Shown here one piece after another: positions 1-64,000 of a stretch of 64,000 nucleotides of DNA. The position numbers and the translations under genes are program-made. Each line of letters starts with the position of its first letter. Positions within the stretch are counted from its first letter, which is position 1. This DNA comes from a bacterium HR11 (GTDB lineage Bacteria > Acidobacteriota > HRBIN11). The stretch lies in NCBI GenBank assembly GCA_002898535.1, contig BEHN01000012.1:1-64000 (forward strand), given 5' to 3'. The notes under the pieces are model-generated. The model was not told where the DNA came from and did no database searches. It saw nothing but the letters and a program-made list of their open reading frames with translations.

Positions 1-60
1 GCGGGCCGGCGACCCGCCCCTGCGTATGGCTTATTTCAGCATGTGGTTCATTTCAGGGTT

Positions 61-3000
61 TCAGGGTCCATAGAGCAAGAGGTTGAAGGCCCGGACCAGA
101 AAGACGGCCATCTGGGCCCGGTTGACGGGGTCCAGCGGACAGTAGGTCGTCGCCGTGCACCCGCCGGTGATGTTGTTGGCCCACATCCAGTGCACATGCC
201 GACAGTAGGGGGCGCCGTCGGGTACGTCCGTGAAGTGGTTGGGCGCACTGTCGGTGCAGTCCCAACTCCCGCCCGGACCGCTCCCGGACGGCGGCGGGTC
301 CATCCCCAAGACGGCCCGGCTGATAAAGATGGCCATCTGGGCCCGGTTGACGGGGTCCAACGGACAGTAGGTCGTCGCCGTGCATCCGCCGGCGATGTTG
401 TTGGCCCACATCCAGTGCACATGCCGACAGTAGGGGGCGCCGTCGGGCACGTCCGTGAAGTGGTTGGGCGCATTGTCCGTGCAGTCCCAGCTCCCGCCCG
501 GGCCGCTCCCGGACGCCGGCGGGTCCGTCCCCAAGACGGCCCGGCTGATAAAGATGGCCATCTGGGCCCGGTTGACCGTCTGAAGCGGACAGTAGTCGCT
601 GGCCGTACAGCCGCCCGTCACGCCCCGGTGCAACAGCGTCTCCACCGCTTTGTAGTAAAACACATTCGGCGCCACGTCGGCGAAGCTCGGCCCGATATGG
701 AGCGTCCACGTCTTGGGCGCCGGCTGCTGGAGGGCCCACACGGCGGTCAGGGTCTCGTCGATGGTCACATCCCTGTGGCCCCAGGCCGTCCGGCTCCCCG
801 TGACGGCGTAGCAGTTGCCCGTCGCCGTCTGACAATTGGCCGACGCCCCGGCCGCGACCGTCCCGTAGTCAGCCGTCGTGTCGGTCAGCGACGCCGTCAC
901 GTCCGGCGGGACGACGACGTTCCCCGCCGTCCCCGTCGCCGAGACGGCCGCCGCCTCGTTGTTCTGCCACGTCGGCACGACCGTCGCTGTCTCGCCCGAG
1001 TCCCACACCTCGTTACCGTTGGGGTCGACCGCCAACCCCACAGGGGCCAGCAGAGTCGGAAGGGTCGACAGCTTGACCACAAAGGCGTCCCAGCTACCGT
1101 TGGGACTCGTATCGTAGGCCCCCGGCGTCGTCGGAAAGTCGGAGGACCCGGTCGGGCCCGTGACGTAGGCCGCCCCGTTCCCGTCCACGGCAATGCCGTA
1201 GCCCTGGTCATTGGCACCTCCGCCCAGGAAGGTGGCGTAGGCCAGGTCCGCATTCCCCTGACCCGCCGGATTCAGCTTCACGACAAAGACGTCCGTGAGG
1301 CCGTTGAAAGTCGTATCGTAGGCCCCCGGCGTCGTCGGAAAGCCGGAGGACCCGGTCAAGCCCGTGACGTAGGCCGCCCCGTTCCCGTCCACCGCAATGC
1401 CGTGGCCCTCGTCCCCGCTACTTCCGCCCAGGAAGGTGGCGTAGGCCAGGTCCGCATTCCCCTGACCCGCCGGATTCAGCTTCACGACAAAGACGTCCGT
1501 GAGGCCGTTGAAAGTCGTATCGTAGGCCCCCGGCGTCGTCGGAAAGTCGGAGGACCCGGTCAAGCCCGTGACGTAGGCCGCCCCGCTCCCGTCCACGGCA
1601 AGGCCGAGGCCCTCGTCCCCGCTACTTCCGCCCAGGAAGGTGGCGTAGGCCAGGTCCGCATTCCCCTGACCCGCCGGATTCAGCTTCACGACAAAGACGT
1701 CATCCCCGCCGTTGGGGCTCGTATCGTAGGCCCCCGGCGTCGTCGGAAAGTCGGAGGACCCGGTCAAGCCCGTGACGTAGGCCGCCCCGACCCCGTCCAC
1801 CGCAATGCCCCAGCCCTCGTCCCAGCTACTTCCGCCCAGGAAGGTGGCGTAGGCCAGGTCCGCATTCCCCTGACCCGCCGGATTCAGCTTCACGACAAAG
1901 ACGTCCATGTTACCGTTGTGACTCGTATCATAAGCCCCCGGCGTCGTCGGAAAGCCGGAGGACCCGGTCAAGCCCGTGACGTAGGCCGCCCCGTTCCCGT
2001 CCACGGCAAGGCTGCGGCCCTCGTCATAAAGAGCTCCGCCCAGGAAGGTGGCGTAGGCCAGACCCGAACCCGAGGCATTCAGCTTCACGACAAAGACGTC
2101 CCCCCCGCCGTTGTGACTCGTATCATAAGCCCCCGGCGTCGTCGGAAAGTCGGAGGACTCGGTATAGCCCACGACGTAGGCCGCCCCGACCCCGTCCACC
2201 GCAATGCCCCAGCCCTGGTCAACGCCAATCCCCCCCAGGAAGGTGGCGTAGGCCAGGTCCGCATTCCCCTGACCCGCCGGATTCAGCTTCGCGACAAAGA
2301 CGTCCGTGAGGCCGTTGAAAGTCGTATCGTAGGCCCCCGGCGTCGTCGGAAAGTCGGGAGACACGGTCAAGCCCGTGACGTAGGCCGCCCCGACCCCGTC
2401 CACGGCAAGGCCGTAGCTATAGTCATGGCTACTTCCCCCCAGGAAGGTAGCGTAAAGGAGGGAACCCGAGGCCGGCTGGACGTCCCCGGCCGCCTCCCGA
2501 CCAAAGCCCCTGGATACAAACGGAGTCATGACCACCCCATCCCCCTGCCGCCGGGGCGCCGGAGGCTCCTGAGCTCCCGCCGCCTCCAGGAGCGGCACCG
2601 TGAACGTCCCCACCCCTGTGGCCAGCCGCACACCCTCCCTTCCTACCGCCTCCACCTCGGCCCCCTCGACCCGCAGGCCGACCGACTTCAGCCTCTTCCC
2701 GCAGTCCCCGCCCCGACACACCAGCCGCCACTTCCACCGGCCCCCCTCGCCCCTCACCTCCAGGTCCACCCCGGGATACAACCCCCGGTACCGCACCCCA
2801 CGCCACACCGGCACGTTCCTGCGCCACCGGGTCGGGTCGTTGCCGATCAGATAGTTGACCGACGTCTCCATCCGACCCAAGGGCTCCAGGCGGGCATGCG
2901 GATTGGCTCCCACAAAGCTCAGCCGCAGGGCCACGCCCCGGGACCTGCCGGCTTCATCCCGGCCATCCGACGGGTCCGCACCCCAAGCGACCACCGTTAC

Positions 3001-3249
3001 CCAGATGCCGTCCTCGGCCAGCCAGATCGCCCGGTCCGCCCCGGGGACCTGAAACCGCCCCCGGCCTTCCCACTGGCCCACGTTCTCGACAAACATCAGG
3101 GGGAGTCCCCCCCGGGCCTCCTCGCCCGGCCCGGCCGCCCCCACCGTCGGATTCCCTCCGGCCCCCAGGAGCCAAGCCCCCAGAAGGCCCACCAGCCCCA
3201 TCCGAACCACGTGGCGAATGGGGAATGGCGAATAGCGAAGGGTGGACAT
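61..3249 (-). CDS. Secreted SBBP-repeat protein with C-terminal SLH-like domains
   Basis: 1062 aa, predicted to be exported and kept at the cell surface; its ligand or role is unknown. Residues 1 to about 40 form a signal peptide. The motif MFVENVGQW near residue 52 opens the N-terminal domain usual in SBBP proteins. Residues about 250-720 hold seven near-identical repeats of about 70 aa, each starting YATFLGG and containing AYVTGLT and FPTTPGAYDT. A CARDB-like beta sandwich follows (about 730-850), then three S-layer-homology-like units (about 860-1060) with FADV or HFTDV and GGCTA motifs, the last two almost identical. The ATG is preceded by a strong AGGAGGT site, which decides the start. 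The first codons lie in a GCGAATGG-type intergenic array. SLH units suggest attachment to the wall or surface layer (inference). Confidence 0.85.
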   Translation of the reverse strand: MSTLRYSPFPIRHVVRMGLVGLLGAWLLGAGGNPTVGAAGPGEEARGGLPLMFVENVGQWEGRGRFQVPGADRAIWLAEDGIWVTVVAWGADPSDGRDEAGRSRGVALRLSFVGANPHARLEPLGRMETSVNYLIGNDPTRWRRNVPVWRGVRYRGLYPGVDLEVRGEGGRWKWRLVCRGGDCGKRLKSVGLRVEGAEVEAVGREGVRLATGVGTFTVPLLEAAGAQEPPAPRRQGDGVVMTPFVSRGFGREAAGDVQPASGSLLYATFLGGSSHDYSYGLAVDGVGAAYVTGLTVSPDFPTTPGAYDTTFNGLTDVFVAKLNPAGQGNADLAYATFLGGIGVDQGWGIAVDGVGAAYVVGYTESSDFPTTPGAYDTSHNGGGDVFVVKLNASGSGLAYATFLGGALYDEGRSLAVDGNGAAYVTGLTGSSGFPTTPGAYDTSHNGNMDVFVVKLNPAGQGNADLAYATFLGGSSWDEGWGIAVDGVGAAYVTGLTGSSDFPTTPGAYDTSPNGGDDVFVVKLNPAGQGNADLAYATFLGGSSGDEGLGLAVDGSGAAYVTGLTGSSDFPTTPGAYDTTFNGLTDVFVVKLNPAGQGNADLAYATFLGGSSGDEGHGIAVDGNGAAYVTGLTGSSGFPTTPGAYDTTFNGLTDVFVVKLNPAGQGNADLAYATFLGGGANDQGYGIAVDGNGAAYVTGPTGSSDFPTTPGAYDTSPNGSWDAFVVKLSTLPTLLAPVGLAVDPNGNEVWDSGETATVVPTWQNNEAAAVSATGTAGNVVVPPDVTASLTDTTADYGTVAAGASANCQTATGNCYAVTGSRTAWGHRDVTIDETLTAVWALQQPAPKTWTLHIGPSFADVAPNVFYYKAVETLLHRGVTGGCTASDYCPLQTVNRAQMAIFISRAVLGTDPPASGSGPGGSWDCTDNAPNHFTDVPDGAPYCRHVHWMWANNIAGGCTATTYCPLDPVNRAQMAIFISRAVLGMDPPPSGSGPGGSWDCTDSAPNHFTDVPDGAPYCRHVHWMWANNITGGCTATTYCPLDPVNRAQMAVFLVRAFNLLLYGP
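1066..2455. repeat. Seven tandem in-gene repeats of about 215 bp (SBBP units)
   Basis: Near-identical DNA units inside the gene at 61-3249, each encoding one SBBP repeat. The units share long identical blocks, such as the stretch coding for NPAGQGNADLAYATFLGG, which implies recent duplication or ongoing homogenisation. Unit number is likely to vary between strains and to be hard to assemble. Confidence 0.85.
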
Positions 3250-4415
3250 GGCCTACCTCCTTTTGGATTCGAATTGGATTCGAAGCGAGGCTTCCCATCC
3301 AGCGTCCCTGCCGGTGAACATAGCCTTCGGCCCGGCAGAATCCCGAAAAGAGCAAAGAGCAAGGAGCGTCGTGCAAAGAGTGTTTACTCTTTGCCCTTTG
3401 CGCTTCGGTGGGATCGGCTTTTCCGACCCCGGGGAGGACGGTTTTTCAAGGAAAGGGCCATCCGGGAATTCGGGAGTTCGGCAGGTGGGCAGGTCGGCAG
3501 GTCGGCCGGGGGGCCGGGCGACCCTTTTCATCCCAGCCCCGCTCGCAAGAGCGGGGTCCGGGGCGATCCGGCCGTCCGGGAGTTCGGGAAGGTCGTTCGG
3601 CGGCCGACGTAGAAGACAAGGGGCATGTAGCGTTCCAAGCGCCCACATCTCCTTGAAGTTTTCCGGCTCTGTTGTCATCCTGGAGCCATCGTCTCAAAAG
3701 TGGCCCCGGTGGGCCTGCCCCCCTACCGGAGCCGGTTCACCCGGTCCCAGCGCCCGGCCCTCCGGCTGGGGCGGGCCTACGACAGCGACCGCCTGAAATT
3801 TTTGGGCTCTCTTCGGCGGGCCCAGGGCCTCCGGGCCTCTCCAGAGGCCTGAAGAGGATATCAACAGAGCCAAGTTTTCCCGACTCTTCGCCGCTCCTGT
3901 CGCCGACCGCCAGCGCCGGCCTCCAGGCCGCATCCCCGACCCGGTGGGCCTCCCGATAGCATATTTCCAAACCCCCATGCCACCGCTGAGACGCCGAGAG
4001 CGCCGAGAAAAATCGAAGAAACACCCTCGTCCCTTGCGGCCTCTGCGCCTCGGCGGCGCGTTTTGCAACAGGCCCGACCGGCCGACCTGCCGAATTCCCG
4101 AACTCCCGGACGGCCGGATCGCCCCGGACCCCGCTCGGGCGAGCGGGGCTGGGATGAAAAGGGTCGACCGGCCGAACCTGCCAAACTGCCGAACTGCCGA
4201 GCTGCCAAACTGCCAAACTGCCGAATTCCCGCATTCCCGAACTCCCGGACGGCCGGATCGCCCCAGACCCCGCTCTTGCGAGCGGGGCTGGGATAAAAAA
4301 CTCCGTCACTTCGTCCCTCCATCACTCCGTCCCTTTGAAACATCGTGCTTCCCGGGCGATGGGAAAGGCCGTCCCGACGCCACTCTCACGCACTGAACGG
4401 CCCTGTTAAGGCCGT
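3250..4415. repeat. Gene-free repeat block with mixed repeat families
   Basis: No credible gene. It holds TTCGGGAA-type arrays (about 3468-3512, 3573-3600, 4081-4110, 4165-4250), REP-like palindromes at 3524-3557, 4127-4160 and 4266-4300, a diverged copy of the 266-bp element at about 3860-4085, a GTGACGAAG-type array (about 4305-4340), and a copy of the end sequence of the composite elements at 4331-4410 (minus orientation). A degraded copy of the same end lies near 3396-3450. Open frames across it have repeat-derived composition and are not called. Confidence 0.7.
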
Positions 4416-5560
4416 CTTGTCAAGTAGCAAGAGTCATGCCGAAGTCGGGGGTTCGGACGGGCCCAGTGCCGGATGGGCCGACGGAATGCGGAAGAGTGAC
4501 GCCTCGGGGGGTTCACCGGTCGGGTCGGGCAGGGCCCGTCGGAGGGCCGGGAAGTTTACAAAGCTTTACGCCGAGTATAAAGGGAACTTTACTTAGGGTT
4601 CCGGACCGGCGATGGCACCGGGGGTCAGACCTTCTGCCCGGTATAAACGAAACTTTACAGGGGTTCCGGACCCATGAAAGGGCAAGGAATTAGAGCATCG
4701 TACTGGGGAACCGGACGTCCGGGGACCCGGGAGATGCGTCGTGAAGTCGCCGAACTCCCGGACGGCCAGGTTCCCGAATGGCCCCCAGGAGGCGACGGAC
4801 CTGCGGGTCGTGCCGGTCGACCCCCTCCGGGGGTTCCGAGGCCCGGTCCGTCCCAAGCATCCCCTGCGTGTGATTGCGGGTCCTGGGGGAGTACGCCGTC
4901 TTCAGTGAGTACCACTACTCGCGGCGGTACGCCTACCTTATCGCCCGGGTCGTGACCCTTCACGGGGCCCGTCTCCAGGCGGGGACCGGGGGTCTTGCCG
5001 ACCCGGTGCGGTCCTTCGTCGGGACGCTCCTTCCCCTTCATGTGGGGGCGGCCGACTTCTATCAGGGCCGCCCCTGCCACCGTCGGGTAAGGGCGAGATC
5101 GACTGGCTGGAGGGGAGTCTTCTGCATCCGTCCCCCTACCGTAACGACAAGCGCTACCCCGCACCGATGTAAGGCACCGACCCTCGAATCGGCCAACCCC
5201 GGGGGGATTGTCCTGGAGGTCCCGGGTCGGGTGTAACCTTTCCAAGGGGGAGGTTTCTAATCTAAGGACACGATGGGTCGACTGTTGCTCTGACCCATAG
5301 CCTATCTGCCGAATCCGAATGGAAGGAATCGCCGGGCGGAAAATCGGCACGTGGGAGCCTATACTTGGTACCCGATACGGGTTGCTCGAAAGGCGTTACC
5401 CAGGTCCTCGGAACACCGCCCGTCATGGTGGTGCTCGGACTCAGGCCGTCGGGGAGGTCATCCCGACGTCAGCGACGTCGACGGCCCGCAGCCATGCGGG
5501 CGTCTCGTGAGCCGGCAGGTGTCGCCCGCTGAGGTATGAGGTAGGAAGCCGTGTGGGCTC
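4416..5560. other. Gene-free stretch; possible decayed insertion element
   Basis: No gene could be supported. Two direct repeats of about 32 bp, at 4576-4607 and 4642-4673, each begin TATAAA and end GGTTCCGGACC, 66 bp apart. Short frames near 4870-5240 and 5351-5539 look weakly protein-like but are not recognised. The end of the block, around 5480-5560, faintly recalls the 3-prime end of IS200/IS605-type tnpB elements. This resemblance is from memory and weak. Confidence 0.25.
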
Positions 5561-5564
5561 CCAG

Positions 5565-5636
5565 GGACGAATAGCGAGGGGCGAATCGGGCATCGGGATG
5601 GGATACCGTTCGCCATTCGCTATTCGCCACTGGCTT
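5565..5636. repeat. GCGAATGG/CGCTATTCGCC array with opposed arms
   Basis: The left arm reads as GCGAATAG/GCGAATCG units and the right arm as CGCCATTCGCTATTCGCC units, so the two can pair into a hairpin. It ends just before the ribosome binding site of the oxidoreductase gene at 5650. Confidence 0.7.
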
Positions 5637-5649
5637 CGTGAGGTGTGCT

Positions 5650-6351
5650 ATGGCCTTGATTTCGCCTCGAGACGCGGAGGCCTTGAGAAAGCGGTTCGCC
5701 GCCGAGCTTCGGGACCCCGTGGACCTGTGGGTCTTTACCCAGGCCCTGAACTGCCCGACCTGTCCGACGGCCCTGCAGATCGCCCAGGAGCTGGGCGCCC
5801 TGACGGACAAGGTCCGGGTCGTCGAGAAGAACCCCCTGATCGACGTCGACGACGCCCGGGGGCTGGATACCTCGATGGTCCCGGCCTTCGTCCTGCGGAC
5901 GGCCTCGTCGGACGGCCGAATTCGGTACTACGGCCTGCCGTCGGGCTATGAGTTTGCGGTCCTGGTCGAGACCCTCGTCTCGCTCTCCCGTCAGGAGAGC
6001 GTCCTGGAGCCGGAGTTGGTCGAGCGCCTGCAGGCCCTGACGGCCCCGATGACCCTGCGGGTCTTCGTCACGCCGACGTGTCCCTACTGCCCCCAGATGG
6101 CCTTCCTGGCCTATCAGATCGCCATGCTCCGGCCCAACGTGACGGCGGAAGTCATCGAGGCGTCCGAATTCCCCGAGGTCTCGACCCGTTATCAGGTCCG
6201 GGCCGTCCCCCGGACGGTCGTCAACGACCGTCACGCCGTCGAGGGGGCCGTGCCGCCGGACGTGTTCATCGAGGGTCTCTTGCAATGGCAGGCCGAGGCG
6301 CCCGAGTCCGGTCCTCCGAGTTCGGGGCTGATCATCGTGCCGGGGCGGTGA
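5650..6351 (+). CDS. Two-domain thioredoxin-like protein disulfide oxidoreductase (PDO/glutaredoxin-like)
   Basis: 233 aa, cytosolic. Two thioredoxin folds in tandem, each with a redox CxxC: CPTC at residues 35-38 and CPYC at 144-147. The second domain also has the cis-proline region AVPRTVV. This is the layout of the protein disulfide oxidoreductases found mainly in hyperthermophilic archaea and thermophilic bacteria, where they form or shuffle disulfides in cytosolic proteins. The second motif, CPYC, is the classic glutaredoxin/PDO one. ATG at 5650 is chosen because GTGAGGTG lies just upstream; an in-frame ATG at 5638 is an alternative. The sugar kinase follows 29 bp downstream and may be co-transcribed, with no evident functional link. 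Confidence 0.85.
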   Translation: MALISPRDAEALRKRFAAELRDPVDLWVFTQALNCPTCPTALQIAQELGALTDKVRVVEKNPLIDVDDARGLDTSMVPAFVLRTASSDGRIRYYGLPSGYEFAVLVETLVSLSRQESVLEPELVERLQALTAPMTLRVFVTPTCPYCPQMAFLAYQIAMLRPNVTAEVIEASEFPEVSTRYQVRAVPRTVVNDRHAVEGAVPPDVFIEGLLQWQAEAPESGPPSSGLIIVPGR

Positions 6352-6380
6352 CGCCGCGGTCCCCGGGTGGAGGGTCGGGC

Positions 6381-7394
6381 ATGGTCGGGTATCCGGTCGG
6401 GCGGGATATCCGGGATATCTTAACGGCGTGGGCTCAAGTCCGGGTCCTCCTGGTCGGGGACTTTCTCCTGGACCGGTGGATTTACGGGACCATCGACCGC
6501 ATTTCCCGGGAGGCCCCGGTCTTCATCGTCGAACACGAAGCCGAATCGTGGGGCCTGGGCGGGGCGGCCAACACGGCGGCCCAGCTTCGGGCCTTCGGGG
6601 CCGAGGTCTGGGCCGTCGGATGGCTCGGCGAGGACGCCGCCGGAGAGCGGCTCCTCCACATGCTTCAGGAGCGGGGCGTCCGGACCGACGGGATGGTCTG
6701 GCTGGGGGACCGACCGACGGTCGTCAAGACCCGCATCGTGGCCGGGCCGCCGTACGCCGTCAAACAGCAGGTCCTCCGCCTGGACCGGGGCCAGAGCGCG
6801 GCCGACGCCGTCGGCTATGCCGACCGCGTCCTCCGGTCGTTTTCAGCGATCCTCCCGGCGGCCGACATCGTCTTGGTCTCCGACTACGGCTACGGGGCGG
6901 GTCGACCGGATATGGTCGCCGCCTTAGTCCGGATGGCCCGGTCGGCGGGCGTGCCCCTTATCGGGGATTCCCGATACAGCCTGCCGGCCTTCCGGGGGGC
7001 CGACGCCCTGACGCCCAACGAGTCGGAGCTGGCGGCCGCCACGGGCCGGTCGTGGCAGGACGTCGAGGGCCTCTTTCCCGTCGCCCGGGATTTCTGCCAC
7101 CAGATGGAGCTGGCGGCCCTCTTGGTGACCCGCGGTTCGCAGGGGATGGCCCTCTACGAGCGGGAGGCCGGTCGGTGGACGGCCATCCCCGTCCACGGCT
7201 CGCCGGTTCCCGTGGACGTGGCCGGCGCCGGGGACACGGTCCTGGCGACGTTTGGCCTGACTTATGCCGTGACCCGGGACTTCCAGACGGCCGCTCATCT
7301 GGCCAACGTGGCGGCCGGGATCGTCGTCATGAAGAAGGGCGTGGCCCAGGCGACGATCGAGGAGCTCCGGGAGGCAATACAAGAGGGCAGGTAG
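6381..7394 (+). CDS. hldA: D-glycero-beta-D-manno-heptose-7-phosphate kinase (RfaE domain I/HldA-like)
   Basis: 337 aa, PfkB/ribokinase fold. Phosphorylates heptose 7-phosphate at C1 on the route to ADP-heptose for the lipopolysaccharide inner core. Seen: the N-terminal GGAANTA substrate segment, and the C-terminal VDVAGAGDTV signature whose Asp is the catalytic base in PfkB enzymes. The nucleotidyltransferase half found in fused HldE is absent, so a separate partner is expected elsewhere. The start has GGAGG upstream. The stop codon TAG lies inside a GGCAGGTAGGCAGG array. Other PfkB sugar kinases are possible, but the length and N-terminal region fit RfaE1 best. Confidence 0.8.
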   Translation: MVGYPVGRDIRDILTAWAQVRVLLVGDFLLDRWIYGTIDRISREAPVFIVEHEAESWGLGGAANTAAQLRAFGAEVWAVGWLGEDAAGERLLHMLQERGVRTDGMVWLGDRPTVVKTRIVAGPPYAVKQQVLRLDRGQSAADAVGYADRVLRSFSAILPAADIVLVSDYGYGAGRPDMVAALVRMARSAGVPLIGDSRYSLPAFRGADALTPNESELAAATGRSWQDVEGLFPVARDFCHQMELAALLVTRGSQGMALYEREAGRWTAIPVHGSPVPVDVAGAGDTVLATFGLTYAVTRDFQTAAHLANVAAGIVVMKKGVAQATIEELREAIQEGR

Positions 7395-7725
7395 GCAGGT
7401 CGGCAGTCGGCAGGTCGGCGGATGGGTAGGCAGGCAGTACAGGCGATCTCATAAATCCGACCATCGACCCCAGACCATAGACCGGCTTGGGCCCAGGGGA
7501 TCTGTGGTCCATGGTCCGTGGTCTGATATCGAGGGTCCGATCCCGGTCCCGTCGGATTGATGAGACGGGTTCGAATCCATCTGTACGGGATACCTCGGCC
7601 CGCCGGCCGTCATGCCGGCGTCAGCATTTACGCTGTGAGCACTCCCGCATCCGGAATCCACCCGCCGACCGGCCGAATGGTTCCAGACCCCGCTCGCCGG
7701 CGAGCGGGGCTTGGATGGAAAGGGC
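7395..7725. repeat. Intergenic repeats: GGCAGGTAGGCAG array, CCATAGACC hairpin, REP-like palindrome
   Basis: Three repeat types in series. A GGCAGGTAGGCAG-type array (about 7385-7440) begins at the kinase stop. A CCATAGACC-type hairpin follows (about 7452-7535), opened by TCATAAATCCGAC, with arms separated by a GGCTTGGGCCCA centre. A REP-like palindrome lies at 7686-7721, just past the pyrF stop. A short CCGTCATGCCGGCGTC motif near 7608 recurs at about 34133. No gene seen. Confidence 0.7.
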
Positions 7726-8454
7726 CTATCGGCCGACCGGCTCATTGCCCCCCGCCTCATAAAAAGCCGCATTCAGCCGCTCGCAGACGGCTATCGGGTC
7801 CGGACTCGCCGTCAGGGCTCGGCCCAAGACGATCCAGTCGGCCCCGGTTCGGAGGGCATCCCAGGGCGTCGTCCACCGACGCTGGTCGTCGGCCGGCGCT
7901 TCCAGCCGGACGCCCGGCACGACGGTCCGAAAGTCGGGTCCGTACTTCTGCCGGATCGCCGGGACGTCCCCGGCCGAGCAGACGACGCCGTCAAAACCGG
8001 CCTCCAAGGCCCATCCGGCCAGGCGCTCGGCCCACGTCGCCGGCGAGCCCGTCGGGTCCCAGGGCGGCCGGTCGTGACTCGTCAGGACGGTGACGGCGAT
8101 GAGAAGCGGCCGGTCCGGCCACGGGCGGGCCGTCTGGGCTAACGACCGAAGGGCCTCGGGACCGCTGAGGGCATGGAAGTTGACCATCGCCACCCGCAGG
8201 TGGTAGGCCGCCCGGAGGGCGCTCTCCATCACGCTGGGGATGTCATGGAACTTCAGGTCCAGGAAGACGCGGGCGCCGGTCTGATGGATCGCATGGATGA
8301 GGGCAGGTCCATGCCGTAGAAAGGCGACGGGGCCGACCTTAAACCAGGTGACCCACGGCCGCAGGCGCTCGACCCACGCCAGGGCGTCCAGCCAGGACGT
8401 CTGGTCCAGGGCCACGATGACCCGGTCCCACCAGGAATGGCGCTCTCGGTCCAT
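7726..8454 (-). CDS. pyrF: Orotidine 5'-phosphate decarboxylase
   Basis: 242 aa. Decarboxylates OMP to UMP, the last step of pyrimidine synthesis; a cytosolic TIM barrel dimer. The catalytic charge relay is seen as LDLKFHDIPSV (Asp-x-Lys-x-x-Asp, about residue 60-75). The phosphate-binding end is GADWIVLGRALTASPDP near the C terminus. The start is uncertain: ATG at 8454 and ATG at 8463 are both plausible and neither has a strong ribosome binding site. The frame stays open further upstream only through repeat sequence (AGGATGCAAGATGC-type). Other pyr genes are not in the window. Confidence 0.9.
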   Translation of the reverse strand: MDRERHSWWDRVIVALDQTSWLDALAWVERLRPWVTWFKVGPVAFLRHGPALIHAIHQTGARVFLDLKFHDIPSVMESALRAAYHLRVAMVNFHALSGPEALRSLAQTARPWPDRPLLIAVTVLTSHDRPPWDPTGSPATWAERLAGWALEAGFDGVVCSAGDVPAIRQKYGPDFRTVVPGVRLEAPADDQRRWTTPWDALRTGADWIVLGRALTASPDPIAVCERLNAAFYEAGGNEPVGR

Positions 8455-8489
8455 GGAAGGCATGCCGGAAGGCACTGGGATGCAAGGTC

Positions 8490-8585
8490 CAGGAGGCAGG
8501 ATACGGGATGCGGGATGTAGGATGCAAGATGCGGGCCCCGGGGCGACCCCAGGTTCCAGACCATGGACCATGGACATACGGACCT
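8490..8585. repeat. AAGATGCGGGATG and ACCATGGACC arrays
   Basis: Imperfect 7-8 bp units (ATACGGGATGCGGGATGTAGG and related), followed by a short ACCATGGACC array at about 8558-8580. It occupies the divergent gap between pyrF and the synthetase gene. No promoter could be singled out. Confidence 0.6.
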
Positions 8586-8694
8586 TCCGCGGCGGGTCTG
8601 GGGTCCGGGACCCTCTTCCCCCGTGCTTGAGGCCCCGGGGCAGAGCGTCTACGATCACGACGATGAAGCAACGGGATGCCGACGGAGGCAGACC

Positions 8695-10629
8695 ATGAGG
8701 CGGTGGGCATGGGAGCCCTCGGCCGAGGTCATCGAGCGAAGCAACGTCTACCGCATGATGCGGAAGTACGGCTTCCGGGACTACGCCGACTTCTGGCGGT
8801 GGTCCGTCGAGGACGTCGCCCGGTTCTGGCAGGTCATGGACCGGGAGCTGGACCTGGCCTGGCAGAGGCCCTACGAGCAGGTCCTGGATACCGCCCAGGG
8901 TTGGGCCTGGGCCCGGTGGTTCATCGGCGGCCGGTTCAATGTGGCGTATAACTGCTTAGACAAGCACGTGGCGGCCGGCCGGGCCTCGAAGATCGCCTTC
9001 ATCTGGGAGGGCGAGGACGGTCGGGCCGAGCGCTGGACTTACGGGGACCTGACCCGCTGGACGCTCCAAGTCAGCCATGCCTTGAAGGACCTCGGCCTCC
9101 GACCCGGCGACCGGGTCGGCCTCTTCCTCCCCATGGTCCCCGAGATCGTGCCCGCCCTGCTGGCCGTCGCCCGCCTGGGGGGCATCGTCGTCCCGATGTT
9201 TTCCGGCTACGGGCCGGACCCCATCGCCGTCCGCCTTCGGGACAGCGAGGCCCGCTTCCTCATCACGGCGGACGGATTTTACCGCCGGGGCCAGGTCGTC
9301 CCCATGAAGGAGACGGCCGACGCCGCCATCGCCATGGCCCCGACGGTCGAGCGGGTCCTGGTCGTCCGCCGGACGGACCAGACGATCCCCTGGGACGCCC
9401 GTCGGGACGTCTGGTGGCACGAGGTCGTCGACTCGGCCCCGGACACGCCCCTGATGGAAGAGACCGAGCCCGAGACGCCCTTCATGCTGATTTACACCTC
9501 CGGCACGACGGGCCGTCCGAAGGCGACCGTCCACGTGCACGCCGGCTTCCCCGTCAAGTCGGCCCAGGACATCTACCACTGCTTCGACCTGCAGGCCGAC
9601 GACGTCCTCTTCTGGCTGACCGACATGGGCTGGATGATGGGCCCCTGGGAAGTCACGGGCGTTCTGATCCTCGGCGGGACGTTCCTGCTCTATGACGGCG
9701 CCCCGGACTATCCGGCACCGGACCGCCTCTGGCAGATCGTAGAACGTCACGGCGTGACGATCCTCGGCATCACGCCGACCTTCATCCGGGCCGTCCGCCG
9801 GCAGGGCGATGAGTGGGTCGAACGGCATCCGATGCCGACCTTGCGGATCCTCGGCTCGACGGGCGAGCCCTGGAACCCCGACCCCTGGATGTGGTGCTTC
9901 GAAAAGGTCGGCCAGCGGCGGTGTCCCATCATCAACTACTCGGGCGGGACGGAGGTCTCCGGCGGGATCCTCGGGTGCGTCCCCATCCGGCCCCTTAAGC
10001 CGTGCGCCTTCCACGGGCCGGTCCTCGGGATGGACGCCGACGTGTGGGACGAAGACGGCCGGCCCGTCACGGGGACCGTCGGTGAACTCGTCGTCAAGAA
10101 GCCGTGGGTCGGGATGACGCGCGGCTTCTGGCGGGACCCCCAGCGGTACGTCGAGACCTACTGGTCCCGATGGCCCGACGTGTGGGTCCACGGGGACCTG
10201 GTCCTGCGGGACGACGAGGGCTTCTGGTTCATCGAGGGTCGGTCCGACGACACCCTGAAGGTCGGCGGCAAGCGCCTGGGCCCGGCCGAGGTCGAGTCCA
10301 TCCTGGTCGCCCACGGGGCCGTCGCCGAGGCGGCCGTCATCGGAGTCCCCGACGAGGTCAAGGGCGAGGCCCTCGTGTGTTTTGCGGTCTTGAAGCCGGG
10401 CCGGGAGCCGTCCGAGGAGCTTCGACAAGAGTTGAAAGATTGGGTCGCCCGGCACCTGGGCAAGGCCTTCACCCCGAAGGACGTCCGGTTCGTCCGGGAC
10501 CTCCCGAAGACCCGCAACGCCAAGGTCATGCGCCGTCTCATCCGGGCCGCCTACCTGGGCCTCCCCCTGGGGGATACGTCGTCCCTCGAAAATCCCCAGG
10601 CCCTCGAAGAGATCGCCCAGGCCCGGTAG
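8695..10629 (+). CDS. AMP-dependent acyl-CoA synthetase, acetyl-CoA synthetase-like
   Basis: 644 aa, ANL superfamily; activates a short carboxylic acid (acetate or similar) to its CoA thioester through an acyl-AMP. Seen: P-loop YTSGTTGRPKATVH (about residue 265), the core motif YSGGTEVSGG, the hinge and A8 region RSDDTLKVGGKRLGPAEVE, and the C-terminal PKTRNAKVMRR whose Lys matches the lysine acetylated in Acs (family usually PKTRSGK). Acetyl-CoA synthetases are about 650 aa, so it is full length. GGAGG precedes ATG 8695. Substrate is not proven by sequence; the Acs type is favoured but propionate or another acid is possible. Confidence 0.85.
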   Translation: MRRWAWEPSAEVIERSNVYRMMRKYGFRDYADFWRWSVEDVARFWQVMDRELDLAWQRPYEQVLDTAQGWAWARWFIGGRFNVAYNCLDKHVAAGRASKIAFIWEGEDGRAERWTYGDLTRWTLQVSHALKDLGLRPGDRVGLFLPMVPEIVPALLAVARLGGIVVPMFSGYGPDPIAVRLRDSEARFLITADGFYRRGQVVPMKETADAAIAMAPTVERVLVVRRTDQTIPWDARRDVWWHEVVDSAPDTPLMEETEPETPFMLIYTSGTTGRPKATVHVHAGFPVKSAQDIYHCFDLQADDVLFWLTDMGWMMGPWEVTGVLILGGTFLLYDGAPDYPAPDRLWQIVERHGVTILGITPTFIRAVRRQGDEWVERHPMPTLRILGSTGEPWNPDPWMWCFEKVGQRRCPIINYSGGTEVSGGILGCVPIRPLKPCAFHGPVLGMDADVWDEDGRPVTGTVGELVVKKPWVGMTRGFWRDPQRYVETYWSRWPDVWVHGDLVLRDDEGFWFIEGRSDDTLKVGGKRLGPAEVESILVAHGAVAEAAVIGVPDEVKGEALVCFAVLKPGREPSEELRQELKDWVARHLGKAFTPKDVRFVRDLPKTRNAKVMRRLIRAAYLGLPLGDTSSLENPQALEEIAQAR

Positions 10630-10774
10630 GAAAAGACTCCAGACCGCCTCGCAGAAATGTAAGGTCCCGATGAGATGAGTCTGTGGGTCATGGCTCATGG
10701 CTCATAGCCCATGCCCCATGCCCCATGAGCCATGAGCTGATGCTACTTACCTCCTTCCGGGTCTGGGGTCTGCT
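10630..10774. repeat. ATGGCTCATGGCC array with opposed arms
   Basis: Between two convergent genes. Units such as GGCTCATGGCTCAT lead into CATGCCCCATGAGCCATGAG, so the two arms can pair. It is placed where a bidirectional terminator would sit, but no clear U-tract is seen. Confidence 0.65.
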
Positions 10775-11608
10775 TTAGAAGACTTCCATCGTCAGGGTCG
10801 CCCAGTAGCTCATCCACTCAACAGTTCGGTCTTCCCAAGGGAGGGGCTCCTTCAGGTGGATCATGTGGATCGTGCGGACGTTCCAACGGCCCGGCCGATT
10901 CAGCGGGATGCGGACCCGGCCCTGAGCGTCCGTCGAGAACACCGCCGCCGGCCCGGCGCCCTCGGCGCCCGCAAAGACCTGAAGCGGACCGATGGGCCGG
11001 CCTTCAAAGAGGACCTGAATCGGGAGGTCGTCTCCCAGATGGGGAACGGCCTGGGGAACGATCTCGATCTTCAGACCGACCGGCTTCGTGATGACCGCTG
11101 CGACGGCCGGTCGCTCGATGTCGCCCTCGGCGGGTCGGACGACGAGCAGGGCCTTGGCGTATTTGGCGTAAAGCTCGTGGGCGGCCCGGTCCAGGAGTCC
11201 CATCCGTCGCCGAAGTTCCAAGATGGCCGGCAGGCCCTCGTGGGTCAGGTATTCGTTGAATTCTTGGGCCGATAGGGCGATAAAGCGGGGCCGCAGTTCC
11301 ATCGTGACCCAATAGGCCCCGGGAGCCTCGAGACGGACCTCGGCGACAGACCGGTCCTGCAGGGCTTCCCATCGGACGTCCGAGACGGGGCCGGCCGGGC
11401 CGATGACCTGCGAGCGTTCGATACGCTCCGGCTGGACGGCGACCTCCGTCTCCGGGAATTCGTTCCCCGTCAGGGCCTCCAACTGGAAGGTGGCTGGCAC
11501 CGTCCCCACCATGTGAGGCTCGCCGACCAGCCACAGGTGATGGGCCCCGGCGACCGTCGCCAGACCCAGCCAGAGAATGAGGCTCATCGGGAGAGGTCGA
11601 CCGCGCAT
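10775..11608 (-). CDS. Exported DUF4198-like protein
   Basis: 277 aa. Signal peptide at residues 1 to about 24 (LILWLGLATVAGAHHLW), with the mature protein starting near AHHLWL, as is common in DUF4198/CbiK-NikM-like periplasmic proteins linked to metal uptake. The rest reads as beta-rich segments: an N-terminal immunoglobulin-like half, and a C-terminal half with LPIQVLFEGRPIGPLQV and the tail WATLTMEVF. ATG 11608 has GGAGG upstream. No transporter is adjacent, so the metal link is only by family. Convergent with the synthetase gene. The upstream gap holds repeat arrays. Confidence 0.6.
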   Translation of the reverse strand: MRGRPLPMSLILWLGLATVAGAHHLWLVGEPHMVGTVPATFQLEALTGNEFPETEVAVQPERIERSQVIGPAGPVSDVRWEALQDRSVAEVRLEAPGAYWVTMELRPRFIALSAQEFNEYLTHEGLPAILELRRRMGLLDRAAHELYAKYAKALLVVRPAEGDIERPAVAAVITKPVGLKIEIVPQAVPHLGDDLPIQVLFEGRPIGPLQVFAGAEGAGPAAVFSTDAQGRVRIPLNRPGRWNVRTIHMIHLKEPLPWEDRTVEWMSYWATLTMEVF

Positions 11609-11634
11609 GAGGTCCCTCCGGCCATGTCCTTGCG

Positions 11635-11785
11635 AGCAGGTGGGCAGATGGGCAGGTCGGCAGATAGGCCGCCGAGGCCTCAAGAAGCGAACGGCGAATA
11701 GCGAACTGCGTCCTAAATCTCGCATCTCGTATTCCGCGTCCCTTTGCGCCTGCCCTATGCTCTTGGCCCTTTCTCGCATCCCGTC
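11635..11785. repeat. GGCAGATGGGCAG and GCGAACGGCGAATAG arrays
   Basis: Gap between coaBC and the DUF4198 gene. GCAGGTGGGCAGATGGGCAGG units lie at 11635-11675, a GCGAATAGCG array at 11685-11712, and opposed CTATCTGCCGGCC units at 11788-11805 that run into the coaBC stop. Confidence 0.65.
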
Positions 11786-13006
11786 CTATCTGCCGGCCTG
11801 CCCACCGACCGACGGGCCTCTCACAACCTCCAGCCATCGGTCCCACAGCCAGTGGGCGATCCACAGCTTGGAGGCCAGGGGCGACTCCCACCGCCGTCGG
11901 TCCCGGGACCAGAGGACGACCTGATTCGTGTCGGCCTGAAAGCCCCGGCCGGGTTGATCGACGACGTTCAGGACGATGAAGTCCAGGTTCTTTTGGTCCA
12001 GCTTCTGCAGGGCGTGTTCCTCGGCGTCTTCAGTCTCGGCGGCGAATCCGATAAGGACTTGGCCCGGCCGCTTTCGTCGCCCCAGGGTTGCCAGGATGTC
12101 GACGGTCGGTTCGAGGCGGACGGTCCAGGGGCCGCCGGCCTTTTTCCGTTTGTAGGGCAGGACTTCGCTCGGACGATAGTCGGCCACGGCGGCCGCCTTG
12201 ACGACCCAGTCGGCCCGGTCGGCATGGGCGAGGACGACGTCGGCCATCTCCTGGGCCGTCCGGACCGAATAGAATTCCATCGCCGGATGGGGAATCAAAT
12301 GGACGGGGCCGGCGACCAAGATGACATGAGCGCCCCGCTGGAGGGCCGCCTCGGCGATGGCAAAACCCATCTTGCCCGAGGACGGATTCGAGATGAATCG
12401 GACGGCGTCTAAGGGCTCCTGCGTCGGCCCGGCCGTGACCAGGACGGTCTGGCCTTCGAGGGCCCGCCGCCGGTCCAGGTAAGTCCGGACGACCTCGGCA
12501 AGCTCGGCCGGCTCGACGAGACGGCCCATCCCGACGTCGCCCTCGGCCTGGGGTCCCTCGACGGGGCCGACGATGACAAAGCCCCGCTCTTCCAGGAGCC
12601 GCACGTTCTGCTGAGTCGCCGGATTCCGCCACATGTGGACGTTCATGGCCGGGGCGACGACGACTCGACCGTCATAGGCGAGGACCGTCGACGTCAGCAG
12701 GTCGTCGGCCATCCCGTGGGCGATCCGGGCCAGCAGGTGGGCCGTCGCCGGAGCCAGGACGATGAGGTCGGCTTCCCGGGCAAGGGCCGTGTGCAGGATC
12801 TGGTGATCGGGCGTCATGACCTCGTGGGCCCGATACACGGGGGCGTGGGTCAGGGCCTCGATGAGGAGGGGTCGGATGAAGTCCTCGGCCCGGGCCGACA
12901 GGACGGCGACGACCCGGACGGCCCCGTTCTTGGTCAGGAGTCGGATGGCTTCGACGGCCTTGTAGATGGCGATGGAGCTACTCAGGCCCCAGACGACCGT
13001 CGGCAT
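11786..13006 (-). CDS. coaBC: Bifunctional phosphopantothenoylcysteine decarboxylase/phosphopantothenate-cysteine ligase
   Basis: 406 aa; two consecutive steps of coenzyme A synthesis. N-terminal CoaC flavoprotein domain (1 to about 180) with HQILHTALA (active His region) and PAMNVHMW. C-terminal CoaB domain begins [17 protein letters not shown], contains [10 protein letters not shown] and AAAVADYRP, and ends with GFAAETED and VVDQPGRGF. Odd: the CoaC loop that in E. coli Dfp carries the catalytic Cys (ACGD) reads AEGDVGMGR, with Glu in that place. The last residues (about GGQAGR) and the stop are encoded by a GGCAGATAG-type array. The gene lies 4 bp after rpoZ, a common pairing in bacteria. 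Confidence 0.92.
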
Positions 13007-13010
13007 GACG

Positions 13011-13256
13011 TCACATGAAGGAAACGTTCATGGACTGTTCTTTCATGATGGGCCGCGGCAGGCTCGGGGGCGTCTCGTAGCGGACCTTCCCGGCCAAGAC
13101 TTCCCGCATGGCCAGGACCGTCGGCTTCTCATCCGGCGTGAGGGGCTTGACCCGGGGCCGGGCCCCCCGATAGAGCTGGTCGACCCGCTGGGCGGCCAGC
13201 GTGATGAACATGTACATGTTCTCGACATCTTCGTAAAAGACGTGTAGACTCTCCAT
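13011..13256 (-). CDS. rpoZ: RNA polymerase omega subunit
   Basis: 81 aa. Helps fold and assemble the beta-prime subunit of RNA polymerase. The pattern MYMFITLAAQRVDQL (about 14-28), followed by PRVKPLTPDEKPTVLAMREVLAGKVRYE, matches the omega core with its conserved hydrophobic helix and Ala-Glu/Lys region. GGAGGGG precedes the ATG. The position directly before coaBC is the usual bacterial order. Its start overlaps the upstream region of the divergent gene at 13288, so the promoters are likely shared or back to back. Confidence 0.85.
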   Translation of the reverse strand: MESLHVFYEDVENMYMFITLAAQRVDQLYRGARPRVKPLTPDEKPTVLAMREVLAGKVRYETPPSLPRPIMKEQSMNVSFM

Positions 13257-13287
13257 GAGACCCCTCCGGAAATTTGGAGAAGCGGGG

Positions 13288-14169
13288 ATGCTTAATATGT
13301 TACGTATCCTCCGGACCTTCGGCAATCCCGGCCTGGCCAAGCTCCTCCCGGCTTTGAAAAGGTCCATCCTTGCAAGGATAATCCCACCTCATCTCCGAAT
13401 CCGCCGTCGGAGATGCGCCGCACTGCCTCACGGCCTCACGGCCCTCCTGCCTTATGGCCTGATGGCCTTCCTGCCTATTCCTCTGACCCTCGGACACCCG
13501 CAGGCCCCCTTCGTCCTCCAGAGCACGGTCATGCTCTTTGAGTTCGACGCCGAGGACCAGTGGCGCCCGATGTGGGTGACCGTCAGCGGGACTTGGCAGA
13601 CGGTCGCCGACCCGACGGCTCCGTCGCCGCCCTACGTCCTGACCCAGACGGCCCGCTACCTGGACTTCCCCAAGATTTACCTCGACCAAGGCGAGTTCTA
13701 CGACTTCCAGGCCGAGGTCGCCTTAAAGATCCTGCCCCTCGACCAAGAGACCCAGCCCCGGCCGGGTCGTTCGGTCTTCGAGATCGGACCCGAAGAGGTC
13801 CCGGAAGTCGCCTATCCGGCCGACTATGCGGCGGGCCTCCTGCTTCGCTACCGGGGACCCTTCTCCTTCGTCGCCGCCGTCCTGGACGCCCGGACGCAGG
13901 CCGTCTATCTGTTTCGGATGAGCACGGCCGGCGTGAAGGTCCTGGGCCGTCAAGCCGTCCCCGTCCAGTTGAATCGATGGTACCATCTGCGGGCCGTGTG
14001 CTACCTCGACCAGGTCCACTTATTCGTGGACGGCCAGCCCGTCCTGAGCCGGGAGGAGCGGAGCCTGACGGGCGGTCGGGCGGGCCTCCTCACGGTCGGG
14101 ACGACTCGCGCGCACTTGGACGACTTTCGGGTCTCGACCGAGCAGGTCCGGGAAGCAGGGCGGGATTGA
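13288..14169 (+). CDS. Exported concanavalin/LamG-like protein of unknown function
   Basis: 293 aa. ATG 13288 is chosen because GGAGAAGCGGGG lies just upstream; an in-frame ATG at 13255 is less likely. A long basic N terminus (RIRRRR) precedes a hydrophobic stretch at about residues 50-75 (GLTALLPYGLMAFLPIPL), a probable signal or anchor. That stretch is encoded by a CTCACGGCCTTATGGCC-type array. The mature part has the rhythm of a laminin-G/DUF1080-type jelly roll: DFQAEVALKI, AAGLLLRYRGPFSFVAAVLD, NRWYHLRAVCYLDQVHLFVDG and AHLDDF. Such domains bind sugars or decorate secreted enzymes; no catalytic motif is seen. Confidence 0.65.
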   Translation: MLNMLRILRTFGNPGLAKLLPALKRSILARIIPPHLRIRRRRCAALPHGLTALLPYGLMAFLPIPLTLGHPQAPFVLQSTVMLFEFDAEDQWRPMWVTVSGTWQTVADPTAPSPPYVLTQTARYLDFPKIYLDQGEFYDFQAEVALKILPLDQETQPRPGRSVFEIGPEEVPEVAYPADYAAGLLLRYRGPFSFVAAVLDARTQAVYLFRMSTAGVKVLGRQAVPVQLNRWYHLRAVCYLDQVHLFVDGQPVLSREERSLTGGRAGLLTVGTTRAHLDDFRVSTEQVREAGRD

Positions 14170-14537
14170 CGGCAGTCCGGGAATCCGGCAGTTCGGGGAT
14201 CCGGGAGTCCGGGAATTCGAGCCTGTTTCAAAACTCACCGCCGAGGCGCAGAGGACGCAGAGGATGAGAGCTTTTCTTCGATTTTTCTCTGCGTCCTCGG
14301 CGTCTCGGCGGTGGAATGGAGTTTTTGAAATACACTCTCGGCAGTTCGGGGATCCGGGAATTCGGGAATCCGGGAGTCCGGCAATCCGGGCAATTCGGGC
14401 AGTCCGGGGATTCGGCCGGGGCCAGATATACCGCTTGGACGGTAGGTCAGGGTGATCTCGCCGCCCCCTCTACCATTTATATTTATGCCGAACCGCCGGA
14501 TTCCCGAACTCCCGGACTGCCGGACTGCCCGATAGAC
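14170..14537. repeat. Array block with a partial copy of the 266-bp element
   Basis: TTCGGGAA/CAGTCCGGG-type arrays at about 14170-14230 and 14340-14410, and opposed units CCCGAACTCCCGGACTGCC at 14495-14530. Between them (about 14225-14345) is a diverged partial copy of the 266-bp element. Its core is a hairpin with arms 14236-14264 and 14286-14313 of the GAGGCGCAGAGGACGCAGAG type. No gene seen. Confidence 0.7.
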
Positions 14538-15107
14538 TCACTCCTCTGGGCTCAACCAAGTCTGGACGAGGCGCTCCGCTTGGTCCATGAGGCCCCGCAG
14601 AGCGGCCCACCTGAGGGGCGCGGGCGGAGCGGCGACGTTCTCCAGACACAGCTTGAACGACCACCACAGGGCAAACACGACGGGCCGCCATGCGTCCAGA
14701 CGGCCGGCCCATTGGGCGACCTCGACCATCGTGTTGTCGAGCTCGTCGCTCAGACGCTGAACCCAGCGGTCGATGTCCCGTTGATGAAGGATGCGGCGGG
14801 GATACATCCGGTGGACCTGTTCGTAGATGGCCGTCTGGCCGTCTCGCAGGAGGGCGTCGATTTCCGGGGCTTCCGACGCTTCCCCGGTCGGAGACGGCGG
14901 GGCCGCGCCGGACCGGAGGGCCGCATACAGGCGCTCCCCGATGGCCTGAATCCGGTCCGGCTCCAGCTCCTCGCGCAAGATATCGTCCATGTAGAGGGTC
15001 TCCATCCAGTGGTAGAACAGGACGGCGGCGATGAGGCCGGGGTCCATCCCGTCCTGCATGTACTGGAGGACCCGCCGTTGCCACCACGCCAGGCGGTCTC
15101 GGTCCAT
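14538..15107 (-). CDS. Hypothetical protein
   Basis: 189 aa, not recognised. Soluble and mostly helical by composition, with many Trp and Arg residues and no signal peptide. The N terminus reads MDRDRLAWWQRRVLQYMQDG. The middle has a short Pro/Ser/Glu linker (about 70-82) between two helical halves. The second half contains ILHQRDIDRWVQRLSDELDNT and ends with LVQTWLSPEE. GAGGTGACCCG precedes the ATG, a good ribosome binding site. It stands 73 bp downstream of the Uma2 gene, so the two may be transcribed together. Confidence 0.6.
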   Translation of the reverse strand: MDRDRLAWWQRRVLQYMQDGMDPGLIAAVLFYHWMETLYMDDILREELEPDRIQAIGERLYAALRSGAAPPSPTGEASEAPEIDALLRDGQTAIYEQVHRMYPRRILHQRDIDRWVQRLSDELDNTMVEVAQWAGRLDAWRPVVFALWWSFKLCLENVAAPPAPLRWAALRGLMDQAERLVQTWLSPEE

Positions 15108-15187
15108 CGGGTCACCTCAGGGCGTCACGCGTGACGCCGTGATGAAGGGCCTCATGGAGCGCACAGCGACCGGTCGGGGTCCGGCGG

Positions 15188-15805
15188 TCACGGCCGGAGG
15201 CGGCGGACCAGGCGACGGGCCGTCGCGGCGGCTGGAGGCGGCGTCTGACTGACCCAGGCCGGATTCAATCGGAAACCGACCAGCTCGACGGAGTGGAGCC
15301 ACCCCCGGCGGTCCGGCCGGATCGGATGGTACCGCCCGTCCGTCCCCAGGTGGCAGGCCTCGACCTGACCCCGGTCGGGGTCGACCAGCCAGTACTCGGC
15401 GACACCGGCCGCCTCGTACTCGACGAACTTTTCGCCCCGGTCCCGCCCGATGCTGTCGGACGATGCGACCTCAACGACCAGGTCGGCCGGTCCGTCGAGG
15501 TAATGATCCCGAAGCCGGTCCAGGTGCTCTTTACGGACGAACAAGATGTCTGGTTCGCGACCGCTGGGCCGGGTCGGCAGGCGCATCAGGAAAGGGGCCG
15601 TGAGGACGATGCCGGCGTCCGTCGCTTCAGCGATGGCATCCATGATAATCGTGAGGAATTTGGCGAACCTTTGATGGGGTAGCGACGCCGGTGAAAGCAT
15701 GATGACCTCTCCGTCGACCCATTCGGCCCAGGTATCCTCGTCGAGCCAGTCGAGGAATTCCTCGAAGGTCATCCGGCCGACGGTCTTTTCGACCGGCACG
15801 CTCAT
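15188..15805 (-). CDS. Uma2-family (DUF820) putative PD-(D/E)XK nuclease
   Basis: 205 aa. Uma2/DUF820 proteins have a PD-(D/E)XK fold and occur in large paralogous sets; their role is not established. Seen: the N-terminal MTFEEFLDWLDEDTWAEWVDGEVIML, the catalytic-type block REPDILFV (Asp) and PADLVVEVASSDS (Glu), then KFVEYEAAGVAEYWLVDP, the family signature. ATG 15805 is preceded by GGAGGTACCG, which favours it over the in-frame ATG at 15817. No transposase or partner is adjacent. Confidence 0.85.
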   Translation of the reverse strand: MSVPVEKTVGRMTFEEFLDWLDEDTWAEWVDGEVIMLSPASLPHQRFAKFLTIIMDAIAEATDAGIVLTAPFLMRLPTRPSGREPDILFVRKEHLDRLRDHYLDGPADLVVEVASSDSIGRDRGEKFVEYEAAGVAEYWLVDPDRGQVEACHLGTDGRYHPIRPDRRGWLHSVELVGFRLNPAWVSQTPPPAAATARRLVRRLRP

Positions 15806-16172
15806 CGGTACCTCCATGAAAAGGGGAGCCCGGCTTTCAGGTCCCAGGTATCAGGGAAGGGGCCCCAGACCATGCCCGACCCGGGAAGCCGCGTCTCTTT
15901 GTCATGGGATAGGTCTGAGTCTTACAGGGCATAGCCTGGCAGGGCCGTTCGGCCCGTGGAAATCCGGACGGATTCAGCCCCTCTGACCCACCGGGAAAGA
16001 CGACTTTCAGGCATTGGACCGACGGGCCGATAGAGCCCTTCGCTCATGGCTCCTATCAGCTCATGGGCCATGAGCTATGACCTATGGGCCACGAGCGCAT
16101 CTCCCTGGCACCCGGCACCCGGGGCCTTACAATGATACGATGGGTTGAGCCTCTTTTCCAGGGTCTGATCCC
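15806..16172. repeat. Gap with GGTCCCAGGTATC and ATGAGCTATG arrays
   Basis: Divergent region. A CAGGTCCCAGGTATCAGGG array lies at about 15835-15860, opposed CATGGCTCC/CATGGGCCATGAGC arms at 16040-16090, and GGCACCCGGCACCCGG at about 16108-16125. The stretch 15865-16035 shows no recognisable feature. Confidence 0.55.
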
Positions 16173-16892
16173 ATGCGGGTCATCGCCCATCGGGGTTTTT
16201 CGGGACGATACGCGGAAAACACGGAGCCGGCTTTCCGAGCCGCCCTGGCCGTCGGGGCCGACGCCGTCGAGTGCGACGTCCAGTGCACGGCCGACGGCGT
16301 GTGGGTCCTCTTCCATGACCGGTCTCTCCGACGGAAGGTGGGGCTTTCAGGCCGGGTCCCCGACCGCCGGTGGGACGACCTGCGGGGCCGACTCGTCCGG
16401 GTCCGGCGACGGACCCCGGCACCCCTGATGACCCTGACGGACCTGGCCGAGCGCCTGCCGCCGACGGAGGTCTTCGTCGAAGTCAAAGTCCTCCCGGGCC
16501 GGCCTTACGACCGGTCTCAAATAGAGGGACTGGTTCGCATCTTGGCGGAGCATCCCGAGCACGCGTGGCGGGTCATCACGGCCGACCGCCCCACGCTGGA
16601 CCGCCTGCGTCAGGTTGCGCCGGACGTCCCCCGGGGCCTCGTGGTGTTCCCGTGGTCGGAGGCCGAGGAGGTAGACCGGCCGGGCGATTGGGAGTATCTT
16701 TTCATCCACCGTCGGCTCTACCGATGGGTCCGCCGCCGGCTCCCGGCCTGGGTCCGGGCGGGCCGGCGGGTCGTCTGCTACACGGTCAACCGGCCGTCCG
16801 AGCTGAAGCGCTATCGGACCGATGGTCTGTACGGCATCGAGACCGACTGGCCGGACCGATTCCAGACGGGCGGCGGGATGCAAGACGCCTGA
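16173..16892 (+). CDS. Glycerophosphodiester phosphodiesterase family protein
   Basis: 239 aa; hydrolyses glycerophosphodiesters to glycerol 3-phosphate and an alcohol. Metal and catalytic residues are seen as MRVIAHRGFSGRYAENT (His-Arg, Glu-Asn) and VECDVQCTADGVWVLFHD (Glu, Asp, His), then FVEVKV (second Glu). The C-terminal segment VVCYTVNRPSEL and GLYGIETDWPDRF matches the GDPD end. No signal peptide, so cytosolic. The length is usual for short bacterial GDPDs. Confidence 0.88.
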   Translation: MRVIAHRGFSGRYAENTEPAFRAALAVGADAVECDVQCTADGVWVLFHDRSLRRKVGLSGRVPDRRWDDLRGRLVRVRRRTPAPLMTLTDLAERLPPTEVFVEVKVLPGRPYDRSQIEGLVRILAEHPEHAWRVITADRPTLDRLRQVAPDVPRGLVVFPWSEAEEVDRPGDWEYLFIHRRLYRWVRRRLPAWVRAGRRVVCYTVNRPSELKRYRTDGLYGIETDWPDRFQTGGGMQDA

Positions 16893-16979
16893 GACCGGGG
16901 TCTCCTGCGATGCAGGATGGGCTTTACGCAAGCGCCCTGATCGCCTTGTCGTCCCGACGTCCCCAAGGGGGGCAGGCGT

Positions 16980-17408
16980 ATGCAACTTTCGGCTGACCGC
17001 ATCGGCATGGTCGTCTCGACCGTTTGCGCCGTGCACTGCGCGATCGGACCCGCCGTGTTCTTACTCCTGCCTTGGGTCGAGGCCTACCGAACCGGTTGGA
17101 CCGAGGGTCTCGAGCGGGTCCTCATCGGCCTGGCCGTCGGCCTCGCCGCCGTGGCCTTCGGAATCGGCTACCGGACGCACCGGGACGTCCGGGTCGGCCT
17201 CTGGTTCCTGGCCGGCTTCTTGCTGATCGGCTTAGGCCACGGGTATCTGGGCGCTTCCGGTCGGGCCGTCGAGTCGGCGACGGTCATCGCCGGGGCCGCC
17301 TGTCTCATTCGGGGCCACGTTCGGAACCAGCGTCTGTGCCGATGCGCCGGATGTCCGTCTTGTGAGGTCCGGCCGGACGCCCCGACCGACCCGAGGTCCC
17401 GACGTTAA
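16980..17408 (+). CDS. MerC-domain membrane protein
   Basis: 142 aa, integral membrane protein with four predicted helices. The first helix carries CAVHCAIGP (Cys at about residues 16 and 20), the paired-Cys signature of MerC mercury uptake proteins. The C-terminal cytosolic tail is Cys-rich: RLCRCAGCPSCEV. AAGGGGGGC precedes the ATG. No merR, merA or other resistance gene is nearby, so a mercury role is by family only. MerC-domain proteins without mer operons are common and uncharacterised. The 88-bp gap after the GDPD gene may allow co-transcription. Confidence 0.8.
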   Translation: MQLSADRIGMVVSTVCAVHCAIGPAVFLLLPWVEAYRTGWTEGLERVLIGLAVGLAAVAFGIGYRTHRDVRVGLWFLAGFLLIGLGHGYLGASGRAVESATVIAGAACLIRGHVRNQRLCRCAGCPSCEVRPDAPTDPRSRR

Positions 17409-17833
17409 CGGAGCCGTTCAGCCCGTGAGAGCCCCGATCCGCTCGGCTTTTCCGACCCTTCGAGGAGAGCCGTTTTTCAAGCAGAGTGACGTCGTGGCGA
17501 CGTAATGGCGGGACGACGATCAGGCGGGCCCTTCCGCCCGGAGGACGGCTCCCCTGCCGACTCCGTCCCGCCATCACGACGTCACGTTAAAATGGCGAGT
17601 AGCGGACGGCGCATGGTCCGGAGTCGGGGTCGTTCCGGGACCGCGTCTCGCCGTCCCGTTGAAGGGGCGACCCCGCTCTTGCGAGCGGGGCTGGGATATG
17701 AGGTGTCGGGGGCCAGGGAGGTCGGCCCCGTTCCGCCGCCGTAGGGGCGACCGGCCGGTCGCTCCGACCGACGTGACTTTCCGGGGAACTCCCGGTCGGG
17801 TCCGTCAGGGGGTCAGCCCGATGTCAGCTCCTG
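17409..17833. repeat. Gap with a composite-element end, GTGACGTC units and a REP-like palindrome
   Basis: Holds one end (about 17409-17485) of the composite element family, starting GGAGCCGTTC and finishing GTTTTTCAAGC. GTGACGTCGTGGCGACG units follow, with the opposed CGTCACG half at about 17572-17590. A REP-like palindrome lies at 17669-17700. The space 17590-17665 shows nothing clear, and no gene is seen. Confidence 0.65.
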
Positions 17834-18715
17834 TCAATCCGCCTTCACCCCGGCACCCATCTGCAAGAGTCCGCCCCCCAACGGCCAAACCCGCCATCGG
17901 AAGCGGGGGTCGGCCCGAAGCCATGCGCCGACGGGCCGGTCCGGGAAACATCCCAGGACGGCGAACCAGATGGGTCGGACGGCCCGTTGGACCCAGCCCA
18001 TCAGACCGGGCCCCCGGACATGATCGAGCCACCACCAGGCCCCGCCGGGTCGGAGGACCCGGTCGACCTCCTCGACGACCCGTTCGAGATTCCACACGGC
18101 GCACAGGGTAAAACTGGACAGGACGAGGTCGAAGCTGGCGTCCCGAAAGGGCAGGGCGTGGACGTCCCCGACGACGGCCGGGACGCCCGGGGCCTGCCGT
18201 TTCCACACGGCGGGCCAGAGACTCGACGCATCGAGCCACACGACCGTCCAGGCCGGCGGATAAAAGGCCCGGTTCCGACCGGCGCCGACGGCCAGCTCCA
18301 GGCATCGGAGGGGCCGGTCCGACGGGTGGGCCTGCAGGATTTGCTGGAACCACCGCCGTCGCCATCGGTGTCCGTACCGGCGGTCCCAGAGGGCCTCCAG
18401 GCCGCTGACCCATCGCCAATGGGTTTCGTAGATCCGCCGCTGGCGGCGATAGCCCCGGCGGACTTGCCGAACGGCCCGTCGGACGTCCGCCGCCGAGACG
18501 GGGGCCTCCAGGACGTAAATCCCCTCGACCTCGACGACGGGGATGCGGGTCGCATACTGCCGCAAGAGCCGAGGGTCCGTCCGGATGTCGACGGCCTCGA
18601 GGACGATCCCCCACGCCTCGGCACGGCTCACCAGATCGACCTTGAGGGCCTCGCAGAGGCGGCAGTTTTCGTCTTCGTACAGACGCACGAGGACCGGCCG
18701 GTCGTCTCGAGTCAT
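17834..18715 (-). CDS. Glutaredoxin-like (DUF836) domain fused to a SAM-dependent methyltransferase
   Basis: 293 aa, two domains. Residues about 5-85: a thioredoxin-fold module of the DUF836/glutaredoxin-like type, VLVRLYEDENCRLCEALK with CRLC as the redox pair, and IPVVEVEG as the cis-Pro segment. Residues about 110-290: a class I methyltransferase with LELAVGAGRNRAFYP (SAM-binding glycine loop), VVWLDAS, DVHALPFRDASFDLVLSSF and VDRVLRPGGAWWWLDH (Methyltransf_11 pattern). The substrate is unknown; the redoxin may tune or recruit the methyltransferase. ATG 18715 is chosen because the DUF836 core begins right after it; the frame is open to 18820. Confidence 0.72.
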   Translation of the reverse strand: MTRDDRPVLVRLYEDENCRLCEALKVDLVSRAEAWGIVLEAVDIRTDPRLLRQYATRIPVVEVEGIYVLEAPVSAADVRRAVRQVRRGYRRQRRIYETHWRWVSGLEALWDRRYGHRWRRRWFQQILQAHPSDRPLRCLELAVGAGRNRAFYPPAWTVVWLDASSLWPAVWKRQAPGVPAVVGDVHALPFRDASFDLVLSSFTLCAVWNLERVVEEVDRVLRPGGAWWWLDHVRGPGLMGWVQRAVRPIWFAVLGCFPDRPVGAWLRADPRFRWRVWPLGGGLLQMGAGVKAD

Positions 18716-18826
18716 GATCGGTCCCAGCGACCGGGTCCCGGGCGGAAGGGCTTCAGACCCAGGCTGGTTCGGGGTTCTCCGAATCTCTTTGACTCGGGCC
18801 AAGAGAGACGGGTCTTCCAAGAAGGT

Positions 18827-19633
18827 CTATGGTCTATAGCCATTTTCCTGGCACCTGGCACCGAGACTTCCATCGTACATCCAGACGGCCGCCCACTGGT
18901 GGGCGATCCAGAGCGTCGCCATGTAGGTTCCCATGAGGAGCGTCCACAGGGCGGCGGCCAGCCATTCCCGCCGCAAGAAGACGTTCCACGTGCTCAGGCC
19001 TGCCAGGAGCCCGTAGACGATCCCGTGAGACCGCCAGAGAGGACGCAGGAGATAGGCCCCGCCCCGGACGAGGTCCGGCAGGCCCGTCAGGTCGGCCCGA
19101 TACCAGGCCCGGCCATGGCGATACACGAGCCCGGCCGCCGACCATAAGGTTCCGGCGGCCAGCAGGGCCGGTCCGACGGTAGGCCGCCCGGCCATCGACC
19201 AGTGGAGACCCAGGGTCAGCGCCACGAGCCACGGGACGGCTTCCACACCCGGCGCGAGGTCCGCCATCCGCCGAAAGGCCGGTCGGAGCCCGAGGTGCAG
19301 ACGCACGACCCACAGGCCCGTCCCGACGGCCCACAAGGCCCATGCGAGGCCGCCGGCCGCCCCCCAGGCCGCCATCCCGACGGCGCCGACGACCAGGCCC
19401 AGCGTCAGGAGGACGTCTCGGCGTCGGGCGGGTCGCCCCTCCGGGTCCGGACCCAGCGACAGGAGCAGGCCCACGGTGCCGAATACGGCCGTCCCGACGG
19501 GGAGGGCATCGGATCGATGGCCCGCCCAGGCCCACCAGGTCCCCCCGGCGCAACTCAAGAACAGGGCCGCCAGGCTCTGCCGAATCGAGGGCCCCCAATC
19601 CCGCCATACGGTCTGGGAAAAGGAGGAATGCAT
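18827..19633 (-). CDS. Polytopic membrane protein of unknown function
   Basis: 268 aa, about seven or eight hydrophobic segments, Gly/Ala/Trp-rich, with no recognised family. A conserved-looking end segment (WAALWTLLMGTYMATLWIAHQW-like, about 230-250) is followed by a tail of about 11 residues, GARCQENGYRP. That tail and its stop are encoded by GGCACCTGGCACC and CTATAGACCATAG arrays, so the original C terminus was probably nearer residue 255. No strong ribosome binding site at the ATG. The gene follows the SDR gene and precedes the methyltransferase on the same strand. Confidence 0.55.
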   Translation of the reverse strand: MHSSFSQTVWRDWGPSIRQSLAALFLSCAGGTWWAWAGHRSDALPVGTAVFGTVGLLLSLGPDPEGRPARRRDVLLTLGLVVGAVGMAAWGAAGGLAWALWAVGTGLWVVRLHLGLRPAFRRMADLAPGVEAVPWLVALTLGLHWSMAGRPTVGPALLAAGTLWSAAGLVYRHGRAWYRADLTGLPDLVRGGAYLLRPLWRSHGIVYGLLAGLSTWNVFLRREWLAAALWTLLMGTYMATLWIAHQWAAVWMYDGSLGARCQENGYRP

Positions 19634-19639
19634 CGGACG

Positions 19640-19762
19640 GCCAGTGGCGAAGGCGAGTGGTGAATGGCGAATGGCGAATAGCGAGTGGCGAATGGCGAAT
19701 AGTACTATTCGCTACTCGCCACTCGCCATTCGCTATTCGCTACTCGCCACTCGCCCCTCTGA
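19640..19762. repeat. GCGAATGGCGAGTAGCG array with opposed arms
   Basis: About six plus-sense units (GTGAATGGCGAATGGCGAATAG and similar) face about seven reverse units (CTATTCGCTACTCGCCACTCGC and similar), joined by TACTATTC. The whole block can fold on itself almost end to end. It spans the gap between two minus-strand genes. Confidence 0.75.
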
Positions 19763-19766
19763 GTAT

Positions 19767-20549
19767 CTACCGGGCCGAGAGACCGCCGTCGATGACGAGG
19801 ACGGCCCCGGAGACCCATCGGGCGGCGTCCGAACAGAGGTACAGGGCCGCCAGGGCCACGTCGATGGGCTCACCGAGACGGCGAAGGGGGTAGCGTTCCT
19901 CGATCTCCCGGCGCTTGGCCGCCGGGTCCGGCGCTTCCTCAAAGACGTGGCGGTTCAAGTCCGTCGGGATGAACCCGGGGCACAGGACGTTGGCCCGGAT
20001 CCCGTAAGGCCCATACCGAGAAGCCAGGACCTTCGTGAAGGTCACTATGGCCCCCTTGGCCGCACTGTAGGCCGGCGTGAAGCCGGACCCGCCGCGCAGA
20101 CCCAGGTAGGACGAAATGTTCAGGATGACCCCGCTGGTCTGGCCCAGCATGAAGCGCAGGGCCTGCTGGGTGCACAGGAAAGTCCCCTTGACGTGGATGT
20201 TCCACTCCCGCTCCCACTCGTCCTCGGTCATCTCCGTCAGGTCCTTGACCTGCATGATGCCGGCGTTGTTGACCAGGATGTCCAGACGGTGGGTCTGCCC
20301 CCGAAGCCAGTCAAACAAACGCTCGACGTCCCATCGTCGGCTCACGTCAGCGGGGAAAAACTGGACGGGTCCGAGAGGCCGCAGACGCTCGAGGGCCGCC
20401 TGACCCCGGTCGGCCCGGCGGGCCGTGATGAAGACGGTCGCCCCGGCCTGGAGGAAGACCTCGGCGATGGCTAAGCCCAGGCCGGAGGTGCCGCCCGTGA
20501 TGAGGGCGACCCGCTGGTCCAAACGGAAGTACTGGCTGATGTCTCCCAT
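19767..20549 (-). CDS. SDR-family NAD(P)-dependent oxidoreductase
   Basis: 260 aa, classical short-chain dehydrogenase. Cofactor motif ITGGTSGLGLAIAE (about 16-29), NNAGIM (about 95), catalytic Ser in ILNISSYLG, and the Tyr-x-x-x-Lys pair in AYSAAKGA. It ends in the usual VSGAVLVIDGGLS. The Arg in FITARRADRG after beta-2 suggests NADP preference (weak inference). The substrate cannot be read from the sequence; FabG-like and sugar-alcohol dehydrogenases share this form. Confidence 0.88.
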   Translation of the reverse strand: MGDISQYFRLDQRVALITGGTSGLGLAIAEVFLQAGATVFITARRADRGQAALERLRPLGPVQFFPADVSRRWDVERLFDWLRGQTHRLDILVNNAGIMQVKDLTEMTEDEWEREWNIHVKGTFLCTQQALRFMLGQTSGVILNISSYLGLRGGSGFTPAYSAAKGAIVTFTKVLASRYGPYGIRANVLCPGFIPTDLNRHVFEEAPDPAAKRREIEERYPLRRLGEPIDVALAALYLCSDAARWVSGAVLVIDGGLSAR

Positions 20550-20594
20550 CGTCAGTAGCAGGTTGCCTTAGCGGGCGTCTCCTTCCGCCAGGCC

Positions 20595-20642
20595 ACTGAT
20601 CGGTCCGATCCGGCCGATCGGTCCGATCGGTCCGATCCTCTC
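20595..20642. repeat. GATCGGTCC tandem array
   Basis: Five near-perfect 9-10 bp units of the GATCGGTCC/GATCCGGCC type, immediately upstream of the SDR gene and downstream of the coiled-coil gene. The family is not seen elsewhere in the window. Confidence 0.8.
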
Positions 20643-20680
20643 ATTTTTCACCCTACCCGTTCAGCCCTCGCGAAGGCGTC

Positions 20681-21310
20681 CTATGGCTTCTGGGGGGCGC
20701 CGGCGGCTTCCAGTTCCCGGTCGGCCTTCCGGAAGGCGCCCGGCGGCACGCCCTCCCGACGGGCGTCCCGGACGACCTTATCGAGTTCCGCTTCCTTGGC
20801 CCGGATTTCCGCTTCCAGCTTTTTGATTTCCTCCTGGCGGGCGGCGATCGTATTCCGGATCGCCTGGCTCTGGTCGGGCGACCAGGCGCCCATCAGACCC
20901 GTCGTGAGCTGGTTGAGCTCGTTGCGGAGGGCCTGGATGCGCTCCTGCTTCTGGCGGATCTCCATCTTGATGGCCTTGTACTTCTCGACCCACTTCTTTT
21001 CGACCTGCTCAGGGGTTTCCCCGGCCGAGGGTCCCTTATCCGTCGGGCTGGCCGGGGCCGTCGCCGCCGTCGAGGTCGTCGTGGGGGCCGGGGCCGTCGT
21101 CGAGGCAGTCCCGGCCGTCGTCCCGGCCTCGGCTTTCTTTTTCGCCAGGTCCTCCGAAGTATAAGTCTTGACGGTCTTGCCCTGCTTTTGGGCGGCCTGC
21201 TGACGCTCCTTTTCCTTTCGGGCGGCCTCGGCCAGGGACTGACCGGCCGCCGGCAGGGCGCCGGCCAGGGCCAGCGCCGTCAGGAAGCCGACGATGCGTA
21301 GGACCTTCAT
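20681..21310 (-). CDS. Periplasmic coiled-coil protein of unknown function
   Basis: 209 aa. A clear signal peptide (MKVLRIVGFLTALALAGALPAAG) is followed by LAEAARKEKERQQAAQKQGKTVKTYTSEDL. A low-complexity Ala/Thr/Pro linker covers about 60-100. A long helix with coiled-coil character at about 105-190 contains EIRQKQERIQALRNELNQL and AARQEEIKKLEAEIRAKEAEL. Proteins with this layout (basic head, KxYTxEDL, linker, coiled coil) are, to my knowledge, frequent in Acidobacteriota, but no function is known. GTGGAGGTGCCCC precedes the ATG. Confidence 0.65.
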   Translation of the reverse strand: MKVLRIVGFLTALALAGALPAAGQSLAEAARKEKERQQAAQKQGKTVKTYTSEDLAKKKAEAGTTAGTASTTAPAPTTTSTAATAPASPTDKGPSAGETPEQVEKKWVEKYKAIKMEIRQKQERIQALRNELNQLTTGLMGAWSPDQSQAIRNTIAARQEEIKKLEAEIRAKEAELDKVVRDARREGVPPGAFRKADRELEAAGAPQKP

Positions 21311-21440
21311 GGGGCACCTCCACGGGAGCGGCAGGCCCGTCAGGACCGCCGCCCGTCTCCCATGCTACCGGCCCGGACCCAGGGAATCAAGCCGTGGCAT
21401 CGGGCCGGTGGGCCAGTCCGGGGAGGGTCCGGGGCCCTAC

Positions 21441-22781
21441 TCAGCACGGGGTCTGCATGGCCATCGCCACGGGGTGTTCCTCGAGGGCCGACCGCTTCCG
21501 GCGGACGACGTGTTCGACCAGGTTCATCGGACAGAAGGGGCCGCACATGGAGCAGGCCCGCGTCTGAGAGTTCCGGGCCTCGAAGATGCGGCGGGCGACG
21601 TCCGGATAGAGGGCCAGCCGGAACTGCGTCTCCCAGTCGAGCTTGTAGCGGGCCTCGGACATGCGGCGGTTCCGCTCGAGGGCCCGGGCGTGGCCCCGGG
21701 CGACGTCGGCGACGTGGGCGGCGATCTTAAAGGCGACGACGCCTTCGTAGACCTGCTCGGGCGTCGGCAGGGCGAGGTGCTCGGCGGGCGTCAGGTAGCA
21801 CAGCATATCGACGCCGTACATGCCGGCGACGGCCCCGCCGATGGCCCCGGCGATGTGGTCAAAGCCGGCCGCCGTATCGACGGGGAGCATCCCGAGGACA
21901 TAGAAGGGCGCCTCCCGGCAGAGCTTCTTCTCGAGCTGGACGTTCGTGGCGATCTCGTTCAGGGGCACGTGGCCGGGGCCCTCGACCATCGTCTGGACGC
22001 CGGCCCGGCGGGCTCGTTCGACGAGCTCCCCGAGGACGATCAGCTCCTCGACCTGGGGCCGGTCCAGGTCGTCGGCCAAGCACCCGGGCCGGAGGCCGTC
22101 GCCGAGGCTCAGGGTCATGTCGTACTCGCGGGCGATCTCCAGGAGACGGTCGTAGTACTGGTAGAGGGGGTTTTCGGCGTCGTTGTGAAGCATCCAGGCG
22201 GCCATCAGGCCCCCGCCCCGGGAGACGATGCCCGTGACCCGGTCCGTGCGGATGTAGCGCTCCAGGGCATGGCGGGTCACGCCGCAGTGGACCGTGATGA
22301 AGTCCACGCCCTCCCGGCCGTGGCGCTCGATGGTCTCGAACAGGTCGTCGACCGTCATGTCGAAGAAGGAGCCCCGCTTGCGGGCGGCCTCGAATTCGGC
22401 CTCGTAGATGGGCACCGTGCCGAGGGGCACGGGACAGTGGTCCAGGATCGCCTGCCGGATCGCTTGCAGGTCCCCGCCCGTCGAGAGGTCCATGACGGCG
22501 TCGGCGCCGGCCTCGACGGCGAGCCGGAGCTTCTCCAGCTCTTCCTCGAGGTTCACATAGTCGTAAGACGTGCCCAGGTTGGCGTTGACTTTCACCGATA
22601 GGCCCTTCCCGATGCCCGTGAAGCGGGTCAGCGTCCGGTGGTTCGGGTTGGCCGGGATGACGACGACCCCGGCGGCGACCTTCTCCCGGATCTCTTCGGG
22701 GGAGACGCCTTCGACCTCGGCCACGTAGGCCATCGCCTCGGTGATGCGCCCCTGGCGGGCGTATTCCATTTGCGTCGGCAT
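21441..22781 (-). CDS. thiC: Phosphomethylpyrimidine synthase
   Basis: 446 aa. Radical-SAM enzyme turning aminoimidazole ribotide into HMP phosphate, the pyrimidine half of thiamine. Seen: VKVNANLGTS, GADAVMDLSTGGDL, FITVHCGVT, VMVEGPGHVPLN and the C-terminal cluster motif CSMCGPFC. In this motif the last spacing is three residues (C-x2-C-x3-C), against the C-x2-C-x4-C of E. coli. The length matches the short ThiC form without the long N-terminal extension. Transcription is expected to be controlled by the TPP riboswitch about 180 nt upstream. It reads away from metK. Confidence 0.93.
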   Translation of the reverse strand: MPTQMEYARQGRITEAMAYVAEVEGVSPEEIREKVAAGVVVIPANPNHRTLTRFTGIGKGLSVKVNANLGTSYDYVNLEEELEKLRLAVEAGADAVMDLSTGGDLQAIRQAILDHCPVPLGTVPIYEAEFEAARKRGSFFDMTVDDLFETIERHGREGVDFITVHCGVTRHALERYIRTDRVTGIVSRGGGLMAAWMLHNDAENPLYQYYDRLLEIAREYDMTLSLGDGLRPGCLADDLDRPQVEELIVLGELVERARRAGVQTMVEGPGHVPLNEIATNVQLEKKLCREAPFYVLGMLPVDTAAGFDHIAGAIGGAVAGMYGVDMLCYLTPAEHLALPTPEQVYEGVVAFKIAAHVADVARGHARALERNRRMSEARYKLDWETQFRLALYPDVARRIFEARNSQTRACSMCGPFCPMNLVEHVVRRKRSALEEHPVAMAMQTPC

Positions 22782-22961
22782 GGTTCCACCTCCGTGAGTT
22801 CAGGTCCCGGGCCCAAATTCTGGTCAAGATGCAGGTCCCGGGTCTCGGACCATAGGGTCGGCTCCAGACGGTGCGATCCGACCCACGTCGGGTTGCGAGA
22901 CCTGGAGGGGAACCGGAGGGAGAGGGAAAAATGCGCAGAGTACAAGCGGCGCACAGCGGAC

Positions 22962-23052
22962 CTTCCCTCCGCCGGCATTACCCGGATCAGGTTCCAGGGG
23001 TCGGTCCCGCCGTAGGGACCCTCTCAGCCTGGTTGCCCAAGCTCCCCCAGGT
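22962..23052 (-). promoter_or_regulatory. TPP (THI-box) riboswitch of thiC
   Basis: Read on the minus strand, the conserved THI-element blocks occur in order: GGGGGAGC, then CTGAGAGGG, then ACCTGATCCGGGTAATGCC, and finally GGCGGAGGGA. This is the thiamine-pyrophosphate aptamer that turns thiamine genes off when TPP is plentiful. It lies in the thiC leader, followed by about 180 nt before the ATG, where the expression platform should be. No clear terminator was identified there. Confidence 0.95.
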
Positions 23053-23104
23053 CCATGGTTCAGACAAAAGTTTAACCCTGGCCGGCGGCGTCGGCAACGT
23101 CATG

Positions 23105-23312
23105 TCCGGGAATTCGGGAATTCGGCCGTTCGGCCGATGGGCGGTTTTTATCTCAGTCCCCACTTACTCGAACGAGTCCCATAAATCCGACGGGACGGGG
23201 ATCGGACCCTCGATATCGGACCACGGACCACGGACCACAGACCACGGACCATGGACCATAGACCCGCTGGGCCCAAGCCGGTCTGTGGTCTGTGGTCCGT
23301 GGTCGGATTTAG
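23105..23312. repeat. Array hairpin upstream of metK (CCACGGACCATGGACC type)
   Basis: A TTCGGGAA-type array at 23105-23140, then CCCATAAATCCGAC (about 23168), then about seven GACCACGG/GACCATGG/GACCATAGA units. These are separated by the GCTGGGCCCAAGCCGG centre from the opposed arm GGTCTGTGGTCTGTGGTCC. The same design with the same centre occurs at about 7450 and 34030. Confidence 0.75.
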
Positions 23313-23316
23313 GAGT

Positions 23317-23346
23317 TTGACATAGCGGCCGGAGGGTCGGCATAAT
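23317..23346 (+). promoter_or_regulatory. Sigma-70-type promoter of metK
   Basis: TTGACA at 23317-23322 and CATAAT at 23341-23346, spacing 18. It lies about 85 bp upstream of the metK start and directly after the array hairpin. The predicted leader begins near 23353 and starts with a possible stem, GCCTCA (23352-23357) with TGAGGC (23390-23395), followed by TTTGTTAT. Confidence 0.7.
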
Positions 23347-23429
23347 GCTACGCCTCAGACGGGTGGGCCCATCGGGCGCAGACTTTCGATGAGGCTTTGT
23401 TATCGAACCCTTTGTCCCGAGGTCGAGGC

Positions 23430-26173
<2,744 letters not shown>

Positions 26174-26179
26174 TAAAAG

Positions 26180-26302
26180 GGAGACCATAGACCAGGGACC
26201 TTAGACCATAGGCTGGCTCGGGGGAATCGGCGCCCCGGGCAAGTTTATAGTCCCAGGTCTATGGCCCAGGGTCCTAAGGTCTATGGTCTAAGATCTACCT
26301 GA
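26180..26302. repeat. GACCATAGACC hairpin array
   Basis: Left arm GACCATAGACCAGGGACCTTAGACC and right arm GGTCCTAAGGTCTATGGTC face each other around GGGGGAATCGGCGCCCC. It fills the gap between ahcY and the cupin gene. Confidence 0.75.
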
Positions 26303-26311
26303 GGTCCCGAG

Positions 26312-26701
26312 ATGATACGACTGGAGGGTCATGCGATTCCGGCCCATGAGCCGACCTCTGACGAGCGGCCCTGGGGGGCCTGGGAGCTTCTGGGGATGGG
26401 GCCGAACTACAAGGTCAAGCGCCTGGTCATCCGGCCGGGCCACCGCTTGAGCCTTCAATACCATCACCACCGGAGCGAGCACTGGGTCGTCGTCCAAGGA
26501 GAGGCCCTCGTCCAACGGGGGGACGAGACTCTTCACTTGAAGCCGGACGAGGGCTGTTACATCCCGGCCCGGGTCGCCCACCGGGTCGCCAACCCGGGGC
26601 CGGAACTCCTCGTCATCGTCGAGGTCCAGTTCGGACACTGCCGGGAGGACGACATCGTCCGCATCGAGGACGACTATGGCCGAGCCACACCTGCGAGATA
26701 G
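26312..26701 (+). CDS. Mannose-6-phosphate isomerase type II-like cupin
   Basis: 129 aa, single cupin domain equivalent to the C-terminal isomerase part of two-domain ManC/AlgA enzymes, which interconvert mannose 6-phosphate and fructose 6-phosphate. Seen: RPWGAWELLG, IRPGHRLSLQYHHHRSEHWVVV (metal-binding His-x-His and Glu), GCYIPARVAHRVANPG (second His) and IVEVQFG. It overlaps the guanylyltransferase start by 26 bp, so the two are translationally coupled. The split, with the cupin gene first, inverts the domain order of the usual fusion. Confidence 0.85.
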   Translation: MIRLEGHAIPAHEPTSDERPWGAWELLGMGPNYKVKRLVIRPGHRLSLQYHHHRSEHWVVVQGEALVQRGDETLHLKPDEGCYIPARVAHRVANPGPELLVIVEVQFGHCREDDIVRIEDDYGRATPAR

Positions 26702-27764
26702 GCTTCATGCCGTCATCATGGCCGGCGGTCGGGGAGAGCGGTTCTGGCCCCTCAGCACGTACCGCCGGCCCAAGCCCTTCGTCGAGGGCCTCTTCGCCCG
26801 AAGCCTGTTTCGGATGACCGTCGATCGAGTCCTGCATGTCCTGCCGCCGGGACGGCTCTGGGTCGTCGTCGGGTCGGACCACCAGACGATGGTCCGGACC
26901 CAGGCTCCCGAGATTCCGTCCAAGCAGGTCCTCGTCGAGCCGACGGCCCGGGACACGGCCGCCGCCATCGCCTATGCGGCCCTGGTCCTGGAGCGGACTC
27001 ACGGGCCGGACGCCCTCATGCTGGTCCTGCCCTGCGACCACTGGATCCAGCCGGTCGACGGGTTCTGGGCGACCGTCGACGCCGGCCTCGAAGTCCTGGC
27101 CGACGAGCCGGACCGGGAGGTCGTCTTCGGCATCCTGCCGACGCGGCCCGAGACGGGCTACGGCTATATTCAGGTCGGCGACCCCCTGCGTCCCGGCGTC
27201 TATGAGGTCCGGGCCTTTCACGAGAAGCCGGACGCCCTCACGGCCCAGCGGTATCTGGCGAAGGGAGACTTTTACTGGAATTCAGGGATTTTCCTGTGGC
27301 GGGTCGGCCGCATCCTGGAACTCTTGGAAAGGCATCTGCCCGAGACCTATGCGGCCCTCCGGGCGTGCGTCCACCGGTGGACCCATCCGGGATTCCCGTA
27401 TGCCCTGGAGACCGCCTACGAGCAGATCCGCCCCATCTCCATCGACTACGGCGTCATGGAGGAGGCCGACGGCATCGTGATGGTGACGGCCCGCTTTCTG
27501 TGGGACGACGTGGGCCAGTGGGAGGCCCTGGAGAGGCTACCCGTCGAGACGGACGGCGAGTCGAATCGAGTCTGGGGGCCGGCCACGCTCGTCGACGCCC
27601 GGAACTGCATCGTCGTCAACACGTCCGGCTGGGTCGCCGTCGTCGGCCTCGAGGACGTCGTCGTCGTCCACGACCGGGGCCGCATCCTGGTCATGAAGAA
27701 GGGCCGGGGCGCTTCCCTGAAGAGCCTGGTCCGCCAGCTCCCGCCGGAAACCGTCGAGGCGTGA
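26676..27764 (+). CDS. manC: Mannose-1-phosphate guanylyltransferase
   Basis: 362 aa; makes GDP-mannose from mannose 1-phosphate and GTP for envelope glycans. Seen: the nucleotidyltransferase loop VIMAGGRGERFWPLST followed by RRPKPF, LPCDHWIQ (metal site), GYGYIQVG, FHEKPD, FYWNSGIFLWRV, ISIDYGVMEEADGIVMV and FLWDDVGQW. The usual fused isomerase domain is missing here and is supplied by the overlapping upstream gene. GAGGACGACT precedes the ATG. No phosphomannomutase is in the window. Confidence 0.93.
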   Translation: MAEPHLRDRLHAVIMAGGRGERFWPLSTYRRPKPFVEGLFARSLFRMTVDRVLHVLPPGRLWVVVGSDHQTMVRTQAPEIPSKQVLVEPTARDTAAAIAYAALVLERTHGPDALMLVLPCDHWIQPVDGFWATVDAGLEVLADEPDREVVFGILPTRPETGYGYIQVGDPLRPGVYEVRAFHEKPDALTAQRYLAKGDFYWNSGIFLWRVGRILELLERHLPETYAALRACVHRWTHPGFPYALETAYEQIRPISIDYGVMEEADGIVMVTARFLWDDVGQWEALERLPVETDGESNRVWGPATLVDARNCIVVNTSGWVAVVGLEDVVVVHDRGRILVMKKGRGASLKSLVRQLPPETVEA

Positions 27765-27937
27765 AGGGGAGGGTAGATGGGCAGATAGGCAGGTCGGTAG
27801 AAAAGGGACGGAGTGATGAAGTGGCGGAGTGACAAAGAAAGTCAGGGAACATCGACCCTCCGAACACCGGCCGTCATGCCGGTGTCCCTCTCAGAGAGCT
27901 GGCAGTGATGCCGATTCTGCGCGACGCGACCCCGGGT
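27765..27937. repeat. GGCAGATAGGCAG and AGTGATGAAGTGGCGGAGTG arrays
   Basis: Two short arrays of different families directly abut (about 27775-27800 and 27808-27835), then CCGTCATGCCGG near 27867. The gap lies between convergent genes. Confidence 0.6.
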
Positions 27938-29314
27938 TCAGAGAAGCCGGCTTCTGAGAAGGAGGAGGAACCAGGCCAGCATCAGGCCCGTCAGGCTCAG
28001 GCCCTCGACGGTCCATCGAATCCCCGGGAATCGGAACATGGCCAGGAACGTCAGCAGGGGTCCGCTCCAGTAGACCAGACCCGGCAGGGCGCCGAGGAGT
28101 CGAAGGACGATCGGGTCGGTCTGCAGGTGGCCGAGACCTGCCAGGAGAGTCGCCGGGACCAGGAGGGCCAGGGCCTCGGCGGGCTTCCAGAGGGCCAGAC
28201 CCAGGGGGACCAGGAGTCGGCCCCATCGGATGACCGGATGGGCCGGGGCCGTTCCAGCGAGGATCCCGTAGAGAATCCCAAGGACGACCAGGCCCCACCA
28301 CAAGGCCGCTCCGCTGAGGACCCAAGACCCGAAGACCCAGTAAGCTTGGTCCCGGTCTGGGGTGGACCCCGGCGGCGTCTCGACGACTTGAAGGAGCCAG
28401 CGGGCATAGCGTTCCAGACGTTCGACGGACGCTTCCTCGATGTGGTCCGACGGGCTGTGGTAGGCCGGATAGAATCGGGCGAAGGAGGCGTCCGCCACGA
28501 AGATGGACGGGACGCCGACCCGTGAGAAGGGGGCGTCGTCACTGGCGAAAGGAATCCGCACGTTCCGGACGGCCCACTGGTATGGATAGCTCAGGTAGGG
28601 ATCTCCAAATCGAGGCGTCAGACCGGCCGTCCGGGCCGTCCGCAGGACGTGTCGGAGAAGCCACGCCGGAGCCAGGGGATGCGCCTCCGACGTCAAGCCC
28701 CAGGGGTACCGGAACGTGTGGAAACACGTGGCCCCCCGGGGCCAACCGACCATCTCGAGGCTGACGTGACCGATGAGTCGAGGAATGCGCTCGGCGTTAC
28801 CGGTAGCGTAGCGGTGGGCGTAAACCGTCGAACCCAACAAGCCGGCTTCCTCACCGTCCCAGAAGCCCAGGACGACCGGCGTCGGGGGCGCATGTCGGGA
28901 CCAGTGATCGGCCAGGGCCAGGAGGAGTCCTACGCCCGTGGCGTTGTCCAGGGCGCCCGGGCTCCCAGGCACGGTGTCGTAATGCGCACTGAACAGCCAG
29001 CCCGGTGCCCCGACCGGCTCAGGCCATACGGCGACGACGTTGACGTACCGTTGGACCCCGACGGTGAAGGACTGGACCTGGACCCACCATCCCGGCAGGG
29101 CCGTCAGCGTTTCGACGATATAGGCTTGCGCTCGGTCGTGGGCCGCCGAGCCGGGCACGCGGGGTCCGAAGGCGGTCAGTCGGGCCGCATGACGCCATGC
29201 GACCGTCCCCAGGGCCGCCTCAAGCCCCGACCCGACCGGAGTGCTGTCCATGAGCGTCCCCCATCCGATGAAGCCTAAGGCGATTCCCAGTATCATGACG
29301 AGATGACGAGCCAT
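27938..29314 (-). CDS. Membrane-anchored M28-family zinc peptidase
   Basis: 458 aa. An N-terminal hydrophobic segment (about residues 5-25) exports or anchors it; residues about 45-330 are the M28 domain; several membrane helices follow from about 345 to the end. Metal and catalytic residues: SAHYDTVPGSPGALDNATG (His, Asp), FWDGEEAGLLGS (Glu-Glu), HVSLEMVGW (Asp replaced by Glu in this position type), and YHSPSDHIEEASVE (last His). Probably an aminopeptidase acting outside the cytoplasm. The start is uncertain: ATG 29314 is preferred, with the frame open to 29398 through an ATGGCTCATGG array. Confidence 0.8.
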   Translation of the reverse strand: MARHLVMILGIALGFIGWGTLMDSTPVGSGLEAALGTVAWRHAARLTAFGPRVPGSAAHDRAQAYIVETLTALPGWWVQVQSFTVGVQRYVNVVAVWPEPVGAPGWLFSAHYDTVPGSPGALDNATGVGLLLALADHWSRHAPPTPVVLGFWDGEEAGLLGSTVYAHRYATGNAERIPRLIGHVSLEMVGWPRGATCFHTFRYPWGLTSEAHPLAPAWLLRHVLRTARTAGLTPRFGDPYLSYPYQWAVRNVRIPFASDDAPFSRVGVPSIFVADASFARFYPAYHSPSDHIEEASVERLERYARWLLQVVETPPGSTPDRDQAYWVFGSWVLSGAALWWGLVVLGILYGILAGTAPAHPVIRWGRLLVPLGLALWKPAEALALLVPATLLAGLGHLQTDPIVLRLLGALPGLVYWSGPLLTFLAMFRFPGIRWTVEGLSLTGLMLAWFLLLLRSRLL

Positions 29315-29392
29315 GACCCGGAGCAGGCGGCCCCGCCGCCAAAAGAGCGGTGACGAGGACCCCCGACCCCTCGCCCCCGTCGGGGCGCATTG

Positions 29393-29460
29393 GGTCATGG
29401 CTCATGGCTGATAGCTCACGGGGCCGACCCGTAAGCCATGACCTATGAGCCCATTGGCCC
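29393..29460. repeat. GTCATGGCTCATGGCTG array with opposed arms
   Basis: GGTCATGGCTCATGGCTGAT faces CATGACCTATGAGCCCAT around GGGGCCGACCC. It lies in the divergent gap between the peptidase and sixA-like genes. Confidence 0.65.
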
Positions 29461-29474
29461 AAGGGAGGCCTGCC

Positions 29475-29942
29475 ATGACGTCGTTAGTCTACTTGGTCCG
29501 TCACGGGGAGGCTACATCCGAGGCCGAGGACCCCCGGCGGCCCCTGACGGCGGAGGGCCGCCAAGAGGTCACCCGCATCGCCGAACACCTGGGCCGGCTC
29601 CGCCTGCCGGTCCAACGCATCGTGCATTCGGGCAAGCTTCGGGCCCAACAGACGGCCGAAATCCTGGCCCGCTACCTGACGCCGGCGTCCGTCGAGGCCG
29701 CCGAGGGCCTGGCCCCGCTGGACGACCCTTCGGAGGCCGTCCGCCTCATCGAGACGGCGACGGGCCCGCTGATGCTGGTCGGCCATCTGCCCCACCTGTC
29801 CCGGCTGGCGTCGAGGCTCCTCGGCGTGGACCGGGAAGTCGTGGCGCCCCTGCCGGGCGGCGGGGTCCTGTGCCTGACCCGTGGGGAGGCCGGCTGGCAG
29901 ATCGCATGGCTCCTGACGCCGGCCGTCGTCGGTGGGACCTGA
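29475..29942 (+). CDS. sixA: SixA-like phosphohistidine phosphatase
   Basis: 155 aa, histidine phosphatase superfamily. Catalytic motif YLVRHGEAT (His, Arg, His at the N terminus), second Arg in HSGKLRAQQTAEIL, and second His in LMLVGHLPHLSRLAS. In E. coli SixA removes phosphate from a phosphohistidine carrier protein. AAGGGAGGCC precedes ATG 29475, preferred over ATG 29445. The length is typical. Confidence 0.87.
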   Translation: MTSLVYLVRHGEATSEAEDPRRPLTAEGRQEVTRIAEHLGRLRLPVQRIVHSGKLRAQQTAEILARYLTPASVEAAEGLAPLDDPSEAVRLIETATGPLMLVGHLPHLSRLASRLLGVDREVVAPLPGGGVLCLTRGEAGWQIAWLLTPAVVGGT

Positions 29943-30095
29943 AGGGGCCGCGGCTTGGGTCCGGTCCCATCGGGCGGCCTATTCTAATACGGCGGGTTAG
30001 GAGTGCAGGATCCGGCCGACCGGCCCATCGGCCGCATGGCCGAATTCCCGAACTGCCGGACTCCCGAATGGCCGGATGCCGCTAAGGAATGTCCC

Positions 30096-31289
30096 ATGCT
30101 TCGAGACCGACGGCTTCTCATCCTGTTGTTGGTCATCCTGTCGAACCTGATCGGTTTTGGGATCATCATCCCGTTTCTACCGCTGTATGCGACGCGTCTG
30201 GGAGCCTCGCCCTGGCAGGTCGGCTGGCTCTTTGCCTCGTATTCCATCGCCCAGATGGTGGCCGCGCCCTTCTTGGGAGAGCTATCCGACCGCTACGGTC
30301 GGCGGCCCATCCTGATGGCCAGCCTCTGGACGACCACGTTGAGCTTCGTGATCCTGGCCCTGGCCGACCGGCTGTGGATGTTGTTTGCGGCCCGCATCAT
30401 CGACGGCCTCGGGGGCGCCAATATCCCGACGGTCCGGGCTTACATCGGGGACGTCACGGAGCCCCAGGACCGGGCGCGGGCCTACGGGCTTCTGGGCGCT
30501 TCCTTCGGCGTCGCCCTCGTATTGGGGCCGGCCCTGAGCGGGCTCCTGGCCCACTGGGGCCCGGCCGTCCCGGCCTGGGGCGCGGCGGTCCTGAGCGGGG
30601 TCGCCCTCGGGGCGACGTGGCTATGGCTCCCCGAGACGGTCCATCGGGCGAGTGCTCGGACGGCTTATACGTGGGCCGATTTCCGCCAGGTCCTCCGTCA
30701 GCCGGTCGTCGGCTACCTGCTCATCACGGACTTCCTGTACTGGAACGCCTCGACGGCCTATCAGACGACGTTTCCCCTCTTCGGGCAGGCCCGGTTTCAT
30801 TTGAACGTCTCCCAGGTCGGCTATCTGTTTGCCCTCATCGGGGCTTTGGGTATCCTGATGCAGTTGTACCTGGTCGGTCCCATCGTGCGACGCATCGGCG
30901 AGCGGGCGGCCCTGACGTATGGGTTCGTCCTGATGGGCCTGGGCTTGGTAGGCATCGGGTTCACGCACCGTCTGGGGTCTTTCGTGGCATGGATTTTCCC
31001 GACGGCCCTGGGGGCCAGTCTGGGCCTGCCGTCGCTCATCGCCCTCATCAGTCAGGCGGGGACCTCCGAGAACCAGGGACGCATTCAGGGCGTCGCCAGT
31101 AGCCTGGAGAGCCTGGCCCGGATCGCCGGGCCGGTGTGGGGGAACGGCCTGTTCCAGTGGGTCGGCCCCGGGGCGCCCTATGTATCGGCGGGCCTCTTGA
31201 TGCTGGCGACAGGAGCTTGGGCGGGCTATGGGTTGGCCGTTCGGCTCGGGGGTGCCGGCCGGCGGGTCGTCCGCCCGGCGGGGGAATAA
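30096..31289 (+). CDS. Major facilitator superfamily transporter
   Basis: 397 aa, twelve predicted membrane helices. The loop 2-3 motif GELSDRYGRRPILM (about 60-73) and the helix 4 region RIIDGLGGANIPTVRAYIGDVT fit the TetA-like drug:proton antiporter branch. Substrate unknown. TAAGGAATGTCCC before ATG 30096 gives the start; the longer open frame to 30003 is TTCGGGAA-type array. It ends 8 bp before the lipoprotein gene, so the two probably share a transcript. Confidence 0.88.
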   Translation: MLRDRRLLILLLVILSNLIGFGIIIPFLPLYATRLGASPWQVGWLFASYSIAQMVAAPFLGELSDRYGRRPILMASLWTTTLSFVILALADRLWMLFAARIIDGLGGANIPTVRAYIGDVTEPQDRARAYGLLGASFGVALVLGPALSGLLAHWGPAVPAWGAAVLSGVALGATWLWLPETVHRASARTAYTWADFRQVLRQPVVGYLLITDFLYWNASTAYQTTFPLFGQARFHLNVSQVGYLFALIGALGILMQLYLVGPIVRRIGERAALTYGFVLMGLGLVGIGFTHRLGSFVAWIFPTALGASLGLPSLIALISQAGTSENQGRIQGVASSLESLARIAGPVWGNGLFQWVGPGAPYVSAGLLMLATGAWAGYGLAVRLGGAGRRVVRPAGE

Positions 31290-31297
31290 CAGGCCCT

Positions 31298-32359
31298 ATG
31301 CCCGTAAAGATGCCCTTCCATCGGATTCGGTCGTGGGGGCTCCTTGTCCTCGCCGGATGGCTGTCGTACGGGGTCGCCTGCGGCAAGAAAGGGCCTCCGC
31401 TTCCGCCCCTCCCGCAGATCCCGTCGGCGCCCTCCGAATGGGGTCTCCGATGCGTGGGTCCGGTCTGCGGCCTCTGGATGGTCCCGCCGGACCGGAATAC
31501 GGACGGCACCCGACCGGTCCGCATCGGATGGGTCCTGCTGGTCCCCGAAGGGGCGGCTCCGCCCTTTGAACCCGAACGGGCCGTCGCCGCCTGGCGGTTC
31601 TCGCCGGCGGACGTCCGTCCCGACGGCCGCATCTGGTGGGGCGCCCTGTCCCGATGGCCGACGGGATGCGTCCGGCTCGTCCTGCTGAATCCCCGACGGA
31701 AGAGCGGCCCGCCGACGGAACCCGTGTGTCCGGTGCCCCCCGACGATGGGCCGCCCCCGGACGTGCGGGTCGATACGACCCCTGAGGGCATCCGTATAAG
31801 TCGACCGGAGGGGACCGTATCGGGTGTCCTGGAAGTCTATCGAGTCCAGGGGGAAGCCCAGCCGCCGGCGCGGGCCCTCGAATGGCCCTGGTCGCCCCAC
31901 GCCGTCATCGAGTCGGGCCAGGCCGCCTGGACGGACACGACAGTCCGGGACGGCGAATCCTGGACCTATGGCGTTCGCCGCCAGGCCCGCCGGGACGCTC
32001 ACCTGTGGGTCGCCTCGGCGACCCAGCCGATCGGTCCCATCCGTTATGAGGACATCTTCCCGCCGCCCACCCCGAGCCATCTCACCGGCTTCGTCGAGGA
32101 CGGCCGCCTGGTCCTCCTGTGGGACCCCGTGACGGCCTCCGACCTGGCAGGGTACTTCGTGTACATGCGCCCGGCCGGTGCCCCCACTTGGGAACGGCTG
32201 AACGACCGACCGACGGCCTCCACCCGCTTCGAAGTCCTCCTGTCCAGGACACCGGACTGGAAGGAGCCGGTCGAATTTGCTATAACGTCCGTGGACCGTA
32301 AGGGGAACGAGAGCTCGAAAAGCCCGTCATGGGTATACGGCCATTCGGGAGTTCGGTAG
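31298..32359 (+). CDS. Lipoprotein with fibronectin type III-like domains
   Basis: 353 aa. Signal peptide with lipobox LSYGVAC about 25 residues in (Cys acylated), directly followed by GKKGPPLPPLP, the start seen in many small outer-membrane lipoproteins. Two beta-sandwich (FnIII-like) segments: about 140-235 (VRVDTTPEGIRISRP to WTYGVRRQ) and about 255-345 (LTGFVEDGRLVLLWDPV to FAITSVDRKGNES). Unusual: the last residues GHSGVR and the stop codon are encoded by a CCATTCGGGAGTTCGG array. Periplasmic or outer-membrane location; function unknown. Confidence 0.7.
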   Translation: MPVKMPFHRIRSWGLLVLAGWLSYGVACGKKGPPLPPLPQIPSAPSEWGLRCVGPVCGLWMVPPDRNTDGTRPVRIGWVLLVPEGAAPPFEPERAVAAWRFSPADVRPDGRIWWGALSRWPTGCVRLVLLNPRRKSGPPTEPVCPVPPDDGPPPDVRVDTTPEGIRISRPEGTVSGVLEVYRVQGEAQPPARALEWPWSPHAVIESGQAAWTDTTVRDGESWTYGVRRQARRDAHLWVASATQPIGPIRYEDIFPPPTPSHLTGFVEDGRLVLLWDPVTASDLAGYFVYMRPAGAPTWERLNDRPTASTRFEVLLSRTPDWKEPVEFAITSVDRKGNESSKSPSWVYGHSGVR

Positions 32360-32560
32360 TCCGGCCCATCGGCCGAATTCCCGGACTGCCGAACTCCCGA
32401 ATGCCCGAGCTCCCGAATTGCCGAGTTCCCGGACTGCCGAACTCCCGAATGCCCGGGTGGCCCTGGACCCCGCTCGGACGAGCGGGGCTTGGATAAAAAT
32501 GGCCCACTGCCCATCGGCCCGGCTCCCGAACTCCTGAATGGCCGAATTCCCGGATCAGGG
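32336..32560. repeat. TTCGGGAG/CCCGAACTGCC array and REP-like palindrome
   Basis: A short left arm (GCCATTCGGGAGTTCGGTAG) starts inside the lipoprotein gene and a long right arm of about twelve CCCGAACTCCCGAATGCC-type units follows. A REP-like palindrome lies at 32466-32499, then more units to 32550. It is one of the longest arrays in the window. Confidence 0.75.
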
Positions 32561-32567
32561 GGGAACG

Positions 32568-33698
32568 ATGAATGCCTTGAAGGGGGTCAAACGCCTCATC
32601 GCCATCGATACGGCGCCGTACCTGACGGTCAGCCTCTACCTCAACGTCGACGGCCGACTGTACCCGAAGCGAGAGTACGAAAACGAGCTGAAGGACCTCG
32701 TCCGCCGTGCCCTGGACGAGCTGAAGGCCTATCCGGAGGACGTCCAGCAGGCCGCCCGACGGGACCTCGAGCGGGTCGAGCGGTACGTCCGGGAGGAATT
32801 CGTCCGGGGCGACGCCCGCCTGTTGGTCGTGTTCAGTTGCGAGCCGGCCCGCCTCTTTGAGGTCTTCGCCTACGGCATTTCCATGAAGAGCCGCCTCGTG
32901 CTGTATCCGAAGGGTCCCTACGTCACGCCCCTCCTGATCGCCTTGGCGGGGTACGCCGACACGCTGGCCGTCATGACGAATCGCGAGATGGCCCGCGGGT
33001 TCTTCTACCAGGCCGGCCGCCTCGAGGAGATCGGCCAGGTCCGGGCGGAGGTCCCGGCCCAGGTCCGGTACGGGGGCTTCAAGGGCTACGAGGAGAAGCG
33101 CATCAGTCGCCACATCGAGGAGCACGTCCAGTGGCACCTGAAGCGCGTGGCCGAGGCCGCCCGGGGCTGGTTCGAGCTGTACCAGCCGGACCTCGTCCTG
33201 CTGATGGGCCCGGCGGAGCTGACGTCGGCCCTGACCCGATGGCTCCCGCCGGAGATGACCCAGCGCCTGGGGCCGTCCCTCGATTATTTCGTCGAGACGG
33301 GCGGACTCAGAGACATCCAGACCCGTATCGAACAGGCCGTCACGCAGTACGAGCACCAGCGGATGGAGCGATGGGTCGACCAGCTCCTCCGGTCGGTCCC
33401 CCACAAAGCCGTCGTCGGCGTCGAACCCACGCTGGAATCCCTCAACGAGTGGCGGTGCGCCGCCCTCGTCTTCGACCCCGACGAGACGATCCCGGGGATG
33501 CAGTGTCCCGGTTGCGGCTACCTCGACCTGCGGTCGGAGCGGTGTCCCCGGTGTGGCCAGGCGCTGAGGCCGATTCCGGACGTCGTCGTCGAGGCCGTCG
33601 AACTGGCCGTCCAGCAGGGGGCAGACCTGTATCCCGTCCGCCACGATGCGTCTCTCCTGGACCGCATCCACCGCATGGGCGCCTTCCTGCGGTTTTAA
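32568..33698 (+). CDS. baeRF-like (bacterial release factor 1-related) protein with zinc ribbon
   Basis: 376 aa, cytosolic. The central region has the eRF1 domain 2/3 style: an N-terminal beta-rich segment LTVSLYLNVDG, RLLVVFSCEPARLFEVFAYG, then FKGYEEKRISRHIEEHVQWHL and QPDLVLLMGPAELTSAL. These fit bacterial homologues of the archaeo-eukaryotic release factor fold (baeRF), thought to act in ribosome rescue or response to stalled translation. The C terminus carries a zinc ribbon CPGCGYLDLRSERCPRCG. No GGQ-like loop was identified with certainty. GGGGGGAACG precedes the ATG. Family assignment is by pattern only. Confidence 0.6.
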   Translation: MNALKGVKRLIAIDTAPYLTVSLYLNVDGRLYPKREYENELKDLVRRALDELKAYPEDVQQAARRDLERVERYVREEFVRGDARLLVVFSCEPARLFEVFAYGISMKSRLVLYPKGPYVTPLLIALAGYADTLAVMTNREMARGFFYQAGRLEEIGQVRAEVPAQVRYGGFKGYEEKRISRHIEEHVQWHLKRVAEAARGWFELYQPDLVLLMGPAELTSALTRWLPPEMTQRLGPSLDYFVETGGLRDIQTRIEQAVTQYEHQRMERWVDQLLRSVPHKAVVGVEPTLESLNEWRCAALVFDPDETIPGMQCPGCGYLDLRSERCPRCGQALRPIPDVVVEAVELAVQQGADLYPVRHDASLLDRIHRMGAFLRF

Positions 33699-34292
33699 GG
33701 ACGACATCGGGAGGGTTCGGGAATCCGGGAGCTCGGCCGTCGGGCCGTCGCGGCATTTTTCATCCAAGCGGGGTCGCATTTTAACGGGACGTCGTGATGG
33801 AGTAGCGACCCCCGATAACAGAGCTGTTCGGTTCGTGAAAACCCGCATGGATTCGGCTTTTCCGACCCTTCGGGAAAGACGGTTTTTCAAGCCAAGGGCC
33901 ATTCGGCCGTTGGGCAGTTCGGCAGTTCGGCCGAGCGTCCCAAAAGCCCTGCCATCCAGGGCTCTATCGGCCCAAGGCCGTGGCTCGTCACTTCGTTACT
34001 TCGTCACTCCGTCACTTTGAACCAGTCTCATAAATCCGACCATAGACCATAGACTATAGACCATAGACTGGCTTGGGCCCACGGGGTCTATGGTCCATGG
34101 TCTGTGGTCCATGGTCGGATTACAGAGCCCGCCGTCATGCCGGCGTCCGTCCCGTGGCGATCACTCCCAAAACGTGCGTATCCGACATGCAACGTCGCCG
34201 CTCGGAGGGACGATAATACAGAGGCCGGGATGTACGGCGAGGGGCTTTCCCTGTGCGCCGACCCCGAGACCTGAACTTTCAGGAGAGTAGAC
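33699..34292. repeat. Repeat block: composite-element end, CACTTCGTC array, CCATAGACC hairpin
   Basis: No gene. TTCGGGAA units lie at 33715-33760. A composite-element end at 33816-33892 starts AACAGAGCTGTTCGG and finishes TTTTTCAAGC. A GGCAGTTCGG array follows (about 33905-33935), then GTCACTTCGTTACTTCG at 33985-34018. A CCATAGACC hairpin with a GGCTTGGGCCCA centre lies at about 34030-34120. The last 150 bp before the lipoprotein gene look unique. Confidence 0.7.
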
Positions 34293-34952
34293 ATGACCAC
34301 GACACTTGCACGACGCTGTCTCATCGGCCTGCTGGCCGTCGCTGTCGTCTGGGGCGTCGGATGTCAGTTCGGTGCCCACAAGGAGCGGAAGGGCGAAGCG
34401 CCCAAGGAGACGGGCAAGCCCGGATTCTTCGGCGCCGTCAAGGCCCTCAAGGAAGCCGGCGAGGCCGCCCAGAAGATGGCCGAGCGCAAGCCGGTCGACC
34501 CCGTGCACTTTCGGGACCTCCTGACCGTCCTGCCGGAGGCGCCCGCCGGTTGGCAAAAAGAGGAAGACACGGACGCCCGGACGGTCCAAGTCGGAGAGTG
34601 GAAATACAGCTACGCCCAGCAGTCTTTCAGCGCCGGGGACGATAAGGGGCACGTCATGATCAAGGTCACCGATGGGGCTTACATCCCCTTCCTGTATCCG
34701 GCTTTTGCCTTCGCCGCCGGCTACTCGGAGGAATCCCTGGACCACTACCAGAAGGGGATCACCTGGAAGGGCCATAAGGGCGTCGAGGAGTTTTGGACCA
34801 AGGAGAAACGAGGTCGCATGACCGTGATGGTCGCCGAGCGGTTCATCGTCGAGGTCGAGGGCCACGACATCGAAAGCGCCCAGGTCCTCCACGACTGGCT
34901 GAACCGCGTCGACACCGACAAGATGGTCCGGTGGGCGAAAACGGCCCCGTGA
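34293..34952 (+). CDS. Lipoprotein of unknown function
   Basis: 219 aa. Signal peptide MTTTLARRCLIGLLAVAVVW with a lipobox ending at Cys in WGVGC, so membrane-anchored. A charged linker follows (about 28-65). The globular part starts at LLTVLPEAPAGWQKEED and contains YAQQSFSAGDDKGHVMIKVTDG, GYSEESLDHYQKG and ERFIVEVEGHDIES. The order PEAPAGW, then VxIKVTDxA, then a final RFIVEV segment recalls a small uncharacterised exported family, but no function can be given. AGGAGAG precedes the ATG. Confidence 0.65.
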   Translation: MTTTLARRCLIGLLAVAVVWGVGCQFGAHKERKGEAPKETGKPGFFGAVKALKEAGEAAQKMAERKPVDPVHFRDLLTVLPEAPAGWQKEEDTDARTVQVGEWKYSYAQQSFSAGDDKGHVMIKVTDGAYIPFLYPAFAFAAGYSEESLDHYQKGITWKGHKGVEEFWTKEKRGRMTVMVAERFIVEVEGHDIESAQVLHDWLNRVDTDKMVRWAKTAP

Positions 34953-35077
34953 GCATGAGTCCTATACCGGGCCTCTGAGCCGAGGCCCTTCCCGGCCTCT
35001 CGACTCGGTCCCTGAGACCCGGAACTGACGGTCTCCGGAAATCGTCTCCAAGCGTCTTTTCCCCGCCCGTCCGGGCC

Positions 35078-36136
35078 TTACGGTCCCATCCCCGGTCGGG
35101 TCGGGCCTTCCCCGGGACCGAGCGGTGACTTTCGGGGCCGGACCTCTTCCGGGGTGATGAGGCCGACGGCCGTCTGGGCCTCCCGGAGGGTCTGGCGGGC
35201 GATGGCCTGAGCCTTTTGGGCGCCTTCGTGGAGGACGTTCATCAGGTCGTCCCGGCGGGCCGCCCAGTCCTGGCGGCGGGCCTGGATCGGTTCCAAAAAC
35301 GCCTTCAAATTTTTGAATAAAATCTGCTTGCAGTCGATGCATCCGATGCCGGCCCGCCGGCACTCGACGTTCACGAAGTCGATGTCCGGTTGAGGCGAAA
35401 AGACCTTGTGGAGGTCAAAGACGGGACACACGTCGGGATTGCCGGGGTCGGTCCGACGGACCCGGGCCGGGTCCGTCACCATCGGACGGAGCTTCTCCCA
35501 GACGACCTCGGGCGGGTCGCTCAGGTAGATGGCGTTGTGGAAGCTCTTGCTCATCTTGCGGCCGTCGGTGCCGGGCACGCGAGGCACGGGCGTCAGGAGC
35601 GCCTGGGGCTCGGGAAAGACGGGCCCGTAGAGGTGATTGAAGCGGCGGACGATCTCCCGGGCCAGCTCCAGATGCGGGAGCTGGTCCTCGCCGACGGGTA
35701 CGATCTCGGCCTTGTAGAGGATGATGTCGGCCGTCTGCAGGAGGGGATAGCCCAGGAAGCCGTAGGTATCCAGGTTCTTCTCCGCCAGCTGTTGCTTCAT
35801 TTCCTTATACGTCGGGACCCGTTCCAGCCAGGGGAGGGGCACGATCATCGACAGGAGCAGGTGGAGTTCGGCGTGCTCGGGGACATGGGACTGCACGAAG
35901 ATGACGGAGCGTTCAGGGTCGATGCCGACGGCCAGCCAGTCGAGCAGGACCTCCGGGATGGACTCCCGCACGACCTGGGGCGTCTCGTACTCGGACGTCA
36001 GGGCGTGGTAGTCGACGATGACGTAAAAGCACTCATACTGGTCTTGGAGCCGAACCCAGTTGATGAGGGCGCCGCTCCAGTGGCCCAGGTGAAGCTTCCC
36101 CGTTGGCCGCATGCCGCTGAGGACCCGTCGTGCCAT
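35078..36136 (-). CDS. trpS: Tryptophanyl-tRNA synthetase
   Basis: 352 aa, class I synthetase charging tRNA-Trp. HIGH-type motif GKLHLGHWSGA (about residue 12) and KMSKS loop GRKMSKSFHNAI (about 200). The tail reaches past LREAQTAVGLITPEE with a short extra end rich in Pro and Gly. ATG 36136 is preceded by GAGGATAG. Upstream the frame stays open through a CTGCCTATCTGCC array encoding MPTAYLPTYR-like residues, which is not taken as coding. It lies 53 bp after the sulfur-carrier gene and probably shares its promoter. Confidence 0.93.
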   Translation of the reverse strand: MARRVLSGMRPTGKLHLGHWSGALINWVRLQDQYECFYVIVDYHALTSEYETPQVVRESIPEVLLDWLAVGIDPERSVIFVQSHVPEHAELHLLLSMIVPLPWLERVPTYKEMKQQLAEKNLDTYGFLGYPLLQTADIILYKAEIVPVGEDQLPHLELAREIVRRFNHLYGPVFPEPQALLTPVPRVPGTDGRKMSKSFHNAIYLSDPPEVVWEKLRPMVTDPARVRRTDPGNPDVCPVFDLHKVFSPQPDIDFVNVECRRAGIGCIDCKQILFKNLKAFLEPIQARRQDWAARRDDLMNVLHEGAQKAQAIARQTLREAQTAVGLITPEEVRPRKSPLGPGEGPTRPGMGP

Positions 36137-36189
36137 GGCGCTATCCTCGATTCGGTAGGTCGGCAGATAGGCAGTTGGCATAATCTTCG

Positions 36190-36393
36190 TCACTCCATCA
36201 CTCCGCCTCCGCCCGAGATGACCCGGATGACCTCGACCTCGTCGGTCGGCTCGAGCCACTCGTCCTCGGTGACCGTCTCGCCGTTTCGGACGACGACGAC
36301 CATATTCGGCAAGACGTTCAGGCGCCGGAGGAGTTCCCGGACCTGCATGCGTTCCGAGAATTCCCACGACTGCTTGCCCATCCGCACGATCAT
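36190..36393 (-). CDS. ThiS/MoaD-type sulfur carrier protein with a masked C terminus
   Basis: 67 aa, beta-grasp fold: VRELLRRLNVLPNMVVVVRNGETVTEDEWLEPTDEVEVIRVISGG. Carriers of this family are thiocarboxylated on a C-terminal Gly-Gly. Here the chain continues GGGGVME before the stop, and these codons belong to a GTGATGGAGTGACGAAG-type array, so the tail must be removed or the protein is altered. ATG 36393 is chosen because the upstream TTG (36438) falls inside the promoter -10 box. Whether it serves thiamine, molybdopterin or tRNA thiolation cannot be told; no partner E1-like gene is adjacent. Confidence 0.75.
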   Translation of the reverse strand: MIVRMGKQSWEFSERMQVRELLRRLNVLPNMVVVVRNGETVTEDEWLEPTDEVEVIRVISGGGGVME

Positions 36394-36436
36394 GGCCGTC
36401 CCCGGGGGATCGATTTCGTGGAGTCGAACGTACTTC

Positions 36437-36465
36437 AATATAATGAAAGCCGTCCGAAAAGTCAG
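36437..36465 (-). promoter_or_regulatory. Sigma-70-type promoter of the sulfur-carrier/trpS unit
   Basis: On the minus strand CTGACT (36465-36460) and TATATT (36442-36437) are 17 bp apart. Transcription should begin near 36430, giving a leader of about 37 nt to the ATG at 36393. Confidence 0.6.
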
Positions 36466-36657
36466 ATGCCTCAGATGCCGGAGAAGGCTCTCGGGGGCCG
36501 GGTACCGCTTCAGATTTCAAATTTCGTGACGGCGGGACGGCGTCGGTGTGGACCCTTCCGCCCGGGCGACGGCTCCTTTTCAGAGCCGTCATGCCGTCCC
36601 TTCGCACCCGGGACGGGGGACCTCTCTCGGTAGACTGAAAGCCGATGGAGGACTGGG

Positions 36658-38385
36658 ATGGCCAGGCAGGCCGGGCAACCATTGGCCATTCGCCGTTCGC
36701 CGCTCGCCATTGGCTATTGGCTACTCGCCCTTTTGCTGGCGGCCGGCGGTCTCCGGGCCGATGCGCTCCTGGACGGGAGACGGCGGCCGTTCGCCGAATC
36801 CCGGGCACCCGTCCCGGCGGGGGGAGCCGTTTTGCACAGCTACTTGCAGGAGCTGAGCCGCGTCCCGCCGGGGGCGGACCTCCGCCGGCTCCAGGCGCAG
36901 GGCCGGGCGCGGGGCTTCCGGTGGTTTGATTCGAACGTCCTGGTCCGGATCCTCCCGGTCCCCGACCGAAAGGACGAAGTCCTCCGGGCCCTGGCCCAAA
37001 TTCCCGGCGTGCAGGTGACGAACGCCTATCCGACGGCCATCGAGGCCCTCGTGCCTCACGATAGGGTCGGGGCGTTGGCTTACGTCCCCGGCATTCGTCA
37101 GGTCACGCATCCGCGATGGTTCCGGCCGATGGTCGTCTCCGAGGGCCTGTCGGTCGTCGGGGCCGTCCAGTGGCAACAGCTCCCTCGGGTCCTGGGGACG
37201 GTCCGGCCGACCCGGGTCGGCATCGTCGACATCGGGTTTAAGGGGTATCAAAACCTGGCGGGCACGGAACTTCCCTCGATGAGCCGCATCCATACTCGGA
37301 ACTTCCGGCAGGACCGGGACTTCGAGTCGACCGAACACGGGACGGGCGTTGCCGAAATCGTCATCGACTTTACGCCGGACGTCGAACTCTACCTGGCGGC
37401 CGTCAGCACGGGCGGCGAGCTGGCCCAGGCCATCGACTGGCTCCGCCAGCAGGGCGTGCAGGTCATCAACGGGAGCATCGGCACGGACGTCCGGGCGGGC
37501 AACGGGTGCTGTAGCCCTGAGTACGACGAGCTCGACCGGGCTTGGCAAAGCGGCGTCGTCTCCTTTTTTGCCGCCGGCAATGAGGCCCTCTCCCACTGGT
37601 ATGCCCCGGCCTTCGCTGACCCCGATAGGGACGGCTGGCTGAACTTTCAGCCCTCAGGCATACCGGTCCCGGGCCCCCTCCCGGACGGGACCGAGCGCAA
37701 CTGCTTTCGGGCCGAACGGGGTCGCGACCTCACGTTGGCCCTCCTCTGGTACGATTGGCCGGTGACGGCCCGGGATTACGGCCTCTACATATTCGATGCC
37801 GTTTTCCTGCAACGGATCGCCGTCGCCGATGAGCCCCAGACGGGGTCGCAAGAGCCTGTCGAGTACATCGAACTGACGGGTCTGATTCCCCACGACGGGA
37901 CCTACTGTGCGGCCATCCGACGGAACCAGGGTGCCGGCGACGTACCCGTCGAGTTGTTTATCGACAGCGACCTCTGCGGGGGTCGGACGCCTTGCTTTAC
38001 GTATGTCGTCCCGGACTTTAGCATCATCGGCCCTGCCGATGGTGTCCACGTGATCGCCGTGGGCGGGACCGTCTGGAATACGGACGTCGTGGCGCCATAC
38101 AGCTCGTGGGGTCCGACGTTGGACGGCCGGCTGAAGCCCGACATCACGGCGCCGACCCATGTGAGCACTCGGACGTACGGCGACCAGGGCTTTCTATTCG
38201 CCGGGACCTCGGCGGCGACCCCGCATGCGACGGGGGCCGTGGCCCTGATCCATCGGAAAGTCTTCTCGGCATTTTCGGGCACGACGATCTATGAAGTCCT
38301 GAAGGCCCGCAGTCGGGACCTCGGTCCCCCGGGCCCCGACCCGATGTACGGACTCGGACGGCTCTTCATGCTCCCGCCGCATTAG
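36658..38385 (+). CDS. Secreted S8-family (subtilisin-like) serine protease
   Basis: 575 aa. Signal peptide at about residues 10-35. Catalytic triad: Asp in VGIVDIGF (about 187), His in EHGTGVAEI (about 225), Ser in FAGTSAATPHATGA (about 520), and the oxyanion Asn region VVSFFAAGNEAL. A long insertion with paired Cys (GNGCCS, CFRAE, DGTYCAAI, DLCGGRTPCF), probably disulfide-bonded beta structure, lies between His and Ser. The signal peptide codons (about 36685-36735) are made of a CGCCATTCGC/TGGCTATTGG array. ATG 36658 has GGAGGACTGGG upstream. It belongs with the following barrel gene on one strand. Confidence 0.9.
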   Translation: MARQAGQPLAIRRSPLAIGYWLLALLLAAGGLRADALLDGRRRPFAESRAPVPAGGAVLHSYLQELSRVPPGADLRRLQAQGRARGFRWFDSNVLVRILPVPDRKDEVLRALAQIPGVQVTNAYPTAIEALVPHDRVGALAYVPGIRQVTHPRWFRPMVVSEGLSVVGAVQWQQLPRVLGTVRPTRVGIVDIGFKGYQNLAGTELPSMSRIHTRNFRQDRDFESTEHGTGVAEIVIDFTPDVELYLAAVSTGGELAQAIDWLRQQGVQVINGSIGTDVRAGNGCCSPEYDELDRAWQSGVVSFFAAGNEALSHWYAPAFADPDRDGWLNFQPSGIPVPGPLPDGTERNCFRAERGRDLTLALLWYDWPVTARDYGLYIFDAVFLQRIAVADEPQTGSQEPVEYIELTGLIPHDGTYCAAIRRNQGAGDVPVELFIDSDLCGGRTPCFTYVVPDFSIIGPADGVHVIAVGGTVWNTDVVAPYSSWGPTLDGRLKPDITAPTHVSTRTYGDQGFLFAGTSAATPHATGAVALIHRKVFSAFSGTTIYEVLKARSRDLGPPGPDPMYGLGRLFMLPPH

Positions 38386-38431
38386 GGCCAAGAGCATAGA
38401 GTCCTCCTTGGCCCTATCGAGAGGTGTAGGT

Positions 38432-39067
38432 ATGCGTTACAGGGGATGGGCGGCCTTCTTCCTGCTGGGACTCCTGGCGGCCCGGGACGCCTGGCCGACG
38501 GATGGCTTCCGGCACGGCCTTCAGGCCGTCGTCGGGGGCGGAGCGGTCCGGAGCGTCGCCGAGGATACGGCGACGGGCGGAAGTGCCCACGCGGGCGTCC
38601 TCGTCCCATTGTCGGACGCCTTCGCCGGCCTCGTTCTATTAGAGGTCGCGCCCTTTTCGAGTCACGCCGGGAGCCCCTTGGGGGAGGGGACCTTCCGCAT
38701 CCAGATGGTCACGGCAGGGTTCGTCTTCCGGCCCTTGGGCGGTAATTGGTCCCCCCTTTTGATGGCCGGCGGCCTCTACCAGGCCTCGGCCTTTTCCATC
38801 CGAGACCCGGCGGCCTTCGCGGCGGTCGGCGTGGACATCCGCGCATCGAACCCGCAAGCGACGCCCGGCGTGTGGGGCGGTGTCGGCCTGGACTACCGGA
38901 TCTCCGACCGCATATCTTTTTGGGCCTGGGGTCGGAAGGCCCTTCTGCGTACGAAACTGCGGATCCAAGTCGCCGACCGCGTGACGGGCCTCGCCTTTGA
39001 AGCGAAGACAGACTCCATTCCCTTAGACCCCTGGTGGGTCCAGGGGAGCCTGGTCCTGCGCTTTTAA
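38432..39067 (+). CDS. Predicted outer-membrane beta-barrel protein
   Basis: 211 aa. Signal peptide MRYRGWAAFFLLGLLAARDAW. The rest is a series of alternating amphipathic strands (for example FAGLVLLEVAPFS, FRIQMVTAGFVFRPLG, WSPLLMAGGLYQASAFS, PGVWGGVGLDYRISDRISFWAWGR) and ends in WVQGSLVLRF. A terminal aromatic residue is the recognition signal for outer-membrane assembly. Eight strands are plausible from the length. No enzymatic motif. GAGAGGTGTAGG precedes the ATG. It starts 47 bp after the protease. Confidence 0.72.
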   Translation: MRYRGWAAFFLLGLLAARDAWPTDGFRHGLQAVVGGGAVRSVAEDTATGGSAHAGVLVPLSDAFAGLVLLEVAPFSSHAGSPLGEGTFRIQMVTAGFVFRPLGGNWSPLLMAGGLYQASAFSIRDPAAFAAVGVDIRASNPQATPGVWGGVGLDYRISDRISFWAWGRKALLRTKLRIQVADRVTGLAFEAKTDSIPLDPWWVQGSLVLRF

Positions 39068-39166
39068 GAGAAGGGAACTCACCCAGGCCAACCAGCGGTG
39101 CTCCCCCGCCGAACGGGCGTGGAGGGGCGACCTGGCGGGTCGCCCCTACGTCAGGGAAATCTCCGG

Positions 39167-39661
39167 TCATGCGGCCTGCTGTCCCGAAGCGGAGGGCAGG
39201 GACTGCATCAACTCCTGGAGCCGCTTCTCCAGGGCCCGCGCCTCCTTCAGAGACGGGCAGGCGATGAAGATCGTGTCGTCTCCGGCGATCGTCCCCGTGA
39301 CCTCTTCCCAGTTCGAGCGGTCGATCTCGTAAGCGATGCTGGGCGCATAGCCGGGAGTCGTCCGGACGACGACGAACGCGCTGGCCAACTCAAAGTCGGT
39401 CACACATTCATGAAACCGGCGAATGAGGACCGCGCGTGGCGTTTCGATTTGGCTTCGAAACTCGGCGGTATACCGATAGCCCCCGTCGGCCGTCGGGACC
39501 TTCACGAGGCCCAACTCTCGAATGTCCTTCGAGAGGGTCGCCTGCGAAGCGCGGAAGCCGCGCTTTTGCAGTTCGGCCACGAGCTCCTCTTGGGTCGAGA
39601 TCGGCTTTTCCTCGATAATCCGGAGGATCTCCTTTTGACGGAGTGTCTTTTGCCGAGGCAT
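39167..39661 (-). CDS. argR: Arginine repressor
   Basis: 164 aa. N-terminal winged helix with the recognition segment FRASQATLSKDIRELGLVKV (about 37-56) and C-terminal hexamerisation/arginine-binding domain with VVRTTPGYAPSIAYEIDR and GTIAGDDTIFIACPS, the conserved Gly-Asp-Asp. It represses arginine synthesis genes when arginine is high; none of these genes is in the window. GGAGGGGCAC precedes the ATG. The tail after LMQSLPS is short and unremarkable. Confidence 0.93.
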   Translation of the reverse strand: MPRQKTLRQKEILRIIEEKPISTQEELVAELQKRGFRASQATLSKDIRELGLVKVPTADGGYRYTAEFRSQIETPRAVLIRRFHECVTDFELASAFVVVRTTPGYAPSIAYEIDRSNWEEVTGTIAGDDTIFIACPSLKEARALEKRLQELMQSLPSASGQQAA

Positions 39662-39694
39662 GTGCCCCTCCTTGATACTGAGTTTTCTCCCATA

Positions 39695-39722
39695 ATTATA
39701 GGGCGCCCGGGCCAGAATGCAA
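39695..39722 (-). promoter_or_regulatory. Sigma-70-type promoter of argR
   Basis: On the minus strand TTGCAT (39722-39717) and TATAAT (39700-39695), spacing 16, directly after the stop of the upstream kinase gene. The -10 region continues as an AT-rich stretch that could hold an ARG box for autoregulation. I could not confirm the operator. Confidence 0.65.
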
Positions 39723-39724
39723 GT

Positions 39725-40747
39725 TCATCGAGAGGTGCTTACAGTAGGGCCGGAAAAGGTGGGGAAAAACATTACCCGGAAAGGATGTCCTGATGTCCGG
39801 GGGTGCCAGGCCGTCCAGCCCCGGGCCTGGGCCTCCGCCTCCAGTCGGGGCCGGGCCTCGGGGTCGACCCACAGGACGATGCAACCCCCGCCGCCGGCCC
39901 CACAGACCTTGGCCGCCCCGATGGCCGGGTCCCGCCAGGCCAGGACGTCGGCTACGGCCGGCGTGACGATAGCCGGGTGGAGGCTTCCCCGGGCGTCCAT
40001 CTCCTGCCGGATGGCTCGGGCGCAGGCCCCGTCGTCCCGGCGTTCGATGGCCTCGACGAGGGCCTGGGCGGCCTGCCGGATGGCTTCCATCGCCCGTCGG
40101 GTCGGAGCGTCTCCTTCGATTAAACGCTGGAACACTTCCCAGTTGTTCCGGCCGGAAAATCGGCTCTCCCCGACATACACGAGAAGCAGTCGGGCCAGGA
40201 CCCAGTCCCGGGCCGGGGCCAGGGAATACCGATCCCAGCCTTGCCACGTCCACCGCCAGGCGTGGAGGCCCCCATAGGCCGCCGCCAAGTGGTCCTGCAG
40301 GCCCGTCGGGACCTGGATGCTCTGGGTCTCCAGGAAGTAGGCCTGCCGGACGAGCGAGGGGCGGGGCACGGTCGTGCCCTTCCAACGGGCCAGCGTCCCC
40401 AGGAGGGCGACCGTCAGGGCCGATGACCCCCCGAGGCCCGACCCGGGCGGGACCTCGGAGACGATACGAATCCGCAAGGGATGCGGGGGCGCAACGGTGC
40501 GGACGACCCTCCAGACCAGCTTCCATGCCTCGGGCGGCTCGGCCGCCAGCGTCTCGGCCGTCCACGTCGGGAGGTCCGACTCGCTTTCCAGGACCCACCG
40601 GGGCGACGGCTCGGTCGTCACCCGTTGGTAGCGGTCGATGGCGACGTTGACCGTCAGGCTATCGGAGAAGATGGCATAGAGGGGCCAGATGTCCAGCGTA
40701 CCGCCGGCCAGGTCCACCCGTACGGGCGCTTCCCCGACCCATCCCAT
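39725..40747 (-). CDS. GHMP-family sugar kinase (heptose/fucose kinase-like)
   Basis: 340 aa. GHMP motifs: APVRVDLAGGTLDIWPLY (motif 1), VPPGSGLGGSSALTVALLG (motif 2, ATP loop) and KVCGAGGGGCIVLWV (motif 3). The N-terminal VRVDLAGGTxD form is shared with HddA (D-glycero-alpha-D-manno-heptose 7-phosphate kinase) and related sugar kinases. Together with GDP-mannose synthesis in the window, a role in activated sugars for surface glycans is reasonable, but the substrate is not fixed. It starts 3 bp after the small membrane gene. Confidence 0.82.
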   Translation of the reverse strand: MGWVGEAPVRVDLAGGTLDIWPLYAIFSDSLTVNVAIDRYQRVTTEPSPRWVLESESDLPTWTAETLAAEPPEAWKLVWRVVRTVAPPHPLRIRIVSEVPPGSGLGGSSALTVALLGTLARWKGTTVPRPSLVRQAYFLETQSIQVPTGLQDHLAAAYGGLHAWRWTWQGWDRYSLAPARDWVLARLLLVYVGESRFSGRNNWEVFQRLIEGDAPTRRAMEAIRQAAQALVEAIERRDDGACARAIRQEMDARGSLHPAIVTPAVADVLAWRDPAIGAAKVCGAGGGGCIVLWVDPEARPRLEAEAQARGWTAWHPRTSGHPFRVMFFPTFSGPTVSTSR

Positions 40748-40750
40748 CGC

Positions 40751-40993
40751 CTACTTCTCGTCGGCCGGGAAGCGCCGGAAGAAGAGCCAGTAAAAGAGCC
40801 ACTGGACGGCGACGCTCCAGGCCAGGACGCCGAGCGTCTCGACCCAGTACCCCCACAGACCCAGGATGTGGACGACGATCCCGGCGATGAGGAAGCCGGC
40901 CGACCAGACGTAGAGCGGTCGCGGTAGTCGCACATACAGGTACTGAAGCCAGCTCAAGGCCAGGACGAGCAGGGCCGCCCCGAGTAAGACCAT
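40751..40993 (-). CDS. Small membrane protein
   Basis: 80 aa, three hydrophobic helices: about 1-22, 27-50 and 53-72 (LAWSVAVQWLFYWLFF). Rich in Trp, Tyr and Leu, ending RRFPADEK. Not recognised. It lies directly upstream of the GHMP kinase with a 3-bp gap, so the two are very likely translated from one message. It reads away from tRNA-Asp. Confidence 0.6.
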   Translation of the reverse strand: MVLLGAALLVLALSWLQYLYVRLPRPLYVWSAGFLIAGIVVHILGLWGYWVETLGVLAWSVAVQWLFYWLFFRRFPADEK

Positions 40994-41042
40994 GGCCGCC
41001 CACCGTCAGGGTCGGGGGTCACGAAGGAGGGAGGATCGCATA

Positions 41043-41119
41043 TGGCGGGCCCGACGAGACTCGAACTCGCGACCTCAGGCTCGACAGGCCTGCGTTCTAA
41101 CCACCTGAACTACGGGCCC
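41043..41119 (-). tRNA. tRNA-Asp (anticodon GTC)
   Basis: 77 nt cloverleaf on the minus strand. Acceptor GGGCCCG pairs with CGGGCCC, discriminator G, CCA encoded in the DNA. D arm GTTC/GAAC, anticodon stem CAGGC/GCCTG with loop CTGTCGA giving GTC, T arm with GTTCGAGTC. All invariant positions checked are present. Confidence 0.96.
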
Positions 41120-41684
41120 GCCGGACAGTGGCTCTGTATCAAATATACGAAGCCCCTTGCGGCGTGTCAAGGATTCGGGAGTTCGGGAATTCGGGAATTC
41201 GGCAGTCGGGCAGGTCGGCAGTCGGCAGGTCGGGAGTTCGGCCGTTCGACCCTTTTCATCCCAGCCCCGCTCGTTAGAGCGGGGTCCGGGGCGATCCGGC
41301 TGTCCGGGAGTCCGGGAGTTCGGCAGGTCGGCAGGTCGGCAGATAGGCAGGTCGGGCCTGTTGCAAAACGCACCGCTGAGGCGCAGAGCACGCAGAGGCC
41401 GAGGGTGTTTCCTTCGATTTTTCTCGGCGCTCTCGGCATCTCAGCGGTGGAATGGAGGTTTGGAAATACGCTATCGGGAGGCCCGCCGGGGCGGGGATGC
41501 GGCCTGGAGGCCGGCCCCGGCAGTCGGCGACAGGAGGCGGCGAAGGGTCGGGAAAACTTGTAGGGACTCGGGACGATGGATGCCCCCTTGCCTTCTACGT
41601 CGGCCGCCGAGCGGCCCTCCCGAACGGCCGAACTCCCGCATGGCCCCGGACCCCGCTCGGGCGAGCGGGGCTTGGACGACCGGC
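41120..41684. repeat. Gap with TTCGGGAA arrays, REP-like palindromes and one 266-bp element copy
   Basis: TTCGGGAATTCGGG units lie at 41169-41240 and 41305-41340. REP-like palindromes lie at 41253-41286 and 41649-41676. The minus-orientation copy of the 266-bp element occupies 41330-41595. Frames across it are repeat-derived and not called. Confidence 0.75.
41330..41595 (-). repeat. 266-bp element, copy in minus orientation
   Basis: By base-by-base reading it is the exact reverse complement of 44262-44527. The inner part is a strong hairpin (CACCGCTGAGGCGCAGAG facing CTCAGCGGTG). No coding potential is credible. Confidence 0.9.
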
Positions 41685-42398
41685 CTACCCGCCAAAGGGA
41701 ATTTCCCGGTCGATGCGGATCGACCGCCAGGTGACCCGACAGGCAAAGGCCCGCACGGGCACGCCGGCCGCTCGGGCCGACCGCACGGCCTCGTACAACG
41801 CCGGGTCCGTCTGCCCGTCGACGGCGGCCGCCCGGGCGTCCGACCGCTGGACGACAAAGACCAGGGCGACCGGGTACCCGGCCCGGTGCATGGCCGTCAG
41901 AGCCTCCACGTGATGGCGGCCCCGGACCGTCACGGCGTCCGGAAAGTAGCCGACGCCGTCCCGGACGAGCGTGACCGACTTGGTCTCGACCCACCAAACG
42001 CCACCGTCGGTCTCGACCCACAGGTCGAGCCGACCTCGATGGTCCCCCAGGGGAATGGGCGGCTCCAGCCGCCAGGCCCGGAGGCGGCCCCAGAGCGAGG
42101 CCCGATGCCGCTGGAGATATTCCAGGAGGAGCCGAGGCGGCAGACGGGCATCGATGCTGGCCCACCCGCCGCTGGGCGTCCGGGCCAGTAGGAGCGTGCC
42201 CTGCGTCCGACGACCGGGGTCGGCCCGACGGGGTCGATAGCCGACCTGATTGCCCGGAAAGAGAAGCTCCCGGAGCCGACCCGAATTCGGGATGTGGACG
42301 GTCCGGACCCGCCGGCCGTCCCGGACCCGACCGTGAAACCGGGACTTCCGTTCCAAAAAGACGGCTTTCCGTAAACGCCCGGACCACCGCATGTCCAT
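41685..42398 (-). CDS. sfsA: SfsA family DNA-binding/nuclease-like protein
   Basis: 237 aa. Seen: GRLRKAVFLERKSRFHGRV, VRTVHIPNSGRLRELLFPG, RLDLWVETDGGVWWVETKSVTL (PD-(D/E)XK-like core with Asp, Glu, Lys), FPDAVTVRGRHHVEAL, VFVVQRSDARAA and the end VPVRAFACRVT. The order matches SfsA (sugar fermentation stimulation protein A), whose molecular role remains uncertain. ATG 42398 or 42392 may be used. It sits inside the pair of 266-bp inverted repeats. Confidence 0.9.
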   Translation of the reverse strand: MDMRWSGRLRKAVFLERKSRFHGRVRDGRRVRTVHIPNSGRLRELLFPGNQVGYRPRRADPGRRTQGTLLLARTPSGGWASIDARLPPRLLLEYLQRHRASLWGRLRAWRLEPPIPLGDHRGRLDLWVETDGGVWWVETKSVTLVRDGVGYFPDAVTVRGRHHVEALTAMHRAGYPVALVFVVQRSDARAAAVDGQTDPALYEAVRSARAAGVPVRAFACRVTWRSIRIDREIPFGG

Positions 42399-42738
42399 TT
42401 CAAGACCCAGTCCCCAGGTCCCGGGTGCCGGATCCCAGAGTTTGGGGAAGCGGGAAAACTCGGGCGCCTATCCCACTTTCCCCGGGACCGACGCCTGAGA
42501 ACCTGGATCCCTCCTGCATCCTGCACCCCGTAGTGTAACGCCCGGGCCCGAACCTGCGTATCCTGCTGGGAAAGCCTCAGGCGGTCTGCCGACGATGGCA
42601 AAGGCCAAGTCCGTGCGCCCGGTCGAGTCTTATCCCGAGCCGTTGTACAATCAAGGTGCCGAAGCCGAGCCCTGCCCCTCGGGACCATGGTCATGGACGG
42701 TCGCCCGAAGGGGCCGACGTCTTCGGCGGACCGAGAGC
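42399..42738. other. Divergent gap, mostly unique
   Basis: Apart from a short CCCAGGTCCCGGGTGCC-type array (about 42410-42435) and CTCCTGCATCCTGCACC (about 42510-42526), nothing is recognised. It should hold the promoters of sfsA and of the sigma-factor pair. The sigma frame stays open back to 42595. Confidence 0.5.
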
Positions 42739-43257
42739 ATGGACCTGCGGCACCTCCAGCACTTATTTGTCCGATACGTCCAGGGAGACGAGGCGGCCTT
42801 TGCCGAATTCTACGCCCGTGTGTACCCCATCCTGCGGGGCTGGATCAGCCAACGGATCCCCGGCGACGAGGTCGACGACTTGATCCAAGAGTTCTTCCTG
42901 CGACTCCACGCCCATCGGTACCTCCTGGACACGGACCGCCCGATTCTCCCCTACATGCGGACGATCCTGGAACATCTGCTGGTCGACTTCTTACGGCGAA
43001 GGTCCGGCTCTTACGCCGTCGACGTCGAGATGGACACCCTGCCCGCGGACCTGGACCTCGGCCAGGAGCACTATGAGTGGGATGAGCTCCTACGTCAACT
43101 ACCCGAGGCCGACCGGAAGTTCATCGTCGAGCACTTTTACTATCGGTACTCGATCCAGGAGATCGCCCGTCGGCAGAACATCTCGGCCGGTGCGCTCCGG
43201 GTTCGGAAGCACCGGCTGATTCGGAAGCTCCGAAAAATCTTCGGTGGAGGTGCCTGA
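42739..43257 (+). CDS. ECF-type RNA polymerase sigma factor
   Basis: 172 aa. Region 2: FVRYVQGDEAAFAEFYARVYP and DEVDDLIQEFFLRLHAHRYLL (region 2.2, core binding), then PYMRTILEHLLVDFLRRR (2.4). Region 4: LPEADRKFIVEHFYYRYSIQEIARRQNISAGALRVRKHRLIRKLRK-type helix-turn-helix. No extracytoplasmic extension. The ATG at 42739 has GAGAG upstream; an upstream in-frame start at 42595 exists but lacks region 1 homology. Its stop overlaps the next gene's start (TGATG), so it is coupled to its probable anti-sigma factor. Confidence 0.9.
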   Translation: MDLRHLQHLFVRYVQGDEAAFAEFYARVYPILRGWISQRIPGDEVDDLIQEFFLRLHAHRYLLDTDRPILPYMRTILEHLLVDFLRRRSGSYAVDVEMDTLPADLDLGQEHYEWDELLRQLPEADRKFIVEHFYYRYSIQEIARRQNISAGALRVRKHRLIRKLRKIFGGGA

Positions 43258-43892
43258 TGCGGGCCCTGCCTCGAATCGTCGAAGACCTTCGTCGGGAACG
43301 GCGGGCCCGGCGTCAGATGACCCTGGCGGTCTTCGGGACGTGGCTCGCCGGTTTCACCGTGGCCGTTCTATGGATGGGGCCTCGGGCGGACTTGTCGGAG
43401 TCGGGCCTCCCGGTGTTCATCTCCATCCTATTGCCGGCCGCCGTGGGCATCACGACCGTCTTATGGACCCAGGGGCCCTATCAGCGGTCAGAAGCCTGGC
43501 TCCGACGGTACGTGCCCATCGCGTTTTCCCTGACCCCCGTCCTGACGTTGGGGATGGCTCCAGCGCATGTCCATGTCTTCCGAACGCCGAACTACTGGCT
43601 GTGCTTCTGGGAGTGTCTGGGGGTGACGGTCCTGCTGACGGGCCTCTCGGCGGGGATCGCCTTCCGGCATTTTGTCGGGGTCCTTCGGCCGACCGTATGG
43701 ACCCGCGTGGGCTTCGTCGGGGGTCTGGCCTTTTTGGCCACGACCGTCGCCCAGCTCTGTTGCGGCCATCCCGACGTATGGCACATCGGGCTGTCTCACC
43801 TCCTGCCGGTCCTCCCGGCCGTCGCCATCGCCTTCGTCACGGCCCGTCGGCATCTGGCGCTCTGGGCCCTGCCGCCCCAGGGACGGGCGTAG
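43257..43892 (+). CDS. NrsF-like (DUF1109) membrane anti-sigma factor
   Basis: 211 aa, six hydrophobic helices. A basic cytosolic N terminus (IVEDLRRERRARRQ) is followed by the membrane part, and a Cys/His-rich segment CCGHPDVWHIGLSHLLPVL lies before the last helix. Helix number, size and adjacency to an ECF sigma factor match NrsF/DUF1109 anti-sigma factors, which hold the sigma factor at the membrane until a signal such as redox stress arrives. Assignment is by context and pattern. The start codon overlaps the sigma gene stop by one base. Confidence 0.7.
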   Translation: MRALPRIVEDLRRERRARRQMTLAVFGTWLAGFTVAVLWMGPRADLSESGLPVFISILLPAAVGITTVLWTQGPYQRSEAWLRRYVPIAFSLTPVLTLGMAPAHVHVFRTPNYWLCFWECLGVTVLLTGLSAGIAFRHFVGVLRPTVWTRVGFVGGLAFLATTVAQLCCGHPDVWHIGLSHLLPVLPAVAIAFVTARRHLALWALPPQGRA

Positions 43893-44261
43893 GGATTCGG
43901 GGATCCGGGAATTCGGGCATTCGGCCCTTCGGGAAGACCGTTCGGCGGCCGGCGTAGCAGAACCATTCGGTTCGTGAGAATGGCGTCGGAACAGCCCTTC
44001 CCATCTCCTGGGAAATACGATTTTTCCAAGCGCCGGAGTGACGAGCAACCAGGCCGGCCGATGGGCCGTTTTTATCCCAGCCCCGCTCGCAAGAGTGGGG
44101 TCGCGGCCATCCGGCCGCCCGACCGTCGGGGAAGAGACGAGCTACGGCCTTACTCCCGGATTCCCGAACTCCCGAATGGCCCTTGGCTTGAAAAACGTCC
44201 TTCCCGAAGGGTCGAAAAAGCCGAATCCATGCGGGTTTTCACGAACCGAACGGCCCTGATG
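43893..44261. repeat. Gap with an inverted-end composite element (43958-44260)
   Basis: After the anti-sigma stop a short TTCGGGAA array (43895-43925) leads into an element. Its left end (43958-44036, CAGAACCATTCGGTTCGTGAG to TTTTTCCAAGC) and right end (44187-44260, reverse complement of the same kind of end) enclose GGAGTGACGAG units, a REP-like palindrome (44069-44102) and CCCGGATTCCCGAACTCCC units. No gene seen. Confidence 0.75.
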
Positions 44262-44527
44262 GAAGGCAAGGGGGCATCCATCGTCCCGAGTCCCTACAAG
44301 TTTTCCCGACCCTTCGCCGCCTCCTGTCGCCGACTGCCGGGGCCGGCCTCCAGGCCGCATCCCCGCCCCGGCGGGCCTCCCGATAGCGTATTTCCAAACC
44401 TCCATTCCACCGCTGAGATGCCGAGAGCGCCGAGAAAAATCGAAGGAAACACCCTCGGCCTCTGCGTGCTCTGCGCCTCAGCGGTGCGTTTTGCAACAGG
44501 CCCGACCTGCCTATCTGCCGACCTGCC
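44262..44527 (+). repeat. 266-bp element, copy in plus orientation
   Basis: Reverse complement of 41330-41595 without a mismatch that I could find. It begins directly after the right end of the composite element at 43958-44260. The last bases merge into a CTGCCTATCTGCC array (to about 44540). Confidence 0.9.
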
Positions 44528-44633
44528 CACTGCCAACTACCCACCTGCCGAATGCTTGAAACATCATGCTTTCGTGGAGGTGCCCTTTCCGCTCTCCATC
44601 GCCCTTCTCACCTCCCGAACAGCTCGGATAAGC

Positions 44634-44662
44634 TTGTAACCCGTACCTCATTGGCCTACATT
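44634..44662 (+). promoter_or_regulatory. Candidate promoter of rarA
   Basis: TTGTAA (44634-44639) and TACATT (44657-44662) with 17 bp between, about 28 bp before the ATG. Upstream to 44540 no other feature is seen. Confidence 0.45.
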
Positions 44663-44689
44663 GGATCGAGAACCCTGGAAGGCACGTCG

Positions 44690-46090
44690 ATGACGGCTCG
44701 CAAGCGCCCGGTCCATCCTCGCCAGCCCGGCCTCCTGGGAGATGGGCGGCCGGCCCCCGCGGAGGACACCGCCGAGACGGGGCCCCCGACCCCTTCTTCA
44801 GGGGTCGTCCCCCTGGCCGAACGCCTCCGGCCCCGTACGCCCGACGAGTTCGTGGGTCAAACCCACCTGATGGGGGCGGGCGGTCCGATCCGTCAGCTCC
44901 TGCAGGAACGCCGGGCCGTCGCCTGCGTCCTGTGGGGTCCCCCCGGTACGGGGAAGACGACGCTGGCGGCCATGATGGCCCGGGCCTGGGCCGGGCCGAC
45001 CGTATGGACGACGGCCGTCCACCTGACGACGCCCCAGCTCCGGAAGCTCTTCCGTCGGGCCCAGGACCTCTTCCGGAGCCGGCGGATCCCCCTCGTCATC
45101 GTCGTCGATGAGGTCCACCGCTTGAATCGGGCCCAGCAAGCGTTGTGGCTTCCCTGGGTCGAACGGGGCGTCGTCGTCTTGATCGGGATCACGACGGAGA
45201 ACCCCTCTATCGCCCTGATCCCGCCGCTCCTGTCCCGCCTGTACGTCTTTCGCCTCCAGCCCCTGTCGTCGGAGGAGCTCCGTCAGCTATTTCAGCGGGC
45301 CTGGACGTTCCTGGGCCTCCGGAGCGTCCCCTGGGAGACGGATGCCCTCGAGGCGGCCCTGACGTGGGCGGCCGGGGACGCCCGGCGGCTGATCCAGCTC
45401 GTCGAGGCCGTCGGCCAAGACGTCCGCGCCCGGAGCCTTCCGGCTGTCGACCGGTCCGTCGTCCAGCGGTGGGCCGAGACGATCCTCCCCGTCATGGACC
45501 GGGGCGGCGAGATGTTCTACAACCTCATCTCGGCGCTCCACAAGAGCATTCGCAACAGCGACCCCGATGCGGCCCTCTACTGGCTGGCCCGCCTCGTCCT
45601 GGGCGGGGCCGACCCCCGGTATATCGCCCGTCGGCTCATCCGGGCCGCCGTCGAGGACATCGGCCTGACCGAGCCCCGGGCGCTCGGGATGGCCGTCGAT
45701 GCCCTCCGGGCCTTCGAGCAGATCGGGTCTCCCGAGGGGGAGCTCGTCCTGGCGTGGGTGACGGTCTTTCTGGCGACGGCGCCCAAGAGCAATCGCGTGT
45801 ATACGGCCTTCCAGGAGGCCCTGGCGACGGCCGAGGCGACGGCCGGCGAGCCGGTCCCCCTCCATCTATGCAACCCCGTGACGTCCTTCATGGAGGAGTG
45901 GGGCTACGGAGAAGGCTACCAGTACGCCCACGACGTGGAGGCCGGCGTGGCCCCGATGGAGTGTCTCCCGGCGGCGCTTCAGGGGACCCGCTTCTATCAC
46001 CCGACGGCCCGGGGGATGGAACGCCGCATCCGCCGATGGCTGGCCTACATCCGCAAACACCGGGGCCCCACCGAAAATCCACCCCAGTGA
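44690..46090 (+). CDS. rarA: Replication-associated recombination protein A (RarA/MgsA AAA+ ATPase)
   Basis: 466 aa; AAA+ clamp-loader-like ATPase acting at stalled replication forks. An extended N-terminal tail of about 45 residues precedes [19 protein letters not shown]. Walker [13 protein letters not shown], Walker [12 protein letters not shown], sensor 1 GITTENPS, then [18 protein letters not shown] and the C-terminal helical part with [26 protein letters not shown], the RarA signature. It ends with [25 protein letters not shown]. The 3-prime end overlaps the antisense extension of mnmA. Confidence 0.93.
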
Positions 46091-47390
46091 AGGCCATAGG
46101 CCGTGGACCATGGACTGTAGACCATGGACCACGGACCATAGACCACGGACCATGGACTTGTCTGGGCGACGGGGTCCCCTCGTCTCGGGAGACTGCGTCC
46201 CCCGCCGAGCCCGCAGGGCAAAGAGCGAAGGGCAGAGGGGCTTTGTTGGGGACCTTAAGTCCATGGTCCATGGTCCACGGTCTATGGTCCCCAGTAGAGT
46301 CCAGGGCCTCCCTGATCCAGCCGCCCCCGAGGAGACGGCCCTCGGCGTCGTAGAATACGGCGGCCTGGCCCGGCGTGATGGCCCGCTGGGGCTCGTCAAA
46401 GACGACGAAGGCGTTCTGACCGTCCGGGCTCGGATGGACGACCGCCGGGGCGTCCTCATGGCGGTACCGGATGCGGGCCAGGACCCGTAGAGGCCCCGCC
46501 GGCGGCGGGACGGACACCCAGTTCAGGTCCTCGACCCGCATGGCGTCATGGTACAGGGCCGCCTCCGGACCGACGACGACCGTCTGCGTCTCCGGGACGA
46601 GGTCCACGACATAGACGGGCTGGCCCAGGGCCAGGCCCAGACCCCGCCGCTGACCGACCGTGAAGAAGTGGACGCCGGGATGCTGGCCCACGACCCGGCC
46701 CTCGGTCGTCACGACGGGACCCGGCCGGACGGCTTCAGGCCCTAACGTCCGGTGGAAGAAGGCTCGGACGTCCCCGTCCGGGATGAAGCACAACTGCTGG
46801 CTGTCCGGCTTGTCGGCCGTGACGAGACCGAGCCGCCGGGCGATGGCCCGGACCTCGGACTTCAGGAGCTCACCCAGGGGGAAGAGGGCCCGCCGGAGCT
46901 GGTCCTGCGTGAGGCGGAACAGGAAATAGGACTGGTCCTTCTGGAGGTCCCGGGCCTTCAGGAGGACGTACCGACGGGTCCGGGGGTCCTGGACGAGGCG
47001 CACGTAGTGGCCCGTAGCGACAAACGAGCAGTCCAGGGTGTCGGCCTTCCGGACGAGGGCGTCGAACTTCAGGACGCTGTTGCACTGCACGCAGGGGACG
47101 GGCGTCCGACCTTCGAGATAGGACCGCACGAAGGGCTCGACGATGTGCTCCCGGAACGCCTCCTCCAGGTTCAGGACGTAGTGCCGAATCCCCAGCCGGG
47201 CGGCGACCCGCCGGGCGTCGTAGGTGTCCTCGACCGAACAGCAACGGCCCGCCCGGGCCGGTGCCTGGGCGCGATGATCCCACAACTGCATCGTGACGCC
47301 CACGACGTCATAACCCATGTCCCGAAGCAGGGCGGCCGTCACGGAACTGTCGACGCCGCCGCTCATGGCGACCAAAACTCGCTCGGCCAT
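45888..47390 (-). CDS. mnmA: tRNA-specific 2-thiouridylase with abnormal C-terminal extension
   Basis: 500 aa; thiolates U34 of tRNA-Lys/Glu/Gln. PP-loop [10 protein letters not shown] at the N terminus, catalytic Cys in [14 protein letters not shown] (about 102), second Cys in [12 protein letters not shown] (about 198), then [16 protein letters not shown] and the C-terminal barrel ending GRLLGGGWI near residue 360. A normal enzyme stops just after this. Here about 136 more residues follow, translated from a CCATGGACC array block (46297 down to about 46091) and then 203 bp antisense to rarA. GGAGGCG precedes ATG 47390. The extension is unlikely to be functional; a sequencing error or a tolerated loss of the stop are both possible. 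Confidence 0.9.
46091..46297. repeat. ACCATAGACCACGGACC array hairpin between rarA and mnmA
   Basis: About eight plus-sense units (GGACCATGGACTGTAGACC and similar) at 46095-46160, a spacer of about 95 bp, then about five opposed units (GGTCCATGGTCCACGGTC) at 46258-46296. It sits at the convergent gene ends and contains no stop in the mnmA frame. Confidence 0.75.
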
Positions 47391-47790
47391 CGTCGATTCG
47401 CCTCCGACCTCTTCCAAAGATAGCCCCCTCAGGGCGCAATTCAAGGGCCGTGGTAGGGCGAATGGCGAATGGCGAGTGGCGAATGGCGAATAGCGAATGG
47501 CGAGTGGCGAATGGCGAATAGATCCTCGTCTCCCTACCTGCTTATCCGAGCCGTTCGGTTCGTGAAAACCCGCATGGATTCGGCCTGATTGGCTCATGGC
47601 TCATAGCCGCATGGGCTATGAGCCCATAGGGGCTATGAACCATCCATCACCCTGGCCCGTCACTTCGTTACTCGTCACTCCGTCACTTCATCACTTTGAA
47701 ACATCGCGTTTCCCGGGCGTTGGGAAAGGTTGTTCTGACGCCATTCTCACGAACCGAGCGGCTCTGATAATCGGCCAGCAAGCCGCGCGC
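47391..47790. repeat. Gap with GCGAATGG array and composite element 47544-47770
   Basis: A GCGAATGGCGAGTGG array lies at 47455-47520. An inverted-end element follows: left end from 47544 (CTTATCCGAGCCGTTCGG) truncated at about 47588, cargo ATGGCTCATAGCC and GTCACTTCGTTACTCG arrays, right end 47692-47770 in opposite orientation. The aroF promoter begins 21 bp after the element. Confidence 0.75.
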
Positions 47791-47819
47791 TTGACATCCC
47801 CCGTGGGAGGCTTTATAAT
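47791..47819 (+). promoter_or_regulatory. Strong sigma-70-type promoter of the aroF leader
   Basis: Perfect TTGACA (47791-47796) and perfect TATAAT (47814-47819), spacing 17, the best promoter match in the window. Predicted transcript start near 47826, leaving a leader of about 457 nt before aroF. Confidence 0.88.
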
Positions 47820-47868
47820 GAAGGCCTACTGAGTGGGAGTGACGAAAAGGCTGGGCAGGAGTGAAGTC

Positions 47869-48012
47869 ATGCGTGGCTCGGCGGGTCGTGTGATGCCGGT
47901 CGGGCGTGAGGTCCGCGGGCTCATGCCGGCTTTTCCTGTCGGGCCGTCCTTCTCGCCCTTTGTGCCCTCCTATTATTGGTATAGCTGGTATTGGTTCTCC
48001 CCTCGGGGATAG
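47869..48012 (+). CDS. Candidate aromatic leader peptide of aroF
   Basis: 47 aa, too short to be noticed as a gene by length alone. The ATG has an excellent site, AGGAG with 7 bases to the start, and lies about 43 nt into the transcript from the promoter at 47791. Residues 35-43 read YYWYSWYWF: four Tyr, three Trp and one Phe in nine positions, immediately before the end SPRG. The next gene makes the first committed compound of aromatic amino acid synthesis. This is the arrangement of attenuation leader peptides, in which ribosomes stall at such codons when the charged tRNA is scarce. The alternative is a longer protein broken by a frameshift, since another frame (about 47991-48190) stays open and is also aromatic-rich. 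Confidence 0.6.
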   Translation: MRGSAGRVMPVGREVRGLMPAFPVGPSFSPFVPSYYWYSWYWFSPRG

Positions 48013-48018
48013 GGGAGA
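47996..48018 (+). promoter_or_regulatory. Hairpin overlapping the leader peptide stop codon
   Basis: TCTCCCCT and AGGGGAGA form a perfect 8-bp stem with a 7-base loop; the leader peptide stop TAG lies at its 3-prime side. A ribosome stalled on the aromatic codons would cover the left arm. I see no classical U-tract terminator after it. The nearest T-rich spot is 48072-48113 (GGTCG..CGACC then GAGTTTTAT). Confidence 0.5.
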
Positions 48019-48164
48019 ACGCCACACACTCATTGACCTCACCCTACGTTTGGGTCCCTCTCGATTTCAACTTCCGGTCGGACACTCGCTTTTCGACCTT
48101 CGAGTTTTATCCGCGATTCGGACGTCCGGTCTCCCCGATGCAGTACGGTATTTGTGTACCACCG

Positions 48165-48262
48165 AGGCGCCGAACAGCGAATAGCGAGTAGCGAGCAGTA
48201 ACAGTTATCACTCACCATTCGCTACTCGCCATTCGCCGTTCGCTACTCGCCATTCTTCACGA
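48165..48262. repeat. GCGAATAGCGAGTAGCG array with opposed arms
   Basis: Left arm GCGAATAGCGAGTAGCGAG and right arm ATTCGCTACTCGCCATTCGC face each other between the leader peptide and aroF. In the RNA this would be a long imperfect hairpin about 20 nt before the aroF ribosome binding site. Confidence 0.75.
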
Positions 48263-48283
48263 AGCTCGTCAGGGAGGCCGACC

Positions 48284-49354
48284 ATGATTATCGTCATGAA
48301 GAAGGACGCCTCGGAGGCGGCGATCCGTCGGGTGATCGACTTCATCCGGGCGCAGGGCTACGAGGTCCATGTCAGTCGTGGGCATGAGTACACGGTCGTC
48401 GGGGTCCTGGGCCGGAACGTTTTGCTAAACGCCGAGCTCGTCCAGGGCATGGACGAGGTCGAGCGGGTCATCCGGATTTCTACGCCCTACAAGCTGGTCG
48501 GGCGGGTGTGGAAGCCCCAGGACACGACGATTCCTGTGGGCGACGTGACGCTCGGGGGCGGGCCGTTCGTCGTGATGGCCGGCCCCTGCGCCGTGGAAAG
48601 TCGGGAACAGCTTCTGGAGACGGCCCTGTTTGTGAAGGAGCAGGGCGCGCATATTCTCCGGGGCGGGGCGTTTAAGCCCCGCACGTCTCCCTACTCCTTC
48701 CAGGGCTTGGGCGTCCGGGGCCTCGAGCTATTGGCCGAGGCCCGGGCCGTGACAGGTCTGCCGGTCATCACGGAAGTCCTCTCTGAGCGGGACGTGGAGG
48801 TCGTCGCCGAGTATGCCGACATCCTGCAGGTCGGGACCCGGAACATGCAAAACTTTGCCCTCCTGAAGGCCCTCGGCCAGGTCCAAAAGCCCGTGCTCCT
48901 GAAGCGGGGGATGGCGGCGACTATCGAGGAATGGCTCCTGGCGGCCGAGTATATCGTCGTCGAGGGCAACCCCCAGGTGATCCTCTGTGAGCGGGGCATC
49001 CGCACGTATGAGAACGCCACGCGGAATACCCTGGACCTCTCGGCGGTCCCCGTCGTGCGCAGGCTCTCCCACCTGCCGGTCATCGTCGACCCATCCCACG
49101 CCACGGGCCACCGGGAGTACGTCCTGCCGATGGCCCGGGCGGCGCTCGTCGCCGGCGCGCAAGGCGTCATGGTCGAGGTCCATCCTCATCCGGAGAAGGC
49201 CCTCTGTGACGGTCAGCAGAGTCTCAGTTTTCCGCTATTTGCCCAGTTGATGCGGGAACTTCGGGCCATCGAGGACGCCCTGCGGTCGACGGGTACCCTT
49301 CAGCCCGCCGGCTCGGAGACCGGCCTGCACGAGGCGGCCTATTATTCGAGCTGA
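48284..49354 (+). CDS. aroF: 3-deoxy-7-phosphoheptulonate (DAHP) synthase, type I-beta with N-terminal regulatory domain
   Basis: 356 aa. Condenses phosphoenolpyruvate and erythrose 4-phosphate, the entry to the shikimate pathway. Residues 1 to about 70 form the ferredoxin-like domain ([20 protein letters not shown]) known from Thermotoga-type enzymes, where it gives feedback control by Tyr/Phe. The catalytic barrel follows: [73 protein letters not shown] and [24 protein letters not shown] precedes the ATG. It is likely controlled twice, by the regulatory domain and by the leader. Confidence 0.95.
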
Positions 49355-50472
49355 GACCGACCCTCGGCCGACCCATCGGCCTCTGTGGGTTGCCAGCGAG
49401 CCTGTTGGAGGGCCATCCAGCGCTGAAAGACCGCCTTCAGCAGGGCCGCCGCCGGGACGGCTAAAAAGACCCCCCAAAGGCCCATCAGCGTCCCTCCGAT
49501 CAGGATGGCCAAGATCACCGTGACCGGGTGGAGGCCCGTCTGGCGGCCCATGACCCGGGGCCCCAGGATAAGACCTTCGATGAGCTGGCCGGACTCGAAG
49601 AGGGCCAGGACCCAAAGGACCCGCCAAAGGCTGGGATGGTCCAGGAAGGCCAGCAGGGCCGCCGGAATCATCCCCACGACCAGACTCATGTAGGGCACGA
49701 TGTTAGCCAGCCCGCTGAGAATGCCCAGCAAGAAACCAAGGGGGACCCGTAGCAGGGTAAGGCCGATGGCATAGTAGACGGCCAGAAACAGGGCGATCAG
49801 GAACTGCCCCCGCAGGAAGCCGCCCACGGCCTGGTCGATCGCCCGAAGCCACTCCCGGGCGGCCGGCCGCCAGGCCGGCGGGAGGATGCTGTAAAATCGA
49901 GGCCCGATCTTGTTGTAATCCCGTAAGATGTAAAACGCCATGACCGGGACCATGATAAATTGGTAGACGCCGACGATGAAGCCGGCCACGCCCGTGAACA
50001 TCCCCTGCAAGACCCGCTGGATGGGTTCCCGAAGCCGTGGGAGATTCGCCTGAACCCACTTCAGGATCTTCTGGGCGTATGCCTCGATGCTCTGGGCATC
50101 CAGGGAGATGTGAAGCTTCTCCAAGATCGGTTGGGCCCAGACGTAGAGTCGTTCCGCCCACTGGGGCACCCGCTGAGAGAAGACCTGGACCTGATATCGG
50201 ACCTCCGGGATGATGATCCAGACGACGGTGACCAGGAGCCCGATCAGGACCGTCGATACCAAAAGGACCCCCAGCGTCCGGGGGACCCGCCAGGCCTCCA
50301 GACGGTCCACGATGGGGTCCAGGAGATAGGCGATCAGAAAGGCCAACAAGAAGAGAAAGACCGTGGTCCGAATCAAGTAAAGAAATCCCCCCAGCGCCAG
50401 AAGCAGGGCGACGATCAGGCCCCATCGGAAGGCCGACCGACCGATCCCGCCGCCGGACCCTCGTTCAGCCAT
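49342..50472 (-). CDS. AI-2E family transporter (PerM-like)
   Basis: 376 aa, about eight membrane helices: a first pair near the N terminus ([16 protein letters not shown]), a long soluble segment of about 80 residues rich in Gln/Trp after the third, and the family core [39 protein letters not shown], then [23 protein letters not shown]. The family exports or takes up varied small molecules or ions; autoinducer-2 transport applies to few members. The start overlaps the pgsA stop by 58 bp, and the 3-prime end overlaps aroF by 13 bp (tail to tail). Confidence 0.9.
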
Positions 50473-51005
50473 CGGATGCTCCTCCAGGCGTATTGAAGCC
50501 CCGAAAGGACAGTCAGGCTAAAGGTCCCGTAGAAGACCCACCGGACCCAGGGCGCCGGAACCCGAAAGGCGTTCAGGCCCAGGGTCAAAAACACGGTGAT
50601 GGCCTGGGCGGCCGCCGTCGCCTTCCCCAAGAGGGTGGGCCGAAAGACGCGGACGTGAACAAACACGGCCATCAAGAGGGCGCTCAGGAGGATCAGGCAG
50701 TCCCGCGACAAGACGACGACCGTCAGCCAGGCCGGGACCGAGACCGCGAGGTCTTCGGTCTTAGAAGTCATCAGGATAAAGCAAGTGTTCAGGAGGAGTT
50801 TGTCGGCCAGGGGGTCCAGCACGGCGCCCAGGGGCGTCTGCTGACGGAAGCGGCGGGCGATGAGGCCGTCAAAGAAGTCGGTGACCGACGCCAGGGCGAA
50901 GACCCAAAAGGCCCATCGGACTCGATGATAGATGAATAAAATAATAAGGAAAGGAAGCGCCACCATGCGGAGGAGGGTCAACTGTGTGGCCGGCGTGATT
51001 CGCAT
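50415..51005 (-). CDS. pgsA: CDP-diacylglycerol-glycerol-3-phosphate 3-phosphatidyltransferase
   Basis: 196 aa membrane enzyme making phosphatidylglycerol phosphate. The CDP-alcohol phosphotransferase signature is complete: DFFDGLIARRF then PLGAVLDPLADK (D-G-x2-A-R-x8-G-x3-D-x3-D). N terminus MRITPATQLTLLRMVALPF is typical for PgsA. ATG 51005 is chosen for homology; the frame remains open upstream only through the Glu-rich repeat of the next gene. It overlaps the following transporter gene by 58 bp, so both are on one message. Confidence 0.87.
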   Translation of the reverse strand: MRITPATQLTLLRMVALPFLIILFIYHRVRWAFWVFALASVTDFFDGLIARRFRQQTPLGAVLDPLADKLLLNTCFILMTSKTEDLAVSVPAWLTVVVLSRDCLILLSALLMAVFVHVRVFRPTLLGKATAAAQAITVFLTLGLNAFRVPAPWVRWVFYGTFSLTVLSGLQYAWRSIRWLNEGPAAGSVGRPSDGA

Positions 51006-51031
51006 GGGGCGCGCCTCAGAACCGTCGTCGG

Positions 51032-51325
51032 CTATTCTTCTTCCTCTTCCCAGTCTTCTTCCTCCTCCCATTCTTCTTCGTCTTCCCAGTCTTCGTCTTC
51101 CCAGTCTTCTTCCTCCTCCCAGTCCTCTTCCTCCTCCCAGTCCTCCTCGTCCCACTCCTCTTCCTCTTCCCACTCTTCCTCTTCCCACTCTTCTTCCTCT
51201 TCTTCCTCATCCTCGTCGGTCTTGCGCGCCATCATGGAATAGCGGTCCCAGGCCTTTTCGGCCTCCATCAGGCCCAGCCACCAGAGCGGGGCCTGTCCTT
51301 CGATGTGCAGGCTGTCCAGTCGCAT
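51032..51325 (-). CDS. Small protein with hyperacidic Trp-periodic tail
   Basis: 97 aa, unrecognised. Residues 1-36 are ordinary (MRLDSLHIEGQAPLWWLGLM then EAEKAWDRYSMMARKTD). From about residue 37 to the end the chain contains only Glu, Asp and Trp after a single Thr/Lys region, with a Trp about every 5-6 residues (units like EEEEDW, EDEDW, DEEDW). GGAGGTGTCT before the ATG supports real translation. It lies 26 bp upstream of pgsA on the same strand, so it is probably the first gene of that operon. The tail could bind basic proteins, RNA-binding surfaces or metal, or sit at a membrane face; none of this is shown. Confidence 0.7.
   Translation of the reverse strand: MRLDSLHIEGQAPLWWLGLMEAEKAWDRYSMMARKTDEDEEEEEEEWEEEEWEEEEEWDEEDWEEEEDWEEEEDWEDEDWEDEEEWEEEEDWEEEEE
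51034..51212. repeat. TCTTCCTCTTCCCA-type tandem repeat inside the acidic gene
   Basis: About ten 15-18 bp imperfect units of (TCC/TCT)n with CCA once per unit, encoding Glu/Asp runs closed by Trp. The strand bias is extreme. The unit number probably varies between strains. Confidence 0.8.
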
Positions 51326-51985
51326 AGACACCTCCTTGGGATAGAGCTTGGCCCCGTAAAGAGGGCATATTCTGTTAATCAAATCCCCCCGAAAAGTCAA
51401 ACGTCCATGGGGAACAGGGCGATGGGCGGGTCGGTAGTCCGGAGGGACGGCCCCCGGTCTTCCAGGCCCTGGTACCCCCACGCAGGGGGTCATGACCGTC
51501 GGGGCCCGGTCGAACGATGCGGGTAGCCCGAGACTATCCTCGGGCCCCGGCGCCTCGACAGATTTCAAAGAACAAGAGTGAAGGCATGATAGAGTAACAG
51601 AGCCGTTCGGTTCGTGAGAATGGCGTCGGAACAACCTTTCCCAACGCCCGGGAAGCACGATTTTTCAAGCATCCGGCCGATGGGCAGGTCGGCAGATAGG
51701 CAGATAGAAGCCGGGTGGGCAAGGATCGGCCCCAGGGCTTTTGGGACCATCTGCCCATCTGCCGAACTGCCTATCTGCCAAAGCTTGAAAAACCGTCCCT
51801 CCCGAAGGGTCGAAAAAGCCGAATCCATGCGAGTTTTCACTAACCGAACGGCTCTGTTAGGTGTTAGGTCCTTCTTCCAGAACCCAACACCGAACACCCA
51901 GCACTCGACGCCGATTTCTCGAAGGGTCGGAAAGGCCGATCGGATCGGGATTCCCGCGGACTGAAGGGCTCTGTTCACGATTATG
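51326..51985. repeat. Gap with composite element 51595-51859 and related debris
   Basis: 51326-51590 looks unique apart from the leader of the acidic gene. The element 51595-51859 has left end TAACAGAGCCGTTCGG to TTTTTCAAGC (51670), cargo GGCAGGTCGGCAGATAGGCAG with opposed CTGCCCATCTGCC arms, and right end 51781-51859 ending GGCTCTGTTA. It is followed by GTTAGGTGTTAGG/CCAACACCGAACACC arms (51857-51910) and a degraded further end (about 51915-51977). Confidence 0.75.
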
Positions 51986-53308
51986 TCACGAGATGAATCG
52001 CTTCAGCATCTTCCCCCATGGCGTCTTCCGGATATGATGGGCCATCGTCTGAAGCTCTTGCAAGAAGCGGATCGCCTCGTTGACGTCCTGGACGGTCGTG
52101 CCGCTCCCCCGGGCGATCCGGCGCTTCCGACTGGCGTTGAGGATGCGGGGATACCGCCGCTCTTGGGGGGTCATGGAAAGGATGACGGCCTCCAGACGAC
52201 GGAGCTCGTCCTCGTCCATTTCATCCATGGCCCCCGTCGGAAGGCCGGGAATCAGGCTGGCCAACTGCCGAATCGAGCCCATCCGACGGATCATACGGAT
52301 TTGCGCCAAGAGGTCCTCGAAAGTGATCTCATCCTTCAGGATCTTCTTCTGGAGTTCGACGGCCTCTTCCCGCCGGACGGCCTTTTCGGCCTTCTCGATC
52401 AAGGATAGCACGTCGCCCATGCCCAGGATCCGCTGGGCCATCCGGTCGGGGTGGAAGACCTCCAGGCCGTCGAGCTTTTCACCGACGCCGACGAACAGGA
52501 TCGGCCGTTGAGTCACTTGGACGATCGACAGGGCCGCCCCACCCCGGGCGTCCCCGTCCATCTTCGTCAGGACGACGCCGGTAAAGTCGACGGCCTTAAA
52601 GAAGGCCAGGGCGCTTCGGACGGCATCCTGGCCCGTCATAGCGTCGGCGACGTAGAGGACCTCATGGGGTCGCAGGACGTCCCGGATGCGGACCATCTCG
52701 GCCATCAGGTCGGGGTCCACGTGGAGTCGGCCGGCCGTGTCCACGATGAGGACCGAGTAGCCCCGGAGCTTGGCCTGCCGGAGGGCGTCTTCGGCGATGG
52801 CCTCGGGCCGATTCGGGAGCGGGTACTCCAGGACGTCGCAGGGGACCTTTTCTCCCAGGACCTTCAACTGCTGGATGGCCGCCGGCCGGCGGACGTCCGT
52901 CGAGACCATCACGGGATTGTAGCCCCGCTCCTTGACCCACTTGGCCAGCTTGGCCGCCGTCGTCGTCTTGCCCGAGCCTTGTAGGCCCAGGAGGAGAATC
53001 ACCGTCGGCGGCGTGCGGCTGAACTCAAGGGGTCGCGCCTCCCGGCCGAGGATGTCGACGAGCGTGTCCCGGACGATCTTGATGAGGTACTGTTCCGGCG
53101 TCAGGCTCTGGAGGATTTCCGGCTGGGCCAGGGCCCGCTGACGGACTTCCTCGACGAAGGTCTTGATGACCTTAAAGTGGACGTCGGCCTCCAGCAAGGC
53201 CCGCCGGATCTCTTGCAAACCCTCGTCGACGTCCTTTTCGGTCAGCCGACCCCGCTGGCGCCAGCGGTAGAAGACCTCTTGGAATCGAGCCGTCAACTGC
53301 TCAAACAT
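51986..53308 (-). CDS. ffh: Signal recognition particle protein Ffh
   Basis: 440 aa. GTPase that, with SRP RNA, targets signal-bearing ribosomes to the membrane. N domain (1 to about 85), G domain with GLQGSGKTTTAAKLA, STDVRRPAAIQQL, DTAGRLHVD, TKMDGDARGGAAL and FVGVGEKLDGLEVF, and M domain with MGSIRQLASLIPG, MTPQERRYPRIL and NASRKRRIARGSG, the RNA-binding helix. Slightly short after the M domain, ending GKMLKRFIS. The SRP RNA gene was not found nearby. Confidence 0.96.
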   Translation of the reverse strand: MFEQLTARFQEVFYRWRQRGRLTEKDVDEGLQEIRRALLEADVHFKVIKTFVEEVRQRALAQPEILQSLTPEQYLIKIVRDTLVDILGREARPLEFSRTPPTVILLLGLQGSGKTTTAAKLAKWVKERGYNPVMVSTDVRRPAAIQQLKVLGEKVPCDVLEYPLPNRPEAIAEDALRQAKLRGYSVLIVDTAGRLHVDPDLMAEMVRIRDVLRPHEVLYVADAMTGQDAVRSALAFFKAVDFTGVVLTKMDGDARGGAALSIVQVTQRPILFVGVGEKLDGLEVFHPDRMAQRILGMGDVLSLIEKAEKAVRREEAVELQKKILKDEITFEDLLAQIRMIRRMGSIRQLASLIPGLPTGAMDEMDEDELRRLEAVILSMTPQERRYPRILNASRKRRIARGSGTTVQDVNEAIRFLQELQTMAHHIRKTPWGKMLKRFIS

Positions 53309-53505
53309 GCGGTGTCCTCATCGAATGGGGTCCCGAGGCCCGGCTCCCAAGCATGGAAGCGGTCTCCAGAGCTGTTCGGCCCGTGGAAACCCGCATGGCT
53401 CGTCACTTCGTCACTTTGAAGAAAAGCCGTGCGCCCCGGGCCGTGGAAAAAGCCGGCCCGACACCATTCTCACGCACCGAGCGGCTCTGAATATGTCATT
53501 CCCCA
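53309..53505. repeat. Composite element 53367-53491
   Basis: The smallest inverted-end element in the window: a truncated left end CAGAGCTGTTCGGCCCGTGG, one GTCACTTCGTCACTTTG cargo unit, and right end 53417-53491 ending CGAGCGGCTCTGAA. It lies between rfbD and ffh. Confidence 0.7.
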
Positions 53506-54399
53506 TCAGTCCCTTGGCAAAATAGTCCGCCAGTCCCTGGGTGTCAAGCCGGTCTGGGCCTGGTACCGGGCCACGGACAGGACGGAATAAGCCGGTCGTC
53601 GGGCCCGCCATCCCATCTCGGCCATCGTCCGGGCTTCCAGGAGGGCCGTCGGAAGGCCATGCGCCCGGAGGATCCACTCGGCCTGCTCGTAGCGACTGCA
53701 GGCGCCCTCGTTGCGAAAGTGGACCCAGCCCCGCACGCCGTTCAAGAGGAGATGCCCGATGGCCTCGGCCAAGTCGTCGGCCCAGGTCGGGACGCTGACC
53801 TGGTCGGTGACGACCCGGACGGGTAAACCCGCTCGCGCCCGATCGAGGACCCACGTGACGAAGTTCGGCCGGTACGGGCTGAAGACCCAGCTCGTCCGCA
53901 CGATCAGGAATCGCCCGGAGGGCATATGTTCGGCGACCCGCCGCTCCCCGTCCAGCTTGGACCGGCCGTAGGCGTTGATGGGCCGAGGCGGGTCGGCCTC
54001 TTCGTAAGGCGTCGGCCGTGCCCCGTCAAATACGTAATCTGTACTGAGGTGAACCAGCAGGAGGCCTGTCCGCTCACAGGCATGGGCCAGGAGACCCGGG
54101 CCGTGGGCGTTGACGACCATCGCCCGGTCGGGCACGTCTTCGCATTGGTCGACGTTCGTCATGGCCGCACAGTTGATGAGGCACCGGGGCCGCTCCTGGG
54201 GGGCCGTGTCCAACAGCCACCGCTGGACGGACTCGGGTAAGGTAATGTCCCACTCGGCGTGAGCAAAGCCCCGAACGTCAAACCAACGGGTCAACACGCG
54301 CAGGCACGCTTGGCCGACCTGACCCGTGGCGCCGACGACCCACACGCGGGCCCCTGAAGGAAGCCGAACACCTTGCCAGTGACCGCCCCAGGGGAGCAT
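53506..54399 (-). CDS. rfbD: dTDP-4-dehydrorhamnose reductase
   Basis: 297 aa; last step of dTDP-L-rhamnose synthesis. Rossmann loop VVGATGQVGQACLRVL, VINCAA-like LINCAAMTNVDQCE, STDYVFDG, catalytic INAYGRSKLDGE (Tyr-x-x-x-Lys), RTSWVFSPY and TDQVSVPTWADDLAE. The first about 16 residues (MLPWGGHWQGVRLPSG) precede the core. The end, LTPRDWRTILPRD, is usual. The dehydratase gene lies upstream on the same strand, and rfbA/rfbC are not in the window. Confidence 0.92.
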   Translation of the reverse strand: MLPWGGHWQGVRLPSGARVWVVGATGQVGQACLRVLTRWFDVRGFAHAEWDITLPESVQRWLLDTAPQERPRCLINCAAMTNVDQCEDVPDRAMVVNAHGPGLLAHACERTGLLLVHLSTDYVFDGARPTPYEEADPPRPINAYGRSKLDGERRVAEHMPSGRFLIVRTSWVFSPYRPNFVTWVLDRARAGLPVRVVTDQVSVPTWADDLAEAIGHLLLNGVRGWVHFRNEGACSRYEQAEWILRAHGLPTALLEARTMAEMGWRARRPAYSVLSVARYQAQTGLTPRDWRTILPRD

Positions 54400-54435
54400 C
54401 GGATGGACTCACGACGGGAAATGGGGTCCCAGGGA

Positions 54436-54538
54436 GGGACCGCGGACTACAGACCCCAGACCTGCCTACGTCGATCCGGATGGCCTCGGTCCTGAGGGAC
54501 CCGGCAAGTCTAAGGTCTGGGGTCCGCAGTCTCTCAAA
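54436..54538. repeat. GACTACAGACCCCAGACC hairpin array between rfbB and rfbD
   Basis: Left arm GGACTACAGACCCCAGACC faces right arm AAGGTCTGGGGTCCGCAGTC around a 40-bp centre. Same family design as the CCATAGACC hairpins. Confidence 0.65.
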
Positions 54539-55570
54539 TCACGCCTGCCCCAATCGGGGTCCATAGTGCTGTTCGTAAAAGCGCCGGGAGGCCTCGTCGG
54601 ATTCCAGGACCTGCCATCGCTCCGGATGAGCCCGGTACCATTCCACGGTCCTCCGCAGGCCCTGGTCGAAGTCCGTCGTAGGCCGCCACCCGAGCCGGCG
54701 GAGTCGGCCCCAGTCCATCGCGTACCGTCGGTCGTGGCCCGGCCGGTCCGGGACTCGCCGGATCAGGGATTCCGGCTTGCCCAAGACGGTCAGAATCCGA
54801 CGGGCGACCTCGATGTTCGGCAGGAGGTTCCCGGCCCCGACGTTGTAAACGGTCCCAAACGTCCCCCGTTCGGCCACGACCCGGATCGCCTGGCAGAGGT
54901 CCTCGACGTACAGCCAGTCTCGCACGTTTTGGCCGTCGCCGTACAGGGGCAGGGGCTGGTCCCGGAGAGCCCGGACGATGAAGAAGGGGATGAGCTTCTC
55001 GGGAAACTGGCGGGGACCGTATGCATTGCAGGGCCGGACGATGAGGACGGGGAGGCCATAGGTCACGGCGTAAGCGTGGGCCAGCCGGTCGGCGGCCGCC
55101 TTACTGGCCGAGTAAGGACTCGACGGCTCTAAGGGGGCCTGTTCGTGGGCGAACCCCTCGTCGACGCTCCCGTAGACCTCGTCGGTCGATATGTGGACGA
55201 ACCCCTCGACGCCGTGCCGCCGGGCCGCCTCCAGGACCTCAAAGGTCCCCCACACGTCCGTCTCCAAAAAACGGGCCGGGTCGTACAGAGACCGGTCGAC
55301 GTGCGTCTCGGCCGCCAGGTGGAAGACCCACTGCACGCCCGGCCAGACGGCCTCCACGTCGGCCCGCCGGGTGACGTCCCCCTGCACAAACCGGTGCCGG
55401 GGGTCGTCCATCACGGCCCGCAGGTTGTCCAGCGTCCCGGCATACGTCAGCTTGTCGAGGGTGACGACCTCGACGTCCGGATACGTCCGGAGCAGGAGCT
55501 CGACGAGATGGGAGCCGATGAAGCCGGCTCCGCCGGTCACCAGGATGCGCTTCCCGTTCAGCCGCGTCAT
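54539..55570 (-). CDS. rfbB: dTDP-glucose 4,6-dehydratase
   Basis: 343 aa, extended SDR; converts dTDP-glucose to dTDP-4-keto-6-deoxyglucose with tightly bound NAD. Seen: LVTGGAGFIGSHLVELLL, LAAETHVDRSLYDPARFLETDV, HISTDEVYGSVDEG, PYSASKAAADRL (catalytic Tyr/Lys), RPCNAYGPRQFPEKLIP, DWLYVEDLCQAI and DRPGHDRRYAMD. Full length. Feeds rhamnose or other deoxysugar synthesis with rfbD. Confidence 0.95.
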   Translation of the reverse strand: MTRLNGKRILVTGGAGFIGSHLVELLLRTYPDVEVVTLDKLTYAGTLDNLRAVMDDPRHRFVQGDVTRRADVEAVWPGVQWVFHLAAETHVDRSLYDPARFLETDVWGTFEVLEAARRHGVEGFVHISTDEVYGSVDEGFAHEQAPLEPSSPYSASKAAADRLAHAYAVTYGLPVLIVRPCNAYGPRQFPEKLIPFFIVRALRDQPLPLYGDGQNVRDWLYVEDLCQAIRVVAERGTFGTVYNVGAGNLLPNIEVARRILTVLGKPESLIRRVPDRPGHDRRYAMDWGRLRRLGWRPTTDFDQGLRRTVEWYRAHPERWQVLESDEASRRFYEQHYGPRLGQA

Positions 55571-55683
55571 ATCCCCAGGCTCCGTGACGACAGGAGATGC
55601 GTTATCGTTCGGGCCGATGGGCAGTGAGAAACCCCGCTCGATAGAGCGGGGTCGTGAGAGATCCCCCCGGACCCCCGACCATT
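55571..55683. repeat. Short gap with REP-like palindrome
   Basis: The palindrome ACCCCGCTCGATAGAGCGGGGTC at 55631-55653 lies between rfbB and nuoF, about 22 bp from the nuoF stop. Together with flanking A/G-rich sequence it could end the nuo transcript. No T-run is seen on the nuoF side. Confidence 0.55.
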
Positions 55684-56994
55684 TCAGTCCGGGTTCGAGA
55701 CCCCGCCGTACCGTTCTTCTACGTCACACCGCTTGTACTCGATATGATAGTCGAATTCGGACCGGAATTTCCGGACGAAACTCAAGACCGGCAGGGCCGC
55801 CGCGTCGCCGAGGGCGCAGATCGTGCGGCCCAGGATGTTCTGGGCGACCTGAAGCATGAGGTCCGGGTACGACGGGTCGGCCCGACCGTGCAGGATGTCC
55901 TGGACCATCTCCAGGAGCCAGGGGGCCCCTTCCCGACAGGGCGTGCACTGGCCGCAGGACTCGTCGGCGTAAAAGTCGGCGATGACCTCCAGGGCCCGGA
56001 CCATGCAGGTCATCTCGTCCATCACGACGATGCCGGCCGAGCCGAGCATAGAGCCGGCCTTGGCCAGGGCGTCAAAGTCGGCCGGGACGTCGATTTCGTC
56101 GGCCCGCAGGACCGGCGCCGACGAGCCCCCGGGAATGACGGCCTTCAGGCGCCGGTCCTGCCAGACACCGCCGGCGTGGTCTTCGATGATCGTGCGCAGG
56201 GACGTGCCCATCGGAAGCTCATAGACGCCGGGCCGCCGGACGTGGCCGCTGACGCAGTACAGCTTGAACCCCCCGTTGCGCTCCGTCCCGAGCGACGCAA
56301 ACCACGCCCCGCCGTGACGGATGATAAAGGGCACGTAGGCCAGCGTCTCCACGTTGTTGATGACCGTCGGACATCGAAAGAGGCCGACGGTCGCCGGAAA
56401 GGGCGGCTTGATGCGGGGATAGGCCCGCTTGCCCTCCAGGGACTCCAGGAGGCCCGTCTCTTCACCGGCGATGTAGGCTCCGGCGCCCTTGTGGACGTAG
56501 ATGTCCAGGTCGTAGGCCGTCCCGAAGATGCCCCGGCCGAGGAATCCGGCCTCGTAGGCCTCCCGCAGGGCCTCCTCCAGGCGAAGCCGACAGACGTCGT
56601 ATTCGCCCCGGACGTAAATGTAGGCCACGCGGGCATCGATGGCGTAAGCGGCGATGATGGCCCCCTCGATGAGCAGATGAGGGCTTCGAAGCATGATGTA
56701 CTTGTCCTTGAAGGTCCCCGGCTCGCTCTCGTCGGCATTCACGACCAGATACTTGGGCTTCGGGCTCGTCCGGGGCACAAAACTCCACTTCAGACCCGCC
56801 GGGAAGCCGGCCCCGCCTCGGCCCCGGAGATTCGCCCGCTTGACCTCCTCGATGACGTCCTCCGGCTTCATCGCCGTCAGGGCCTGGCGGGCCGCCTCGT
56901 AGCCGCCCCGGGCGAGATAGCCCGCCAGGGACGCGGCGGCCGGGTCCTCCCAATAAGAAGCGATCAGAGACCGGACTTCGGACGGACCGTTCAC
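55684..56994 (-). CDS. nuoF: NADH-quinone oxidoreductase subunit F
   Basis: 436 aa; the complex I subunit that binds NADH and FMN and the N3 [4Fe-4S] cluster. Seen: GRGGAGFPAGLKWSF (NADH/FMN loop), NADESEPGTFKD, GAGAYIAGEETGLLESLEG, NNVETLAYVPFI, and cluster ligands in ESCGQCTPCREG with a further Cys in TICALGDAAA. The start is GTG at 56994, overlapping the nuoE stop as GTGA, so the two are translationally coupled. An upstream extension of the frame is the nuoE region and is not coding. No other nuo genes are in the window, so this pair may be separate from the main operon or serve a hydrogenase or formate dehydrogenase. Confidence 0.94.
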   Translation of the reverse strand: MNGPSEVRSLIASYWEDPAAASLAGYLARGGYEAARQALTAMKPEDVIEEVKRANLRGRGGAGFPAGLKWSFVPRTSPKPKYLVVNADESEPGTFKDKYIMLRSPHLLIEGAIIAAYAIDARVAYIYVRGEYDVCRLRLEEALREAYEAGFLGRGIFGTAYDLDIYVHKGAGAYIAGEETGLLESLEGKRAYPRIKPPFPATVGLFRCPTVINNVETLAYVPFIIRHGGAWFASLGTERNGGFKLYCVSGHVRRPGVYELPMGTSLRTIIEDHAGGVWQDRRLKAVIPGGSSAPVLRADEIDVPADFDALAKAGSMLGSAGIVVMDEMTCMVRALEVIADFYADESCGQCTPCREGAPWLLEMVQDILHGRADPSYPDLMLQVAQNILGRTICALGDAAALPVLSFVRKFRSEFDYHIEYKRCDVEERYGGVSNPD

Positions 56995-57509
56995 GGCGTG
57001 GCCTCCCGGGCCTTCGCCCGTAATGTGGTGATGAGGTCGTCCAGCCGGGCTTCGTCGACGGGCCCGATGAATTCCCCGTTGACCTGAACGACCGGTGCCA
57101 GCTCGCAGGCGCCGATGCACTGGACCCGCTCGACGGTGAACAAGCCGTCGGGCGTCACGGCCCGCTCGGTCACGCCGAGCCGGTCCAGGAGATACCGGAG
57201 CAGGCGCCGGGCGCCCCGGAGCGAACAGGCGATGTTGCCGCACACGTAGATGAGATAGCGTCCGACGGGCCGCTCGTGGTACATGTTGTAAAAGGACACG
57301 ACTTCGTGGACCCAGACGGCGGGGATTTCCAGATAGGCCGCCAGCTCGGTTTGGGCCTCCAGGGGAATCCAGCCGTGAGCCTCCTGGATCGCCCAAAGGG
57401 CCGGCATGAGCAAGGCCCGCCGGTCCGGGTACCGGGGCCGGAGGGCTTCGATACGGGCGCAAACCTCCGGCGTCAGATAGCGATACGCGGGTTCGACGCG
57501 AGATGACAT
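56991..57509 (-). CDS. nuoE: NADH-quinone oxidoreductase subunit E
   Basis: 172 aa, thioredoxin-like [2Fe-2S] subunit that pairs with NuoF. Cluster ligands: YVCGNIACSLRGA (two Cys) and VQCIGACELAPVVQVNG (two Cys). The N-terminal helix bundle includes ALWAIQEAHGWIP and VVSFYNMYHERPVG. The first pair spacing is C-x4-C, the usual value. Full length. Confidence 0.94.
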   Translation of the reverse strand: MSSRVEPAYRYLTPEVCARIEALRPRYPDRRALLMPALWAIQEAHGWIPLEAQTELAAYLEIPAVWVHEVVSFYNMYHERPVGRYLIYVCGNIACSLRGARRLLRYLLDRLGVTERAVTPDGLFTVERVQCIGACELAPVVQVNGEFIGPVDEARLDDLITTLRAKAREATP

Positions 57510-57539
57510 GCTCGGGCCTCAAGTTACAGAGCTGAAATC

Positions 57540-57660
57540 GACCATGCAAGATACAGGATGCAAGATGCGGGGTGCAAGATGCAAGATGGGTGGTGGGACC
57601 AGAGAGACCACCGACTCCTATCTTGCGTCCTGCATGCCGCATCTTGTATCTTGCCCCCGC
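57540..57660. repeat. ATGCAAGATACAGG array with opposed arms
   Basis: CATGCAAGATACAGGATGCAAG and further AAGATGC units at 57543-57590 face CTTGCGTCCTGCATGCCGCATC units at 57620-57655. It fills the divergent gap between nuoE and the lipid kinase, where promoters for both should lie. Confidence 0.75.
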
Positions 57661-57691
57661 CGGGGGGCGTACGTCGCCGGGAGGCGGTTTG

Positions 57692-58606
57692 GTGATTCCC
57701 ATCTTGCCAGAGTATCAAAATATAGCGATTATCATCAATCCGAAGGCGCGCCGGGGGATGGTCTATCCCCAGGTCCGAAAACGGTTGGAGACCGTCCTGC
57801 GGGACCTGCGGATCCAGGCCGAATGGCTGGAGACCCAGGGGCCGGGTCACGCGACCGAGCTGGCCCGCCGTCTGCGGTCCGAGGCCATCGACATGCTCCT
57901 CGTGGCCGGCGGGGACGGGACGGTCAACGAGGTCGTCAACGGCTGGCTGGGTCACACGGTCCCGATCGGCATCCTCCCGATCGGGACGTCCAACATCCTG
58001 GCCCGGGTGTACGGTATCCGGGGAAGCCTGGAAGGGGCCTGCATCCGGGTCTTTTACGGTAAGCCCCGGCCGATTCCCGTCGGGCAGGCCAACGGGCGCT
58101 ACTTTGTCCTGATGGCCGGGGTCGGCTTGGACGGCGAGGTCGTGGCCGTCACGACGCCCGAGCAGAAGCTTCGGTGGAACCGACTGGCCTATGCGTGGCA
58201 CGCCCTGCGGTTGGCCTTGCGTCCGTGTCCTTACGAACTTCGGGTCTACCCCCTCGACGGGGAAGACCTTCTGATGAAGGCCACGCAGGTCATCGTGACC
58301 CTGGTCCCCAACTACGGGGGGTTCTTTCGCATCATTCCGCCGCAGTGGCTCGCCGGGCATCCGATGTGGGCCGTGGGCTTTCAAAAGAACCGTTGGTGGA
58401 ATTATACTAAGTACTGCCTCTTAGCGATTCCGGGGTGGCACGTCCGACTCCCCGACGTCGTGACCCTGCAGGTCTCGGAGGGCCTCCGCATCGAGTCGAC
58501 CCCGGCGTGCACGCCCGTCCAGGTCGACGGTGAAGCGGTCGGTTCGACGCCGGTCCGGGTCCGACTCGTGGACGCCACGGTCCGCCTCGTCACGCCCGCC
58601 TTCTGA
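57692..58606 (+). CDS. Diacylglycerol kinase-like lipid kinase (YegS/DgkB family)
   Basis: 304 aa, cytosolic, DAGK catalytic fold. Seen: IIINPKARRG near the start, LLVAGGDGTVNEVVNGWLG (nucleotide loop), IGILPIGTSNILARVYGI, and VLMAGVGLDGEVVA. The C-terminal beta domain ends ACTPVQVDGEAVGSTPVRV. May phosphorylate diacylglycerol, sphingoid bases or another lipid. GTG 57692 with GGGAGGCGG upstream is preferred; the frame is open further up only through the array. Confidence 0.87.
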   Translation: MIPILPEYQNIAIIINPKARRGMVYPQVRKRLETVLRDLRIQAEWLETQGPGHATELARRLRSEAIDMLLVAGGDGTVNEVVNGWLGHTVPIGILPIGTSNILARVYGIRGSLEGACIRVFYGKPRPIPVGQANGRYFVLMAGVGLDGEVVAVTTPEQKLRWNRLAYAWHALRLALRPCPYELRVYPLDGEDLLMKATQVIVTLVPNYGGFFRIIPPQWLAGHPMWAVGFQKNRWWNYTKYCLLAIPGWHVRLPDVVTLQVSEGLRIESTPACTPVQVDGEAVGSTPVRVRLVDATVRLVTPAF

Positions 58607-58645
58607 CCCCGGCCGCTTCCGACGCTGGCCTCTCGGCAGGTGAAG

Positions 58646-59515
58646 ATGATGCGTCCATGGAATGGGCCTCATCGCGTGGTTCAGTGGGCCGTTCGATTCG
58701 CCCGTCGGTGGACTCGACGGGTCGGTCAGGCGTTTCATCTGTACGGTCGCTTCAAGGCGTACCACTGGTCGGCGACCATCACGTTGTTTGCCTTCATGGC
58801 CCTGTTCCCCCTGGCCTTGTTCCTGACGATTCTGGCCCGGTTTTTGCCCGACCCCATCGTGTTCCAACTCCTGGCCCAGTGGCTCCCCGATCAGGTCGCC
58901 CGGACGCTCGTCTACCAATTGAACCTCATCGGGGCCCCGATGTGGATCGACTGGGTCCTGGGCACGGTCGCCGTCCTGTGGGCGTTGAGTCATATCCTTC
59001 ACTCGATCATCGAGATTTCGGACGACTTTTATGCTTACCACGAGCGTCACTTCTGGAAGCGCCGCCTGCTGGCCCTGGGCATCATGGTCGTCTTCACGGG
59101 CTGGCAACTCCTGACCCTGATGTTCTATACGGTGTCCGAGTGGGTCTTGCGGGGCTTCCAACGCCTGCCCCTGCTGGCCGAGGCCGGCCTGAATTCCCAC
59201 CTCGACTACGTCGGCCGGCTGGTCTCGTGGACCGGCGTCCTGATCTTGCACTGGGTCAGCCTGATTCTACTCTACGGGATGGCGGCACCCCGGTTCCGAT
59301 GGCGGGAACAGGTCCCGGGGGCGGCCTTTACGACCGTGGCCTGGTGGTTGGCCAGTAAGGTCCTGGCCCTGTACGTCCGTTGGGTCCCCATCCAGACCGT
59401 CTACGGAGCCCTGACGAGCATCCTGGTCTTCATCATCTGGGTGTACTGGGCGGCGACGCTGATGATCGTGGGGATCGGTGTGAACGCCCTCGGCGTTCGG
59501 GCGACGGCCGATTGA
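58646..59515 (+). CDS. YihY/BrkB-like membrane protein
   Basis: 289 aa, six membrane helices, after a basic amphipathic N terminus. The segment YHWSATITLFAFMALFPLALFLTIL is the family hallmark (often AAxLAYYALFSLFPLL), and the second half has VPGAAFTTVAWWLASKVLALYV and ALTSILVFIIWVYWAATLMIVG. The function of the family is not settled (phospholipid transport is one proposal). ATG 58646, 58649 or GTG 58640 may be used; CTCGGCAGG precedes them. It starts 40 bp after the lipid kinase. Confidence 0.87.
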   Translation: MMRPWNGPHRVVQWAVRFARRWTRRVGQAFHLYGRFKAYHWSATITLFAFMALFPLALFLTILARFLPDPIVFQLLAQWLPDQVARTLVYQLNLIGAPMWIDWVLGTVAVLWALSHILHSIIEISDDFYAYHERHFWKRRLLALGIMVVFTGWQLLTLMFYTVSEWVLRGFQRLPLLAEAGLNSHLDYVGRLVSWTGVLILHWVSLILLYGMAAPRFRWREQVPGAAFTTVAWWLASKVLALYVRWVPIQTVYGALTSILVFIIWVYWAATLMIVGIGVNALGVRATAD

Positions 59516-59619
59516 GCGTCCCCCCGCCGATGCATCGCAGAGACGCCATGGACTGGCGGGGCGTCGGTCTGCAGGCCAGAGACCTGCACCGCCATGAAAA
59601 CACAAGTGAACAAGGCACG

Positions 59620-60261
59620 ATGGTCTTCGCATCCGTCCGTCTGCGGGTCTGTCTGTTCCGCCACGGGGAGACGTGGCATAACCGGGAACGGCGCTACAGC
59701 GGCCGTCGGGATGCGGCCCTGACGCCGGAGGGGGAGTGGACCTTCCATCGGTGGCGGGCCGTCGTGCGTCACTGGCCTGTGTCCATGTTCTGGACGAGCC
59801 CTCTCCCGCGAGCCGTCACCTGTGCCCGGATCCTCCGGGGGCCTGACCTGATCCCCCTTGTGTGGAGCTCAACCCTCATCGAGATGGACTTCGGCCGCTG
59901 GGACGGCGCTTCCTGGGAAGAGATTCCCGTCGTCGAGCGGGAGACCTGGCGGCAGTGGGCGACCGACCCGTGGCGGTACAGCCCACCGGGCGGCGAGACG
60001 CTGGCCGACGTCGCCCGCCGGCTCGAACCCTTCTGGAGCCTCTTGCAGGACCCCCGTCATCGGGGCCTCTGGGTCGTCGTTTCCCACCTGGCGCCCATCA
60101 AGATCCTTCTGCTATGGGCGATGGACGTCCCGGTCGACCGTTCGTTTCGACTGTTTTTGAGTCCCGGGAGTCTGTCCGTGATCGCCTTTCCGGAGGACGG
60201 CCGGCCCGTCGTCGAGGCGGTCAATTGCCCGTATTCGGCGGCCGGGAGCCTGAATCTATGA
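59620..60261 (+). CDS. Histidine phosphatase family protein (CobC/GpmB-like)
   Basis: 213 aa. Catalytic motif LFRHGETWHNRERRYSGRRD, second Arg in WTSPLPRAVTCARIL, acid/base Glu in STLIEMDFGRWDGASWEEI, and second His in VVVSHLAPIKILLL. The E-x-D-FG-x-W-E/D signature fits alpha-ribazole phosphatase (CobC) and broad phosphatases of this branch. No cobalamin gene is nearby, so the substrate is open. The start at 59620 has CAAGGCACG upstream. Confidence 0.85.
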   Translation: MVFASVRLRVCLFRHGETWHNRERRYSGRRDAALTPEGEWTFHRWRAVVRHWPVSMFWTSPLPRAVTCARILRGPDLIPLVWSSTLIEMDFGRWDGASWEEIPVVERETWRQWATDPWRYSPPGGETLADVARRLEPFWSLLQDPRHRGLWVVVSHLAPIKILLLWAMDVPVDRSFRLFLSPGSLSVIAFPEDGRPVVEAVNCPYSAAGSLNL

Positions 60262-60311
60262 AGACATTCATGCGGTCCTATCCGCAAGCTCTCACGGCAA
60301 GGGAAAAAGAC

Positions 60312-60414
60312 CTATCGGGACCCCCGCCAGACTCTGCAGGCGCTGGCGCCAGGTCGGCTGGTCCCACGCCCGAGGCCCGATGATGCGCTCGACGATCCGA
60401 TCCGGGGGGGTCGT
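60312..60414 (-). pseudogene. Duplicated 3-prime fragment of tlpA
   Basis: About 100 bp matching 61117-61220 (the end of the tlpA gene) with roughly one change per ten bases. It shares the stretch from CCTATCGGGACCCC through CTCTGCAGGCGCTGGCGCCA to GATGATGCGCTCGACGATCCGA. It lies just beyond the toxin gene, so the toxin-antitoxin pair sits between two copies. Confidence 0.85.
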
Positions 60415-60417
60415 CGT

Positions 60418-60771
60418 TTAGAATTCTTCCATGCCCAGGCTGATCGCCAAGGCTTGGTCGATTTGGCGGAGGACTTCCCCGGCCACTCGGCCGATGACTT
60501 TCTGAATACGGTCTTTTGCGATCGTGGCGACCAGACCGGCGTCCGCGAAAGACGGCTGACGCAGGCCCGTCGTCTCATCGGCGGGCAGGGCGACCCGGAT
60601 TGGATAGGCCTTACCGGCCGCCTGAGACGTCACGGCGATGACGATGGTATATGGGCTAAAACGGTTGCCCACGTCATTCTGGACGACAACGGCCGGCCGG
60701 ACCTTCGAGCGGCCGGGTTCATCGACGTACGGGAAGTCCACTAAGACGATGTCTCCCCGGCGAATCTTCAT
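60418..60771 (-). CDS. MazF/PemK-type toxin endoribonuclease
   Basis: 117 aa, complete PemK/MazF fold: MKIRRGDIVLVDFPYVDEPGRSKVRPAVVV (N-terminal RGDIVLV and the catalytic Arg in KVRPAVVV), TIVIAVTSQ with the catalytic Thr/Ser, and SFADAGLVATIAKDRIQKVIGR. mRNA cleavage toxin. Its start overlaps the antitoxin stop (ATGA). Confidence 0.9.
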   Translation of the reverse strand: MKIRRGDIVLVDFPYVDEPGRSKVRPAVVVQNDVGNRFSPYTIVIAVTSQAAGKAYPIRVALPADETTGLRQPSFADAGLVATIAKDRIQKVIGRVAGEVLRQIDQALAISLGMEEF

Positions 60772-61004
60772 CCCTCGGCCTCCGGCCAGACGGCCGCCGT
60801 CAACTGTAAGAAGTCTTCTACGTCTTCCCGGCCGAGGGTTGCCTCCTGGTAGTAAGCCGTCAGGGCCGCGAGGGTCCGGGCCCGTCGCCACGTCCGTAAG
60901 GCCTCCTCGACGATGCGACTGACTGGCACGCCCCGTTGGCCGGCCTCTTCCCGCACGATTTGAAAGAGGTCGGCGTCGATGCTGATAGTAAGCCGTTCCC
61001 GCAT
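60768..61004 (-). CDS. Ribbon-helix-helix antitoxin
   Basis: 78 aa. N-terminal RHH DNA-binding half RLTISIDADLFQIVREEAGQRGVPVSRIVEEALRTW, and an acidic C-terminal toxin-binding half EATLGREDVEDFLQLTAAVWPEAEG. It precedes and overlaps the toxin gene by four bases, the standard order. It likely represses its own operon; an AT-rich stretch at about 61020-61050 (ATTTCGTATTCAATATATGAAAT, partly palindromic) is a candidate promoter/operator. Confidence 0.88.
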   Translation of the reverse strand: MRERLTISIDADLFQIVREEAGQRGVPVSRIVEEALRTWRRARTLAALTAYYQEATLGREDVEDFLQLTAAVWPEAEG

Positions 61005-61121
61005 GGAGCTCCTCTTTCATACGGAATTTCGTATTCAATATATGAAATAAGCGACCCTCCGTCCAGGCTTCGGGCATTCGACCCTTGGGGGGTTGGCGGA
61101 TGGGTCAGCATAGGCCAGGGC

Positions 61122-61682
61122 CTATCGGGACCCCGCCAGACTCTGCAGGCGCTGGCGCCAGCTCGGCTGGTCCCACGCCTGGGGCCCGATGATGCGCTCG
61201 ACGATCCGACCCCGGGGGTCGATGAGGAAGGTCTCCGGGAACGCCCACACGCCGAATCGGGGTCCGGCCTGCCCCGTCGGGTCCAGAAAGACGGGCCACG
61301 TGTCGAAGGGCCGTTCGAGACTTCGGGCCACGTCTTGGAGAAAGCGGCGGACCTGATTGTCGGGCTCGGCCACGTTGACCCACAGGAAGACCCAGCGGCC
61401 GTCGGCACTCATCTGCTCCCATAGGCGGACCAAGGCCGGGAACTCTTCCCGACAGGGCGGGCACCAGGTCGTCCAGAAGTTAAGGAGGACCCACCGGCCC
61501 CGGAAGGACCGGAGTTCGTAAGCCAGGCCCCGGTCGAGGCCGTAAATGGTGAGGTCAGGCGCCGGGTTGCCGGGATAGGGCGGTCGATGGTGGAAGAACA
61601 GCCAAACGCCGAACAGAAGCAAGCCCACGCTTCCCGGGATGGCGATGGTGCGGGTGTCGGTCAGCCAACGTCGGAGGTCCAT
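61122..61682 (-). CDS. TlpA/ResA-like membrane-anchored thiol-disulfide oxidoreductase
   Basis: 186 aa. One N-terminal membrane helix (about 14-31, IPGSVGLLLFGVWLFF), then a thioredoxin fold outside the cytoplasm with WTTWCPPCREEFPAL (CPPC active site), VFLWVNVAEPDNQVRRFL and cis-Pro in WAFPETFLIDPRGRIVERIIG. CPPC-type membrane thioredoxins reduce apocytochrome c or other exported proteins. Its 3-prime end is duplicated downstream of the toxin gene. Confidence 0.92.
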   Translation of the reverse strand: MDLRRWLTDTRTIAIPGSVGLLLFGVWLFFHHRPPYPGNPAPDLTIYGLDRGLAYELRSFRGRWVLLNFWTTWCPPCREEFPALVRLWEQMSADGRWVFLWVNVAEPDNQVRRFLQDVARSLERPFDTWPVFLDPTGQAGPRFGVWAFPETFLIDPRGRIVERIIGPQAWDQPSWRQRLQSLAGSR

Positions 61683-61697
61683 ATCTCATCCTTACCG

Positions 61698-62987
61698 TCA
61701 TTCAGAAGTTCTCGGGGCCGGACCCGAGGGGAGTGTCTCGGTCGGGACGATAAACCGGATGCCCTCCACGGGGTTGATGGCCTCGGCGCCCAGGACATAG
61801 GGGGGCGTCAGGACTTCGGCCGGCTGGCCGTCTGGACGGGTCAGGGTCAACTGAGGTGGCTGCTGGACGACTTGGACGGGACGTCCCAGGGGATCCCGGA
61901 GCCACTGGAAGCTCAGACCGTCGGGGACCATTTCCTGGACCGTCCGGGGCCATGCGCCGTGCATGATGTAGAAGCTCAAGGCCATCGTCTGGGCTAAGTC
62001 CAGGGCGCTCGCGACCCGAAGCTGTCGCAAAATCGGCTGGTCCATCGGGGCGGCCGGATACAGCGGACGGAGCCACGACAGGCCCAGCAGGACCACGACA
62101 GCCCCGAGGACGACGGTCGGCACAAGCCGACCGGCGGCCGCCTCCGGCGACGGGGCCACCGGGGCCTCTTCGACCTCGACGACGGCTTGCTCACTGACCC
62201 GCCGGACCGGCTCGATGAGCGCCCGGTTGGAGAGGTCGAACAGATACTTCAGGACGGTGAACTCGGGTAGGGGCGACTGATCGATGATGTCCTGGACCGT
62301 GTTCCGGCCGTCGACCAGGGCGAAGACCCGAAACTCCTCCGGGGTCATCGTGACGGCCTCGGCCGCCTGGACGGTCGGCTCGGTCCCGCCGCGTCCGAAC
62401 TGAAAATCGATCTCCGTCGGCGCCTCTCGGATTTCGACAGCTTCCTTGGGAATCCGGGGTCGGAAGACCATCTGCATGTCGGGGATGCGCTTTTGGATAA
62501 TCGGCCACTCATCGATGATCTGGACGCCTTCCATCAGGATGTTGTCGGTCGAGAGGACGACATGGAGGCGAGAGTCGACCTGGATGTCGTCCCGGTTCTC
62601 AAAGTGGTAGGTCCCCGACTTCCACCGGAAGGTCCGGAAGATGGTCTGCGTGATCTGGATTTCCAGGGCCTCTTTCAGGGTCTTTTCGTCGATGAACTTC
62701 AAGTCCAGCAGGACCAGGCCCAGTTTCTTGAGGGTCTGCTGTTGGACGCCCAAGGCCCGACGGAGTTGCTCCTGGGTCAGGCGGCCGGTGCGGACCAGCG
62801 TGTACCCCAGTCGGTCCTCCATCCGACGGGGCTCGGCATCGGCGTCGATGATGGCCCCCTCGAAGAAGACGATCCGGACCGTCTCGTGGTCCGAGCGGAC
62901 GGTCAGGATGCCTGTCTTCCGTTGCATGCTGATGAGTTGCAAGATGTCCGGCAGACCGAAGTCCTGAAAACTTCCCTGGAGGGCCAT
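61698..62987 (-). CDS. DUF4388 (PATAN) domain protein with membrane helix
   Basis: 429 aa. The N terminus MALQGSFQDFGLPDILQLISMQRKTGILTV is the DUF4388/PATAN signature, linked to two-component and polarity signalling. A GspE-N-like helical part follows, with RLGYTLVRTGRLTQEQLRRAL and KLGLVLLDLKFIDEKTLKEAL. About 200-275 is a Glu/Pro linker and winged-helix-like segment FALVDGRNTVQDIIDQSPLPEFTVLKYLFDL. A membrane helix lies at about 292-312, and the C-terminal about 110 residues (LAQTMALSFYIMHGAWP) face outward and recall pilin-like or small exported domains. It starts 4 bp after the TPR gene. Confidence 0.8.
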   Translation of the reverse strand: MALQGSFQDFGLPDILQLISMQRKTGILTVRSDHETVRIVFFEGAIIDADAEPRRMEDRLGYTLVRTGRLTQEQLRRALGVQQQTLKKLGLVLLDLKFIDEKTLKEALEIQITQTIFRTFRWKSGTYHFENRDDIQVDSRLHVVLSTDNILMEGVQIIDEWPIIQKRIPDMQMVFRPRIPKEAVEIREAPTEIDFQFGRGGTEPTVQAAEAVTMTPEEFRVFALVDGRNTVQDIIDQSPLPEFTVLKYLFDLSNRALIEPVRRVSEQAVVEVEEAPVAPSPEAAAGRLVPTVVLGAVVVLLGLSWLRPLYPAAPMDQPILRQLRVASALDLAQTMALSFYIMHGAWPRTVQEMVPDGLSFQWLRDPLGRPVQVVQQPPQLTLTRPDGQPAEVLTPPYVLGAEAINPVEGIRFIVPTETLPSGPAPRTSE

Positions 62988-62991
62988 GGGT

Positions 62992-64000
62992 TCACCGATG
63001 GATTAACACCCATATCAGGTTGAGACCGTAAATACCTAACAAGGTTACCCAGCCCGCTAAGATAAAGATCGGCACGAGGGAGGCGTCTATCAACCAGTCG
63101 GGGCGGACCGAGGGGACCAGGAAGAACGTCCAGGCGCCGCTCCATGCGATCAGTCGCAGAAGGCTACTCAGGCGCTCGGTCCGGAGCCACCAGCCGCCGC
63201 CGGGGATCAGCAGGTCGACGACGGTCGTCACGAGGACCTGAACGTGTTCGTGGCGCACGATCTGTTGAAGCTTTGCCTGGCGCCGGTCTGGGGACAGACC
63301 GTCCTTGACGACGAAGAGGTGAAGACACTGACTACAGTACGGGCGGCTCACGTCGACGCCGACGCAGTTCGGACAGTAGGGCGTCCCGCACCGATAACAC
63401 GCCCGCGCTCGATAAGCGGGCCAACGGACCCCCCGCAGGAGGCCCCACAAGCCGCCTAAGATCAGGAGGACCCAAAGACGGCGGTCCCGGACCCACTGGC
63501 GGAGGCCCGTGACGAACCAGGCCGGACTCTGAGACCCGAAGGCCTCCGAGCGGGTCGGTAGGTAATCCAGGGCCATCCCCCGGGCCGGCTGGTGGGCGAG
63601 GTCCGGCCAGGTCTTCAGGGCTTCTTGGACCTTCGCCTCGCCGGCCGCAAATTCCAGCCGGGACTGGAGGGCCCGGCCGTGGTTGTAAAGGACGTAAGCC
63701 CGCAATTTGGAATCCGGGATCGGCTGGTCCTCGGCCGCCCGGTAATACTCGATGGCCTGCGCATAGTTTTCTTGGAAGAAGTAGACGTTGCCCAAGTTGT
63801 TCAGGACGGCCGGGTGATTCGGGAAATACTGGAGGGCCCAGCGGTACGTCGCCTCCGCCTCCCGATAGTAGCCATGCCGGATAAAACCGTGACCGTACAG
63901 CAGAAGGGTCGGCAAGTCCCGGGGCGTCTGCTGGAGGGCATTATACATGGCGTACATCAGGGAGGGGCTCATTCCGTATTCGGAATAGGCCAGGATCCAC
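62992..64000 (-). CDS. TPR-repeat protein with zinc-binding motif and C-terminal membrane helices (partial, 5-prime end outside window)
   Basis: At least 336 aa are inside the window. The frame is open through the edge (residues WILAYSEYG precede an internal Met at 63972), so the gene begins beyond 64000. TPR-like repeats: LYGHGFIRHGYYREAEATYRWALQYFPNH, AVLNNLGNVYFFQENYAQAIEYYRAAE and YVLYNHGRALQSRLEFAAGEAKVQEALK. Then a membrane helix (about 170-190), a zinc motif CYRCGTPYCPNCVGVDVSRPYCSQC, and two or three helices at the end. It lies 4 bp upstream of the DUF4388 gene, so both act in one unit. Function unknown. Confidence 0.75.
   Translation of the reverse strand, partial: WILAYSEYGMSPSLMYAMYNALQQTPRDLPTLLLYGHGFIRHGYYREAEATYRWALQYFPNHPAVLNNLGNVYFFQENYAQAIEYYRAAEDQPIPDSKLRAYVLYNHGRALQSRLEFAAGEAKVQEALKTWPDLAHQPARGMALDYLPTRSEAFGSQSPAWFVTGLRQWVRDRRLWVLLILGGLWGLLRGVRWPAYRARACYRCGTPYCPNCVGVDVSRPYCSQCLHLFVVKDGLSPDRRQAKLQQIVRHEHVQVLVTTVVDLLIPGGGWWLRTERLSSLLRLIAWSGAWTFFLVPSVRPDWLIDASLVPIFILAGWVTLLGIYGLNLIWVLIHR

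Follow-up and report, generated by a model that had tools for sequence, protein, structure and literature searches.

The stretch of DNA analyzed here (the window) comprises 64,000 nucleotides of the genome that we label G000; two congeners, G001 and G002, served for comparison, and the congeners at least are metagenome-assembled. At positions 36658..38385, on the forward strand, lies a gene for a subtilase-like protease of 575 residues. Its product belongs to family S8, as judged by a Peptidase_S8 match (PF00082, E=1e-24, 87.8 bits against a gathering score of 21.8), and the motifs VGIVDIG, STEHGTG and GTSAATP, which by eye are conserved in the three species, can be read in its sequence as putative active-site motifs for Asp, His and Ser. 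A Shine-Dalgarno-like GGAGG (36647..36651) stands 6 nt upstream of the ATG at 36658. Codons 1–36 (36658..36765) specify a predicted signal peptide, MARQAGQPLAIRRSPLAIGYWLLALLLAAGGLRADA. A signal-peptide prediction had been proposed as a check in an earlier note on this DNA: using a simple home-made rule for Sec-type signals (basic n-region, uncharged h-region and a small-x-small cleavage motif within ∼40 residues) the peptide passes with a score of 2.36, with A-D-A at residues 34–36, and the protease is accordingly scored as a putative exported protein. A twin-arginine reading of the segment IRRSPLA was dropped because the motif is absent in both G001 and G002.

Almost half of this peptide is written by a tandem array. 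Positions 36681..36729 (forward strand), coding for residues 8–24 (PLAIRRSPLAIGYWLLA), consist of seven contiguous 7-mers with zero mismatches to the pattern RYTSGCY: ATTGGCC, ATTCGCC, GTTCGCC, GCTCGCC, ATTGGCT, ATTGGCT and ACTCGCC. With seven units the array belongs to the RYTSGCY family, whose definition asks for three or more units, contiguous and in register. It supplies the end of the n-region and the first half of the h-region; LLLAAGG (the rest of the h-region) and LRADA (the cleavage region) are non-array sequence. The earlier note had described the codons of the hydrophobic export signal as built of repeat units: the coordinates, the sequence and the seven perfect units bear this out, but the array accounts for no more than about half of the hydrophobic stretch. 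The array comprises a pyrimidine arm only, the palindromic form being absent, and does not fold (z +1.1). This, together with the absence of an Rfam match over the array, rules out a hairpin or RNA function for the protease copy.

Elsewhere in the genome the family is chiefly intergenic. A survey of 1.925 Mb of G000 (64% of the genome), in which genes were called with a simple home-made codon-usage program and arrays were defined by three or more units, returned 97 RYTSGCY arrays, 77 of them fully intergenic; the number of units differs from array to array. The intergenic units are highly uniform in one respect: 503 of 511 contain TCG. TGG, by comparison, occurs in 6 of the 511 units of other arrays and in three of the seven protease units (p=1.2e-4). 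A strict three-unit pattern is found 461 times in G000, 84 times in G001 and six times in G002, while the reversed control is found zero times in G000. Of 396 Acidobacteriota genomes, 21 match a strict four-unit pattern; array-rich genomes from outside the genus are few (G052, G122, G164 and G354). Arrays of several families occur with periods of seven and eight in about equal numbers (156 and 161 in the sample); periods of 5, 6 and 9–12 are near zero.

The palindromic form is common in the RYTSGCY family but not universal. In all eight pairs of arms that are on opposite strands and no more than 60 bp apart, the purine arm comes first and the pyrimidine arm second (G000 sample). The earlier note had listed stand-alone hairpins at 5565, 19640, 47455 and 48165, and three of these stood: the intergenic palindromic arrays at 5566..5635 (purine then pyrimidine arm, z −6.0), 19639..19755 (a long hairpin, z −12.5) and 48169..48258 (z −5.0) all fold. 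The fourth, at 47457..47519 on the reverse strand, is an intergenic single-arm array that forms no hairpin (z +2.2), although such copies belong to the family too. None of the arrays in the window has an Rfam match; the window's only matches are one tRNA and a TPP riboswitch (RF00059, 76 bits) at 22947–23058 on the reverse strand.

The arms are not placed indifferently with respect to genes. In G000, 15 pyrimidine-arm sense arrays lie 14–50 bp 5′ of start codons and antisense arms are always at least 59 bp away; purine arms cluster at the first bases 3′ of stop codons, and fourteen arrays in the sample overlap gene 3′ ends in antisense, mostly providing the stop codon. Arms near starts and stops may act as leaders or terminators, examples in the window being 5608–5635 and 48210–48258.

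Since seven is coprime to three, all three frames of an array give one and the same heptapeptide cycle. The cycles of the pyrimidine strand (IRYSLFA, TRYSLLA, IGYWLLA) are stop-free; mean hydropathy is 1.6 for IGYWLLA, the product of TGG units, and −0.1, 0.9 and 0.3 for the three other pyrimidine-strand heptapeptides. A related reading is given by the TTTGCTC family, which yields FALCSLL with a mean hydropathy of 2.5. The purine strand reads as charged, start-rich GEWRMAN or EQRAKSK, with stops where GAATAG falls in frame. Given the observed polarity of the arms, a palindrome would provide an n-region followed by an h-region from either strand.

The protease gene is not alone. In the G000 sample five genes are overlapped by an array in sense, in every instance within the first 34 codons and in every instance in a gene for a secreted-type protein: besides the S8 protease these are a gamma-glutamyltransferase (GGT; C1:142617, PF01019), a putative polysaccharide deacetylase with a weak match (C2:162553), a TPR protein (C3:182341, reverse strand) and an SBBP beta-propeller/SLH protein of 1062 residues encoded in the window (61..3249, reverse strand). 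In the last, a three-unit sense array with one mismatch (3213..3233, reverse strand) codes for YSPFPIR, residues 6–12, in the n-region of the predicted signal peptide; evidence for the start site is provided by AAGGAGGT upstream of the ATG. The same gene contains 204-bp tandem duplications (1069–2583). Arrays overlap 5 of 1381 N-termini and 1 of 8876 interior windows (Fisher p=2e-4), and the products of all five array genes score as secreted by the simple rule, compared with a base rate of 340/1381 (0.246^5=9e-4). The GGT and deacetylase ORFs hold both arms of the palindrome, purine arm first, and contain no alternative start between array and mature protein.

These counts depend on correct starts. 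The gene caller over-extends starts into pyrimidine-rich leaders, and with sense arrays lying 14–50 bp upstream of many starts some N-terminal overlap could be spill-over; each start was therefore judged case by case. One M16-type gene (C3:132275) was rejected as an over-extended call, its G001 orthologue starting at the equivalent of MRSRH. Nor were all N-terminal overlaps counted as real: the 8-mer families overlap genes in sense too, mostly with a better start downstream. The 21 arrays sampled in G001 include two that code for further signal peptides, one in an FHA protein and one in an SH3-domain protein; another signal peptide apparently consists of TTTGCTC-family units adjoining an array. 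No array signal peptide was found among 36 arrays sampled in the array-rich genome G052, which shows that array abundance alone does not yield them. A separate case within a gene is a run of four perfect units, in antisense, in an apolipoprotein N-acyltransferase gene (G000:C1:95312-95339); it codes for residues 187–196, directly after the LNT_N domain match (26–181).

Alignment of the protease with its orthologues, as the earlier note had suggested, gave the anticipated pattern of a conserved mature part and a differing signal part: the mature protease DNA is 92% (G001) and 83% (G002) identical to that of the window, the array-coded codons 67% and 47%. The 20 residues immediately past the signal peptide are, however, equally divergent (9/20 identical, 60% DNA), so that divergence alone is not diagnostic of array capture. 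Both congeners retain the ATG with GGAG upstream. All three orthologues bear signal peptides of near-equal length, that of G001 being exactly as long as the one in the window, and there is no empty site among them. The best four units in the orthologues show 4 (G001) and 5 (G002) mismatches, fewer than any non-array N-terminus in the G000 sample; over seven units the best scores are 12 and 13, and units 1–3 are nearly unrecognisable in both. We take this decayed 7-base register to be the probable remnant of an array in the ancestor of the genus. No orthologue outside the three species was found in the searched genome contigs. The same signal peptide in relatives that lack arrays, which by the earlier note would have spoken against capture, was looked for: the homologues in G003 and G010, genomes without array matches, have unrelated signal peptides, as does a G001 paralogue that is 50% identical.

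The remaining genes allow similar comparisons. In the deacetylase, whose mature proteins are 89% identical in the two species, an array codes for the signal peptide of G000 and G001 has an unrelated one; the swap is flanked by a conserved MG.TV start and a conserved GSSRVLREVQ. For GGT, a different heptamer family (TTGCTCY) writes the signal peptide in G001, and G003 and G004 have ordinary ones; that of the TPR protein is coded by 7-base arrays in all three species, with differing units. A HAD hydrolase contains an in-frame RYTSGCY palindrome of ∼32 residues in G002 (C537, L226:1587-2408, reverse strand), another repeat-rich insert at the same site in G001 (C54) and none in G000 (C8:87981-88679). 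Outside genes, the G002 site orthologous to 19639–19755 (C116:4471-4604) holds a different repeat, as if the site had been retained while the repeat was exchanged. Together these comparisons indicate that arrays enter coding sequence, and that sites keep repeats while the family changes. Rickettsia palindromic elements (RPEs) are likewise palindromic repeats inserted in frame in protein-coding genes, but are longer single elements. By description, the HAD hydrolase insertion in G002 resembles RPE insertions; we know of no tie between RPEs and signal peptides.

We consider it likely that the 5′ end of an S8 protease gene, whose product was already exported, took up a heptamer array of the intergenic family, probably in the ancestor of the genus. 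The array would thereby have become, or replaced part of, the DNA that codes for the signal peptide, an event that most likely predates the divergence of the three sampled species. A pyrimidine strand that is free of stops and gives the same heptapeptides in any frame may explain why it was retained, and the mixture of arginine and hydrophobic residues in its peptide would suit a Sec n- and h-region. Point changes from TCG to TGG (R to G, S to W) may later have raised the hydrophobicity of the h-region: the TGG excess replaces arginine or serine there, which would fit later refinement of an imperfect array signal. Array-coded signals in other secreted-protein genes of the genus would reflect the same kind of capture. 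The earlier note's suggestion that an array became a secretion signal is supported for part of that signal by several observations: hundreds of copies are intergenic, a start and a Shine-Dalgarno-like site lie upstream of the array, four more secreted-type genes have an array at the same place, the mature protein is conserved and its signal peptide is not, and the signal peptides of array-free relatives are unrelated.

The array could instead be a recent acquisition of the window's species, gene conversion or slippage having overwritten an ordinary signal sequence, with the register in the congeners coincidental. The contrast between units 1–3 here and in G001 and G002, and the far smaller numbers of array matches in those two genomes (84 and 6, against 461), speak for this; the identical signal-peptide length in G001, and four units at 4 and 5 mismatches that no non-array N-terminus of the G000 sample equals, make us regard it as unlikely. 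Still less probable is that the array is an untranslated 5′ leader and the true start lies downstream. Sense arrays in G000 do often end 14–25 bp upstream of start codons, and over-extended gene calls do occur, but GGAGG precedes ATG 36658 at 6 nt, both congeners have GGAG ahead of the conserved ATG, and short of codon 59 the frame offers just two later starts, a TTG at codon 9, within the array, and a TTG at codon 26, which leaves no n-region.

Two further readings seem to us very improbable. Signal peptides are of low complexity and rich in the codons from which the array is built, and an ordinary leucine/alanine-rich signal peptide might by coincidence appear periodic. Given the peptide, however, a perfect register has a probability of 5e-6 (200,000 synonymous draws from genome codon usage, mean 7.4 mismatches); none of 1,376 gene 5′ ends, the five array genes excepted, comes within five mismatches over four units; and the control periods (5, 6, 9–12) yield almost no arrays. 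The earlier note had also entertained the opposite direction, a signal peptide that came first and whose DNA seeded the intergenic family. The one point in favor of this is that sequence similarity by itself has no direction. We can give it hardly any credence: the intergenic units are almost uniformly TCG and the protease array is mixed; copies number in the hundreds between genes, and five different genes carry an array; and a few distant Acidobacteriota are rich in the 7-mer but lack a close protease homologue, such as G052 (best E 5.9e-6, catalytic part only), where the sampled arrays lie outside genes.

Beyond capture by single genes, the palindromic arrays may form a frame- and strand-independent reservoir of signal peptides, repeatedly captured by and exchanged among secreted proteins during speciation; we put this forward tentatively, as somewhat less probable than its opposite. 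The purine arm, with its ATG and GTG codons and charged residues (MANGERR, EQRAKSK), would then serve as n-region, and the hydrophobic products of the pyrimidine arm (IRYSLLA, IGYWLLA, FALCSLL) as h-region.

Signal peptides change rapidly in evolution, a wide range of sequences can act as one, and the origin of new ones is rarely visible. In this genus intergenic repeats seem to have been drawn on repeatedly for predicted secretion signals: a countable DNA source is visible, from which nearly any in-frame fusion would give a hydrophobic, export-type stretch, and sister species provide natural before-and-after pairs for array capture. If export is confirmed, this amounts to a testable route from non-coding repeats to functional protein parts in bacteria.

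The nearest precedent comes from the enterobacterial RU-1 and RU-2 elements, small mobile, MITE-like sequences of 103–168 bp that also occur intragenically (PMC2759123, a paper that cites RPEs as well). In Yersinia pestis the predicted signal peptide of YPO1552 consists in part of an RU-2 repeat, the signal peptides of other genera being unrelated to the repeat (PMC2759123). As in the protease, a repeat contributes to a predicted signal peptide; the RU case concerns one small putative exported protein, whereas here the repeat is a degenerate 7-bp tandem array, a single genome has it in no fewer than five genes of secreted type, and sister species carry swapped versions. Heptamers of sequence TAACTGA in Beggiatoaceae are direct repeats, mostly intergenic, often placed ahead of a start codon or across the stop codon of the preceding gene, and within ORFs take the stop-free orientation, mostly near protein ends (PMC4679880). 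Like RYTSGCY they have a 7-bp period, lie mainly between genes, run over upstream stops and are tolerated near protein ends; they differ in the unit, an inverted arrangement is reported only once, and the term 'signal peptide' is absent from that paper. PARCELs are coding palindromic repeats with dyad symmetry in membrane-targeted proteins, where they form 25-residue amphipathic protein repeats (PMC2996958); they are alike in being coding and dyad-symmetric, but are not 7-bp arrays in a signal peptide. No paper on heptamer-coded signal peptides was found among the open-licence papers searched. The capture of a repeat as signal peptide is therefore precedented; what is new is that one genome shows it repeatedly, that the signals are exchanged between sister species and that the reading frame does not matter.

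The window also contains repeats of other kinds. Octamer arrays (RAYTSCCG / CGGGAATT, AGATGGGC) equal the heptamer arrays in abundance and are mainly intergenic, with examples at 4057–4274, 14154–14407, 24556–24677, 32348–32482 and 41160–41357. Often adjoining them is a hairpin-like element, CCCCGCTC..GAGCGGGGCTTGGAT, present in seven copies (4129–4175, 4268–4314, 7690–7736, 17671–17717, 24829–24875, 32468–32514 and 41651–41697). An inverted repeat of 280 bp, 98% complementary, is formed by 41327–41606 and 44251–44530, with a spacing of 2.6 kb.
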